DNA of 44,216 bases from an uncultured Anaerolineaceae bacterium (lineage in GTDB: Bacteria > Chloroflexota > Anaerolineae > Anaerolineales > Anaerolineaceae). The notes under the pieces were generated by a model. It saw only the letters and a program-made list of their open reading frames with translations. It searched no databases and was not told where the DNA came from. This document shows positions 1-44,216 of this stretch, one piece after another; the stretch's first letter is position 1; the number at the start of each line of letters is the position of its first letter. Location: positions 1-44,216 of the forward strand of contig CAKMKJ010000013.1 in the NCBI GenBank assembly GCA_927443345.1, given 5' to 3'. Made by a program: the position numbers and the translations under genes.

Positions 1-134
1 TTCAAGTCGCAGGTTTGCCTCCGGCTTCCTCCAGACCCCACTTCACAGTGACGCCCGTGCCTTTGGCTAATGGTTGGTGCGACCAACCTCCATATGGGAC
101 TTTCACCCACTAATCAACGCCCATGCTGGGCGCA
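1..134. other. Unassigned GC-rich stretch with hairpin
   Basis: No credible gene. The stretch holds a short hairpin at about 72-88 (GGTTGGT, 3-base loop, ACCAACC) and reads like the tail of a structured or dispersed element that continues past the left edge. Short open frames cross it, but they have no ribosome binding site and look spurious. I cannot name the element. Confidence 0.25.
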
Positions 135-166
135 CAAAAAATCTGCGGGGGAAATCCCCCGCAGAT
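135..166 (-). terminator. Rho-independent terminator of the binding-protein gene
   Basis: A perfect 11-bp stem (ATCTGCGGGGG at 141-151, CCCCCGCAGAT at 156-166) with a 4-base loop is followed on the minus strand by a run of six U (135-140). It lies 14 bases beyond the stop codon of the binding lipoprotein, so it ends that single-gene transcript. Confidence 0.9.
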
Positions 167-179
167 CATTTTCTTGTTC

Positions 180-914
180 TTATTTTATGTATGTTCCAGC
201 CAATTCTGCGACAAACCCGGATTCGATTAATTCGTTTAATGCGGTATCAATTTTTGTTTGAAGATCAGCATTATTCTTACATATGGCAATACCATATTGC
301 TCATTATTCAGAATATCACCTACTGCCTTGATCTTTTCAGGATTGGCAGCGATATAACCCATCGCCAAAGGATTGTCAGCAATCACTGCATCAACGCCTT
401 TGTTGGCCAATTCAAGAAAAGCGAGTTCATAAGAATCATAAGGTTTGTATGTAACTCCCTCAATTTCTTGGGCAGTCATTTCACCTGTTGTACCAAGCTG
501 CGCAGCCACTACTTTACCTTTTAAATCTTCAATTCCAGCAATGTCAGTCGTTGCGGTGTTCACCACTACGACAAGACCGGCATCCAAATAGGGTGCTGAG
601 AATAACATCGCTTGTTTTCGTTCGTCACTGATGCTGATGGCGGCGATTGCAGCATCATATTGGCATTCTGAAAGACCTGCTAAAACTGAATCAAAGGGAA
701 CGTTTACCCATTCAAATTCAAAGCCTGCTTTTTCAGCTATTGCATTCATCAAGTCAATATCAAATCCAACCAGGTCACCAGCGTCATTGGTATATTCAAA
801 AGGGGCAAAAGTAGCATCAGTGGCGATCTTGATCGAAGCGGGCTTCGAACAAGCAGCAAGAACCATGACCATCACAAGCATTAGAGCAATTAATACCAGG
901 CTATTTTTTTTCAC
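180..914 (-). CDS. Amino-acid ABC transporter substrate-binding lipoprotein (family 3)
   Basis: Predicted extracytoplasmic solute-binding protein of family 3 (polar amino acids), lipid-anchored to the outer face of the membrane. A Lys-Lys start, a hydrophobic core and the lipobox LAAC (Cys 22) form a lipoprotein signal. The mature part has the family pattern: DATFAPFEYTND near the N-terminus, GFDIDLMNAIA, then DAAIAAISISDERK and the FSAPYLDAG hinge. The length (244 aa) is normal. GGAG lies upstream of the ATG. No permease or ATPase gene is adjacent: the gene has its own promoter and terminator, so it either works with a transporter encoded elsewhere or acts as a sensor-type binding protein. 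The ligand cannot be told from sequence. Confidence 0.9.
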   Translation of the reverse strand: MKKNSLVLIALMLVMVMVLAACSKPASIKIATDATFAPFEYTNDAGDLVGFDIDLMNAIAEKAGFEFEWVNVPFDSVLAGLSECQYDAAIAAISISDERKQAMLFSAPYLDAGLVVVVNTATTDIAGIEDLKGKVVAAQLGTTGEMTAQEIEGVTYKPYDSYELAFLELANKGVDAVIADNPLAMGYIAANPEKIKAVGDILNNEQYGIAICKNNADLQTKIDTALNELIESGFVAELAGTYIK

Positions 915-968
915 TCTTTTCTCCTTTGGTTACTATTTAATTAAGATTTAATTAAAATCTGAAAACTA

Positions 969-997
969 ATTATGGATACTTTTTTGGAAAAAGTCAA
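969..997 (-). promoter_or_regulatory. Sigma-70-type promoter of the binding-protein gene
   Basis: On the minus strand TTGACT (997-992) and CATAAT (974-969) are separated by exactly 17 bases. Transcription would start near 962, giving a leader of about 47 bases that contains the GGAG ribosome binding site of the lipoprotein gene. Five of six bases match consensus in each box. Confidence 0.65.
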
Positions 998-1123
998 ATC
1001 ACAAAGTCTTTTCTTCAAAACAATTTATCACAATCACTGGATACGAATGGTTTTTTTGAAAAGAATTGGTTCGATCTCACCTTCGATGGCAGAAGTATAC
1101 GATAAATAGCATTTGTTGCAGGT

Positions 1124-2221
1124 TTAGTATTGAAAAATGCCCGACTCAATGATCTTCTCCACAAACATCTCCTCGCCCTGCGGATCGAGGTGGATGGCGC
1201 TATTGGTGAAGTGTTCCTCGGTTACAACATCCCACAGGTCGAGGCAGACCCAGGCGTTAATGGCACAATTCTCACCTAAAGCCTGGCGATACTGGTCATA
1301 AACCCAGCGTGGATAGTAGAAGTTGTATCGAATGTCGCTGTTCTCACCTGTGCTGATTAACATGGGTTCGTTGATAAGAATCAAAGGTACTTCGCCGGCG
1401 ATATCAATACCAGCCCGAATAACATCAAAAGCCAGCCCCTCTTCAGGGATCACTGGGGGCACCCAATCGTGGAAGGATTCATCCGCTTCGAGGTCGCGGG
1501 CAGCACGTTCGTAGTCAGACGGGTAGGTCTGATCCACTCCCGTCGCGGACCACATCACCCCATAAAACTGCAGGCGCAGCAGGTCAGCCAGAGCCCGGCG
1601 CTGCCCTATGATGGTTTTATCCCAAAAAGAAGTTGTATCTTCCGGAGTGGTCAGGTCAAGATCATACGCTTTGATTAATTTGGCTACACGCTGCGTGTTG
1701 TTTGCCACAATGGGCGATAACAACTGCCGTTCACGCGGAAAGCTCTCAAGCGTCACCGGCCAGAGGATCAAATCGGGCTGGTACTGCATGGCATACTCAA
1801 GGATCATTACATCCTTGGTCAGGGAGAGGGTCGGGTAGCCCAGGTTGTAGACATGCACCTCTTTGCCGCTTGCAGTCTTCAACCCTGCATTATCCAGCTT
1901 CCCTGCCAGGGTCTCTTCAGGTTTAAGCAGCGTTCCCCAGGTAGAAGAATCGCCAATCACAAACACGCGATATTCGCTATCAAGTTTCGGAGTTCCATCC
2001 AATTTTAGTGAGGAGAACATGGCATCCAGATCATACAGACTGAGGTTGTATGAACGCGCAGAATCTTCGCCGAATGGCAGACGGTCACGACCCACGAAAA
2101 GCATATTATATGAAGAGAGCTTACCCAGAGAAGGGTTGAAAGCTGCCCAGACCAGGTTAAAGATAGCAAAGAGCAGAAACCCCTTGATCAAGACATTACG
2201 CAAGAAGCGGGGAGTGAACAT
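1124..2221 (-). CDS. SGNH/GDSL-like hydrolase, partner of the MBOAT acyltransferase
   Basis: Probable membrane-anchored SGNH-fold protein working with the MBOAT protein encoded just before it, in the manner of the AlgJ/AlgX/DltD partners that move or place acyl groups on exported polymers. One membrane segment lies at residues 10-28. Block I of the SGNH fold is visible as VFVIGDSSTWG (residues 87-96, Asp 91-Ser 92), a second block as NLGYPTLS (about 146), and a late His follows the pattern AIHLDPQGEEMF near the C-terminus. The ATG directly abuts the stop of the MBOAT gene, so the two are almost certainly co-translated. The exact acceptor is unknown. The family is called by motif and context. 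Confidence 0.75.
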   Translation of the reverse strand: MFTPRFLRNVLIKGFLLFAIFNLVWAAFNPSLGKLSSYNMLFVGRDRLPFGEDSARSYNLSLYDLDAMFSSLKLDGTPKLDSEYRVFVIGDSSTWGTLLKPEETLAGKLDNAGLKTASGKEVHVYNLGYPTLSLTKDVMILEYAMQYQPDLILWPVTLESFPRERQLLSPIVANNTQRVAKLIKAYDLDLTTPEDTTSFWDKTIIGQRRALADLLRLQFYGVMWSATGVDQTYPSDYERAARDLEADESFHDWVPPVIPEEGLAFDVIRAGIDIAGEVPLILINEPMLISTGENSDIRYNFYYPRWVYDQYRQALGENCAINAWVCLDLWDVVTEEHFTNSAIHLDPQGEEMFVEKIIESGIFQY

Positions 2222-3667
2222 TTAGGCTCCCATTCCTAAAAGGCGGCCAAAGACCTGTAAAGAGAGATCTGTTGAAGGCAGGGCAAACCACACCCACCCC
2301 AGCGCCACGAATTGAAAAGTTAACAGGGTGGTAAAGATGGTCACAACCTTATTCAAGAACGGTTTCTGCTGAATGCGGGCCGAAAGCAGCTTGGTCCAGT
2401 CAGACCAGCGGTTCTGGATGAAGACGCCGAGGCCATGCCAGAGCCCCCAAAGCACAAAGTTGATCGTAATGCCGTGCCACAATCCGATCAAGGTCATGGT
2501 GGCCAATTGGGTGATCAAAATAACTGCCCAAACCGGCACAGGATTCTTGCTTGAACGCAGTGCACGCGTGAGCGGATTGAAGAAGTAAGCCCTGAACCAT
2601 TGGGTGAGCGTCATGTGCCAGTTATTCCAGAATTGAGTCAAATTGGGCTTCGAATAGGGGGCATTAAAGTTTTCGGGTAGTTTAATCCCTATTAATAGTC
2701 CCATGCTGATTGCTATATCGGTATAACCGCTGAAATCAAAAAATATCTGAAAAGCGTAGGCATACACCAACACCCACGCCCAACCAGTTGAATGGATTTG
2801 CCCTGCATTGACCGCATTGAGAGCGATCATCGCCAGCAGATCGGCAATCACGAATTTTTTCAGCAGGCCGATCACCAATCGTTTGGAGGCTGCACCAAGA
2901 ACCTCTGCGGATGGGATGAAAGGTTGGCGCAAGTCTTTAATGAAGCGCTCACTGCGATCAATCGGTCCGGCGCTGATCGCCGGAAAAAAGAGCATGTAAA
3001 TGAAATATTCGTCCAGCGCCATGGCTGGCAGACGTCCGTTTTGTCTGTCTCGCAGTGTGTGAATCAGGCGAAAGGCTATATAACTGAAACCCAGCCAGCG
3101 CAAATCCAGTGCGGAGGCCAGCTCGCGGGATTGTCCGCTCCAGAGTCGCAGAAGGCCGCTTAACCATTCGGCGAGAACTGGCAGCTTGAGCGCTGCGAAA
3201 ATGACGAGGAGAATGGTAACTCCTACAATATAAGGAAGAGATGACTTGCCTTTCAACAATATATATGAAAGGAACAAGACCATCGCAACAGCCGTCAGCA
3301 CAACAATGACACTGAGCGTCTGCGGCGGACGTGAAGGGGTGATGATTCCGGTCATGTCTAAATAACGCGTGAGCGCAATCACCAACACCGCGCCAATCAC
3401 CAACGCTCCAGTGATCAGACTTGCACGGGGGTTTCGCTCTTCCGGTTTGGAGGTCAGCACCCAGCCTAAAGCAACAAGAGCAAGCGTCGCAATAGGCAGC
3501 CAGAAATCAAGTCCGCGGATGGGCAAAGCGGGCTGCAACCAAAAGATCACCCCTGTGCTGAGTACCAGCAGCAAGGGGTTTCGTAATTTGTGTGTACGGT
3601 CAAACTTGGAAAAAATGAAAATGGCGAGTGAGAACCCGACCAGAATGAGGATGTTTGTCAGCGACAT
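2222..3667 (-). CDS. MBOAT-family membrane O-acyltransferase
   Basis: Polytopic membrane protein of the MBOAT family (AlgI/DltB/PatA-like), which transfers acyl, usually acetyl, groups across the membrane to a glycan or other polymer. It has many hydrophobic segments and the family core: FFPAISAGPIDRSERF, FDFSGYTDIAISMGLLIG, LPENFNAPYSKPNLTQFWNNWHMTLTQWFR, and LWHGITINFVLWGLWHG containing the expected catalytic His. The length (481 aa) is usual. The start ATG touches the TAG of the small upstream peptide, and the stop touches the SGNH gene. The substrate is unknown: no polysaccharide synthase lies inside the window. Confidence 0.92.
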   Translation of the reverse strand: MSLTNILILVGFSLAIFIFSKFDRTHKLRNPLLLVLSTGVIFWLQPALPIRGLDFWLPIATLALVALGWVLTSKPEERNPRASLITGALVIGAVLVIALTRYLDMTGIITPSRPPQTLSVIVVLTAVAMVLFLSYILLKGKSSLPYIVGVTILLVIFAALKLPVLAEWLSGLLRLWSGQSRELASALDLRWLGFSYIAFRLIHTLRDRQNGRLPAMALDEYFIYMLFFPAISAGPIDRSERFIKDLRQPFIPSAEVLGAASKRLVIGLLKKFVIADLLAMIALNAVNAGQIHSTGWAWVLVYAYAFQIFFDFSGYTDIAISMGLLIGIKLPENFNAPYSKPNLTQFWNNWHMTLTQWFRAYFFNPLTRALRSSKNPVPVWAVILITQLATMTLIGLWHGITINFVLWGLWHGLGVFIQNRWSDWTKLLSARIQQKPFLNKVVTIFTTLLTFQFVALGWVWFALPSTDLSLQVFGRLLGMGA

Positions 3668-3787
3668 CTAAAACCCCTGGTAGATCCACAACGGTGAACT
3701 GTCAGCAGTCACAATAACCAACAGCACCAGGGCAATGGCCAAAACCAGCGCCCACACGTTCTCTTTGGAGAAGATGCGGCGCAGCAA
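3668..3787 (-). CDS. 39-residue single-pass membrane peptide, DUF5989-like
   Basis: A short open frame lies between the lipoprotein and MBOAT genes, begins with TTG at 3787 and ends with TAG directly next to the MBOAT ATG. GGAGAG is about six bases upstream, inside the lipoprotein 3' end. The translation has a basic start (LLRRIFSKEN), one hydrophobic segment (residues 11-27) and the tail SSPLWIYQGF. That order (basic, single membrane helix, S-x-x-x-IY-x-x-F ending) resembles DUF5989 small proteins, which also occur in clusters with SGNH and acyl or carbamoyl transferases. The resemblance is recalled, not searched. The seamless packing between two genes is the strongest argument that it is translated. 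Confidence 0.6.
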   Translation of the reverse strand: MLRRIFSKENVWALVLAIALVLLVIVTADSSPLWIYQGF

Positions 3788-3788
3788 A

Positions 3789-4181
3789 CTATTTCTCTCC
3801 GCACATCAGCCAGTCACCGGTGGAGTTTGTGGCTATGAAGATTTTATTGGAGAGATCAAAGTCAAATTTCTCAGCGCCATAAGACGCCGTCAGTGAACCT
3901 GTGCAAGTGACGTCAGCTATATCGCCTGTGTTGTTGGTTGAAGAACAAATAAGATCAGAAAGTTCAAGATCAACTGAAAGAAAAGAATCCATAGTCGAAA
4001 CAGCAATAGCTTCATACTCTGCGCAAGAAAGGCTGCTTACCGCAGCGTTGTCTTTTGAGGCCAGAGCTTTCCAATAAGCTTCGATGGCTGCAGCGGGTAA
4101 ATCGGCTTTTTGTGTGCAAGCGCTTATTAACAGCGCGAACAGCATCATTATGATAACAATTTTTTTTACCGTTTTGGTCAT
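3789..4181 (-). CDS. Small lipoprotein, NTF2-like (unknown function)
   Basis: 130-residue predicted lipoprotein: a Lys-rich start, a hydrophobic core and the lipobox LISAC (Cys 22). The mature part begins with a helix of the type AIEAYWKALASKDNAAVSSLSC, as seen in DUF4878/NTF2-like domains, followed by short beta strands and ending in GDWLMCGEK. It is the first gene of the minus-strand acyltransferase operon: the next gene starts one base after its stop. The role is unknown; a lipid-anchored extracellular domain helping the acylation machinery is possible but is inference only. Confidence 0.7.
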   Translation of the reverse strand: MTKTVKKIVIIMMLFALLISACTQKADLPAAAIEAYWKALASKDNAAVSSLSCAEYEAIAVSTMDSFLSVDLELSDLICSSTNNTGDIADVTCTGSLTASYGAEKFDFDLSNKIFIATNSTGDWLMCGEK

Positions 4182-4341
4182 TCATAACTCCAAATCATTT
4201 TTGATTAGTTTTGCATTATTTTTTAATAAGTGTGCATGAATCGAACTTGAAAGAATTATAAACTCGAAGGCAGAAAAATACTTGAAAATGTCGACCAAAT
4301 TCCCATTTATTCGGCAAGTTTTTCCTAATCCGGATTAAATA

Positions 4342-5568
4342 TTAACTGAATTTTTGTTTAAGAAACGCAGCAGTATTTTTTGTTCCATTCCATTCCATAA
4401 ACAGTTTTTGTATCTCACTTGCTTTCCGTCGTGCAGACGAGTCATTGAGCAACTGTTCAATGGCAGATAAAAGACTATCTTGAGATAGCCTACGCTTCCT
4501 AATTCTAATAGCACAACCTTGTCGAACAATAGCATCAATATTGCTTTCTTGTTCTGGTTGCAACCCAATTCCGACAAAAGGTGTTCCCGCAGCACAAGCA
4601 GTTTGGACGGTACCTTGTCCGCCATGGATTACTGCGATATCAGCCAAAGTATTAACTTTTAGAGCAGGAAGCCAATCATAAACCAGAACATTTTTTGGGA
4701 TTTTTATTATGAGATTTTGTAGATGAGCCTTGATTGGGGCAATGACAGTATAAGAAGTATTTTCAAAACTTTCAATGACCGTTTTAAGAATATCTCGATT
4801 AGCAGAACTGCCCATTGCGCAATATATCACAGGTTGATTATGAGTGATTTTTAATACATCAGAAGGGATTTCCCCTTCAAGATGAGCAAAAATTGGTCCA
4901 ACATAATGCCAGTTTTCAGGCAGCTCTTTTAAACCTGTTAATTCTGGAATATCTGTTACTAAGTTAAAATCCCCTTCATAAATATCAACTAATCTATTGA
5001 TTGGTGGAATACCATAATACTTAGCAACCCGCTGAAATGGCTTTATCCATAGTTTTGTGTTTTTTAGCCACTGATTTGTAAGTCCATTTAATAACCGCTT
5101 TGGAAAAACCCTGAAGATCGGATAATCAAATTCATCAGGAAATGTTGATAAATTTGCATCAAGAAATGGACGTGTTAATGGGAAAGGTAAAACATAAACT
5201 AATGGGATTTTGGAAACCCTGGCTGAAATCACAGTACTCAACGTAAAGCCAATAACAATCGCTACTGGTTTTTCTTCTTGATATAAGGCTATTTCACATT
5301 CAACTCGTTGTTTTAATTCAGTTTCTGTGAATGGATCCTTAAAACTTTCCATTCGGTCGACTTTCCACAGGTGTTCTACTTTTTCTTTAGATAACCATGG
5401 CGTCATTCGGCGAAATTCAAAACCTGCTTGTTCAATCAAACTCGAATAAACATCACTATAACCAAAAAATATGCAATGAAATCTATCCCTTGCTTCTTTT
5501 GCAATTTCAATCATACGCGTTGTTTCTGCAATATTGAGTGTTTCGGGAGCAAAAACAAGGGTTTTCAT
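4342..5568 (-). CDS. GT1-family glycosyltransferase (UDP-sugar, MGT-like)
   Basis: Predicted GT-B fold glycosyltransferase of family GT1, the group that glycosylates lipids, macrolides, sterols or other small acceptors with a nucleotide sugar. The C-terminal donor-binding motif is clear: VIHGGQGTVQTACAAGTPFVGIGLQPEQESN, with YCAMGSSANRDIL before it. The N-terminal acceptor domain (PETLNIAETTRMIEIAKEARDR) is typical. 408 residues is a normal length. AAGGAG precedes the ATG. The gene stands alone, is AT-rich compared with the genes on both sides, and a 12-bp perfect palindrome (4326-4337) follows its stop, so it may be acquired. The acceptor cannot be inferred. Confidence 0.85.
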   Translation of the reverse strand: MKTLVFAPETLNIAETTRMIEIAKEARDRFHCIFFGYSDVYSSLIEQAGFEFRRMTPWLSKEKVEHLWKVDRMESFKDPFTETELKQRVECEIALYQEEKPVAIVIGFTLSTVISARVSKIPLVYVLPFPLTRPFLDANLSTFPDEFDYPIFRVFPKRLLNGLTNQWLKNTKLWIKPFQRVAKYYGIPPINRLVDIYEGDFNLVTDIPELTGLKELPENWHYVGPIFAHLEGEIPSDVLKITHNQPVIYCAMGSSANRDILKTVIESFENTSYTVIAPIKAHLQNLIIKIPKNVLVYDWLPALKVNTLADIAVIHGGQGTVQTACAAGTPFVGIGLQPEQESNIDAIVRQGCAIRIRKRRLSQDSLLSAIEQLLNDSSARRKASEIQKLFMEWNGTKNTAAFLKQKFS

Positions 5569-5618
5569 TTCTTATCTCCTTGTGAAATTCCAAAGTAACC
5601 AGAAACAAATGTTGCACA

Positions 5619-5966
5619 TTATTGATTTTTCCCCTCGAGAACTAATGAAATAGCCCCGGTGATTTGAGTAATAAACCCATCAGGCAGCTCCCCCATGCGC
5701 TTAATCAGCCTGACCGTTGAAACTGAACGCACCTGCAGTGCATCTGCTGCCATCGAGGATTCCAGCCCACTGTGCAGCACAGGAGGAAGCCGAACCATCC
5801 ACGGTGCGGAGGCATAACCCTCCTTCCAGGGAGTGAGCGGCACAACAACCTTAAGCGGCAATGCTCCCATCGCGTCACTCGAGAGGATCACCACCATCCG
5901 CGTATCTCCCTCTGAAGAAACCAGAGGTTTCGCCATGGACATTTGCCACACCTCGCCGCGGAACAT
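5619..5966 (-). CDS. PemK/MazF-family endoribonuclease toxin
   Basis: 115-residue protein of the MazF fold, ribosome-independent mRNA interferases. The family pattern is visible: FRGEVWQMSMAKP at the start, then RMVVILSSDAMGALPLKVVVPLT, a central loop, and the late segment AADALQVRSVSTVRLIKRMGELP, matching the usual Q-x-R-(S/T)-x-D/S-x-x-R-(L/I) strand and helix. The start ATG overlaps the antitoxin stop by one base (TGATG), a common arrangement in toxin-antitoxin pairs. The cognate antitoxin is the ribbon-helix-helix protein upstream. Confidence 0.88.
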   Translation of the reverse strand: MFRGEVWQMSMAKPLVSSEGDTRMVVILSSDAMGALPLKVVVPLTPWKEGYASAPWMVRLPPVLHSGLESSMAADALQVRSVSTVRLIKRMGELPDGFITQITGAISLVLEGKNQ

Positions 5967-6226
5967 CAGCCCTGCCCCTGCATGAAGAAGTCCTCGCCAT
6001 CCAGTTTGGAATAGCCGACCAGGTCGCCATCCGAATAATAAGCCTCAGAAAGCAAAAGTGCTGCCTCGGCCAATTTTTTTTGTCGTTGGGAATGCAAACC
6101 AGCAGATACCCATTCACGCAGCAATGCAGAGACACTCTTGCCCTGCTCCTCTGCCAGTTGGGTCAGCGCTTTAAGCTGTTCAGGTTCCAGAAGTACTTGT
6201 GTGCGAACTAAAAGATCTTTTTTCAT
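5966..6226 (-). CDS. Ribbon-helix-helix antitoxin of the MazF pair
   Basis: 86-residue CopG/RHH-type protein. Residues 5-42 carry the pattern LVRTQVLLEPEQLKALTQLA followed by a short turn and SVSALLREWVSAGL, the beta strand plus two helices that form the dimeric DNA-binding unit. The acidic C-terminal part (YYSDGDLVGYSKLDGEDFF) would thread over the toxin. It precedes the toxin in the same operon. No ribosome binding site is visible; a TATAAT box ends only eight bases before the ATG, so the transcript may be nearly leaderless. Repeated GATGTAT sites at the start suggest autoregulation. Confidence 0.85.
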   Translation of the reverse strand: MKKDLLVRTQVLLEPEQLKALTQLAEEQGKSVSALLREWVSAGLHSQRQKKLAEAALLLSEAYYSDGDLVGYSKLDGEDFFMQGQG

Positions 6227-6282
6227 ACATCATTATTATACATCTTTTATTGTTATATGTTTATTACTACTTTATATACATC
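6225..6282 (-). promoter_or_regulatory. Putative autoregulatory region of the MazF/RHH operon
   Basis: Three exact copies of the heptamer GATGTAT (minus strand) lie at 6225-6231, 6238-6244 and 6276-6282. The first overlaps the start codon of the antitoxin and the second overlaps the TATAAT box at 6240-6235. Spacings are 13 and 38 bases. RHH antitoxins bind short repeated half-sites over their own promoter, so these are candidate operators. Binding is inference. Confidence 0.5.
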
Positions 6283-6416
6283 CTTCGAAAACCCCTAACC
6301 TTCAACAACTGACTGTAAGTATTACTTGCAAAGTGATATTTGTTAATTGCATTTCGCAACTATTGTTGATACAATGAATTCATCCGTACTTAATCTTCAT
6401 TCTCAAGGAGCCTCAT

Positions 6417-7544
6417 ATGGACGACCGTAACAGGTATATGCTCAAGGGCAAGCTTGCACGCCGTGGTTATGATTGGTGGTGGCATTCATTGGTAGCCATA
6501 CATGCAAAAACTGGTCAAAAACAGCCCTTCTTTATCGAGTACTATGTGATTAATCCTGCCCTTGGGGGGGATAAAGTCATTGCGGGGCAACTTCCCGAAA
6601 ACAAGGCAAAAGGCACCAAACCCTCCTATGCGATGCTCAAGGCAGGCCGCTGGGGCACCCCTGATGGCCAACCGGCCACCCAGATTCACAACCTCTATCC
6701 CATCACAGCCTTCAAAGCCGACTTCACCAAAATGAAAGTCAGCATCGGAACTCACACCGCCAATGAAACCCACCTCAAGGGGTCCGTCAAACTGAGCCAG
6801 GAAGAAGCCGCTGCCCACCCGGAATACATGTCAGACGCCGGCGAAATGAGCTGGGATCTGAAAGCCGAGAAAGTACTGCCCTATAGCGTTGGTTTCGGCA
6901 CCTCCCCCTTCTTTATCAATATCAATGCCTTCCAGATGTACTGGCACGCCGCAGGAATGTATACCCGATACAGCGGCACCATCACTTTTAATGGCGAACT
7001 CTACAATGTTGAACCCGAAACAAGCTGCGGTTATCAAGACAAGAACTGGGGCGGCGATTACACCAGTCCGTGGGTGTGGCTGAACTGCAACAACTTTACC
7101 AGCCGCTCCACCGGCAAGAATCTGGCCAAGACTGCCCTGGATTGCGGTGGCGCGCAGCCGGTAGTTTTTGGCGTCAGTCTGCCCCGGCGTATGCTCATCG
7201 CGTTCTATCATGAAGGTGAACTGTTTGAGTTCAACTTCTCCAAAATCTGGACCAATCCGCATCAGGTCTTCGACTGCCCCATCACCAAGGAATATGTGGG
7301 CTGGAATCTGACGGCCTGGAATAACAAAGGCAAGATCGAAATCCACTTCAAGTGTCCGCGTGAGACGATGCTCAACGTCAATTATGAAAACCCCGACGGC
7401 AATAAACGTCACAATGCCTTATGGAACGGTGGTTATGCTTCGGGTACCGTCACCCTCTGGCGTAAGGTCCGCGGCGAGTATGTCAAAGTAGACGATTTCG
7501 ACGGCGACCTGGGCGGCTGCGAATACGGCGAGTATGATCAGTAA
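6417..7544 (+). CDS. Tocopherol-cyclase-like / lipocalin-like protein
   Basis: 375-residue soluble protein without a signal peptide. It resembles the tocopherol cyclase (VTE1-like) family: an N-terminal WWWHSLVAIHAKTGQKQPFFIEYYVINP, a middle TFNGELYNVEPETSCGYQDKNWGGDYTSPWVWLNCNNF (the D-K-N-W-G motif followed by W-x-W), and a C-terminal beta-rich half. The fold is expected to be a pair of lipocalin-like barrels that bind an amphipathic ligand. AAGGAG sits at 6403-6408, 8 bases before the ATG. It is the only plus-strand gene in the first 22 kb, flanked by toxin-antitoxin pairs. An anaerobe is unlikely to make tocopherol, so the ligand is open. Confidence 0.6.
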   Translation: MDDRNRYMLKGKLARRGYDWWWHSLVAIHAKTGQKQPFFIEYYVINPALGGDKVIAGQLPENKAKGTKPSYAMLKAGRWGTPDGQPATQIHNLYPITAFKADFTKMKVSIGTHTANETHLKGSVKLSQEEAAAHPEYMSDAGEMSWDLKAEKVLPYSVGFGTSPFFININAFQMYWHAAGMYTRYSGTITFNGELYNVEPETSCGYQDKNWGGDYTSPWVWLNCNNFTSRSTGKNLAKTALDCGGAQPVVFGVSLPRRMLIAFYHEGELFEFNFSKIWTNPHQVFDCPITKEYVGWNLTAWNNKGKIEIHFKCPRETMLNVNYENPDGNKRHNALWNGGYASGTVTLWRKVRGEYVKVDDFDGDLGGCEYGEYDQ

Positions 7545-7565
7545 AAATATCTAAACAAACCACGA

Positions 7566-7603
7566 AAAAAGACCTTGAAGATAGTTTACCTTCAAGGTCT
7601 TTT
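7566..7603. terminator. Bidirectional rho-independent terminator
   Basis: AAAAAGACCTTGAAG (7566-7580) and its complement CTTCAAGGTCTTTT (7590-7603) form a perfect stem with a 9-base loop, flanked by A on one side and T on the other. It lies 21 bases after the stop of the tocopherol-cyclase-like gene. The A/T flanks mean it could work in both directions, including for the convergent AbiE operon. Confidence 0.85.
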
Positions 7604-7700
7604 CAGTGTTCCTAATAATGATACCTGGCTTGCAAGAAGTCTATCCGCTCGTTTAAATGATGTAAAAGACAAAAATTTTACTCACGCTTTTTGATAATTA

Positions 7701-8528
7701 CTATTTGAACAGTTTTCTTATGACCTCGAGAACTTCACTAAAAATGATTCCATTGGCATAGTGATACTCTTTGCTATATCGATCCCAACGTTGTCTAATA
7801 ACAGGATCAGATTGAATGGTCGTCAAAATTTGTAAGTGTTCATTTATTGCCTGACTGGAAAATCTTTTTTCTGAGGTGGCTTTCAAGGCAGTTATAAATA
7901 TGTCTTTATGGACTGCATCAGCTTGAGTTTTCATGATGATAAATACATCATAAAAATCCCTTGTCCGTGTATTGAGTACACTTCGGCGCAAAATAGTCTC
8001 AACTTTTTCCGCCAGGACTGTTTCAATGTTATATGCCCAAACCTCGATGTTCTTATCATCAAAGTTGGAATGAAAAGTGAAGCGAACTGCTTCTGGAGTA
8101 ATAACATCCCCTGCTGTGAGATCAATCTTCAATGGGGTAACAATTGATTCAAATCTGGAAATGAGCGCTATGCGATAACCTCCGTATTCATCGTCATCAC
8201 GGATAGGAACAATATGATCCATGAGAATTGTGACGTCATCATCCAATTGAATGTCACATATTTCTGTGAAGGCCGTACGAATTAACTCCTCTGAAAGTGG
8301 ATACCCTCTCAAGGTTGCATCCATATCCATGGTTGTTCTACTATCAATACCAACCATTGAAGCAATAAGCATTCCCCCCTTTAGAATCACTTTGTCTTGA
8401 TATTTTGAAAGTGCTATTCTCTCCAACAGCCGTTCCAACATATAATTTTGCAAGACTGCTTGTGCAGGAATTTTATTCTCTTTTGCCAGTTTATTGACTA
8501 GTGCTTTTAATTGCATTGATTTACTCAT
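7701..8528 (-). CDS. abiEii: AbiEii-family nucleotidyltransferase toxin
   Basis: 275-residue nucleotidyltransferase (DUF1814/AbiEii) toxin of type IV/VII-like AbiE modules, which stop growth of phage-infected cells. The catalytic signature is seen as VILKGGMLIASMVG followed by SRTTMDMDATLRG, giving the G-G and D-x-D acidic residues. The later EVWAYNIETVLAEKVETILRRSVLNTRTRDFYDVF is the usual family helix block. The start overlaps the stop of abiEi by four bases (ATGA), as in known pairs. The gene is AT-rich. Confidence 0.9.
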   Translation of the reverse strand: MSKSMQLKALVNKLAKENKIPAQAVLQNYMLERLLERIALSKYQDKVILKGGMLIASMVGIDSRTTMDMDATLRGYPLSEELIRTAFTEICDIQLDDDVTILMDHIVPIRDDDEYGGYRIALISRFESIVTPLKIDLTAGDVITPEAVRFTFHSNFDDKNIEVWAYNIETVLAEKVETILRRSVLNTRTRDFYDVFIIMKTQADAVHKDIFITALKATSEKRFSSQAINEHLQILTTIQSDPVIRQRWDRYSKEYHYANGIIFSEVLEVIRKLFK

Positions 8529-9136
8529 AAAAGCACCTCGATGGTATTTCGAATAATTTTTTGCACTCTGAATTTTTCGGCATAGTGATAAAGCTGGTCG
8601 ATATTTCTGTCTTTATGATGGATGTATTTTTTCAGGGCGTTATTGACAAATTGAACATCCACTTTATTTCTGTTTCGTATGACATCACAAATTGTTCTTT
8701 CGAGATTGAAGGTTTGTAAGTCATTCCCATGAGATGAACTCATAGTGATTGCCCCCAACTGATACAACTCAGTTTTAATAAAATAGACTTTTGCGCTACT
8801 TGCTTTTAATGATGTCGCATTGTATGACGAAGGGACGGTTACAGAATAGTAGAGAGGAGTTCGATCTGTTAATCCCAAAAGATAAAGCGCGGTCTCATGT
8901 GAAAAGATTGCGACCTTGAATCTAGCTTGAAGACTGGCCATTTCATCAACAATGGAATCAGGGGAAGCGTAAACCCCACGTGAAATTTTTTGGATTTCAC
9001 CACTTTTTAGTAAGGTTGAAAGATAGGTCCGTGGAATACCCAACTTTGATAAGTTTGAAGTAAATAGACAACCATTCTGACTCTTGATTATCTCTCTAAT
9101 TAGTTCCACTGGGGATAATTCTTTTTTTACATTCAT
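8525..9136 (-). CDS. abiEi: AbiEi-family antitoxin and transcriptional regulator
   Basis: Antitoxin of the AbiE pair with an N-terminal winged helix (VELIREIIKSQNGCLFTSNLSKLGIPRTYLSTLLKSGEIQKISRGVYASP) and the C-terminal domain that neutralises AbiEii (ISHETALYLLGLTDRTP-like segment and TICDVIRNRNKVDVQ). I choose the ATG at 9136 (MNVKKELSP) over a GTG at 9151: a TATAAT box occupies 9148-9143, inside the longer reading, and leaves exactly six bases before the ATG. That predicts a leaderless mRNA. The start lies within a perfect inverted repeat that the protein probably binds. Confidence 0.85.
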   Translation of the reverse strand: MNVKKELSPVELIREIIKSQNGCLFTSNLSKLGIPRTYLSTLLKSGEIQKISRGVYASPDSIVDEMASLQARFKVAIFSHETALYLLGLTDRTPLYYSVTVPSSYNATSLKASSAKVYFIKTELYQLGAITMSSSHGNDLQTFNLERTICDVIRNRNKVDVQFVNNALKKYIHHKDRNIDQLYHYAEKFRVQKIIRNTIEVLL

Positions 9137-9168
9137 GCTTATATTATACACAATATAAGCATGAATGT
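9129..9168. promoter_or_regulatory. AbiE operator: perfect 17-bp inverted repeat over the start codon
   Basis: ACATTCATGCTTATATT (9129-9145) and its exact complement (9152-9168) are separated by six bases. The palindrome covers the -10 box TATAAT (9148-9143, minus) and the abiEi ATG (9136). AbiEi proteins are known to repress their own promoter through inverted repeats, so this is the probable operator. Confidence 0.75.
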
Positions 9169-9285
9169 ATGTATTACTTTTGTTATTCCTTCTTGTACTT
9201 TTTAATAATTTATCTTATTAAAATTAGCAATCATCAACATGTCCGAAAAATTTTACGGTTTGATCATTGTCAAAAAATATCTCAC

Positions 9286-9555
9286 CTATTTCTTTATTAT
9301 CCCCCGCTTGAGCGGCACCCACCAGGTGAAGCCAAAGATCAGGTTCATCACTACTATTCGCATTGTAGAAAGCCCCCTCTCGCGGCCAATTTTCAGCGCG
9401 GTTTTCAGTTCAAAGAGGTGCAGCACGAAGAGCGCCGCGTACAAGCCCCACCCTATTGCGGGCTGATTCAGTACATATCCGCCCCCGATCAGCAGAATAT
9501 ACAACAAGATCGTAGACGCTTGTACCAACAGCCAGAAGGCAAGTTTTTTGTTCAT
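9286..9555 (-). CDS. Small membrane protein (unknown)
   Basis: 89-residue protein with two or three hydrophobic segments (about residues 5-27, 34-48 and 66-82), ending in WWVPLKRGIIKK. AGGGGAGA precedes the ATG, and the start lies nine bases after the stop of the DUF362 gene, so it is the last gene of the AOR operon. No family recognised. The Trp-Trp-Val-Pro-Leu-Lys pattern at the C-terminus suggests a conserved membrane-interface tail. A role as membrane anchor or partner for the oxidoreductase system is guesswork. Confidence 0.65.
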   Translation of the reverse strand: MNKKLAFWLLVQASTILLYILLIGGGYVLNQPAIGWGLYAALFVLHLFELKTALKIGRERGLSTMRIVVMNLIFGFTWWVPLKRGIIKK

Positions 9556-9564
9556 TCTCTCCCC

Positions 9565-11226
9565 TTATGGCAAAAATGTAGCCAAAATGCTGCGGTTCTC
9601 ATCCGCGCACAGGCTGCGGATCTCGGCTTTGGATAATTGGGGATACGGCTCAAAGATGAAATCCAATTCTTTCTCATCTGCGGAGAGTTCGCGGGTCTCG
9701 TAAAGCCGGTCGGCATGCGCCAGCGGAATGTCAATCCTCCGCCCCGTGCGCAGGTTCTTCTTGCGCCCTTCACATACTGCAAAAGTATCCAGCAGCGCCG
9801 GGATGAGGTAATGGTTTTTAGGCGTCATCACTTTGCAGAAGGTATTGGTCATCTGATGCACAAGCATGTGCGGAGAATTCGGAAACGGCATGCAGCCGTC
9901 AATAATGCGGGTCACGATGTTTTTGAGTTTATCGGTGCAAGTGCCTACGGCCAGTTTCTTGCCTTTGAGGTTGGCAATATCTTCAAGTGTGTATGGCTTG
10001 CCATCTCCGTCGTAATAGAGCACCTTGCCGTCATACTGAAGCCCGGCGCCAATGATCAAGGTAAAGGTGCTGCTACGCGGCTGCCCCTCGTAATACATGT
10101 AGTCAAATGCCACACGCGTGGTGGCCAGACACCCGCCGCGGCAGACGTTTTCGAGATCGCACACCTGGCTTGGATGCAGCGACCCATCACCAGCAGGCTG
10201 TGGTTCGCGGCCTTTATGATGCCCCACCAGCACGCGCACATTGGGGAAGTTGCTGCGCATCCACTCGCCGGTCAGCGAAGGGTCGGCCGGTTTGTATTGC
10301 GTCACCACCTGCTCCCCCACCACCTCCACCCGCGGATCATTGAATCCGTTATCATCGGCTATGCGCATCAAAGCGATGCTTTTGGGGTCAAACCCCATCA
10401 TGCGCGTTGCCACCCGGTCCGTTTCAACCGCGTGGTTGCCGCTGACGATCACCCGGCTTTGCACGGGTTCCACCGGCGCCGGGCAGTTGCCCTCCCCGCC
10501 CACCAGACCGTCAATCACTACCAGATCCGGCTTGAAGAGGTGCAGCATATCCACCAGCTTTTGGTCGATGGCATGGTTGTGGTTGCGCAGCCGCAGGTTA
10601 TAGGGGATGGTGCCCATGGCGTTTTTGAATCCGAGGGTCACCCCGGTGTAAAGGTTGGTTTTCATCTTGGGGATGGAGATATAAAAAGCTTCATGCCGTG
10701 CCACTTCACTAAAAATCTGCGGCACCACGATCTCGCGCATGACTTTGGCCTTGGGCAGCAGGTAACGATCCACCGGCTGCATTTCGAGCACCATCAATTC
10801 CACGCTACGGAGCTTCGCCAGCCGGTCCAACCCGGTGGCCTTGAAAGCCGTCGGGGTCGGAAAGCCCTTGCCCGAAGATTCAACGATGACGATCTTGTCG
10901 GTGTACTGCTTTAGAAAGACCACCACCGCATCAATCACCCGCGGATCGGTGGACTCGGGATAGTCGCTGCCCACCATGCCCAGGTTGTGGAAAACCGTTA
11001 CCAGGTTGGGTTTGATGACCACCATCTTGCCGCGCAGCTTTTCGGTAAAGTGCACACGTGCATCCAGGTCGGTGAGGTTTTGGGTGACTGCCGCATTGAT
11101 GGCCTGGATGTCTTCTCGCGCATCATAAGCGGCTGTGCCATACTCTTTGGCCAGACAGACAAAATCCCTGGTGAAATCCAGGAGTTTGGCCTGGGTGATC
11201 ATCACAACGCTGGGGGCAATGCTCAT
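9565..11226 (-). CDS. DUF362-domain protein of the AOR operon
   Basis: 553-residue cytoplasmic protein. The DUF362 core occupies roughly residues 60-290: KMVVIKPNLVTVF, STDPRVIDAVVVFLKQY, IVIVESSGKG, FYISIPKMKTNLYTGVTLGFKNAMGTIP and DLVVIDGLVGGEGNCPAPVEP. The C-terminal half (GCLATTRVAFDY onward) is longer than a bare DUF362 domain and has several Cys residues (VCRGGC, GTC, CMPF) but no complete ferredoxin motif. DUF362 proteins are often fused to or next to [4Fe-4S] ferredoxins; here the ferredoxin is a separate gene 24 bases upstream. GAGG precedes the ATG. The biochemical role is not established; operon context points to redox or cofactor chemistry with the AOR. Confidence 0.8.
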   Translation of the reverse strand: MSIAPSVVMITQAKLLDFTRDFVCLAKEYGTAAYDAREDIQAINAAVTQNLTDLDARVHFTEKLRGKMVVIKPNLVTVFHNLGMVGSDYPESTDPRVIDAVVVFLKQYTDKIVIVESSGKGFPTPTAFKATGLDRLAKLRSVELMVLEMQPVDRYLLPKAKVMREIVVPQIFSEVARHEAFYISIPKMKTNLYTGVTLGFKNAMGTIPYNLRLRNHNHAIDQKLVDMLHLFKPDLVVIDGLVGGEGNCPAPVEPVQSRVIVSGNHAVETDRVATRMMGFDPKSIALMRIADDNGFNDPRVEVVGEQVVTQYKPADPSLTGEWMRSNFPNVRVLVGHHKGREPQPAGDGSLHPSQVCDLENVCRGGCLATTRVAFDYMYYEGQPRSSTFTLIIGAGLQYDGKVLYYDGDGKPYTLEDIANLKGKKLAVGTCTDKLKNIVTRIIDGCMPFPNSPHMLVHQMTNTFCKVMTPKNHYLIPALLDTFAVCEGRKKNLRTGRRIDIPLAHADRLYETRELSADEKELDFIFEPYPQLSKAEIRSLCADENRSILATFLP

Positions 11227-11250
11227 GGGTCATCCTCTTTAAAGCTAAGT

Positions 11251-11667
11251 CTATGTTGTCACAAGAACGCGCATTTCAATGGCGTGGGTCGGGCAGGCCG
11301 CTTCACAAAAAGAGCAGCCGATGCAGTTTTTTTCGTCGATCAGGGCGGGGATCACATGTTCGCCAGAGGCTTCGTCAAACTCAAGCACGCTGGTCGGGCA
11401 AACCTGGATGCATGCGCCGCAAGCCACACATTTGGATTGCAGCACCACCGGTTTCAACCACATCGTCTTTTTGAGACTTTGACAAAGCTCACCCTCTGCA
11501 TTAAAGATCGCAGCACTCGGACAAATCTTGCCACAAGCCCCGCAGTCAATGCAGACAGCCGCATCAATCACATGCAGCTCTTTTCGTTCACCGCTGATGG
11601 CTGCCACCGGGCAGATTTTGACGCAGGCGGTGCAGCCGGTGCAGGCTTCGATGATGATATGGGTCAC
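11251..11667 (-). CDS. Polyferredoxin with four [4Fe-4S] clusters
   Basis: 138-residue electron carrier with four complete C-x2-C-x2-C-x3-C-P motifs: Cys 9/12/15/19, 39/42/45/49, 80/83/86/90 and 115/118/121/125. All sixteen ligands are present, so four cubane clusters are expected. The GTG start overlaps the AOR stop by four bases (GTGA) and GGGAGGTG lies just upstream, so translation is coupled to the oxidoreductase. It probably takes electrons from the AOR and passes them to an electron-transfer partner encoded elsewhere. Confidence 0.95.
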   Translation of the reverse strand: MTHIIIEACTGCTACVKICPVAAISGERKELHVIDAAVCIDCGACGKICPSAAIFNAEGELCQSLKKTMWLKPVVLQSKCVACGACIQVCPTSVLEFDEASGEHVIPALIDEKNCIGCSFCEAACPTHAIEMRVLVTT

Positions 11668-13640
11668 AAGACACCTCCCGCTTTAACCAGGTCGGTCAAA
11701 TCAAGTGCGGCAATGGTTTCTTCAGTCGGAATACCAGTCTCGGAATCCCAGCCAATTTCCTTCCAGTAACCTTGTTTGAGCTTTTCAAGGTCGTAGCTGA
11801 CGCCCTTGTTCGGGCCAACCGTTTGCGGCGGCACACCCAACAGACGTTTGCTGACGTTGATCTTGCGCGGATCAATGCCCTCGCGGATGTTGAACATCTG
11901 CCGCAGGGTCTGAATCCGGCGCCCAATTTCCATATAGCCTTCGGGTTTAATGTTCCAGCCAGTGACGGAGTTGGCCCACTCGAACACAGGCACACGATCC
12001 ACCCCGATCAGCATGCCAAAGTAACACATGCCCATGGCATTATAAAACTGGGTAAAGTTGCTCACCGCGGCGGCGCCCTTCATGCGATACTCGTCCGCCT
12101 CAAACTTGGAGTCTTTGGGGTAAAAGAGCGCGGCGGGTTTCAACCCGGGCACGCGCGTCCACAATTTGTAAAGGTCATAATAAAGCTGCGCACCGGTGGT
12201 GTGGCGCCCGGGGGTTGGATCCACACTGGCATGCAGCCCCATGCCGGGGTCAAGGCGCGGATCGTGGTAGGCCACCTCCTGCCCGCCCGCGTGGATGGCG
12301 GAGTCTGCGGCCTCAGGTACCAGTTTTTCGGCAGCCCGTTTGACGCCGTCCGTCAGCAGCGCGCCAAAACCCTCGCGCACCACCATCTGGCTCAGCACCA
12401 AGCGGATGGCCTCGCTGCTGCCCCAGGTCAGCTCAACACCGCCCGTGTCTTCTTTAGTGATCCAGCCTTTTTCAAAGCATTCCATGGCAAAAGCCACGCA
12501 ACTGCCCGCCGAGATGGTATCCATACCCTCGCGGTTGAGCAGTTCGTTCATTTCATAGGCCAACTCAATGTCGGTGCTCATCAACATGGTCAAGAACGAA
12601 GCCGCCGTCTCATACTCCAGTTTGTGGCTCTCGGCCAGCTTGCCTTCCAGTTCCACAATCCCGCCACAGCCCAAAGGACACTCGCGGCAGTGATATTTAC
12701 GTTTTTCAGTCTTGAGGATGAAGTCAGTATCGACTTTCTGGTTGAAACCGGGCATATCACGGTTGGTGCCGGCCCAATTCTTGAAGGGGGTGTCGCCCAT
12801 ACCCACGGAGGCCGGCAGCGTGCCGACGGATCCCCATTTGCGCATGATGCCCGCGACTAAAATACCGCTTTGAGACATGCCCATGGGCAGATGGCCGATA
12901 ATTGAGCCAAACATCGACACCAGCCTGGAGGGCATCAGTTTGAGCGGCAGCATCACATCCCGGCTGCACTTTAATGAAAGATATTTGGTCTTAATGGGAT
13001 CGTGCGCTCCAACACGCTGCGAGCCCGCCAGCACAACCGCCTTGAGCTTTTTGGAGCCCATCACCGCACCCAGGCCGGAGCGTCCGGCGATGCGACCGCG
13101 GTCGTTGACGATGCCCGAGATCAGCGAGAGCTTCTCGCCCGATCTGCCAATGGCGGCAACAGCGGGTTTCTTCTTGCCCCTGTGTGCTTCAGTGAGCATG
13201 TCTTCAGTCTCCACGGCGTCTTTGCCCCAATAGGGCGAGGCATCCAGAAGCTGCGGACCCTTCGAATCAATATAAAGGTAAACGGGATGGTCGCTGGCAC
13301 CCTTAAAGAGGATGCCGTCGTAGCCGCACTGCTTGATGGCCAGCGCCAGTGTGCCGCCGCAGTTGGAGTCGCCCCATGTTCCTGTGAGCGGAGACTTGGC
13401 CACGGCCATCCAGCGCCCGGTGAAGAAGCTGCCGGCGCCGGTGAGAAGGCCGGTCATGAAGCCGAGGATGTTGTCCGGTCCGAGCGGATCGGCTTTGGCT
13501 GGCATGTCGCGATAGAGCAAAGCGGCACCGAGCCCGATGCCGCCAAGGTATTTCTTGTATGTATCATCTGAAAGCGTTTCTTCCTGCCAGGTGCCGCGGG
13601 TGAGATCCACCCATAAAACTTTTCCAGTGTAAGATTTCAT
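11664..13640 (-). CDS. aor: Tungsten-dependent aldehyde ferredoxin oxidoreductase
   Basis: 658-residue AOR-family enzyme; these oxidise aldehydes to acids with ferredoxin using a tungsten bis-pterin cofactor and one [4Fe-4S] cluster. The N-terminal domain shows GKVLWVDLT, YLGGIGLGAALLY, FMTGLLTGAGSFFTGRWMAVAKSPLTGTWGDSNCGG and RIAGRSGLGAVMGSKKLKAVV (pterin-binding region). Cluster ligands are C318-x2-C321-x3-C325 (CRECPLGC) with the fourth at C539 (NAMGMCYFG). The segment EGMDTISAG is typical of the second domain. It sits 37 bases after a MarR regulator and is co-translated with the polyferredoxin. The substrate aldehyde is unknown. Confidence 0.95.
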   Translation of the reverse strand: MKSYTGKVLWVDLTRGTWQEETLSDDTYKKYLGGIGLGAALLYRDMPAKADPLGPDNILGFMTGLLTGAGSFFTGRWMAVAKSPLTGTWGDSNCGGTLALAIKQCGYDGILFKGASDHPVYLYIDSKGPQLLDASPYWGKDAVETEDMLTEAHRGKKKPAVAAIGRSGEKLSLISGIVNDRGRIAGRSGLGAVMGSKKLKAVVLAGSQRVGAHDPIKTKYLSLKCSRDVMLPLKLMPSRLVSMFGSIIGHLPMGMSQSGILVAGIMRKWGSVGTLPASVGMGDTPFKNWAGTNRDMPGFNQKVDTDFILKTEKRKYHCRECPLGCGGIVELEGKLAESHKLEYETAASFLTMLMSTDIELAYEMNELLNREGMDTISAGSCVAFAMECFEKGWITKEDTGGVELTWGSSEAIRLVLSQMVVREGFGALLTDGVKRAAEKLVPEAADSAIHAGGQEVAYHDPRLDPGMGLHASVDPTPGRHTTGAQLYYDLYKLWTRVPGLKPAALFYPKDSKFEADEYRMKGAAAVSNFTQFYNAMGMCYFGMLIGVDRVPVFEWANSVTGWNIKPEGYMEIGRRIQTLRQMFNIREGIDPRKINVSKRLLGVPPQTVGPNKGVSYDLEKLKQGYWKEIGWDSETGIPTEETIAALDLTDLVKAGGVL

Positions 13641-13677
13641 GCGTCCAATCCGCTAAAGATGAATATTGAAGAACGTG

Positions 13678-14124
13678 TTAGTGAACGACCTCTTTGGTTA
13701 CGCCGAGCACGACATGCAACTGGCCGGCCAGGTCAAGCAGTTCGTTGATTTGGGTTTCTGTCATACCGGTGACGTTGGCCGATATGCGATTGTAGGTGCT
13801 GTTTTCAATGTCTTTCAAGGTCTTCTCGCCTTTTTCTGAAAGGTGTAGGAAGTAGTTGCGTCTGTCTTCAGAAGCCTGCTCTTTGGTAAGGTAGCCGCCC
13901 TCTGTCAGGCGGTACACCAGCCGGCTGATGGTAAACATGGGCAGTTGAAGCTCCCGTGAGACATCAGTCACTCTCACAACTGGATTGCGGCGTAGATGCT
14001 GAAGGATATAGATCTCTTCGAATTTGAGTCCAAACTGCTCGATGAAAATGCGCTCATAGTGAAAGATGGTCTTCAAAACGATAAAGAGATCTTCATTAAG
14101 TTTGTTTTGTGGGATTGTTTTCAT
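13678..14124 (-). CDS. MarR-family regulator of the AOR operon
   Basis: 148-residue winged-helix regulator. The recognition region is seen as QHLRRNPVVRVTDVSRELQLPMFTISRLVYRLTEGGYLTKEQASEDRRNYFLHLSEKGEKTL (residues 42-103), with the D-x-R-R wing typical of MarR. GAGG precedes the ATG. It is the first gene of the minus-strand AOR operon, 37 bases ahead of the oxidoreductase, so it most likely autoregulates the operon in response to a small aromatic or aldehyde-like ligand. The ligand is inference. Confidence 0.9.
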   Translation of the reverse strand: MKTIPQNKLNEDLFIVLKTIFHYERIFIEQFGLKFEEIYILQHLRRNPVVRVTDVSRELQLPMFTISRLVYRLTEGGYLTKEQASEDRRNYFLHLSEKGEKTLKDIENSTYNRISANVTGMTETQINELLDLAGQLHVVLGVTKEVVH

Positions 14125-14308
14125 GTTGTGACCTCGTCTACTAAACGGATAAATGGTTACAAATCGATAATAACATATCCCGTGTCATAATTATACTTGC
14201 AATATGCTATTTATTGTCATGAGTTTTGAAAACCTCTTAACCACAAAATACACCAAACTTTCGAAAAGAAAAGCAAAAAAATCTACTAAACCGTAAAAAC
14301 CATTTCTT

Positions 14309-14340
14309 GTAGGGGTGCCCGGCGCGAATTTTGCGCACCC
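14309..14340. repeat. Dispersed palindrome copy 1 (imperfect)
   Basis: Begins GTAGGGGTGC and ends GCGCACCC. The arms pair with one mismatch around a GC-rich centre. It shares the GTAGGG edge with the other palindromes in the window. Confidence 0.5.
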
Positions 14341-14373
14341 GAACGAAATGAGTGGTGTAGTCGCCCTCTCGCG

Positions 14374-14469
14374 TTTGGATCAACCCTTTTCTCTACAAAC
14401 CACCACGTCAATTCCATGTAGGGGCGAATGGCATTCGCCCATGCATCATTTGGATCAACCCTTTTCTCT
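14374..14469 (+). repeat. Pair of 21-bp direct repeats
   Basis: The same 21 bases (starting TTTGGATCAACCC) occur at 14374-14394 and 14449-14469, 75 bases apart, with a palindrome copy between them. Confidence 0.8.
14418..14440. repeat. Dispersed palindrome copy 2
   Basis: GTAGGGGCGAATG, one central base, then CATTCGCCC: 9-bp perfect arms with the GTA edge on the left. Same type as the copies at 17531, 20711, 20968, 21811, 21887 and 31964. Confidence 0.7.
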
Positions 14470-14673
14470 CGCGGAGCCGCGGCACCACTCGCAAAGAACG
14501 CTCGGGTGCGCAAAAACCGCGAGTTCGCGGAGAAAATCACCCTCCCTAACAACCACCACGTATATTCCTTTGTGTGCGGCCTTTCTCGTTGCCCGTAATG
14601 ACGAGAAAACCTCTCATGATTTGGCGAATCACTTTTCGACCTATTTTGCAGGTTATATGACCTACTATTTAGG

Positions 14674-15261
14674 TCACTTGTGATCTGGAGAATCACCTTC
14701 ATCTGCATCATCAAGATCAACCACCTGATTTGGATTTGGCGTTACCCTGGGCACGCTATGGGATGAATGCATGGGGTGGGTGGGGTCTTGAAGATAACGC
14801 GGATAGTCTTTGACCATTTCGTGATATTCAGGCCATTCGTCTTCAAGCTCAAGCAGCGCCTGGCGCAGCATACGGCCGGGGTCATTGGCAGGGTCGGGGA
14901 TGCGGGTGTGAGTGCGGACCAGCCGGTTGATGGCGTTGGTAGCGGCGGAGAGTGCATTAAGGTGAGACCTGGCATCATCCATGTCTTTGATGTTGGCACC
15001 CAGTTCTGCGAGCTTGCGTACAAAAACGCGCATGACGTCAATTTCGTCTTTGAGTGAAAATTCGGTGGTGGTTTCAAGCCCCTCAAGGATTTGCTGAGGC
15101 AAGCGACGCGAGTAAAAACCGAAAGTAATGGCATTGGTGTTGCCATAAGGGGCACCCCGCTTTTTGGGTGGTTCTGTTTTTGGAGCTGGCGGGGGTGCGG
15201 GTCTGGCGGCGTTGCGGTTGCCGGGCTGTCCGCCTTCTTTTCGGGGTTGTTGGTCTGACAT
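14674..15261 (-). CDS. Hypothetical protein with repeated Gly-Asn-x-Asn-Ala motifs
   Basis: 195-residue protein I cannot assign. The N-terminus is Pro/Lys-rich and contains GGQPGNRNAARP and GAPYGNTNAITFGFYSRRLP, two copies of a G-x-P-x-GN-x-NA motif that occurs at the start of many small phage- or plasmid-like proteins. The middle (residues 60-130) is predicted helical (DEIDVMRVFVRKLAEL, DARSHLNALSAATNAINRLVRTHTR), and the tail is acidic. GGGAGG lies upstream of the ATG, so it is a real gene. It lies at the edge of the restriction island. A DNA-binding or terminase-small-subunit-like role is possible but unproven. Confidence 0.65.
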   Translation of the reverse strand: MSDQQPRKEGGQPGNRNAARPAPPPAPKTEPPKKRGAPYGNTNAITFGFYSRRLPQQILEGLETTTEFSLKDEIDVMRVFVRKLAELGANIKDMDDARSHLNALSAATNAINRLVRTHTRIPDPANDPGRMLRQALLELEDEWPEYHEMVKDYPRYLQDPTHPMHSSHSVPRVTPNPNQVVDLDDADEGDSPDHK

Positions 15262-15648
15262 AAGTACCTCCCTTGGGTGAAAAAAGTGAATCGTGATTGG
15301 TGATTAGTGATTAGGAAAAACCAGTAATGAGTAATGAGGGATTAGGAAAAAGAGATAAGGCGGAGTCGTTCGCGAAAAAAACAATAAAAAACAATTCGAC
15401 TATAACGACTCGATGAGGGGTTGTGATGATGGAATTTTTGTTCTATATTCTTAATTATAAACCCCATGTCAAGTATTTGAAGGGGGGAGATTTATTAGAG
15501 TTTTGTTAGAAATACAAAGAGTGGAGGAAAATTGTTCACCTCCAGGCGGAAGTTAGTAAAACCATTTGACTTTAATATTGGTTTGAGTATAATTAAATTA
15601 GCCTGCGTCGTATGAATTCCGACTTCATGTCGTTGAAGGGTATCCTTC
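15262..15648. other. Gene-free AT-rich stretch with GTGATTAG-type repeats
   Basis: No gene is supported. At 15286-15350 it carries GTGAATCG, GTGATTAGTGATT (15300-15312) and AAAACCAGTAATGAG (15317-15331). The same three blocks occur in the opposite orientation at 21951-22016. The rest is AT-rich without clear structure. Confidence 0.6.
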
Positions 15649-16479
15649 TTAGTACGATGGCGGGCTGAGCTTATTAAGTGGAGTGAGTGGATTTTTATCA
15701 GTGTAAAAATTCTTGCTTTCATGATACTTGGTCGAATCATAAATATCAACCACCAATGAAATCTTGTCTAATATATATTCATAGTATCGCGGCTCGCCAC
15801 GCTCAAAAACCCTTTGCACAGCCCAACATAAATAATCGGTCACGCATAAGATGGGTTCTTTCCTTGGGGTTTGAACATTGAAGTTAATTTTGGTATTCAC
15901 AGAGCCTGAGTTATTTTTTTTCAAATAACGGTCAGTTGCTTTATTTAAGGCTAATTGAAGATTACTGTTTTTTGTTGTATTACCTCTTTCAGCAATGTTT
16001 AAGATCAAATCACCCCCGGCATGCAATTTATTTTTAATCAAATGTGACAACAAATCAGCATAAAACTCTGTACCATTTTTATTATGCTTCTTGATGAATA
16101 AAGAAGGTAATTTCCTTCCCACAACTGCTTCAAAACTCACATCTATGCTTTTAATGAAGTCAAAGAATACCTTTCGGATTTCAGGAGGGTCATCAGTAGC
16201 ATGGAAATAAAAACCTTCTGGGTGTGATGCTTTTTTTTGCACGCTTGGTACATTTTTAAAATAGGAATCATTTATTACTTGTTCTTCCAAATAATGAATT
16301 TGATCACGGAGAATGTTCAGATCACTTTTTACCTTTACCATGCCAAGCATAAAGCATAAGGAGGCACCTTCTTTAGAACCAATAATCGGCATGCCATATC
16401 GCCCATAAAATGATGTGTCTCCGGCTTCATCAAGAAACCTGTGACGAGTGTTGATATCATTTTTTATGCGTTGGTTCAT
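15649..16479 (-). CDS. DUF3800-domain protein
   Basis: 276-residue protein of the DUF3800 family, which often occurs in defence islands and mobile elements. The N-terminal RHRFLDEAGDTSFYGR carries the conserved D-E-A/S-G-D, FYFHATDDPPEIRK follows near residue 93, and the C-terminal ILCVTDYLCWAVQRVFERGEPRYYEYI is the family signature. The acidic D-E and late D are consistent with an RNase-H-like nuclease fold, although no activity is established. AAAGGG precedes the ATG. It follows the Mrr-like gene by about 60 bases on the same strand and is AT-rich like it. Confidence 0.85.
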   Translation of the reverse strand: MNQRIKNDINTRHRFLDEAGDTSFYGRYGMPIIGSKEGASLCFMLGMVKVKSDLNILRDQIHYLEEQVINDSYFKNVPSVQKKASHPEGFYFHATDDPPEIRKVFFDFIKSIDVSFEAVVGRKLPSLFIKKHNKNGTEFYADLLSHLIKNKLHAGGDLILNIAERGNTTKNSNLQLALNKATDRYLKKNNSGSVNTKINFNVQTPRKEPILCVTDYLCWAVQRVFERGEPRYYEYILDKISLVVDIYDSTKYHESKNFYTDKNPLTPLNKLSPPSY

Positions 16480-16541
16480 TAAAATACCCTTTGCTTATGC
16501 AAAAATAATTCGCAAAATGTCTTTCAGAAACTTGAATTCCT

Positions 16542-17393
16542 TTATAAATTCATATACCAAATTTTATCTACAATTATTTGTTCGACTTCAACAATTTTTA
16601 TTGAAACACCCAATGATAATTTCTTCAGTTTTTCAACCAACTGATCACCATCAATTAAATCAATTGCAGGTGCACCATCACGTGTTGATTCCCTTTGCGC
16701 ATCTTTGGTAAATGTTCCGGTAGTAATTAATAGACCTTTATCCGCTCTACCAACCATGGCTCCTCTAAAATCACGAACTTGAGCTGGACCTACTGAGCCT
16801 TTCCAACGTTTGGCTTGAAAAACAACATGAAAACTCAGCAAATCTCCCAATTTCATAATGCCGTGGCCATCGATGCCTTCATCTCCTGAACGGCCAGTGA
16901 CTTCAACCTGAATAAAACCTGATTCACGAAGTAATCTTTGGATGAGTCTTTCAAAAGCTGCCGGGGATATGTTTTGAATAACCTCCAGTAATTCGCCTTG
17001 CCACTCAACCACTTCATTGGGACTTTCTTCATCAATATCTGTTGTTTCCTGTTTATCCTTTTTCGATTGTGCGCGGACGAAACGGACGACTTCTTTTTCG
17101 TCAACTTTATCGATACTAGCCCCTTTTTCGGTGAAAGCCCAAACCCCACGAACAGAATTATCAATGATGCCAAAGGATTTTAAATAGGTTCTCGTCCACA
17201 TGAGGCGGTATTCAATTTCAGTTAGACCACCCTTTTCGGGATCATGCAGAATATCCAATTGATCGGCAGGGATTTGAGCAATTTCGGCAACTTTATCGTT
17301 GATTTCTTGTAGGGTGCCTGAACCACCCAATGCTTTTAAGGCATTTATGACGGGGTTAAGAAGATCATCGAATTTATGGGTGACTGTAGGCAT
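16542..17393 (-). CDS. mrr: Mrr-type restriction endonuclease
   Basis: 283-residue type IV-like restriction enzyme. Residues 10-100 are the Mrr N-terminal winged helix (LLNPVINALKALGGSGTLQEINDKV and YRLMWTRTYLKSFGIIDNSVRGVWAFTEKG). Residues 135-260 are the Mrr catalytic PD-(D/E)xK domain: FERLIQRLLRESGF, VTGRSGDEGIDGHG (Asp 171 and Asp 175) and VVFQAKRWKG (Gln 193, Lys 195). AAGGAG lies before the ATG. Mrr enzymes cleave modified DNA. Next to an active adenine methylase this needs a compatible specificity, which is a point of interest. Confidence 0.92.
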   Translation of the reverse strand: MPTVTHKFDDLLNPVINALKALGGSGTLQEINDKVAEIAQIPADQLDILHDPEKGGLTEIEYRLMWTRTYLKSFGIIDNSVRGVWAFTEKGASIDKVDEKEVVRFVRAQSKKDKQETTDIDEESPNEVVEWQGELLEVIQNISPAAFERLIQRLLRESGFIQVEVTGRSGDEGIDGHGIMKLGDLLSFHVVFQAKRWKGSVGPAQVRDFRGAMVGRADKGLLITTGTFTKDAQRESTRDGAPAIDLIDGDQLVEKLKKLSLGVSIKIVEVEQIIVDKIWYMNL

Positions 17394-17530
17394 CGGTACT
17401 CCTTGATTGAATAAAGTGCGATTGTGAATTCAAATAATCTTGATACCGAAATGGGCAAACCTTAGCGGGGATTCACCCTGCGGGTGACCTTGTCCCGATG
17501 AAGCTGGGACTTTGTGCCGCGCCTGTGTTA

Positions 17531-17558
17531 GTTAGGGCACGGCGCGCCGTGCCCCTAC
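17531..17558. repeat. Dispersed palindrome copy 3
   Basis: A perfect 20-bp palindrome at 17535-17554 (GGGCACGGCG and its complement) with edges GTTA and CTAC. It lies between the mrr and type IIG genes together with smaller hairpins (TCACCC/GGGTGA near 17475, TCCC/GGGA near 17495). Confidence 0.75.
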
Positions 17559-17576
17559 GGTTGAATGATGGACAAA

Positions 17577-20500
17577 TCACCCACCCTCGACAATTTTGAT
17601 TTCGTCGGGGGTGAGGTCGTAGAGTTCGTAGACGAGTTTGTCAATCTGCCGGTCGGTTTGTTCGATCTGGCGGGCGAGGCGGTCTTTTTCGTCTGGAAGC
17701 CGCGCCGCCGCGGATTGTTTGTGCAGGTTGAGCATGGATTCGACCATGGCGACCATGCGGTCGTGGCGCGCCACATCCGCAGGATCGGAGAAACTGATTT
17801 TTCTTACTGGAAATGTTCTTAGTACACCAACACCTAAATCATTATTCACACCCCTTTTCTTCGCATGAAGATTACACCAAAAAGCACTAAAACTTGAATT
17901 TAGAATTCCCAATAGATATTTTAAAGAATAATCGTTTGAATGATTAATAATTACATTAAATGCAAAATTCACATATAGTTCATCCTCACAATATGTGAAT
18001 GAGGGTTTATCAAACATGTTTTGACCAATTATTTTTGGAACTGTAAAAAATCTCGATTCTCGTGTTCTATGTATACCGTAAGGTGCATTTGAAGAAGTGA
18101 TATATTTTTTGTATTTATCTAAGTGTTTAACAATATTAGGATATTTTTTTCTATTCGAGGAAATACTTCTGTTTTCTAAACTACCTATATAGAAAACATA
18201 ATAATCTGCAAATTTAACGCTAAACCGTTTAACATCAATGCCACGCAGATACTTTTTTACAAAGGGCTTTTCATTATCAGTTAAGGTAAATTCATCAAGC
18301 GTAGTTTTAGGTATAACAAATACTCCTTGACCCAAACAGGAAATATCATTTACTCTTATTGCTATTGATTTACTTACAATATCTGGAGCTTCTACAATCC
18401 CTTGACTCACTTCAAAACGAAGAGAATCGTCTTGTAATGGAAAACAAATGAGGGCTATCTTATCAAATATAGAATAATTATTGCCGATTGTAATATTTAT
18501 CTTCTTGTCAGAAGAATAAATTGATTCGTTTGTCTGAATAGAATTTTTTGAAAAGGGAGTGGGGTGAATCAATTCGGTAGAAATTTCACTTGGTTGTAAA
18601 TTCTTCTCCATGAATTCTTGAATTATCAAATCTTGATTTTTATTATCCTTTTTAGAAACAAAAACCATGTGCTTACCTGACACGTTTTCGAAAATCTTAT
18701 TCTCTCCAAAAGTAATCATTTTTACGAACTGAATATTTACTTGAAGCCTTTCAATTAATCTCGATGCGCCTGAACTTGATAGCCAATATGACGGCGTGAT
18801 AAACGAAATATAACCATGGTCTTTAGCTAAATCGATTGCTAAATGGAAAAAGAAATACCAAAAATCCATCTTCCCTTGGTAATATTTTTTTCCATAATCT
18901 GATTTTAACAAATCGATTAATAGGTCTTTGCTATCACGTTCTTTTCGATAAGGCGGATTGCCAATGACAGCATCAAATCCACCTTTTTGAAAAATAATCT
19001 TAAATTCGCTTTTCCAATCAAAGGCGTTGACTCGGTACTGCTCCTCCGAGTCGAACATGGTGAGCTGCTGGTTATCGTAGTAATCCGGCCCAATCAGCGA
19101 GTTGCCGCACTTGATGTTCTCGCCCAGGTCAGGCAAAATGCGCTCGCCGAAGAGGTCAAGCTGGCCGGGGTTCTCAACCACCTTGAGCAAGAGCGAAAGC
19201 TTGGTCACCTCCACGGCCTGGGCGTCGATATCCACGCCGAAGATGTGGCTGGTGAGCAGTTCCTTTTTCTTCTCCATGGTCAACTGCCAGGCTTTATCCC
19301 CCTCATAGATGGGCGGGTTCTTGCCTTTGGCCCATTTGGCCGGGTCGTTGGCGATGTACCAGTTGAGCGTCCAGTCGAGCAAAAACTGGTATGCGCCGAG
19401 CAAAAAGGAGCCCGACCCGCAGGCGGGGTCCACGATGCGGATGGGGTCGGCGTGTAGATCTGCGGGGGTTTTGTCTTTGAGCAGTTCGCCGACGGTGTTT
19501 TTGACGATATATTCCACGATGTAGGCGGGGGTGTAATAGACGCCGCCGGCCTTGCGCACCTCGGGCTTTTCTTCCACCTTGGCGTGGCCGCCCGCGGTGA
19601 GGCGAATGACCTTGCCCAAAAAGCGTTCATAAACCTGGCCGAGAATTTCAGCAGAGAAATAGTTAAAAGCGTAGGGGCTTTTGGGCAGATAAAGGTTGGC
19701 GAGGATGTCTTTGAAGACCTTGTCGTCAATTTTGAGGGTCGGGGTGAGGGTGTCGGGGTGGGAGGATTGGCCTTTTTCAACCTCAAAATGGAAGAGGCCG
19801 GAATTGTATTTCTTGTCGGCCTTTTTGAAGAGTTCCATCAGGTCGCCGTAAACGTCGATGCCGTCTGTGGCTTCGCGCAAACCATTCTCGGGTTCGATGC
19901 CGCGGTCTTCGCAGATGCGCAGGAAGATGATGCGGTCAATAATAAGCTGTACGGCGGTGTTGATCTGGCGCTGGGAGAGGTTGTTGCGCAGGGCAATGAC
20001 GCGGGCCAGTTCTTCTCGCCAGTGCTCCATCTCGGCCAAAAAGGCATCATCCACGTCTGCGGTGCCGCGTTTGCCCTTGAGCGAATCGGTGAACTTGTCG
20101 AGAGAGCCCTGATGCACAGCCTCGTATGAGAGCAGCCCGGCGATCTCATCCCATTTGTCGATGTATTCGGTGAACGAATAGAGGTTGGCGCGCCCCACGT
20201 GGGCAGGGTCGCCGTGGACGGGTTTTTGGCGGCAGTCGTAAACGGCCAACTGTTCGAAGTCGCTCAGCAGGCTGACGTTGAGCTTGGCAGACCATCCGTA
20301 GCGGCGGATTTGGAAAGCGGGTTCGGGATTGGATTCAATGTTGACGGCGGGTTTCTTGGCTTCGATGAAGAAATGCACATGCCCGCCTGTTTGAAAGGCA
20401 TAATCCGCGGCCTTGGCGGCACCATCCACTTCGACAGAGACTTCGTGCACCACCTCGCGGAATTTCTCGGAGTAGTTCTTGCGATTCGAGACATCCCAGC

Positions 20501-20630
20501 CAAGGGCGTCAAAGAAGGGATCGAGGAAATCACGGCGCAGTTGGGTTTCGTTGTATCTGCCAGAGCGGTAATCTTCACGCTGGTCGGTGAAACGGGCGAC
20601 AAGTTGTTTGATGATTTCAGGTGCTGGCAT
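17577..20630 (-). CDS. Type IIG restriction-modification enzyme (Eco57I-like, fused nuclease-methylase-specificity)
   Basis: 1017-residue single-chain restriction-modification protein. Residues 30-130 form a PD-(D/E)xK nuclease (Asp 77; FFIEAKKP with Glu 90 and Lys 92). Residues 200-345 are a helical linker. Residues 360-560 are the gamma-class N6-adenine methylase: GGVYYTPAYIVEYIV, motif I DPACGSGSF (401-409), HIFGVDID, and motif IV NPPY (558-561). Residues about 600-940 are the TaqI-like target-recognition region, followed by a coiled-coil tail (MVAMVESMLNLHKQSAAARLPDEKDRLARQIEQTDRQID). GGGGAGATCAT precedes the ATG. Residues about 540-945 are encoded by strikingly AT-rich DNA while both ends are GC-rich, suggesting the specificity part was exchanged. 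The target sequence is unknown. Confidence 0.93.
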   Translation of the reverse strand: MPAPEIIKQLVARFTDQREDYRSGRYNETQLRRDFLDPFFDALGWDVSNRKNYSEKFREVVHEVSVEVDGAAKAADYAFQTGGHVHFFIEAKKPAVNIESNPEPAFQIRRYGWSAKLNVSLLSDFEQLAVYDCRQKPVHGDPAHVGRANLYSFTEYIDKWDEIAGLLSYEAVHQGSLDKFTDSLKGKRGTADVDDAFLAEMEHWREELARVIALRNNLSQRQINTAVQLIIDRIIFLRICEDRGIEPENGLREATDGIDVYGDLMELFKKADKKYNSGLFHFEVEKGQSSHPDTLTPTLKIDDKVFKDILANLYLPKSPYAFNYFSAEILGQVYERFLGKVIRLTAGGHAKVEEKPEVRKAGGVYYTPAYIVEYIVKNTVGELLKDKTPADLHADPIRIVDPACGSGSFLLGAYQFLLDWTLNWYIANDPAKWAKGKNPPIYEGDKAWQLTMEKKKELLTSHIFGVDIDAQAVEVTKLSLLLKVVENPGQLDLFGERILPDLGENIKCGNSLIGPDYYDNQQLTMFDSEEQYRVNAFDWKSEFKIIFQKGGFDAVIGNPPYRKERDSKDLLIDLLKSDYGKKYYQGKMDFWYFFFHLAIDLAKDHGYISFITPSYWLSSSGASRLIERLQVNIQFVKMITFGENKIFENVSGKHMVFVSKKDNKNQDLIIQEFMEKNLQPSEISTELIHPTPFSKNSIQTNESIYSSDKKINITIGNNYSIFDKIALICFPLQDDSLRFEVSQGIVEAPDIVSKSIAIRVNDISCLGQGVFVIPKTTLDEFTLTDNEKPFVKKYLRGIDVKRFSVKFADYYVFYIGSLENRSISSNRKKYPNIVKHLDKYKKYITSSNAPYGIHRTRESRFFTVPKIIGQNMFDKPSFTYCEDELYVNFAFNVIINHSNDYSLKYLLGILNSSFSAFWCNLHAKKRGVNNDLGVGVLRTFPVRKISFSDPADVARHDRMVAMVESMLNLHKQSAAARLPDEKDRLARQIEQTDRQIDKLVYELYDLTPDEIKIVEGG

Positions 20631-20710
20631 ATGATCTCCCCGGTGCGAAATGCGTTGGAGTAATTATACACTTTTGGGATTTTATTAACAACCAGAGATC
20701 CGATCCACTC

Positions 20711-20738
20711 GTAAGGGCGTATAGCTATACGCCCTTAC
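20711..20738. repeat. Dispersed palindrome copy 4, containing the RAYT stop codon
   Basis: A perfect 28-bp palindrome: GTAAGGGCGTATAG and its exact complement. The transposase stop TAG (20727-20725) is in its centre, so the last residues RKGV are encoded by the palindrome arm. Confidence 0.9.
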
Positions 20739-21486
20739 GATCACTGTACTCATCATTGAGTTCCCAATTTAGAGGGTTCAAGTAAATATAATTGACAATG
20801 TTTTCGTAATCTTTTTCTGTAGAAATTATGTGCTCATAATAATTGCGCAGCCAGACCTTTTCACCTGGCGTATTTCGCATCAGATTTATCTTTTTTGTGA
20901 CGGCTGATTTATAAGCACCAATAATCGTTCCAAGTGATCCCGCTATTGGGTGACCATACCTGCCTGTGGTAAGGGCTTGGCGCGCCAAGCCCTTACCGGC
21001 TCCCAGATTCATTTCACTCGTCCTGCTGTTATGGTTTCTTTGTCCATACGCCCTTACCCTATACGCCCTTACAAGCTCGTCACCACTATTAAAATCCTTA
21101 CCCGCACAATCATCAACAAGCTCGGCACCACTATTAGAACCCTTACCCACACAATCATCAACAAGCTCGTCGCCACTACTATAACTACCGTTCTGCTTAT
21201 CGCTGTTAATAATATGCACAATCCCATGAAAGTGATTGGGCATCACCACAAATTCATCCTCCAAAACCTCTACATTTGGTCGGATTTTTTGTGTTTTTAA
21301 CCATTCCTCCCTGGCGATACGACCATACTCATTTAACCGCATTTCGCCTTCAACAATTTCACCAAAGAGATGTTCACGTTGGTGACACACCAACGTAATG
21401 AAATAACTGCCAGAAGAAGAATAATCATAATCTGGCAAGCGGATTGAACGGCGATGAAAAAGCGGTTTTTTTTTCTGATCGTTCAT
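20725..21486 (-). CDS. REP-associated tyrosine transposase (RAYT, Y1 HUH family)
   Basis: 253-residue single-stranded-DNA transposase of the IS200/IS605-like Y1 family, RAYT branch. The N-terminal RRSIRLPDYDYSSSGSYFITLVC is characteristic; the HUH motif is MPNHFHGIVHI (His 85, His 87). The probable catalytic Tyr is in GTIIGAYKSAVTKKIN (Tyr 192), and the C-terminal VWLRNYYEHIISTEKDYENIVNYIYLNPLNW is the family tail. Between the HUH motif and the tyrosine, residues about 98-175 are an insertion: two and a half copies of a 15-residue repeat, then VRAYRVRAY and GKGLARQALT encoded directly by dispersed palindromes. The gene ends inside another palindrome. RAYTs are thought to mobilise or maintain REP palindromes; this one sits in the middle of its probable substrates. 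Confidence 0.92.
   Translation of the reverse strand: MNDQKKKPLFHRRSIRLPDYDYSSSGSYFITLVCHQREHLFGEIVEGEMRLNEYGRIAREEWLKTQKIRPNVEVLEDEFVVMPNHFHGIVHIINSDKQNGSYSSGDELVDDCVGKGSNSGAELVDDCAGKDFNSGDELVRAYRVRAYGQRNHNSRTSEMNLGAGKGLARQALTTGRYGHPIAGSLGTIIGAYKSAVTKKINLMRNTPGEKVWLRNYYEHIISTEKDYENIVNYIYLNPLNWELNDEYSDRKGV
20968..20997. repeat. Dispersed palindrome copy 5, inside the RAYT coding region
   Basis: A perfect 30-bp palindrome (GGTAAGGGCTTGGCG and its complement) read in frame as GKGLARQALT, residues 164-173 of the transposase. It has the same core as copy 6 at 21811. Confidence 0.9.
21046..21072. repeat. Two tandem palindrome half-sites in the RAYT gene
   Basis: ATACGCCCTTAC occurs at 21046-21057 and 21061-21072, 15 bases apart. 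It equals one arm of the 28-bp palindrome at 20711-20738 and is translated in the other strand as VRAYRVRAY. Confidence 0.85.
21071..21185. repeat. 45-bp tandem repeat (2.5 units) in the RAYT gene
   Basis: Units at 21071-21115, 21116-21160 and a partial unit from 21161 differ at a few bases and encode SGDELVDDCVGKGSN, SGAELVDDCAGKDFN and SGDELV. The 15-codon period keeps the reading frame, so copy number can change without breaking the gene. Confidence 0.9.
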
Positions 21487-21810
21487 TTCATTATTATTCT
21501 ATATCAATTCCCCCTCTTGACTTAACAGAACATTTGTGCTATTTTAACTCTGTCATCCACCCACTCGCCACAGCATATCAACCTTAAATAATTTACAAAA
21601 TCAGGTTGTGATTCGTGCATAAAAACAAAGAAACGAATCGGATGAAATTGCAAGAATTCAAAATCAAAAAAGGATTCGTTTTCATTCGTTTTTGATTCGC
21701 GGTCTTGGCGCCCCCGAGCCGCAAAGCGGCGAGAGGGGTTCAAAACAAAGGAACGAATCAACTTAAAGAAAACCGAATATTTTCCTCGAGGGTTTTTCCG
21801 GTGTTTGAGT

Positions 21811-21834
21811 GGGCTTGGCACGCCAAGCCCCTAC
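21811..21834. repeat. Dispersed palindrome copy 6
   Basis: GGGCTTGG, a CACG centre, CCAAGCCC, then the CTAC edge. The arms match the palindrome inside the RAYT gene. Confidence 0.75.
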
Positions 21835-21886
21835 AAGAGATTTTCGTGGTGGCCGGTGGATGCGAGTGGTGTTCCGATTCGTGCGA

Positions 21887-21910
21887 GGGCGAGCCGCAGC
21901 TCGCCCCTAC
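21887..21910. repeat. Dispersed palindrome copy 7
   Basis: GGGCGAGC, a 4-base loop, GCTCGCCC, then CTAC. Perfect 8-bp arms. Confidence 0.7.
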
Positions 21911-22141
21911 ACAGAATGGGATGCGGGAATTTAGACTCACCAGTTTTCCAAATCACTAATCACTTGTTCTTGCCCTTCCTGATTACTGATTCTCATTACT
22001 GGTTTTGACGATTCACGCTTCACAAAACAAATTACTTAAGTCATCTCACCCTGCACCCAAAAACTTGATATAGTTAATACACAAGAAATTTCGACCACAA
22101 CAATTTATGACCACAATTACCCTATCAAACCATGGAGAATT

Positions 22142-24310
22142 ATGGATCAGATCACAATCACCCAACTCAAAGAATCTCATCGCCTTCTCACAGAATTTAA
22201 ATACGCAGTACAACCGGTGGTGCACGGCTACGCCAACCGCACGCTGTATATCAATCTGGATTCCAACACCATTACCATCAAACCGGTGGATCAAAAGATG
22301 AAAGACACCTTCACCGGCGGCAAAGGCTTCTGTCTCTGGCTGCTGTGGAATGCCATAAACAGTGACACGAAATGGGATGATGCGCAAAATGAGTTGGTGG
22401 TGGCCGGCGGTCCGATTGGCGGCATCACGGCTTATCCGGGCAGCGGCAAGTGCACCGTGGTGACCCTCTCCCCCCTGACCAAATCGATCATTGACAGCAA
22501 CAGCGGCGCTTATTTTGGCCCTTATTTAAAATTCAGCGGTTTCGACGCCCTCGAGGTGCAGGGCAAGGCCAAAGAGGACGTGGTCATCTTTATTGATGGC
22601 GACAACGGCACCGTGAGCATTGAAGCCGCACCCCTCGATGAAGTGAACACCCATCTCTTGAGCAAACAGCTCACCGATCTTTACGGCGGTGAAACTGATA
22701 AAGGCAAGCGTGCGATCTCGGTCATGTCTGCCGGTCAGGCTGCCGAGCACGTGCCCATGTGCGGCGTCAACGTCAGCTATTGGGATTCCCGCCGTCAGGA
22801 GATCCGCATCAAGCAGGCAGCGCGCGGCGGCGCCGGCACGGTGCTGCGCAATAAACGTATTAAAGCCATTGTGGTGAAGTATTCAGATACCGGCGGCGAC
22901 AGCAACGGCGCCGCCAACATGGAGCTGATCCGCGCGGCAGGTAAACGCATTAATAAAGAAATCTCGGATTTCGATGCCTCGCAAAATGACATGCGCCACC
23001 TGGGCACCCCCTACCTGGTGGAGATCATGAATAAATTTAACATCCTGCCCGTGCAGAACTTCCGCTTCGGCTCAGACCCTGAAGCCAGCAAGATCAACGG
23101 CGAAGTGTGGAAGTCCATGTTTGACTTCCGCGGACCGGATGGCTGCTGGTACGGCTGTTCGCTGCAATGCGCTCATGCCGTCCCCCACTATCACCTGCAA
23201 TCAGGCCCTTATAAAGGCGAGGCCGTTTTTGTGGATGGCCCTGAATATGAATCTCTGGGTGCCTTGGGCTCCAACCTGGGTATCTTCGATCCGCCTGCCA
23301 TGCTCGAATTGTGTTTTTATTGCGACACCTACGGCATCGACACCATCTCGGCGGGCAATTCAATGGCCTTCGCCTATGAATGTTATGAAAAAGGCATCCT
23401 CGACCAACAAAAAACCGGTGGTCTTGAATTAACCTGGGGCAATGCTGAAGCAGCTTATGAACTGCTGCACCAGATGGCCAGAGGCGAAGGGTTCGGCGTC
23501 ACCGTTGGCCAGGGCGTTAGAGTGATGAAGTCCTTGTTTGCCGAGCAATACGGTGCCGATCCGCAGCAACTGCAAGATATGGGCATGGAAATCAAAGGCA
23601 TGGAGATCTCGGAATACATCTCCCGCGAATCGTTGGCACAGCAAGGCGGCTACGCCATGGCCTCCAAGGGTCCGCAGCACGATGAAGCCTGGTTGATCTT
23701 TATGGATATGGTGCACAAGCAGTTGCCTACTTTTGAAGCCAAAGCGGAGGCCTTGCATTACTTCCCGGTGTGGCGCACCTGGTTCAGCCTGCACGGTCTG
23801 TGCAAACTGCCCTGGAACGACATCATCCCCGTCTCGAATAAAACTGCCAAAGAACCCGCCAAGGTTCCCGAACATGTTGAGAACTACTGCTGGCTATACG
23901 AAGGGCTCTCGGGTAAGAAAACCAGTCCCGAAGACCTGATGGCCCAGTCTGAAAAAGTGTATAACTTCCAAAGATTGTTCAATGTCAAAATGGGATTCGG
24001 CACCCGCCAGCACGACTATCCGCCGTACCGCTTAATCGGGCCAGCCACCGTTGAAGAATATGAAAACCGCAAAGACCTCTATGACACACAGTTGCGCGAG
24101 ATTATCGGCGTTGACCCTGATGGCAAGAGCGTTGAAGAAAAGATCAGACTGGTCAGGCAGCACCGCGAAAACCAGTATGAGCAATTGATGGATGCAGTTT
24201 ACCTGCGCAGAGGCTGGACGAAGAACGGTATTCCCACCCAGGCAACCTTGCAGCGTCTGGGCATCGACTTCCCCGAGGCGATGGCAATCTCGGCAGCCCA
24301 TGGCGGCTAG
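22142..24310 (+). CDS. Second aldehyde ferredoxin oxidoreductase-family protein (long form)
   Basis: 722-residue AOR-family protein, longer than the first copy. It shows FTGGKGFCLWLLWN, EHVPMCGVNVSYWDSRRQEIRIKQAARGGAGTVLRNKRIKAIVV, YGIDTISAGNSMAFAYECYEKGIL and GGLELTWGNAEA, matching the pterin-binding domains. The cluster-binding motif is DGCWYGCSLQC: Cys 335, 339 and 343 in C-x3-C-x3-C spacing rather than the usual C-x2-C-x3-C, with a fourth candidate at Cys 554 (LHGLCKLPW). GGAG lies before the ATG. It is followed by a MoaD-like gene and has no dedicated ferredoxin. It may use a different aldehyde or act on another carbonyl compound. The function is inferred from family only. Confidence 0.9.
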   Translation: MDQITITQLKESHRLLTEFKYAVQPVVHGYANRTLYINLDSNTITIKPVDQKMKDTFTGGKGFCLWLLWNAINSDTKWDDAQNELVVAGGPIGGITAYPGSGKCTVVTLSPLTKSIIDSNSGAYFGPYLKFSGFDALEVQGKAKEDVVIFIDGDNGTVSIEAAPLDEVNTHLLSKQLTDLYGGETDKGKRAISVMSAGQAAEHVPMCGVNVSYWDSRRQEIRIKQAARGGAGTVLRNKRIKAIVVKYSDTGGDSNGAANMELIRAAGKRINKEISDFDASQNDMRHLGTPYLVEIMNKFNILPVQNFRFGSDPEASKINGEVWKSMFDFRGPDGCWYGCSLQCAHAVPHYHLQSGPYKGEAVFVDGPEYESLGALGSNLGIFDPPAMLELCFYCDTYGIDTISAGNSMAFAYECYEKGILDQQKTGGLELTWGNAEAAYELLHQMARGEGFGVTVGQGVRVMKSLFAEQYGADPQQLQDMGMEIKGMEISEYISRESLAQQGGYAMASKGPQHDEAWLIFMDMVHKQLPTFEAKAEALHYFPVWRTWFSLHGLCKLPWNDIIPVSNKTAKEPAKVPEHVENYCWLYEGLSGKKTSPEDLMAQSEKVYNFQRLFNVKMGFGTRQHDYPPYRLIGPATVEEYENRKDLYDTQLREIIGVDPDGKSVEEKIRLVRQHRENQYEQLMDAVYLRRGWTKNGIPTQATLQRLGIDFPEAMAISAAHGG

Positions 24311-24348
24311 AGATTAGGCCCATCATCGTGATTTGAAAGGAAAGCAAG

Positions 24349-24633
24349 CTGAACATTACGGTAAACTTGATCGCCACCTTTAAAATGCTGGCAGGGAAGA
24401 ACTCCCTGCCACTTGAAATGGAAAACGGCCAATCCGTATTGGATGCGTTCTTTCGTGTATTAGAAATGGTGCCTGCCTTGAAACCCCACTGGCTGGATCA
24501 TGAGGGTCAGCCCCATGTGTTTGTGCATGTGTTTTTGAATGGCGATGACGCCGCCACACTGCCAGATGGGCTGAACACCAAACTAAATGATGGAGACTGT
24601 CTCGACTTCATTCCCCCCGTTGCGGGCGGATAA
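24349..24633 (+). CDS. MoaD/ThiS-like sulfur-carrier protein, CTG start
   Basis: 94-residue ubiquitin-like protein. It ends in the required Gly-Gly (PPVAGG), preceded by LNDGDCLDFIPP and VFLNGDDA, as in MoaD small subunits that carry thiocarboxylate sulfur for pterin-dithiolene synthesis. I choose a CTG start at 24349: it gives LNITVNLIATFKMLAGKN, restoring the first beta strand of the fold, and AAAGGAAAG lies eight bases upstream. A TTG at 24367 would cut into this strand. It is 38 bases after the AOR stop on the same strand and probably serves its tungstopterin cofactor. Confidence 0.85.
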   Translation: MNITVNLIATFKMLAGKNSLPLEMENGQSVLDAFFRVLEMVPALKPHWLDHEGQPHVFVHVFLNGDDAATLPDGLNTKLNDGDCLDFIPPVAGG

Positions 24634-24642
24634 ACAAAAGGT

Positions 24643-24663
24643 GGGCGGGTGTTGCACCCGCCC
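24643..24663. terminator. Terminator between the converging AOR2-moaD and GH15 transcripts
   Basis: A perfect 9-bp stem GGGCGGGTG/CACCCGCCC with a 3-base loop. On the plus strand it is followed by CTAATTTTT and on the minus strand by ACCTTTTG, so it can end both converging transcripts. Confidence 0.75.
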
Positions 24664-24670
24664 CTAATTT

Positions 24671-25813
24671 TTAATCCTCAATTGCCTTGTGCAGGATGAT
24701 CGTCATGGCGTGAGACCACAACAGCGGGCTGGCCACCTGCCCCCACTTCTCGACCCAGGGGGTAAAGTGCTCTGGCGCCAGTTGGTGAGCGCTGATCTGT
24801 TCAGCCAGATCGCCGTTTTCAGCCGCGGTGCTTTCAATCCATTTCAGCATCTCACGGGCTTGTGCCTTCTTGCCGGTGAGCACGTAATACCAGCCCAACC
24901 AGGCGGTTAGCAAGATCCACTCGCCGCCGCCATAATAGACGTCTTCTTTATATCGGTAGACGCCTCCGTTCGGCAAATGCAAGTCTTTTTCAATCGCCTG
25001 GATGGTAGCAGAAATAGCCGGGTCATTCAAATCAAATGCTGCGTAAGGCAGTGCCAGGCCCAGCAAACTGGCATCCACACCGCTTTTCAAGACCGGTTTT
25101 GGGGGCTGCCCTTTTTGAGCTGGGTGAAGATGCTTGATAAAACGTCCGTCATGAATAGCAAAGTCAGACAAAAAGCGCTTGACTTCGCCTGCCAATTCAC
25201 CCGCCAGTTTGGCACATTCAGCCAACTGTGGCAGGTCAGACCATGCGGCCACAGCTTTCAAGCCGCCATAGATGGAGGCTAAAGAATAGGGATGCAGGTA
25301 TTCAGGATGTTCCTCCCAGCAGTCGTAATTTGGAAGCTGCCAGACCAACTGCAGGTAGCGCACAGAAGCCTTGATTGGTTCGACCAGTTCAAGCCGCAGC
25401 GCCTGATCGCCAGTCAACTTGACATGTTCAGCCAGCCCCCATAACCAACTGCCGTAGCCATCCACCTGAAAATTGCCCCATTCGCCATCGTCGCTGCGTG
25501 GCTCTTCATAACCTTCGAGGGTAAAACGTGTGTTCAAAATGGCTGTATGATCGGGTTTAGCGCCCCGCTCCAGCATACCTTCGAGCACATCCACCTTGGC
25601 GGCGTAGCGCGTGATCACCCGTCCAACCCAGCGGTAAAAAGCCGCAGCGGATGCATATTGTCCAACCTGATCCATGGCATAAGCGATAAAACTGCCGTCC
25701 CTCAGCCAGCAAAAATGGTAGGTCTCAAAAGATGGGCTGGCGATGTAAGCGCCTTCTGGATGTTGGTTTTTTAAAATAACATTAATGCTGTGTTGAAACA
25801 GATCCATGATCAA
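24671..25813 (-). CDS. GH15-family alpha-glucosidase/glucoamylase-like enzyme
   Basis: 380-residue (alpha/alpha)6-barrel protein of the GH15 group, without a signal peptide, so cytoplasmic. Signatures: YHFCWLRDGSFIAYAMDQ near the N-terminus, WGNFQVDGYGSWLWGLAEH, DCWEEHPEYLHPYSLASIYGGLKA (with the probable general-acid Glu in W-E-E), and GGGEWILLTAWLGWYYVLTGKKAQA near the C-terminus. It is shorter than secreted glucoamylases because it lacks the N-terminal beta domain. GGAG lies upstream of the ATG. It is the last gene of the minus-strand sugar operon, 26 bases after the GH66 gene. It probably releases glucose from imported isomalto-oligosaccharides. Confidence 0.85.
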   Translation of the reverse strand: MIMDLFQHSINVILKNQHPEGAYIASPSFETYHFCWLRDGSFIAYAMDQVGQYASAAAFYRWVGRVITRYAAKVDVLEGMLERGAKPDHTAILNTRFTLEGYEEPRSDDGEWGNFQVDGYGSWLWGLAEHVKLTGDQALRLELVEPIKASVRYLQLVWQLPNYDCWEEHPEYLHPYSLASIYGGLKAVAAWSDLPQLAECAKLAGELAGEVKRFLSDFAIHDGRFIKHLHPAQKGQPPKPVLKSGVDASLLGLALPYAAFDLNDPAISATIQAIEKDLHLPNGGVYRYKEDVYYGGGEWILLTAWLGWYYVLTGKKAQAREMLKWIESTAAENGDLAEQISAHQLAPEHFTPWVEKWGQVASPLLWSHAMTIILHKAIED

Positions 25814-25839
25814 GACTCCAAATAAAGAAATAATTACGT

Positions 25840-27432
25840 TTAGTGTTCAAAAAGGAGCACGTTCCAGAGGTCGAGTTTTGGCACGACAACACTGACTTTA
25901 TCCCCATTGAGGTGATGTATGAGAAGTTGTGGTGCAGCAGACGAATAGGGTTCCAGCAGCCAGACTTTTTCAGGGATAAAATCCAGCAGGATTTCGAGTG
26001 TAAAGGATTCCAATGCGAGCGGTCTGGTATTCTCCTCGTTCCAACAAAGCGGTGCTGCACTTTTCAAGTTAATCAAACTAAGAGAGGCACCGCCATTCAC
26101 CTTGCGATAAAAAGCGTCCACCCCGTCAGGCAACTTGAGATCGGGAGCGTCAGATTCAGGCACCAGCGGTCCGATCCACTCTTCATAGCGGACGGCAAAA
26201 TCCGCGCAGGAGCGCAGGCATGCCATCAAGGAATCAGAAATAGCTTCGTGCTTCGGGAAATAAGGGTCCGTCAGCAGGCGCGCATTTTCGCCAATCTCGA
26301 TGCGGTTTCCGCCGGCAGACAGGATGACCGCATCAGCTAGAAGATGATTCACCTCGCGCTCTGCGGGCATATAAAGGGCGATGACGACTGGCTTTTCGCC
26401 CGAGAGTTGGCGGGCATTTCGCACAATGCGAGCGAGGTCGGCATAATGGATATCAGGCGGCCAGATTTCAATGTAGTTAAACGCCACCGGAGCAGCCGCC
26501 AGCGTTTCAATCGGCCAATTGCCAACTGCGTTAAAAAGCAAGGGCAAATCTGAGTGCTGTCTGGCTGCTGCTTGAATGAAATCGCCAAAGGCTTTGGCAA
26601 TATCCACTGGCTGGCAGGAGGCATCGAAACCGGTTTTTGGGTCACCGTACTGGTCAATATGCAATCCATCAAATGGCAGCATTTTGAGCACCTGATTGCA
26701 TTGATCCAACAAGTGTTTCTGCCATAGGCCGCCCTCCGCAGGGTTCATAATGCCCAGAAAATCTTCGCCGAAGGGGATGGGATTGTGATCCTGGTCATAA
26801 AGCTGCCAGTCGGGATGCGCCCGCCAAAAATCCGCAGAGGCCGCATAGACCGCCAGGTAAGGCATGGCTGCCATACCATGTTCATGAGCAGCTTTGATCA
26901 GCCGTGATATAGCCTCCAATGAGAGCGGGCGTCCGAGCGGATCAAGGTACTCTTTGGTTGGTGCGACCAACTGGTCATGACGATACTGCCAATCGTAAAA
27001 CTGCAGTCCATTGATGTGAAACTTGGCCAGTGTTTGCATGGTGGACTTTTCATCAGGCCTGGAAGCCGAGAAATCGGTCAGGTAACCGTAACGTGGAAAA
27101 GACGTCCAACCAGGTAAAACGTCAAATGCCGTATATATCGATGATGGTGTCGTTAGTTCAGCTTCACACGAGATTTCAACCCCGTAACCAGCAGGAGCAT
27201 CCAAAGGCGGCAGCCATGAGAAATCCACCAGGTTGTGTCCAACGTCCAGGCTGCGGGTTTCGCTGCGCGTCTTAATGGCGGTCGGTCCGTGGAAGAACGT
27301 CAGCGTGAAATCCACGTTTGAAGCATGGGCTGCATCACATTCCAGAATGCAGCGTACCATCTCGCCGGGTTTATACATTCCGCGGATCGGATAAAAATCG
27401 TTAAGTTTTATTGAAAAGGAAGAAACAGTCAT
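25840..27432 (-). CDS. GH66-family dextranase-like enzyme, cytoplasmic
   Basis: 530-residue GH66 protein (dextranases and cycloisomaltooligosaccharide glucanotransferases acting on alpha-1,6-glucan). An N-terminal Ig-like domain (residues 1-105) is followed by the barrel: PRYGYLTDFS, INGLQFYDWQYRHDQL, HEHGMAAMPYLAVYAAS, the nucleophile in DGLHIDQYGDP (Asp 260) and the acid/base in NYIEIWPP (Glu 322). A C-terminal beta domain completes it. There is no signal peptide, unlike secreted dextranases, so it should act on imported oligosaccharides. The start is four bases from the permease stop, so it is in the same transcript. Confidence 0.9.
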   Translation of the reverse strand: MTVSSFSIKLNDFYPIRGMYKPGEMVRCILECDAAHASNVDFTLTFFHGPTAIKTRSETRSLDVGHNLVDFSWLPPLDAPAGYGVEISCEAELTTPSSIYTAFDVLPGWTSFPRYGYLTDFSASRPDEKSTMQTLAKFHINGLQFYDWQYRHDQLVAPTKEYLDPLGRPLSLEAISRLIKAAHEHGMAAMPYLAVYAASADFWRAHPDWQLYDQDHNPIPFGEDFLGIMNPAEGGLWQKHLLDQCNQVLKMLPFDGLHIDQYGDPKTGFDASCQPVDIAKAFGDFIQAAARQHSDLPLLFNAVGNWPIETLAAAPVAFNYIEIWPPDIHYADLARIVRNARQLSGEKPVVIALYMPAEREVNHLLADAVILSAGGNRIEIGENARLLTDPYFPKHEAISDSLMACLRSCADFAVRYEEWIGPLVPESDAPDLKLPDGVDAFYRKVNGGASLSLINLKSAAPLCWNEENTRPLALESFTLEILLDFIPEKVWLLEPYSSAAPQLLIHHLNGDKVSVVVPKLDLWNVLLFEH

Positions 27433-27435
27433 AAA

Positions 27436-28269
27436 TTAACCTTTAATCCCAGTGGTGGAAATACCTTGCACAAAATAACGTTGGAAGAGGATAAAGACCA
27501 GCACCACAGGGATGAGCGCAATCAGTGAAGCTGCAAAGACCTGTCCCCATTCGGTCAGGTGTTCAGATTGAAAGAGTGCGATACCGATGGGCAGGGTGCG
27601 GTTGATCGAATCACCGATATTGACATTCGCCCAGGTGTATTCCTCCCAAGAGTAAAGGAAGGAGTTGATCACGACCACGGCCAGCCCGGGACCAGAAAGC
27701 GGTAGCACAATTTTAGTAAAAATGGTAAACGGAGACCCGCCGTCGATCATAGCAGCTTCTTCAAGGTCACGGGGAACATCTTCAAACACGCCGCGCAGCA
27801 AAAAGGTCTGCATCGAAATATTCATGGTCACATACACCAGCACCAGTCCCCACAGGTTATTGTAGAGATCAAGTTTATGCGCCACGATAAACTGAGGGAT
27901 GATCAACATAACCGGAGGAACCATCATCCCCAGAAGCAAGATATAAAACAGGATTTCCTTACCCGGAAACTTCAGGCGGGCAAACGCATAAGCCAGCATT
28001 GAACTCACCAAAACGGTCAATGTGGTGGTCGCCAGAGTCACTTTCAAGCTGTTCCAAAAATACAAACCGAAGCGATCGGTGGTCAACGCCTTAACAAAAT
28101 TATCCAGCGTGGATGGATTCGGCCAAATCTGCGGAGGGAGCTCAAAAACCATGGTTTGAGGTTTAAAGGCGGTGGAAACCATATACCAGATGGGCACTGC
28201 CACCACTCCCAGCCCGAGAAGCAGGATGAAATAGGAAAGAATTCTCATGGTCAAACGCGATTTTTTCAT
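27436..28269 (-). CDS. Sugar ABC transporter permease (MalG type)
   Basis: 277-residue inner-membrane permease of the carbohydrate (CUT1) importer family, with six predicted membrane helices. The cytoplasmic EAA loop that contacts the ATPase is EEAAMIDGGSPFTIFTKIVLPLSGPGLA (about residues 180-207). The start lies one base from the stop of its partner permease. Together with the binding protein it should import an alpha-glucan oligosaccharide. No ATPase gene is in the operon, so a shared MsmX-like ATPase encoded elsewhere is expected. Confidence 0.95.
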   Translation of the reverse strand: MKKSRLTMRILSYFILLLGLGVVAVPIWYMVSTAFKPQTMVFELPPQIWPNPSTLDNFVKALTTDRFGLYFWNSLKVTLATTTLTVLVSSMLAYAFARLKFPGKEILFYILLLGMMVPPVMLIIPQFIVAHKLDLYNNLWGLVLVYVTMNISMQTFLLRGVFEDVPRDLEEAAMIDGGSPFTIFTKIVLPLSGPGLAVVVINSFLYSWEEYTWANVNIGDSINRTLPIGIALFQSEHLTEWGQVFAASLIALIPVVLVFILFQRYFVQGISTTGIKG

Positions 28270-28270
28270 C

Positions 28271-29191
28271 TTACTCTCCCGCCGGTTTGCGCAGCAATTT
28301 TAACTGCACCAGACTAAGCACAAACACGAAGATGGTTAATAGATAACTGATGGCAGCACCATTACCAAAATCCATGCGCGAGAAGGTGGCACGATACATC
28401 AGTGTGAGTATGGAGTGGGTCATATCTTGCGGCGCACCGCGAGTGATCAACTGGAAGGGAACATAGGCGTTGAGTCCGCCGAGTACCAGCACCACCAGTA
28501 GAAAGACAAGCGTGCCGCGCATCATGGGCAGCATAATTCGCATCAAACGCTGCCAACGGTTTGCACCATCCACCTGGGCGGCTTCAAGCAGTTCTGTTGG
28601 GATACCCTGAAGTCCGGCTAAAAAGATGACGGTCGCCCAACCCACCCCTTTCCAGATATCCACCAGCACCACAGGCACCAGCGCAAGAATGTCATCCGCC
28701 AACCACATGATATTTTTGCTAATGGCGTGAAGCACATCTTTGAGGAAATAATTGACCAGACCGCCCATGCCGCTGAACATATAAGTGAATAAAAGCGAGA
28801 CGATGACCCAACTGGTGATCACCGGCAGATAATAAGCAACTCGGAAGAAGGTGCGACCACGGAGCGACTGATTGAGAATCACTGCAATGGCAAAACCCAA
28901 TACCATTTTGACCGTGACAGTGATCACGGTATATACTGCGGTATTAAGTACTGCACGTTGAAAGATTTGACTTTTGAGTTGAGTGATGTAATTATTAAAG
29001 CCTACGAAAACCGAACGTTCTGGATGGACAAAATTCCAATCAAAAAAGCTTATGCGAAAAGAGTAAAGCAGCGGCCCAAGAAAGAAGACTACCAGTAAGG
29101 CAAAACCGGGTAAGAGGAAAATAATGGCGGGGATGATTTGATTACGAGCTTTTTTGATTCGCATAAGAACATCCAATGAGTGGTGTACCAA
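28271..29191 (-). CDS. Sugar ABC transporter permease (MalF type)
   Basis: 306-residue permease of the CUT1 carbohydrate importer family. The first membrane helix (IIPAIIFLLPGFALLVVFFLGPLLYSFRISFFDWNF) is typical of MalF-like subunits, and the EAA loop is ELLEAAQVDGANRWQRLMRIMLPMMRGTLVF. It follows the binding-protein gene after a hairpin and overlaps functionally with the MalG-type partner, forming the heterodimeric channel. The long form starts MVHHSLDVLMRIKK; an internal ATG nine codons later (MRIKK) is an alternative start. Confidence 0.95.
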   Translation of the reverse strand: MVHHSLDVLMRIKKARNQIIPAIIFLLPGFALLVVFFLGPLLYSFRISFFDWNFVHPERSVFVGFNNYITQLKSQIFQRAVLNTAVYTVITVTVKMVLGFAIAVILNQSLRGRTFFRVAYYLPVITSWVIVSLLFTYMFSGMGGLVNYFLKDVLHAISKNIMWLADDILALVPVVLVDIWKGVGWATVIFLAGLQGIPTELLEAAQVDGANRWQRLMRIMLPMMRGTLVFLLVVLVLGGLNAYVPFQLITRGAPQDMTHSILTLMYRATFSRMDFGNGAAISYLLTIFVFVLSLVQLKLLRKPAGE

Positions 29192-29258
29192 CTAACTTGG
29201 TCTTTTTCAGTCTACTTTAAAAATCGATAAAGAAGTCTTAATATCTGAGTTTGTGGTG

Positions 29259-29295
29259 GAGCAGCCGGTGGGGGAGTAGGAACCACCGGCCGCTC
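29259..29295 (-). terminator. Intercistronic hairpin after the sugar-binding protein gene
   Basis: Arms GAGC-x-GCCGGTGG (29259-29271) and its complement (29283-29295) pair with one mismatch. No U run follows, so it is better seen as an mRNA-stabilising or partly terminating hairpin that keeps the binding protein more abundant than the permeases, a usual layout in such operons. Confidence 0.55.
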
Positions 29296-29313
29296 CGATG
29301 TTATGCAACCGTA

Positions 29314-30618
29314 CTATTGAGCAAGGAGAGCGTCAATTTCGGTGGCAGCCTGATCAAGCGCTTCTTGTGCAGTCTGGTCACCGTTCAAAATACGTTGGTA
29401 GGCATTGTTGATGGCAGTGTCCATGTCGCTCCATTTGGGGCTTGGAACACGAGCCTGGGCAGTCTTCAATTGTTCCATGAAGACGGCGAAATAAGCGGGC
29501 ATATCAGCATCGCCTGAGAGGCTGGCAATGGTCGGAACCACACCCACCTGGGCAAGCGCTTTTTGTGCATCCACACTCATCAGATAAGCAACCCATTTGA
29601 CAGCAGCTTCTTTATTGACAGATCCATCGAGGATGACCACATCTTCACCACCCACCACGGAGCTGGTGCCGTTGGCGCCGGCCGGGATCGGGGCAAAAGC
29701 GTAGTCAAGTTCAGGATAGTTGGCTTTGTAAATATCCACCATCCAAGGACCGTCGATGATCATGGCATAGATGCCGGTGCCCTGCCCTGCGTCAGTGGCA
29801 ATGCCGCCGCCCAACAGGTTGGGAGACATGCAGCCCTGGTCATAGAGGTCTTTCATCATAGTAAATGCGGCAACACTTTCGGCACTGTTGACATAACCAG
29901 CTGCGGTAGTGATGCCTTCATCCACGATCTTACCGCCCATGGCGTAGAAGAGAGGAGCGGGTGCCCAGAAGTAGGTTCCGCCCTGAGCGTAACCGTAAGT
30001 TCCGGCAGTGGTGTCGGTCAATGCACAGGCAGCAGTCACAAATTCTTCAATAGTGGCAGGTGGGTTGGCAATGCCGGCAGCTTCGAAGGATGCCTTGCTG
30101 TAGACCAATACCTGGGTATTGGTGTTCTGGGGCAGACCATAGTAATGGCCGTCCCATTTATTGGTTGAGAGAGGTCCGGGGAAAACTGATGCGGCAATGG
30201 CATCGAAATCGGGCATGGCACCGTCCAACTGCATGAGCGCACCCTGGCTGGCGAATTCAGAAACCCAGGCGATATCCATACGAGCGGTGTCAGGAACATC
30301 CCCGCCAGCGATGGCGGTTAACAATGCAGTTTTAAAATCACCCCAGGCGTAACGACTTGGTTCCACAGTGATACCGGGGTTGGCGGCTTCAAAAGTGGCG
30401 ATGACTTCATCCAGTTTGGCAGTTTCAGGGTCACTCATGGTGTGCCAGTATTTAATGGTGACCGGCTCAGCGGCAGGAGCTTCGGTTGCAACTTCTGTTG
30501 CAACAGTTTCTTCTGTAGCGGCAGGTGCTTCAGTGGCTGCAGGTGCGGCGCAAGCGCCTAAAATCAAACTCATTACGATCAAAACAGACAGGAAAACCAG
30601 TGACAAACGACCTTTCAT
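29314..30618 (-). CDS. Sugar ABC transporter substrate-binding lipoprotein (family 1)
   Basis: 434-residue extracytoplasmic binding protein. The lipobox is ILGAC (Cys 23), followed by an Ala/Thr/Glu-rich linker (residues 24-55) and the family 1 fold: ITIKYWHTMSDPETAKLDEVIATFEAANPGITVE, then TALLTAIAGGDVPDTARMDIAWVSEFASQGAL. Several Trp residues (WAPAPLFYAMGG, GPWMVDIY) fit sugar stacking. GGAGAAG lies before the ATG. It is the first structural gene of the LacI-controlled operon. Ligand inferred from the enzymes downstream: isomalto-oligosaccharides or another alpha-1,6-glucan fragment. Confidence 0.93.
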   Translation of the reverse strand: MKGRLSLVFLSVLIVMSLILGACAAPAATEAPAATEETVATEVATEAPAAEPVTIKYWHTMSDPETAKLDEVIATFEAANPGITVEPSRYAWGDFKTALLTAIAGGDVPDTARMDIAWVSEFASQGALMQLDGAMPDFDAIAASVFPGPLSTNKWDGHYYGLPQNTNTQVLVYSKASFEAAGIANPPATIEEFVTAACALTDTTAGTYGYAQGGTYFWAPAPLFYAMGGKIVDEGITTAAGYVNSAESVAAFTMMKDLYDQGCMSPNLLGGGIATDAGQGTGIYAMIIDGPWMVDIYKANYPELDYAFAPIPAGANGTSSVVGGEDVVILDGSVNKEAAVKWVAYLMSVDAQKALAQVGVVPTIASLSGDADMPAYFAVFMEQLKTAQARVPSPKWSDMDTAINNAYQRILNGDQTAQEALDQAATEIDALLAQ

Positions 30619-30744
30619 CTTTTCTTCTCCTTTTGTGTCTATTAAATGTTAACCTTTTTTTATGAACTTACCAACTGCAAAACAATTTCTCTTTTTATTT
30701 TTTTTATGCTCCTCCATTATTTTGGTGCAATTACCGCGAATAAC

Positions 30745-30758
30745 TTGAAACGTTTCAA
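30745..30758. promoter_or_regulatory. LacI-type operator upstream of the sugar-binding protein gene
   Basis: TTGAAACGTTTCAA is a perfect 14-bp palindrome with the central CG step typical of LacI/GalR operators. It lies between the regulator gene and the binding-protein gene, about 127 bases before that start codon. A second copy sits at the regulator's own promoter. Confidence 0.85.
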
Positions 30759-30774
30759 TAAGCGGACAAAATTT

Positions 30775-31806
30775 TTATACTGGTAAGTATTCACCAGTGG
30801 ATTGCCTGATAACCAGTTGTGGTTCGACCATAATTTGCGGCATTACCTTTTCACCCGAGATGACAGAAAACAAGGACTGCATCAGGGCGAAACCGATCTT
30901 TCTAAACGGTTGGGCAATGGTAGTCAGGGAGGGCTGCCAGTGATCAGCCAGACTTATATCATCGAAACCAATGATGGATACATCCCTGCCAACCTGAAGA
31001 CCGCGGGTTTGAACAGCCCGCATGGCACCAAAAGCGCAAATATCGTTAGCTGTGATGATGGCTGTGGGAGGTTCAGGCAGGTCAAGCAGCAAGTGCGCCG
31101 ACATTTGTCCAGCGCGTTGGTTGAAATCACCTTCAACTACATAATCCTTATTAATCAGCAACCCGCTGTCTGCCATGCCTTTGACGTAACCTTCCCAACG
31201 CTGGGTGGTACACATCAGTCCATTGAGCGGGGTGATATAAGCAATTTTCCTATGTCCAAGACCGGTGAGATAGCGAATCGCCATTTCCATACCAGATGCG
31301 CCATCCACATCAACGTAAGGATAATCACAAGTGACATCAGATCGGCCGTAAGCGACAAACGGAATATTCTTTTGTGATAGAAATTGAATTCTTTCATCCT
31401 GAGAACGGATGCCCATCAGAACCAGACCGTCCACCTGCCCCTCGCCGATTAATCGCTCATAGGTTTTGAGTTCTTGGGCATAATTTGGGGCCGCTGTAAT
31501 TAATATGGAGTAACTGTTTTCAGCAGCAATATAGTTTAATCCAGCCAACAATTCGAGGAAAGCGTTGTCACCCGGATCCGTGCTGCGGTAATCTTCAGGC
31601 GAAATGATCGGCACCAGGCCGATACGCCGGGTTTGCCGGGTTTTCAGACTGCGGGCGGCTGCACTGGGGTGAAAATCCAGCTCCAGAATTTTGGAATGGA
31701 TCTTTTCACGAGTTTCATCGGCAACCAATTGAGGATCGTTTAAATAATTGGAGACCGTCCCAATGGAGACGCCGGCAGCAGTGGCGATGTCACGAATAGT
31801 TGTCAT
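30775..31806 (-). CDS. LacI-family regulator of the alpha-glucan operon
   Basis: 343-residue LacI/GalR regulator. The N-terminal helix-turn-helix and hinge are TTIRDIATAAGVSIGTVSNYLNDPQLVADETREKIHSKILELDFHPSAAARSLKTRQT. The rest is a periplasmic-binding-protein-like sugar sensor domain (GYVKGMADSGL, PTAIITANDICAFGAMRAVQTRGLQVGRDVSIIGFDDI, LTTIAQPFRKIG). It is divergent from nothing: the operon runs on the same strand downstream. Two matching palindromes mark its own start and the binding-protein promoter, so it should repress both until an oligosaccharide inducer binds. Confidence 0.95.
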   Translation of the reverse strand: MTTIRDIATAAGVSIGTVSNYLNDPQLVADETREKIHSKILELDFHPSAAARSLKTRQTRRIGLVPIISPEDYRSTDPGDNAFLELLAGLNYIAAENSYSILITAAPNYAQELKTYERLIGEGQVDGLVLMGIRSQDERIQFLSQKNIPFVAYGRSDVTCDYPYVDVDGASGMEMAIRYLTGLGHRKIAYITPLNGLMCTTQRWEGYVKGMADSGLLINKDYVVEGDFNQRAGQMSAHLLLDLPEPPTAIITANDICAFGAMRAVQTRGLQVGRDVSIIGFDDISLADHWQPSLTTIAQPFRKIGFALMQSLFSVISGEKVMPQIMVEPQLVIRQSTGEYLPV

Positions 31807-31811
31807 AATAA

Positions 31812-31825
31812 TTGAACCGTTTCAA
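31812..31825. promoter_or_regulatory. LacI-type operator at the regulator's own transcription start
   Basis: TTGAACCGTTTCAA, a 14-bp palindrome with one mismatch, differs by one base from the operator at 30745. It overlaps the expected start of transcription (near 31822), so autorepression is likely. Confidence 0.8.
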
Positions 31826-31828
31826 TAG

Positions 31829-31857
31829 ATTATAGGGATTTCGCAAATGATTGTCAA
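31829..31857 (-). promoter_or_regulatory. Consensus sigma-70 promoter of the LacI-family gene
   Basis: TTGACA (31857-31852) and TATAAT (31834-31829) on the minus strand, both exact consensus, with a 17-base spacer. The operator follows four bases after the -10 box. Confidence 0.9.
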
Positions 31858-31963
31858 GAGGCAATATTAATGAGTTTTCCAAACCCAATTAGCCCCAGAA
31901 ACCTGGAATCTAGTCTTACACTTCGATTCACAGGGGTCAGATTGAGAGCATGGGGATCTTATT

Positions 31964-31994
31964 GTAGGGAGGGCATGGCACGCCATGCCCTTAC
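31964..31994. repeat. Dispersed palindrome copy 8
   Basis: Edges GTAGGG and CCCTTAC with core arms GGGCATGG and CCATGCCC around CACG (31971-31990). It lies just beyond the stop of the exporter permease and could also end that transcript. Confidence 0.75.
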
Positions 31995-32010
31995 AAAAAC
32001 AGGACCCTCC

Positions 32011-32802
32011 TCAACTCGAAGCACTGGCATACTTCCGCAAGCCCACCCTGAAAAGGATGGAAGCCACAACGAGCAGCGCAGCCGCCAATAACATGCTGAC
32101 CACCAACTCCACCGGGGTGATTGAATCGGTCAAAGCGCGAGCCGGAAACGTGGTGATCACGCCCACCGGTACGATCCAGGTGAGCACCATGCGCAGCCAA
32201 CCGGGATAGATATTGGCGGGGTAACGCGCCATCTGAAAGAGCCCATCAAACACCCAGGTGAACAATACGCCGGGGCTCCAGAAGATCAGGGCTGCAAAGA
32301 TCAAGAGAATCGCATAAAGGATGCTCATGCCGACTACCAGCATGAACAGAAAGAACAAGACCTGCCATACCGAGAGCACCACTCCCAGTTGGATGACCGC
32401 AGCGACCAACACACCGACCCCCAAAACCAGATCCAGCAGCGCAAATAAACGCCACTTGCGAAAGCTGGCAAAGAACTGGGCGTTCACTGGGCGCAGGATG
32501 GTGAAGTCAAATGCACCCGACCAAATTTCGCCATCCATGCCAGAGAGCGAATCAAAACTCGGACTGATAAACAAACCGCGTACCGCGCTGACGACCAGAT
32601 ACACGCCGAGCACGGCCAGGGTGGATGCCAACGTCCAGCCGTGCACCGAATCAATCTGCCCGAAAAGCACCAAAATGCCGAGCACACCGGTCAGCAGATT
32701 GAGCAGCGAGGTGAACAAACTGATAAAAAAGTTGGTGCGGTAGGCGGCATCTTCCTGAAAGGAGGCGCGCATAAAACTGCCAATTAATCGAAAGGGTCTC
32801 AT
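32011..32802 (-). CDS. ABC-2 exporter permease (DUF990/ABC2_membrane_6-like), second subunit
   Basis: 263-residue membrane protein with six hydrophobic segments. The N-terminal FMRASFQEDAAYRTNFFISLFTSLLNLLTGVLG and the C-terminal half (VLFTWVFDGLFQMARYPANIYPGWLRMVLTWIVPVGVITTFPARAL) match the family of paired ABC-2 permeases. It is the last gene of the exporter operon, one base after its partner permease. Together they form the channel for the ATPase encoded upstream. The cargo is unknown; operon content points to a DNA-damaging or intercalating drug. Confidence 0.85.
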   Translation of the reverse strand: MRPFRLIGSFMRASFQEDAAYRTNFFISLFTSLLNLLTGVLGILVLFGQIDSVHGWTLASTLAVLGVYLVVSAVRGLFISPSFDSLSGMDGEIWSGAFDFTILRPVNAQFFASFRKWRLFALLDLVLGVGVLVAAVIQLGVVLSVWQVLFFLFMLVVGMSILYAILLIFAALIFWSPGVLFTWVFDGLFQMARYPANIYPGWLRMVLTWIVPVGVITTFPARALTDSITPVELVVSMLLAAALLVVASILFRVGLRKYASASS

Positions 32803-32803
32803 C

Positions 32804-33613
32804 CTATCCTCCCACTGCGCTGTAGCGTTTTAAACCATAGCGCCAAAGCAGCGCATACAAAATCACAGCCGCAACCATCCACCCAACCTGGATGGCGAAA
32901 CCAGTCAGCATCTCTGGTCGGGTGAGCTGCCCGGTGATCACCTCCACCGGAAAAGCCACCATATATCGAAACGGAAGGATGACTGCCAGTGTTTTTAAAG
33001 CACCCGGCAGCAGCGCAATCGGCGCCACCTGCCCGGCCAGCAAAAACACCAGCGAATCTTGCAAAGCCAGCAAGGCATCGGCGCGCGTTGCCCAAAAAGC
33101 CAGCAGCGCCAGCCAGTATCCCCAAAAGAAGCGCAGCGCCCAGGCAAAAATCAATGCCGGAATAAAGGCCAAAGCGTTGAGCAGGGTCAAATCCAACTCG
33201 GGTTTAAGCACAAAAGCCAAAATCACTAGAATGGGCACCACAAAAACCAGATAGACCACCTTGCCGGCGAACTCTGAAGCCAGCGCATCATACAATGGCG
33301 GGATCGGACGCAGCAGAACCTTGTTGATCTGCCCATAGCGGATTAAGTCGCCCACCGTCCAGTTGGTTTGTGCATAAGTGATCTGGTTGACCAGGATCAG
33401 AATCAGGTAATAAGCTACAAAAGCACCGCGCGTCATGCCTGAAATACTGCCCTCCCCAGCCGCAGTGGACCACACCAGCAGATAGATCAGAGGCGGGATC
33501 ATCCAGCCAAAAGCAAGGATGAAGAAGAAACTGCGATACTGCATCCACGAAAGCCAGGTGGAGCGAATCAACGCCCATCCGCCGCGCGAAGGTGTAAAAA
33601 TTCCGCGTGTCAT
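32804..33613 (-). CDS. ABC-2 exporter permease, first subunit
   Basis: 269-residue membrane protein, six hydrophobic segments, paired with the following permease. Typical segments are MQYRSFFFILAFGWMIPPLIYLLVW, AYYLILILVNQITYAQTNWTVGDLIRYGQINKVLLRPIPPLYDALASEFAGKVVYL and ILPFRYMVAFPVEVITGQLTRPEMLTGF. The start overlaps the ATPase stop by four bases, showing translational coupling. Confidence 0.88.
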   Translation of the reverse strand: MTRGIFTPSRGGWALIRSTWLSWMQYRSFFFILAFGWMIPPLIYLLVWSTAAGEGSISGMTRGAFVAYYLILILVNQITYAQTNWTVGDLIRYGQINKVLLRPIPPLYDALASEFAGKVVYLVFVVPILVILAFVLKPELDLTLLNALAFIPALIFAWALRFFWGYWLALLAFWATRADALLALQDSLVFLLAGQVAPIALLPGALKTLAVILPFRYMVAFPVEVITGQLTRPEMLTGFAIQVGWMVAAVILYALLWRYGLKRYSAVGG

Positions 33614-34608
33614 TGGCCACCATCCGTATAAACCTGGTCAATGACCGCCTCAATGGAGGGGTCTTCAATGGTCAGATCTGCAACATTGAGGGTTTCAAGT
33701 AATTTGGCGGTAATGGCAGCCGCTTCGTCGCGCGGCACGCGCAGGTTGAGGTTGTTAGATTCAGCCTCCAACACCTCGACGCCATCGGGAAGTTCCGGAA
33801 GTTCGTTTTCGGCCATGGATTCCTGCTTGAGCGTGATGCGCAAAATCTTGAAGGGCATCAATCGCCGCGCGAGTGTGCCCAATTCGCCGTCATGCAAAAT
33901 CTTGCCATGATGGATGAGAATCACCCGCGGACACAAAGCCATCACGTCCGCCATATAGTGGCTGGTGAGAATCACAGTTGTACCGCTGCTGCGGTTGTAG
34001 TCCGCCAAAAAGCGGCGCAGACGGAGCTGCATCGAAACATCCAGGCCGAGGGTTGGCTCATCCAAAAACAACACGGAGGGTCGGTGCAGCAGGCTGGCGG
34101 TCAATTCACACTTCATGCGCTCTCCCAGCGAGAGATTACGCACAGGCTTGGTAAGCAATTCCTTCATCTCAAGAAGCTGCACCAACTCTTCGAGGTTGCG
34201 CTCAAATTCCTTTTTGGGCACCGAGTAGATTTCACCAAGCACCCTGAACGAATCCAGGGGTGGGATATCCCAGAGCATCTGGCTCTTGTTGCCCATCACC
34301 ATACTGATGCGTCTCAGATATTGCGGTTGGCGCTGCCAGGGTTCATACCCGGCCACACTGACCTGCCCACTGGTGGGATGCAGCAGCCCGGCCAGCATCT
34401 TGAGCGTGGTGGTCTTACCGGCTCCGTTTGGGCCGATCAACCCCACCATCTCGCCTTGGGGAATCTCAAAACTGATGGCCTGAACAGCGCTGACTTCGCT
34501 GTAAGTCGGTTTGAACAGACTCTTCAGCGAGGCACCCAGCCCTTCTGCCCGCACGGGCACGCGATACGTTTTGGTCAGCTCCATGACCCTAATGATTGTG
34601 TTTTCCAT
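33610..34608 (-). CDS. ABC-2 exporter ATPase
   Basis: 332-residue ATP-binding subunit of a drug-type ABC-2 exporter. Walker A is GLIGPNGAGKTTTLKMLAGLL, the signature is LSLGERMKCELTASLLHRP, and Walker B is VLFLDEPTLGLD. The start is placed at the ATG at 34608 (MENTIIRVMELTKTYRV), with GGGAA upstream; the frame stays open further back but would run into the uvrA-like gene. The stop of that gene is 22 bases upstream, so this is one operon. The C-terminal extension (about residues 235-332) resembles the regulatory tail of DrrA-like ATPases. Confidence 0.92.
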   Translation of the reverse strand: MENTIIRVMELTKTYRVPVRAEGLGASLKSLFKPTYSEVSAVQAISFEIPQGEMVGLIGPNGAGKTTTLKMLAGLLHPTSGQVSVAGYEPWQRQPQYLRRISMVMGNKSQMLWDIPPLDSFRVLGEIYSVPKKEFERNLEELVQLLEMKELLTKPVRNLSLGERMKCELTASLLHRPSVLFLDEPTLGLDVSMQLRLRRFLADYNRSSGTTVILTSHYMADVMALCPRVILIHHGKILHDGELGTLARRLMPFKILRITLKQESMAENELPELPDGVEVLEAESNNLNLRVPRDEAAAITAKLLETLNVADLTIEDPSIEAVIDQVYTDGGQ

Positions 34609-34630
34609 GATAATGTTCCCTGATTTGAAA

Positions 34631-37162
34631 TTATGAATGATTAGACAGTTGCTTAAGATACTGTCCGGTGTAAGAATCAGACACTTGAGCCACCTGTTCA
34701 GGTGTGCCCGCTGCCAGCAGTCTTCCACCGGCCATGCCGCCCTCGGGGCCGAGATCAATCACCCAGTCTGCAGCCCGAATGAGATCCAGATTGTGCTCCA
34801 CGACCACCACACTGTTGCCAGCTTCTACCAGTTTTTGCAGCAAGCCCAACAACAGAGCCGTATCCGCAGGATGCAGCCCCGTGGTGGGCTCATCCAACAG
34901 ATAAAGCGTATTGCCTGTGGCTTTGCGTCCAAGCTCTTTGGCCAGCTTGACACGCTGTGCTTCACCGCCTGAAAGCGTGGTGGCGGGCTGCCCCATTTGC
35001 AGATAACCCAGCCCGACTTCTTTCATCACTTCAAGCCGGGCACGTGCAGCCGGGATTTCGCAAAAAAGCTCCAAAGCTTCAGCGATGGTCATGTCTAACA
35101 CCTCAGAGATATCCTTGCCGTGATATTTCACTGCCAGCGTGTCGCGCTTGAAGCGTTTTCCGTGGCAGGCAGGGCAGCGCACTTCAACATCGGGTAAAAA
35201 GTGCATCTTGACGGTGAGTGTGCCGGTGCCTTCACAGCGTTCGCAGCGTCCCCCCGGTACGTTGAATGAGAAATGGCGGGGAGTGAACGAGCGAGCTTTG
35301 GCTTCAGCGGTCGCCGCAAACGCTTCGCGGATGGGCGTGAACGTATCTGAATACGTGGCGGCATTTGAGCGGGGAATGCGTCCAATATGATCCTGATCAA
35401 TGGTGATGACCTTGTCGATGTACTGCCAGCCCACAATGCTGTCGTGCTCTCCAACCATTTCAAGCGAATGGTTCATGCGCTGCCTGGCAGCCCGATCTAC
35501 AATATCAAAGATCAAAGAGGACTTGCCTGACCCTGAAACCCCGGTCACCGCCACCAGTGCGCCAAGTGGAAGTGTGACCGAAACATCCTTAAGGTTATAC
35601 TGCCGTGCCCCGCTGATGGTGAGCGCTCTGCCGTTTGGCTGGCGTAGACTTGATGGTATGGGGACGGACTTTCTGCCCGAGAGATAACTCCCGGTGATGG
35701 AGTCGGGGTTACCCATCAGTTCTTCAGGTGTGCCGACAGCCATGATGCGTCCGCCGTTCTTTCCAGCACCCGGGCCAATATCCACGATGTAATCAGCAGC
35801 GCGAATCAGTTCAAGGTCGTGTTCCACCACCAAGACGGTGTTCCCCAGGTCGCGCAGGCGATAAAGCACCTTGACCAGCCGCTGTGTGTCACGCTGATGA
35901 AGTCCGATGGTGGGCTCATCCAGAATGTATAGTACCCCGGTAAGGCCTGACCCCAGCAGCGAAGCCAGTTTGAGGCGTTGGGCCTCACCCGCAGAAAGCG
36001 ACGGGCTGGCACGCTCAAGCGTCAGGTAGCCAACCCCAACTTCCAAGAGGCGGCCCACGCGTGCATCCAGATCGTCAAGGATTGGATGGGCGATCAACAT
36101 CTCTTGAGTCGAGAGGTGCTGCGGCAAACCTTTCAGCCAGGCGTCAAGCTCGTTAAGGGGCAGTTTTTCAACTTCGATGATGGTCTTGCCGGTGACGGTG
36201 ACGATGCGGCTCTCTGCTTTCAGACGCGTACCGCTGCAATCCGGGCAGGTTTGAATGGTGAAATACTGATCCAACTTTTCGCGGTAGGTCTCGTTCTCGG
36301 CATGGTCATCGTAACGGCGCAAGAGGTTGGTAATCACCCCTTCATAGCGACCTTGATTGTTGGTTACTGGTGGTTTTACCCCGGGGAAATGCCCAAGAAA
36401 CTGCGGGCTCTCGCTGCCGTAATACAAAAGATCGCGCTGAATTTCAGTGTATTCTTTCAGTGGTTTGTCGAACTCAAATTCAAACCCAAACCATTTTCCG
36501 GCGTTTTCAAGGATCTGCCGGTAATAATTAATATGAAATTTCTCCCAGCCATCCACGGCGTTCTCGGCCAGACTCTTGTCAAGATGGATATAGCGCTCGA
36601 TCAAGACCTGACGCACGACGCCCAACCCGGTACAACGCTCGCAGGCACCCGCCGGCTTATTGAACGAGAAGTTGGCCATCCCCATTTCGGCGATAGCCAT
36701 TCCGCAATGCGGACAAGGGTAACTCCCCTCAACACCTCCGTCGTTCTCATCCATCCATTCGTCTTCAGAGAACTCAAAAGTAGGCGGCGGCACATCTTTT
36801 CCGCAGTTGGGGCATGGACGATGACCCAGGCGCGCATAAAGCACGCGCAGATAGGTAAAAACCTCAGTCACTGTGCCCACGGTTGAGCGCGGGCTGTGGT
36901 TGTTGAGGTGCTGGTCAATGCTGATTGAAGGAGAAAGCCCTTTGATGCTATCGACCGGCGGTTTGGTAAGTTGGTCGGTGACAAGACCGAGTGAGTCAAG
37001 ATACTGACGCTGCCCCTCTTTATTGAGGATGTCAAACGCCAGAGTTGATTTGCCTGAACCAGAAAGACCGGTAAAAACAACCAGTTTATTCTTGGGGATG
37101 TCGAGATTGACATTCTTGAGGTTGTGCAGGCGTGCATTACGAAGTGAAATAACAGAATCCAT
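34631..37162 (-). CDS. UvrA2-like excinuclease A paralogue lacking the UvrB-binding domain
   Basis: 843-residue UvrA-family ATPase with two ABC cassettes: Walker A GLSGSGKST (residues 32-40) and GVSGSGKSS in the second half, signatures SLSAGEAQRLKLA and TLSGGEAQRVKLA, and zinc modules CPNCG/CPHCG and CERCEGTG/CPACHG. Between CPNCG and CPHCG only about 30 residues remain, where standard UvrA carries the roughly 100-residue UvrB-binding domain, so this is the UvrA2/DrrC type that protects DNA from drugs rather than starting normal repair. The ATG at 37162 (MDSVISLRNARLHNLKN) has GGAGC upstream; an earlier in-frame start is less likely. It lies between a MerR-type regulator and an ABC exporter. 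Confidence 0.92.
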   Translation of the reverse strand: MDSVISLRNARLHNLKNVNLDIPKNKLVVFTGLSGSGKSTLAFDILNKEGQRQYLDSLGLVTDQLTKPPVDSIKGLSPSISIDQHLNNHSPRSTVGTVTEVFTYLRVLYARLGHRPCPNCGKDVPPPTFEFSEDEWMDENDGGVEGSYPCPHCGMAIAEMGMANFSFNKPAGACERCTGLGVVRQVLIERYIHLDKSLAENAVDGWEKFHINYYRQILENAGKWFGFEFEFDKPLKEYTEIQRDLLYYGSESPQFLGHFPGVKPPVTNNQGRYEGVITNLLRRYDDHAENETYREKLDQYFTIQTCPDCSGTRLKAESRIVTVTGKTIIEVEKLPLNELDAWLKGLPQHLSTQEMLIAHPILDDLDARVGRLLEVGVGYLTLERASPSLSAGEAQRLKLASLLGSGLTGVLYILDEPTIGLHQRDTQRLVKVLYRLRDLGNTVLVVEHDLELIRAADYIVDIGPGAGKNGGRIMAVGTPEELMGNPDSITGSYLSGRKSVPIPSSLRQPNGRALTISGARQYNLKDVSVTLPLGALVAVTGVSGSGKSSLIFDIVDRAARQRMNHSLEMVGEHDSIVGWQYIDKVITIDQDHIGRIPRSNAATYSDTFTPIREAFAATAEAKARSFTPRHFSFNVPGGRCERCEGTGTLTVKMHFLPDVEVRCPACHGKRFKRDTLAVKYHGKDISEVLDMTIAEALELFCEIPAARARLEVMKEVGLGYLQMGQPATTLSGGEAQRVKLAKELGRKATGNTLYLLDEPTTGLHPADTALLLGLLQKLVEAGNSVVVVEHNLDLIRAADWVIDLGPEGGMAGGRLLAAGTPEQVAQVSDSYTGQYLKQLSNHS

Positions 37163-37233
37163 GATTGCTCCATAATAAAATAATGTTTTACATGTTAATT
37201 GTAAAACCCTGGTGGGCAAGTGGAGGGTTTGGA

Positions 37234-38019
37234 TTAAAGAATTACAGGATTTTGAAGCTGATTCTGCTGGATTATCTCTTCGACGAAATTCAGGATTTTA
37301 ATGGAATGTTCTTTTTGAGTGTAAAGAACTGTCAGCCATCGATCTGCAGCCATGTAAACGTCTTCGTCCGGATTGGGCGTATCGAGCGCCTGCCTGAGAT
37401 TGCGGGTATCGCCCCTGTCAAACTGGATGAACATGCGCAGCATGGCCATCATGCTGTAGCCGGCACGACTCAACAAGCGGATAATGCGCAGCCTTTCAAG
37501 CTCAGCCTCTCCGATACAACGGTAGCCGTTATCGGGGTTACGCGGGATACTGATCAATCCATTGCGCTCCCAATTACGCAGCACATCGTGGGTCACATCC
37601 AGTTTTTCGCAGGCCTGCCCAATCGTAAAGGTTTGGGATTGTTGATCAAGCGCTGTGATGCCAGCGCGGTTAGCCCAATTCTCCAATAACTTAACTGTGT
37701 ATTCAGCACGTTCAATTTCGATATCAACGGTTGTCATGTGTTGGCGGGCCTGTTCAACTGCACCAGTCCAGTCATCCGCCACGGCAGATTCGATCATGTC
37801 TGCGGCACTGGCGCGCAGCGCCTTGCCGGGATAGTAAGATGAGTACACCATACGGGCCAGGCGCAAACAATCCAGATGGCGTTGGGTAAAGATGCGATAG
37901 CCAGCAGGTGTGCGCTCAACAGGCGGAATCAATCCCCATTCGATGTATCGCATGACTGTGTTGGGGTGAATGCCCACAGCGCGTGCAAGATCAGAAGTGC
38001 GAAAGGTTTGTTGTGCCAT
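37234..38019 (-). CDS. MerR-family regulator with two helix-turn-helix domains
   Basis: 261-residue regulator that carries two MerR-type DNA-binding units. The first covers residues 5-65 (FRTSDLARAVGIHPNTVMRYIEWGLIPPVERTPAGYRIFTQRHLDCL) and the second about 130-195 (FTIGQACEKLDVTHDVLRNWERNGLISIPRNPDNGYRCIGEAELERLRIIRLLSRAGYSMMAML). A helical linker containing VDIEIERAEYTVKLLENWANRAG separates them. The ATG at 38019 is chosen over a TTG at 38046 because the protein then starts right at the first domain. It is 71 bases ahead of the uvrA2-like gene and probably controls the exporter operon. The C-terminus has no long metal- or drug-binding domain. Confidence 0.88.
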   Translation of the reverse strand: MAQQTFRTSDLARAVGIHPNTVMRYIEWGLIPPVERTPAGYRIFTQRHLDCLRLARMVYSSYYPGKALRASAADMIESAVADDWTGAVEQARQHMTTVDIEIERAEYTVKLLENWANRAGITALDQQSQTFTIGQACEKLDVTHDVLRNWERNGLISIPRNPDNGYRCIGEAELERLRIIRLLSRAGYSMMAMLRMFIQFDRGDTRNLRQALDTPNPDEDVYMAADRWLTVLYTQKEHSIKILNFVEEIIQQNQLQNPVIL

Positions 38020-38154
38020 ATTGGATGTATTAAACCACGAAATCAAAAACGTAATAATTGAATACCCAAATTATCATCCCCTGCATTTACTAATATGTTA
38101 TAGTATATTATGACTTTATTAGTCTCATTAGTGGTAATTGCAAGGAGAAGCGAT

Positions 38155-39744
38155 ATGAAAAAGATTTTTTTACTTGGGTTACTAATTCTCGCTTTTTTGA
38201 ATGGGTGTACCAGCCCCGGAACTGAGACTGAAAATATTCAAATCACCACTCCTGAATCCACTTCGACCACGCAAATCAATGCAACGAATACATTGTTACC
38301 TGAATCCCCGACGCCAACACCCTCGCCCACTGCTGCCCCGCTCCCCAAAGATTTCAATGCGCAAAATTTCGAGCATTTCACAGGAGTGGTGAGCTACGGT
38401 TCTTATCTCTCACAATATTTTAACAAAGAATCTTCTAATGTTTTGACTTATACCACTGATTATAGTGCGGATGGCTCAACCATCGCCTTTGGTGGCTGTG
38501 TTTATTCCTGTTCAACCACACTAGGAGGGAGTATCTTTTTACTATTGGTTGACCCCGCATTGCAGCAACCCGCCATCGAGATACCTTTGGAATCTCAAAG
38601 ACAGATATGGGATGTAGACCTCAATCCCGATGGCAGTGTATTGATCTTCTCCAACCGCGGTCAAGTCTCTCGTTTCGACCGCTCTACTGGTTTAAGCTCT
38701 CTGTTTTACACACCTGACGACACCAACCAAGCGCCTTTTACTGCCATCAGCCCTGACGGAAAAACGTTGGTTGTCGTCACGGAATCCGAACTAACCGCCC
38801 TTAACCTTGCGGATGGTAGTGAAATCGCCCACCTTTCAGGGACTTTTTGGGGGCAAGACTCTCCATTCTTTAACACTCAGGGCAATAGATTAATTGTTTT
38901 TTCACAAAAAAATGAACGAGATGTAATTGTATTTAACACCACAACATGGACGGAGATTAACCGCTTCTCAATAGCAAGATCAGGCAAAGCAGCGATATCA
39001 CCTGATGGCAAACTGGTAGCTACGCTTTCAGACGGCGATTCTTCTATCAAGCTTTATGACATTGAAACCAGCACTGTATCTGACCTGACCATCGAACCTT
39101 ACATATACGTTTCTTCACTGGTTTTCAACCCAGCCAATGATTTGTTACTGGTCTTTGGAACCCCAGGCAGTGAAGTGGATATTTTTGAAGGTGTTCAAAT
39201 AATAAACTTGCAAACCGGAAAAATTGTTGGTTCTCAAACACAATACAGTAACCCAGGTGAGATAAAGTTCTCGGCTGACGGCACCCACTTTTTGCGATTA
39301 AGTTATTACGCAACTGATTTGGTATTGTGGTCTTTACCAACACAAGTCATCTTGAGTATTGAAGCACTTGTGAAAGATTACTTCGCAGCCATCAGCAGCG
39401 GTGATTATCAATCCGCGACAGATATGACCTTATTGGATTCCTATGCACAAGAAGAAGTGGTGGCCGCAGGGCTAAACCCGGACGACCTGCCGGCAACCTT
39501 TGCAGCATTATGTAAAGACGATGAAGTACCTTGCCTTCCACTTAAACGTATCGTGCGGGTTATGGCTGATTTTGACAGAGGTTGGGATTACTACGCCATC
39601 GTCACTCTGGAGCAGCCAGATGGCAGCGAGATAATGTTTGACGATTTAACTCCATTTGAACTATTGGGCATCATCCAAATGGAGGATGAGAGTTTCAAGA
39701 TTTCAACCCTGCATCCGGGAATGCGGTATCCGTATCAAGAGTAA
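38155..39744 (+). CDS. Lipoprotein with WD40-like propeller and C-terminal NTF2-like domain
   Basis: 529-residue surface lipoprotein. The ATG at 38155 is preceded by AAGGAG, and the first residues MKKIFLLGLLILAFLNGC give a lipobox (Cys 18); an upstream frame extension lacks these signals. A Pro/Thr-rich linker (residues 30-65) is followed by repeated beta-propeller blades recognised by phrases such as YSADGSTIAFGGC, LNPDGSVLIFSNRG, ISPDGKTLVVVTESELTALNLADGSEIAHLSG and ISPDGKLVATLSDGD. The last 120 residues (EALVKDYFAAISSGDYQSATDMTLL onward) look like an NTF2-like domain. Function unknown; it is divergent from the MerR-type gene. Confidence 0.8.
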   Translation: MKKIFLLGLLILAFLNGCTSPGTETENIQITTPESTSTTQINATNTLLPESPTPTPSPTAAPLPKDFNAQNFEHFTGVVSYGSYLSQYFNKESSNVLTYTTDYSADGSTIAFGGCVYSCSTTLGGSIFLLLVDPALQQPAIEIPLESQRQIWDVDLNPDGSVLIFSNRGQVSRFDRSTGLSSLFYTPDDTNQAPFTAISPDGKTLVVVTESELTALNLADGSEIAHLSGTFWGQDSPFFNTQGNRLIVFSQKNERDVIVFNTTTWTEINRFSIARSGKAAISPDGKLVATLSDGDSSIKLYDIETSTVSDLTIEPYIYVSSLVFNPANDLLLVFGTPGSEVDIFEGVQIINLQTGKIVGSQTQYSNPGEIKFSADGTHFLRLSYYATDLVLWSLPTQVILSIEALVKDYFAAISSGDYQSATDMTLLDSYAQEEVVAAGLNPDDLPATFAALCKDDEVPCLPLKRIVRVMADFDRGWDYYAIVTLEQPDGSEIMFDDLTPFELLGIIQMEDESFKISTLHPGMRYPYQE

Positions 39745-39793
39745 ATCGTTTTTTGCCAAGACAATAATTTGTAGACATACAATAGAGTTTTGG

Positions 39794-39840
39794 AAAACTC
39801 CCTAAAAATGGCACCATTTTAGGGAGTTTTCGGTTTTTTT
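39794..39840 (+). terminator. Rho-independent terminator after the propeller lipoprotein
   Basis: AAAACTCCCTAAAA-ATGG pairs with CCATTTTAGGGAGTTTT (one bulged A), followed by a run of seven T at 39834-39840. It lies 50 bases after the stop. Confidence 0.9.
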
Positions 39841-39868
39841 GTGGCTTCCAGATTTCATAATAGGCGTA

Positions 39869-39897
39869 TTGCCATACACCCATACCACCGTTACAAT
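39869..39897 (+). promoter_or_regulatory. Promoter of the flavoprotein gene, predicting a leaderless mRNA
   Basis: TTGCCA (39869-39874) and TACAAT (39892-39897) with a 17-base spacer. Only six bases separate the -10 box from the ATG at 39904, so transcription should start at the A of the start codon. No ribosome binding site is present. Confidence 0.7.
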
Positions 39898-39903
39898 CAA
39901 GCC

Positions 39904-41109
39904 ATGGATACACCCATTACCATTATTGGAGCAGGACCCGCAGGGATGATCGCGGCGTTGTTTGCAGCCAAATCAGGCAAGAAAGTTAGACTGATAGACG
40001 GCAATGAACAAGTGGGGCGTAAACTGCTGGTTACCGGCAGCGGACGAGCCAACCTGACCAATCAACGCATGGAAGCCAGCCGCTATTCATGTGCCGATGT
40101 TATTTGGATGGAAACCCTGCTCAAGCGTTTCGGACATGCAGAGTTGATCGCCTTTTTGCGCGAGATCGGTGTGCTTACCTTCTCTACTTCAGACGGCTGG
40201 TGCTACCCGGTCTCTGAATCAGCGCTGACGGTGGTGGAAGCTTTTGCCTGTGCCCTGCGCCTGGCGGGTGTGGAAATGGTACTAAACACCAAAGTAATCA
40301 CTATAAGTAAATCTAAAGAAGGTTTCCACCTCGATCTCTCGACCGGAGCGACAATTACAGCAAATCAATTAATTGTGGCGGCTGGCGGCAAAGCCTACCC
40401 CACTCTCGGTTCGCGCGGTGAACTTTTTGCTTCGCTCAAAAAGCTAGGCCACAGCATCACGCCGCTGGTGCCTGCCCTCGCCCCAGTCACTTGTGAAATG
40501 AACCCCTGGAAAGCCCTTTCAGGCCTACGTTTTGACGCGCGCGCTTCATTATATGAGAACAACAACCTGCTGGCTGAAACGACTGGCAACCTGATCCTGA
40601 CCCAATGGGGGTTGAACGGCCCGGCGGTGATGGATCTGAGCCACCACATTTCCACCCGACCCAACGCCAAATTGGAGCTAAGACTCAACCCGCTATTCAA
40701 CAGCGAAGCGGAACTTCGCGATCTGATCGCCCGTAAACGCAGCGCTGACACGCCTCTGCGTATATTATTGGGTTCTGTACTGCCGCCCAAATTATCGCCA
40801 GTGTTGATTGCCCGAGCCGGTTACCCGCTGGAAGTGCTAATAAACGAATTGAATGATGAACAAACCGAAAAAGTGATAAAAATCGCATTAGCGATGCCTT
40901 TTAAAGTGACAGGGGTTAGAGGGTTTGAATACTGCCAGGTCACCGCGGGCGGCGTGCCCATCAGAGAAGTGGATCCAATGAACATGCGTTCAAGGTCTGT
41001 CCCCGGTCTTGCGCTGGTGGGAGAAACACTGGATGTAGTCGGCCCGTGTGGGGGTTACAACTTGCAATTCGCTTTCAGCTCAGGCGCCTTGGCAGGCATG
41101 GATGCTTGA
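39904..41109 (+). CDS. BaiN/HI0933-family FAD-dependent flavoprotein
   Basis: 401-residue flavoprotein of the HI0933/BaiN family. The FAD-binding dinucleotide motif is TIIGAGPAGMIAALFAAKSGKKVRLID (residues 5-31), followed by the family signature GRKLLVTGSGRANLTN. The C-terminal part holds ITPLVPALAPVTC, TQWGLNGPAVMDLS, FEYCQVTAGGVPIREVDP and LALVGETLDVVGPCGGYNLQFAFSSGALAG. I choose the ATG at 39904 rather than the GTG at 39841: the longer form begins inside the promoter and its extra residues match nothing. The substrate is uncertain: some members reduce bile acids, others are uncharacterised oxidoreductases. Confidence 0.92.
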   Translation: MDTPITIIGAGPAGMIAALFAAKSGKKVRLIDGNEQVGRKLLVTGSGRANLTNQRMEASRYSCADVIWMETLLKRFGHAELIAFLREIGVLTFSTSDGWCYPVSESALTVVEAFACALRLAGVEMVLNTKVITISKSKEGFHLDLSTGATITANQLIVAAGGKAYPTLGSRGELFASLKKLGHSITPLVPALAPVTCEMNPWKALSGLRFDARASLYENNNLLAETTGNLILTQWGLNGPAVMDLSHHISTRPNAKLELRLNPLFNSEAELRDLIARKRSADTPLRILLGSVLPPKLSPVLIARAGYPLEVLINELNDEQTEKVIKIALAMPFKVTGVRGFEYCQVTAGGVPIREVDPMNMRSRSVPGLALVGETLDVVGPCGGYNLQFAFSSGALAGMDA

Positions 41110-41288
41110 ACTAATCTGATCATTTTAGCAAAAACAATATCCCTCCAATTTCTATAACTTATTTAGCGTTTATTCGGGACTAATACAGTCCTGCATGGTT
41201 AGGATAGAAATGAGAAAATTACCATTTTAAGATCATGGATGGATAACGGTTAAAGTTCAAATGATCCAATTAGAAATTTGGAGGTTTT

Positions 41289-41876
41289 ATGTTCAAGTAC
41301 CTGAAAACGATTCTACTATTGGGAACCATTATGCTCCTATTGGCCGCATGCGCCGCTCCAACCGCGCAACCTACTGCAGCAGCCACACAGACTGAGGAGA
41401 ACACAGCCACACCTGTCGTGATCACTGCCACTGCCATGCCGGCTACTGCAACTTTGAAATCAACTGATACTAAAATACCTACAGCTACCTACACCTCGGT
41501 TCCGAAAATTACTTTCACACCTACGATCCCTGGTGCGTATGATAAAGATGGCAAACCCATCACCACAACCAAGTCATCCATTATCATCACAAGTATTAAA
41601 GAAACAGGCTCAGGTCAGGCTCAAATGATCTGGATTGCCTCAGGAACTTTCGCGAATGGATTCAAAATTTATTATTCCTCATCCATCGTGAACCCTTCTT
41701 TTGGTGGCGAAAAATCTGAATATGGCATTGCTGATGGAACAACTCGTTCAGCATACATAACCGGTACCCCCGGAACCACCTATAATTATCGCCTATGCAG
41801 TTTTACCGGTTCTGACTGCGAGTTCTACTCCAATACGGTCAGCTTCACCTTTAAAGCCGCAACCAGTACACCTTAG
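41289..41876 (+). CDS. Lipoprotein with Thr-rich linker and fibronectin-like C-terminus
   Basis: 195-residue predicted lipoprotein. The lipobox is LLAAC (Cys 21), followed by a long Ala/Thr/Pro-rich linker (residues 22-80) and a C-terminal beta domain of about 100 residues. That domain reads like a type III fibronectin fold: an internal IIITSIKETGSGQAQMIWIASGTFANGFKIYYSS and a closing GTPGTTYNYRLCSFTGSDCEFYSNTVSFT. GGAGG lies upstream of the ATG. It is a single gene closed by a terminator. The role is unknown. Confidence 0.75.
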   Translation: MFKYLKTILLLGTIMLLLAACAAPTAQPTAAATQTEENTATPVVITATAMPATATLKSTDTKIPTATYTSVPKITFTPTIPGAYDKDGKPITTTKSSIIITSIKETGSGQAQMIWIASGTFANGFKIYYSSSIVNPSFGGEKSEYGIADGTTRSAYITGTPGTTYNYRLCSFTGSDCEFYSNTVSFTFKAATSTP

Positions 41877-41898
41877 TGTCTTTGTAATCCTCAACTTA

Positions 41899-41934
41899 GA
41901 AAAAGCTCCCGGTTCATTGACCAGGAGCTTTTTC
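41899..41934 (+). terminator. Rho-independent terminator after the small lipoprotein
   Basis: GAAAAAGCTCC (41899-41909) and GGAGCTTTTTC (41924-41934) form a perfect 11-bp stem whose 3' arm contains the T run, with further GGT/ACC pairing inside. It lies 23 bases after the stop. Confidence 0.9.
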
Positions 41935-41974
41935 TCGACATCATACAGTTGGAACAAGAAGGGTTGCAGGCGCT

Positions 41975-42008
41975 GACGCTCCCCATGCCTTTAGGAATGG
42001 GGAGTGTC
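41975..42008. terminator. Hairpin after the second exporter operon
   Basis: GACGCTCCCCAT and ATGGGGAGTGTC pair with one G-T or mismatch position around a 10-base loop. It lies 10 bases beyond the stop of the last exporter gene, but no U run follows, so its strength as a terminator is uncertain. Confidence 0.5.
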
Positions 42009-42018
42009 AGAAAATGCT

Positions 42019-42819
42019 TTACATCGCATCCAATGTGCCAGATTGCATGCTGCGTTTTTCAAGAAATATAAAAAAGAGGTAGCCAATCAGAATGTAAATA
42101 AGTCCAATCAGGGCTTCGCCGGCAATCAGCGACCTGATGGCAGACCACTCTTCACCCTCCATCACCAGGCGGGCGGCCATGATGCCGCGGGTGAGCGGCA
42201 GACCCCAGGATAACTTTTGCAGCATCAACGGCAAAGAAGTGATGGGAAAATTTACACCCACCATAATATACAAGAAAGACAAAAAGGTATTCAGAATCAT
42301 CCAGCCATCGCGCGTCACCAGTGAGATGCTGCCAAAAAGAAAGCCAAGCCCGGAGGAGGTGACAGCGACCAATAAACTGCAAATCATGAGCAAGAGGATA
42401 TTAACCTGGCTCAAATCCAGCCCAAAAATAGCCGCGGCGATAGCGAATCCCAGTAAGGCGGTCACGAAACCATCCACAATGTAATAAAAAGCGCGCCCCA
42501 TGAAGACTGGGCTGCGAGGGGCGGGGCTTCCTAACACGTATGAAAGTGTGCCCCATTGCCGTTCTTCACCGATGGCCAGGGTAACCCCGCCCATGCCACT
42601 TGCAGCAGGGATGAGCAAGATATTACCAATAACGATATATAGCGGGTCGCTGAACCCCACATATTTGCCCATGAAAATAAAAAAGAGCATCAGAAAGAAC
42701 GGAAAACCCAATTTACCAGCGATGTAACCAAAGGGGGAGGTAATGGCGAATCGTCCCTGGTAGGACAGCCAGGCTTCAGCAAAATAGATGCGGATGATAT
42801 GCACAAACTTGTCGATCAT
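42019..42819 (-). CDS. ABC-2 transporter permease (second exporter, subunit 2)
   Basis: 266-residue membrane protein of the ABC-2 exporter class with six hydrophobic segments. Recognisable parts are AEAWLSYQGRFAITSPFGYIAGKLGFPFFLMLFFIFMG, GEERQWGTLSYVLGSPAPRSPVFMGRAFYYIVDGFVTALLGF and the late LSWGLPLTRGIMAARLVMEG. The start overlaps its partner permease by four bases. Substrate unknown. Confidence 0.88.
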   Translation of the reverse strand: MIDKFVHIIRIYFAEAWLSYQGRFAITSPFGYIAGKLGFPFFLMLFFIFMGKYVGFSDPLYIVIGNILLIPAASGMGGVTLAIGEERQWGTLSYVLGSPAPRSPVFMGRAFYYIVDGFVTALLGFAIAAAIFGLDLSQVNILLLMICSLLVAVTSSGLGFLFGSISLVTRDGWMILNTFLSFLYIMVGVNFPITSLPLMLQKLSWGLPLTRGIMAARLVMEGEEWSAIRSLIAGEALIGLIYILIGYLFFIFLEKRSMQSGTLDAM

Positions 42820-43607
42820 ATCGAGCTCAATTCACCGCTAAGCCGAATGCTGTCATGCACTTTTGCCTGCATCCAACTGGTCAACACGATAAACACGATA
42901 GAAAGTCCGATCGCCATCAACCAATGCACAACAAGATAATGTAAATCAAAAGAACCGAGCAGGCTTTCATTCATCGCCTCCAACGCCCAACGGATAGGAA
43001 CTGCACCAGAAATATACTGCAACCAGACCGGCAATACGCGGATGGGATACATGAATCCACATAAGAAGGCAATCGGCATTTCCAGGTAATCTACAAAGGT
43101 GCCAGACAAACGAGACCAGGCCAGGAAGTTGGCCAGAAAAACGCCTATGGACCACATGGAAAACAATAAAATTACCAATGAGATCAATACTCCCCAGAAA
43201 TTAACCCCGGTAAAGGTGTAGCCAAAAACAAGGATGGCAGCCATAAAAGCGAGCGTCAGGCTGAATAACCCTGCGAGTACATTGGTCAGGGTGCGAATGG
43301 CTTCGATAAGGTTAAGTGAGGTTGGGCTGCCTACGATCAATTCAAGCATGCCATTGCGCCGGTCACCCAGAATATCGTATGTGGATGTAAAAACCAGGCC
43401 GCTCCACATGCCCATGATGCCGCCGCCGATCACGTTGTAGACAAGATCAGGTGTGGAATTGCCCGCAGCACGAGAAAGCAGCATACCCACCGCTGAAAAA
43501 ACGGCTGGCTGGATGACAAATAACCCCAAAAAAAACGGGTTCAAGGTACGAACCAGGAATTGAACCGACATTTGTTGCTTGATCAATCCCCAGCGAAACG
43601 ATGTCAT
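42816..43607 (-). CDS. ABC-2 transporter permease (second exporter, subunit 1)
   Basis: 263-residue membrane protein with six hydrophobic segments: FVIQPAVFSAVGMLLSRAAG, GDRRNGMLELIVGSPTSLNLIEAIRTLTNVLAGLFSLTLAFMAAI and FVDYLEMPIAFLCGFMYPIRVLPVWLQYISGAVPIRWALEAMNE are typical of ABC-2 permeases. The start overlaps the ATPase stop by four bases. Confidence 0.9.
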   Translation of the reverse strand: MTSFRWGLIKQQMSVQFLVRTLNPFFLGLFVIQPAVFSAVGMLLSRAAGNSTPDLVYNVIGGGIMGMWSGLVFTSTYDILGDRRNGMLELIVGSPTSLNLIEAIRTLTNVLAGLFSLTLAFMAAILVFGYTFTGVNFWGVLISLVILLFSMWSIGVFLANFLAWSRLSGTFVDYLEMPIAFLCGFMYPIRVLPVWLQYISGAVPIRWALEAMNESLLGSFDLHYLVVHWLMAIGLSIVFIVLTSWMQAKVHDSIRLSGELSSI

Positions 43608-44216
43608 TCCTGGTCTCCCTGGATGATGGCAATATAGACATCTTCCAAAGTCTGCGATCGCGCTTCAAGATTGAGAATATACTGCGGATTCAAAAAGGGT
43701 GAAAGTAGTTCCAATACCTTCCCTGGTTCAGGGGTGCGGATGCTTAATTTTTCGGGTTCGGCGGCAGTGGTATGTTCAACCACAGTGCGACGGTCCATGA
43801 CCTTTAATTTATCGAGCAGCATTTGAACTTGAGAAGATTGAACACTGGCCTCGATCACTGATTCGCCACTGATGCGTCGCTTGAGTGCTTCAGGGGTATC
43901 GAGCGCCACAATGTTGCCTTTTTTCACGATGGCAATCCGGTGGCACAATTCTTCAGCTTCAGCCATGTAATGTGTGGTTAGCAAAATGGTCTTCCCCAGC
44001 GAGAGCAGGTTCTTGATGGTTTTTCGAAGTTCGCGAGATCCGACAGGGTCGATGCCAACGGTGGGTTCATCTAAAAAGAGTACTTCAGGATCGTGCAGCA
44101 AGGCCCTGGCCAGGTGCAGACGCTGGATCATGCCGCTGGAATAGGTTTCAACCCGGTCATCTGCCCGGTCAGCCAAACCCACCAGGTCAAGCAGCATGGG
44201 GATTCGCTTGTTGGCA
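43604..44216 (-). CDS. ABC-2 transporter ATPase (partial, N-terminus outside the window)
   Basis: C-terminal 204 residues of an ABC exporter ATPase. The visible part begins in the helical domain (ANKRIPMLLDLVGLADRADD), followed by the signature YSSGMIQRLHLARALLHDP, Walker B EVLFLDEPTVGIDP and the H-loop LLTTHYMAEAEELCHR, then a C-terminal regulatory tail. The frame stays open to the right edge, so Walker A lies beyond it. It is the first visible gene of the second exporter operon. Confidence 0.95.
   Translation of the reverse strand, partial: ANKRIPMLLDLVGLADRADDRVETYSSGMIQRLHLARALLHDPEVLFLDEPTVGIDPVGSRELRKTIKNLLSLGKTILLTTHYMAEAEELCHRIAIVKKGNIVALDTPEALKRRISGESVIEASVQSSQVQMLLDKLKVMDRRTVVEHTTAAEPEKLSIRTPEPGKVLELLSPFLNPQYILNLEARSQTLEDVYIAIIQGDQE

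Follow-up and report, generated by a model that had tools for sequence, protein, structure and literature searches.

Among the closest described systems is subclass 2.4 of the tnpAREP genes, in which REPs lie in frame within the gene, generally between the HuH motif and the catalytic Y (Quentin et al. 2018, PMC6006769). According to the parts of that paper drawn on here, each tnpAREP has its own REP family, double-foot REPs occur, and the region receiving the insertion is variable and regarded as a peripheral extension; tolerance in a peripheral loop is the explanation favoured there. In the corresponding parts of other reports, RAYTs and their cognate flanking REPs are described as coevolving (Nunvar et al. 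2010, PMC2817692), and GTAG REP ends are said to give TAG stops often, with further REPs inside ORFs (Di Nocera et al. 2013, PMC3733652). The E. coli enzyme tolerates no change of GTAG, GTAC abolishes cleavage by the Stenotrophomonas enzyme, and the spread of REPs is called poorly understood in the abstract of the same paper (Corneloup et al. 2021, PMC8266576, likewise drawn on in part). The original prediction for the present locus implied that palindromes within a RAYT are an oddity; according to Quentin et al. 2018 (PMC6006769), they are typical of subclass 2.4. In-gene REPs and REP-supplied TAG stops are already known, and the main surprise of the observation is in print. The Rickettsia palindromic elements are another case of palindromes placed in frame within protein genes; they are dispersed over many genes and are not known to be tied to a RAYT. 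Like these elements, which are mentioned in PMC3733652, the palindrome described below lies in frame in a protein gene; unlike them, its host is a RAYT.

The window, i.e., the whole stretch of 44,216 nt analysed here, comes from an uncultured Anaerolineaceae bacterium. As originally predicted from the letters alone, the gene of interest (Table 1) is a REP-associated tyrosine transposase (TnpA-REP / RAYT). It matches the NCBIfam model REP_Tyr_transpos (NF047646) with an E-value of 2e-18 and 66.7 bits in two stretches, the curated cut-off being 80; a Pfam scan of the gene returned no family at E 0.001. E. coli TnpA-REP (PDB 4ER8) was the sole PDB sequence match at E 0.01. A Foldseek search with the AF2 model, in which 126 of 253 residues have a pLDDT of 90 or more and the core is confident, returned 4er8_A as the best match (E 8.2e-05); this match alone fell below E 0.001, and the other top matches include IS200/IS605 TnpA. 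The model thus has the Y1 transposase fold. In an alignment of 38 sequences, H85, H87, Y233, and N237 are invariant and P238 is nearly so, and this alignment, together with that to 4ER8, gives the HUH motif and the single catalytic Tyr in YI..NP that mark the class. The RAYT is flanked by an Eco57I-like restriction-modification gene on one side and an aldehyde ferredoxin oxidoreductase gene on the other. Upstream of it, a stretch rich in GATTCGT-like motifs contains two copies of AAAACAAAGRAACGAATC (21622–21639 and 21742–21759). A promoter and terminator scan gave nothing informative.

Table 1. Features of the RAYT locus, in window coordinates.
Feature	Position	Strand	Remarks
RAYT / TnpA-REP transposase gene, 253 aa	20725..21486	minus	ATG-started ORF, open through the palindromes
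HUH motif PNHFH, residues 83–87	21226..21240	minus	H85 and H87 invariant in 38 sequences
Variable linker, residues 93–183	20938..21210	minus	predicted to be disordered over most of its length
45-nt tandem repeat, 2.6 copies, in linker	21071..21185	minus	
Two direct half-palindromes GTAAGGGCGTAT	21046..21072	minus	read VRAYRVRAY
Perfect 30-bp double-foot palindrome, GTAAGGGCTTGGCG joined to CGCCAAGCCCTTAC plus one flanking pair	20968..20997		reads GKGLARQALT
Leu213, aligned to guide-contacting Q95 of E. coli TnpA-REP	20848..20850	minus	alignment
Catalytic Tyr233, Y-I-x-x-N-P motif	20788..20790	minus	alignments including 4ER8
Perfect 32-bp palindrome, CGTAT family	20709..20740		gives last residues RKGV and TAG stop (20725–20727)
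Linker-palindrome core outside the gene, one foot (GGGCTTGGCACGCCAAGCCCCTAC)	21811..21834		

The protein shares with E. coli TnpA-REP the fold, the HUH motif, and the catalytic Tyr, and W94-Q95 of the latter align to W212-L213 (4ER8; PMC8266576). A guide tetranucleotide at the hairpin foot is a further common trait, although the E. coli REPs described in the consulted part of PMC8266576 have a bulge and one foot. With subclass 2.4 it shares a variable-length insertion between β3 and αC, an in-frame double-foot REP between HuH and Y, the NH[IFV]H motif, and a scattered occurrence across many phyla. It departs from the subclass, as far as the part of PMC6006769 used here defines it, in having WL at 212–213 for WQ, YIYLNP for YIxNNP, and feet of GTAA/TTAC rather than GT[AG]G and C[TC]AC, though the double foot is symmetric. 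In the RAYTs covered by the part of PMC2817692 consulted, the REPs flank the gene; here, a REP lies inside the gene and its foot is not GT(A/G)G.

Both the 30-bp palindrome and the half-sites were found in frame with the peptides originally given for them, and alignment with 4ER8 places the linker palindrome between the HUH histidines (H85, H87) and Tyr233, again as proposed. By arithmetic, about 4e-5 perfect palindromes of 30 bp are expected per 44 kb. The palindrome at the end of the gene had been put at 28 bp; it is indeed perfect and supplies the TAG, but it extends over 32 bp. The stop abuts its centre. Since this palindrome is located past the last conserved residues, it adds merely the short tail RKGV and the stop, and its left arm recurs as the direct repeats that make up the half-sites. 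REPs in frame inside genes and REP-supplied TAG stops are both found among the GTAG REPs of PMC3733652, where, in the part consulted, the host genes are those of repair, replication, and others and the TAG stands at the foot; in the window, it is the transposase that serves as host, and the TAG falls at the middle of the palindrome.

As single-stranded DNA, the two palindrome stretches folded better than 199 and 200 of 200 shuffles, respectively, while the half-site stretch had no excess folding (174 of 200 shuffles folded equally well or better). Such a strong hairpin, of the kind that the enzyme probably recognises, could in principle serve regulation: the palindrome would fold in the mRNA or in the single-stranded DNA of the gene, and the bound enzyme would limit its own synthesis. 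We consider this improbable, as one would expect a conserved regulator neither to sit in mid-gene nor to be missing from roughly half the relatives.

The AF2 model assigns a pLDDT below 50 to most of residues 100–176. Because this poorly ordered stretch stands beside a confident core, an insert in the linker would be structurally cheap. The linker of the window gene is lengthened not only by the palindromes but also by the 45-nt tandem repeat. Matches at E 1e-5 were found in at least 34 of 61 genomes (own included), and 55 genes open through both halves, read from 69 loci among the matches listed in the own and related genomes, were taken as the sample. Their linkers span 48–273 nt, which, together with the low pLDDT, bears out the earlier suggestion that the gene tolerates insertions at a loop. 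A palindrome score of 12 or more was reached by 29 of the 55 linkers and by none of the 55 N-halves or 55 C-halves; with a cut-off of 9, the numbers are 34, 1, and 0. Chance or a codon effect was rejected as the source, since 36 of the 55 linkers exceed all 60 of their synonymous-codon randomisations. A second sample, the best 80 loci among the matches listed from named genomes, contained 78 intact genes, at least four of which (L140, L141, L160, L161) share contigs with genes of the 55; here, 31 of 78 linkers score 11 or more, versus one N-half and two C-halves. Judging from the record titles of these 78 genes, the carriers include Chloroflexi, Cyanobacteria, Bacteroidetes, Nitrospira, Desulfuromonas, and others.

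The candidate view that the palindrome is unique to this gene was rejected, as linker palindromes scoring 12 or more are present in 16 of 25 genes from the same genus; it is refuted by print as well, such palindromes having been published already. Also rejected was the view that the insertion is absent in homologues, since in many of them another palindrome occupies the corresponding position. The insert is not simply missing from relatives: within the own genome, other palindromes are present there in the C5 and C17 paralogues and in a broken paralogue on C51.

Several RAYT regions in the collection have peculiarities of their own. Three consecutive RAYT genes with different or decayed linker palindromes occur at L013 (G000:C17:22835–25745), the first with an in-frame TGA within the palindrome. 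The RAYT on C51 (L015:2716–4353) is split, its C-half lying some 0.9 kb further downstream, on the far side of a 276-aa ORF that we take to resemble a carbon-nitrogen hydrolase. In the linkers of L050 and L228, one REP arm is repeated many times in tandem and in frame (DEPPLP or NELPLP) to give long expansions, as though half a REP had been amplified. In the linkers of L225, L227, L229, and L230, an inverted REP pair, GTAAGGGTAAAGCATT ... ATGCTTTACCCATAC, forms a REPIN-like arrangement with a loop of about 70 nt where measured. At L056 (G044:C1:155988), a REP core lies across the RAYT start codon and another is present in the linker.

These data bear on an alternative to which we assign a considerable, though less than even, probability, namely that the palindrome is a tolerated passenger. 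The enzyme would insert REPs everywhere, perhaps preferentially near its own gene, and selection would purge them from other genes. The disordered RAYT loop, by contrast, would accept any in-frame insert; the copy in the gene would be cognate solely as a by-product of cognate copying by the enzyme, and would be functionless. The predicted disorder of the loop agrees with this, as does the tolerance favoured by Quentin et al. 2018 (PMC6006769) in the part consulted. A strong palindrome is lacking in 26 of the 55 linkers and is therefore not required. The palindromes use only two reading frames (17 and 13 of 30), both stop-free; the third would give TAG from a GTAG foot. REPs also sit at the stop of three of the 55 RAYT genes. 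Against a mere passenger stands the distribution of the palindromes, which are found inside the gene in 30 of the 55 cases, compared with 5 within 400 nt upstream and 8 downstream, some of these flanking palindromes being non-REP or belonging to a neighbouring RAYT.

The genome provides a further measure. The pattern GTARGGR-N12..18-YCCYTAC occurs at 28 places in the own genome (control pattern, 1), of which 5 are in RAYT linkers, 1 is at the stop of the window gene, and 22 are elsewhere. Disordered loops are common in many other proteins. Nevertheless, only one of the 22 non-RAYT places falls within an ORF of more than 100 aa (on C84, 206 aa, no Pfam match), which again argues against simple tolerance; the remaining places are intergenic, overlap ORF ends, or lie within ORFs of less than 100 aa. 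A Pfam scan of seven ORFs at non-RAYT pattern places gave no match at 0.01. At one place in this genome (L017, G000:C9:11405), a CGTAT-family palindrome covers the final four bases of a 140-aa ORF, and its GTAA foot furnishes the TAA stop.

In a test over 16 genomes, 18 of 26 RAYT-borne palindromes had a copy elsewhere in their own genome, a copy being defined as lying within one difference over 10 inner bases. The expectation from other genomes is 3.9, and none of 10,000 permutations, which ignore relatedness, reached 18. The RAYT-borne palindromes were counted as 27, or 28 with G028:C6:25022, which had been filed as near; three of the 27 sit in RAYTs outside the 55, two of which are broken. 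Nine non-symmetric places were dropped, and G003, which has one exact additional copy of its core, could not enter. The other 8 of the 26 had no near match in their own genome under the pattern used. For the window, the first pattern had suggested that the linker palindrome has no dispersed copies; this was rejected when a relaxed search recovered a match, the core GGGCTTGGCRYGCCAAGCCC being present, at up to two mismatches, 10 times in this genome if the linker and 21811 are counted, against none for the control. Relaxed searching also covered two more of the eight, G001 and G007:C2:549, and gave only two-mismatch variants for these. The original prediction had hinged on other copies of the palindrome being present in the genome, and the 10 core places supply them. 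The association with a palindrome repeated in the genome, a feature of the class, thus holds here too, and the intragenic palindrome is usually one of the REP families of its own genome. Of two close orthologues, 77% identical in the gene core, G007:C2:266 has the palindrome core GCGCAGCG and G012:C15:70970 has GCACAGCG, two compensated pairs apart. The three further copies in G012 show the G012 core on one arm or both, and a single variant in G007 has the G007 core on one arm. Separately, the palindrome GTAGGGATAATTCATGAATTATCCCTAC occurs three times in G028 (C41:42974, 43190, and 43406) at an exact spacing of 216 bp, forming an array of a REP-bearing unit.

The way in which the palindromes change is informative. 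In 11 genes that have the peptide following the palindrome in common and were picked for being palindromic, all 154 of 154 pairs hold; 24 changes fall in both arms and none in one arm alone. Among half-sites in the same frame that differ at one to five positions, both-arm and one-arm changes number 555 and 61, although these pairs are not independent. A count made blind to DNA used 18 genes from several phyla, chosen by the peptide after the palindrome; 14 of them, differing in core, reach a score of 12 or more at the corresponding position, two score 9–10, and two score 7. Such retention of a palindrome with different cores also speaks against the passenger explanation. Five gene pairs, picked for similar palindromes and not all independent, share 28 of 28 nt in the palindrome, while the surrounding core has 67–72% DNA identity and its synonymous codons match at 44–62%. 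Either DNA-level selection or continued copying from the REP pool of the genome accounts for this identity. It is very unlikely, in our judgement, that the palindrome persists for its peptide, i.e., that its translation makes a useful linker. Some related genes do keep the palindrome with an identical peptide (VGAYSHTPLR, GRGSLQRTPT), but the five pairs are identical at synonymous positions too, and the both-arm changes alter the peptide while preserving the palindrome.

The foot of the window palindrome is GTAA instead of GTAG, and Leu213 takes the place of the Gln found at the aligned E. coli position, Q95. On the tree, the closest relatives within the own genome (C5 and C17:25185) have WQ and GTAG feet. 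Thirty of the 55 genes bear a palindrome scoring 11 or more; in these, Gln213 goes with G at guide base 4 in 26 of 26 and Leu213 with A or C in 4 of 4. With the residue-213 column left out, the trees scatter the Leu genes over three positions and imply five changes between Gln and not-Gln. A view of three independent Leu changes was set aside, however, as the trees are compatible with a single Leu clade (p-AU 0.90 for the quick tree, for which the constrained tree scored even better, and 0.39 for the careful tree), and the Leu rule may therefore reflect a single event. A search for Leu213 in 396 genomes of the class returned only the window gene and one broken gene with mixed feet, so the rule rests on four intact genes.

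His213 is present in the broken C51 paralogue (feet GTAA/GTAA), in G028:C132 (GTAC/GTAT), and in G022:C33, which has no readable foot. A search for the His motif in 400 genomes of the order found it at 11 places spread over 9 genomes; eight of the places are new, and six of these eight have no G at base 4 in the readable feet. All six belong to one genus and five have a common REP, so that they perhaps represent one or two events; two of them (L226 and L229) have no in-frame HUH, nor does L221, a His gene with mixed feet. L228, with His213 and GTAG/GTAG, is a clear counterexample. Mixed feet were seen with His, Leu, and Gln (L154, L219, L221, L198). Automatic foot calling, blind to the residue, parsed 128 of 134 genes (six unparsed) and gave for Gln 70 G, 8 not G, 3 mixed, and 35 none; for Leu 4 not G; and for His 2 G, 5 not G, and 1 none. 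Some of the non-G Gln calls are miscalls, e.g., G037:C30, whose real foot is GTAG. The p-values are 1.7e-6 and, without the directed search, 2.3e-4, relatedness being ignored in both. On these sequences, guide base 4 appears to track the residue aligned to E. coli Q95, with His mostly accompanied by non-G. The description of the palindromes as probable substrates of the enzyme gains from this covariation and from the 10 core places.

A search of titles and abstracts in the open-licence literature found no report of covariation between guide base and residue, and the part of Quentin et al. 2018 (PMC6006769) drawn on here contains no test of the intragenic copy or of Q95 covariation. Nor did we find in print the match to the cognate family, the both-arm changes, the 28/28 nt identity, or the GTAA/Leu variant.

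The explanation that we prefer, at a probability just short of even, is that this TnpA-REP carries its own cognate REP, a symmetric double-foot palindrome, in the disordered loop between HUH and Tyr, with a second REP at its stop. It builds on the observed position and frame of the palindrome, its recurrence in homologues, its match to genomic REPs, the changes in both arms, and the covariation of guide base 4 with one residue. The enzyme would cleave and copy the linker palindrome while the gene is single-stranded, as during replication, and the copies would spread to intergenic sites. The copy in the gene may be kept since enzyme and substrate are then inherited and transferred together, and a second REP family would have landed at the end of the gene, giving the TAG. 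The tolerated passenger described above is nearly as likely as this explanation.

More tentatively, and with the odds against it, we propose for RAYTs of this kind that they may be self-contained enzyme–substrate genes in which the linker acts as a master copy and one residue (Q95) reads guide base 4. The two parts of this joint proposal would mean, respectively, that joint inheritance is guaranteed and a new REP family is seeded after transfer, and that Gln stands for G, Leu for A or C, and His mostly for A or C. Should the palindrome inside the gene be what the enzyme itself acts on, every gene of this kind would be a natural enzyme–substrate pair whose code is readable from the sequence. 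If the code holds, specificity would be predictable from the gene and switchable by one amino acid. A small transposase without flanking ends could, if all this is true, keep its substrate alongside it through horizontal transfer.
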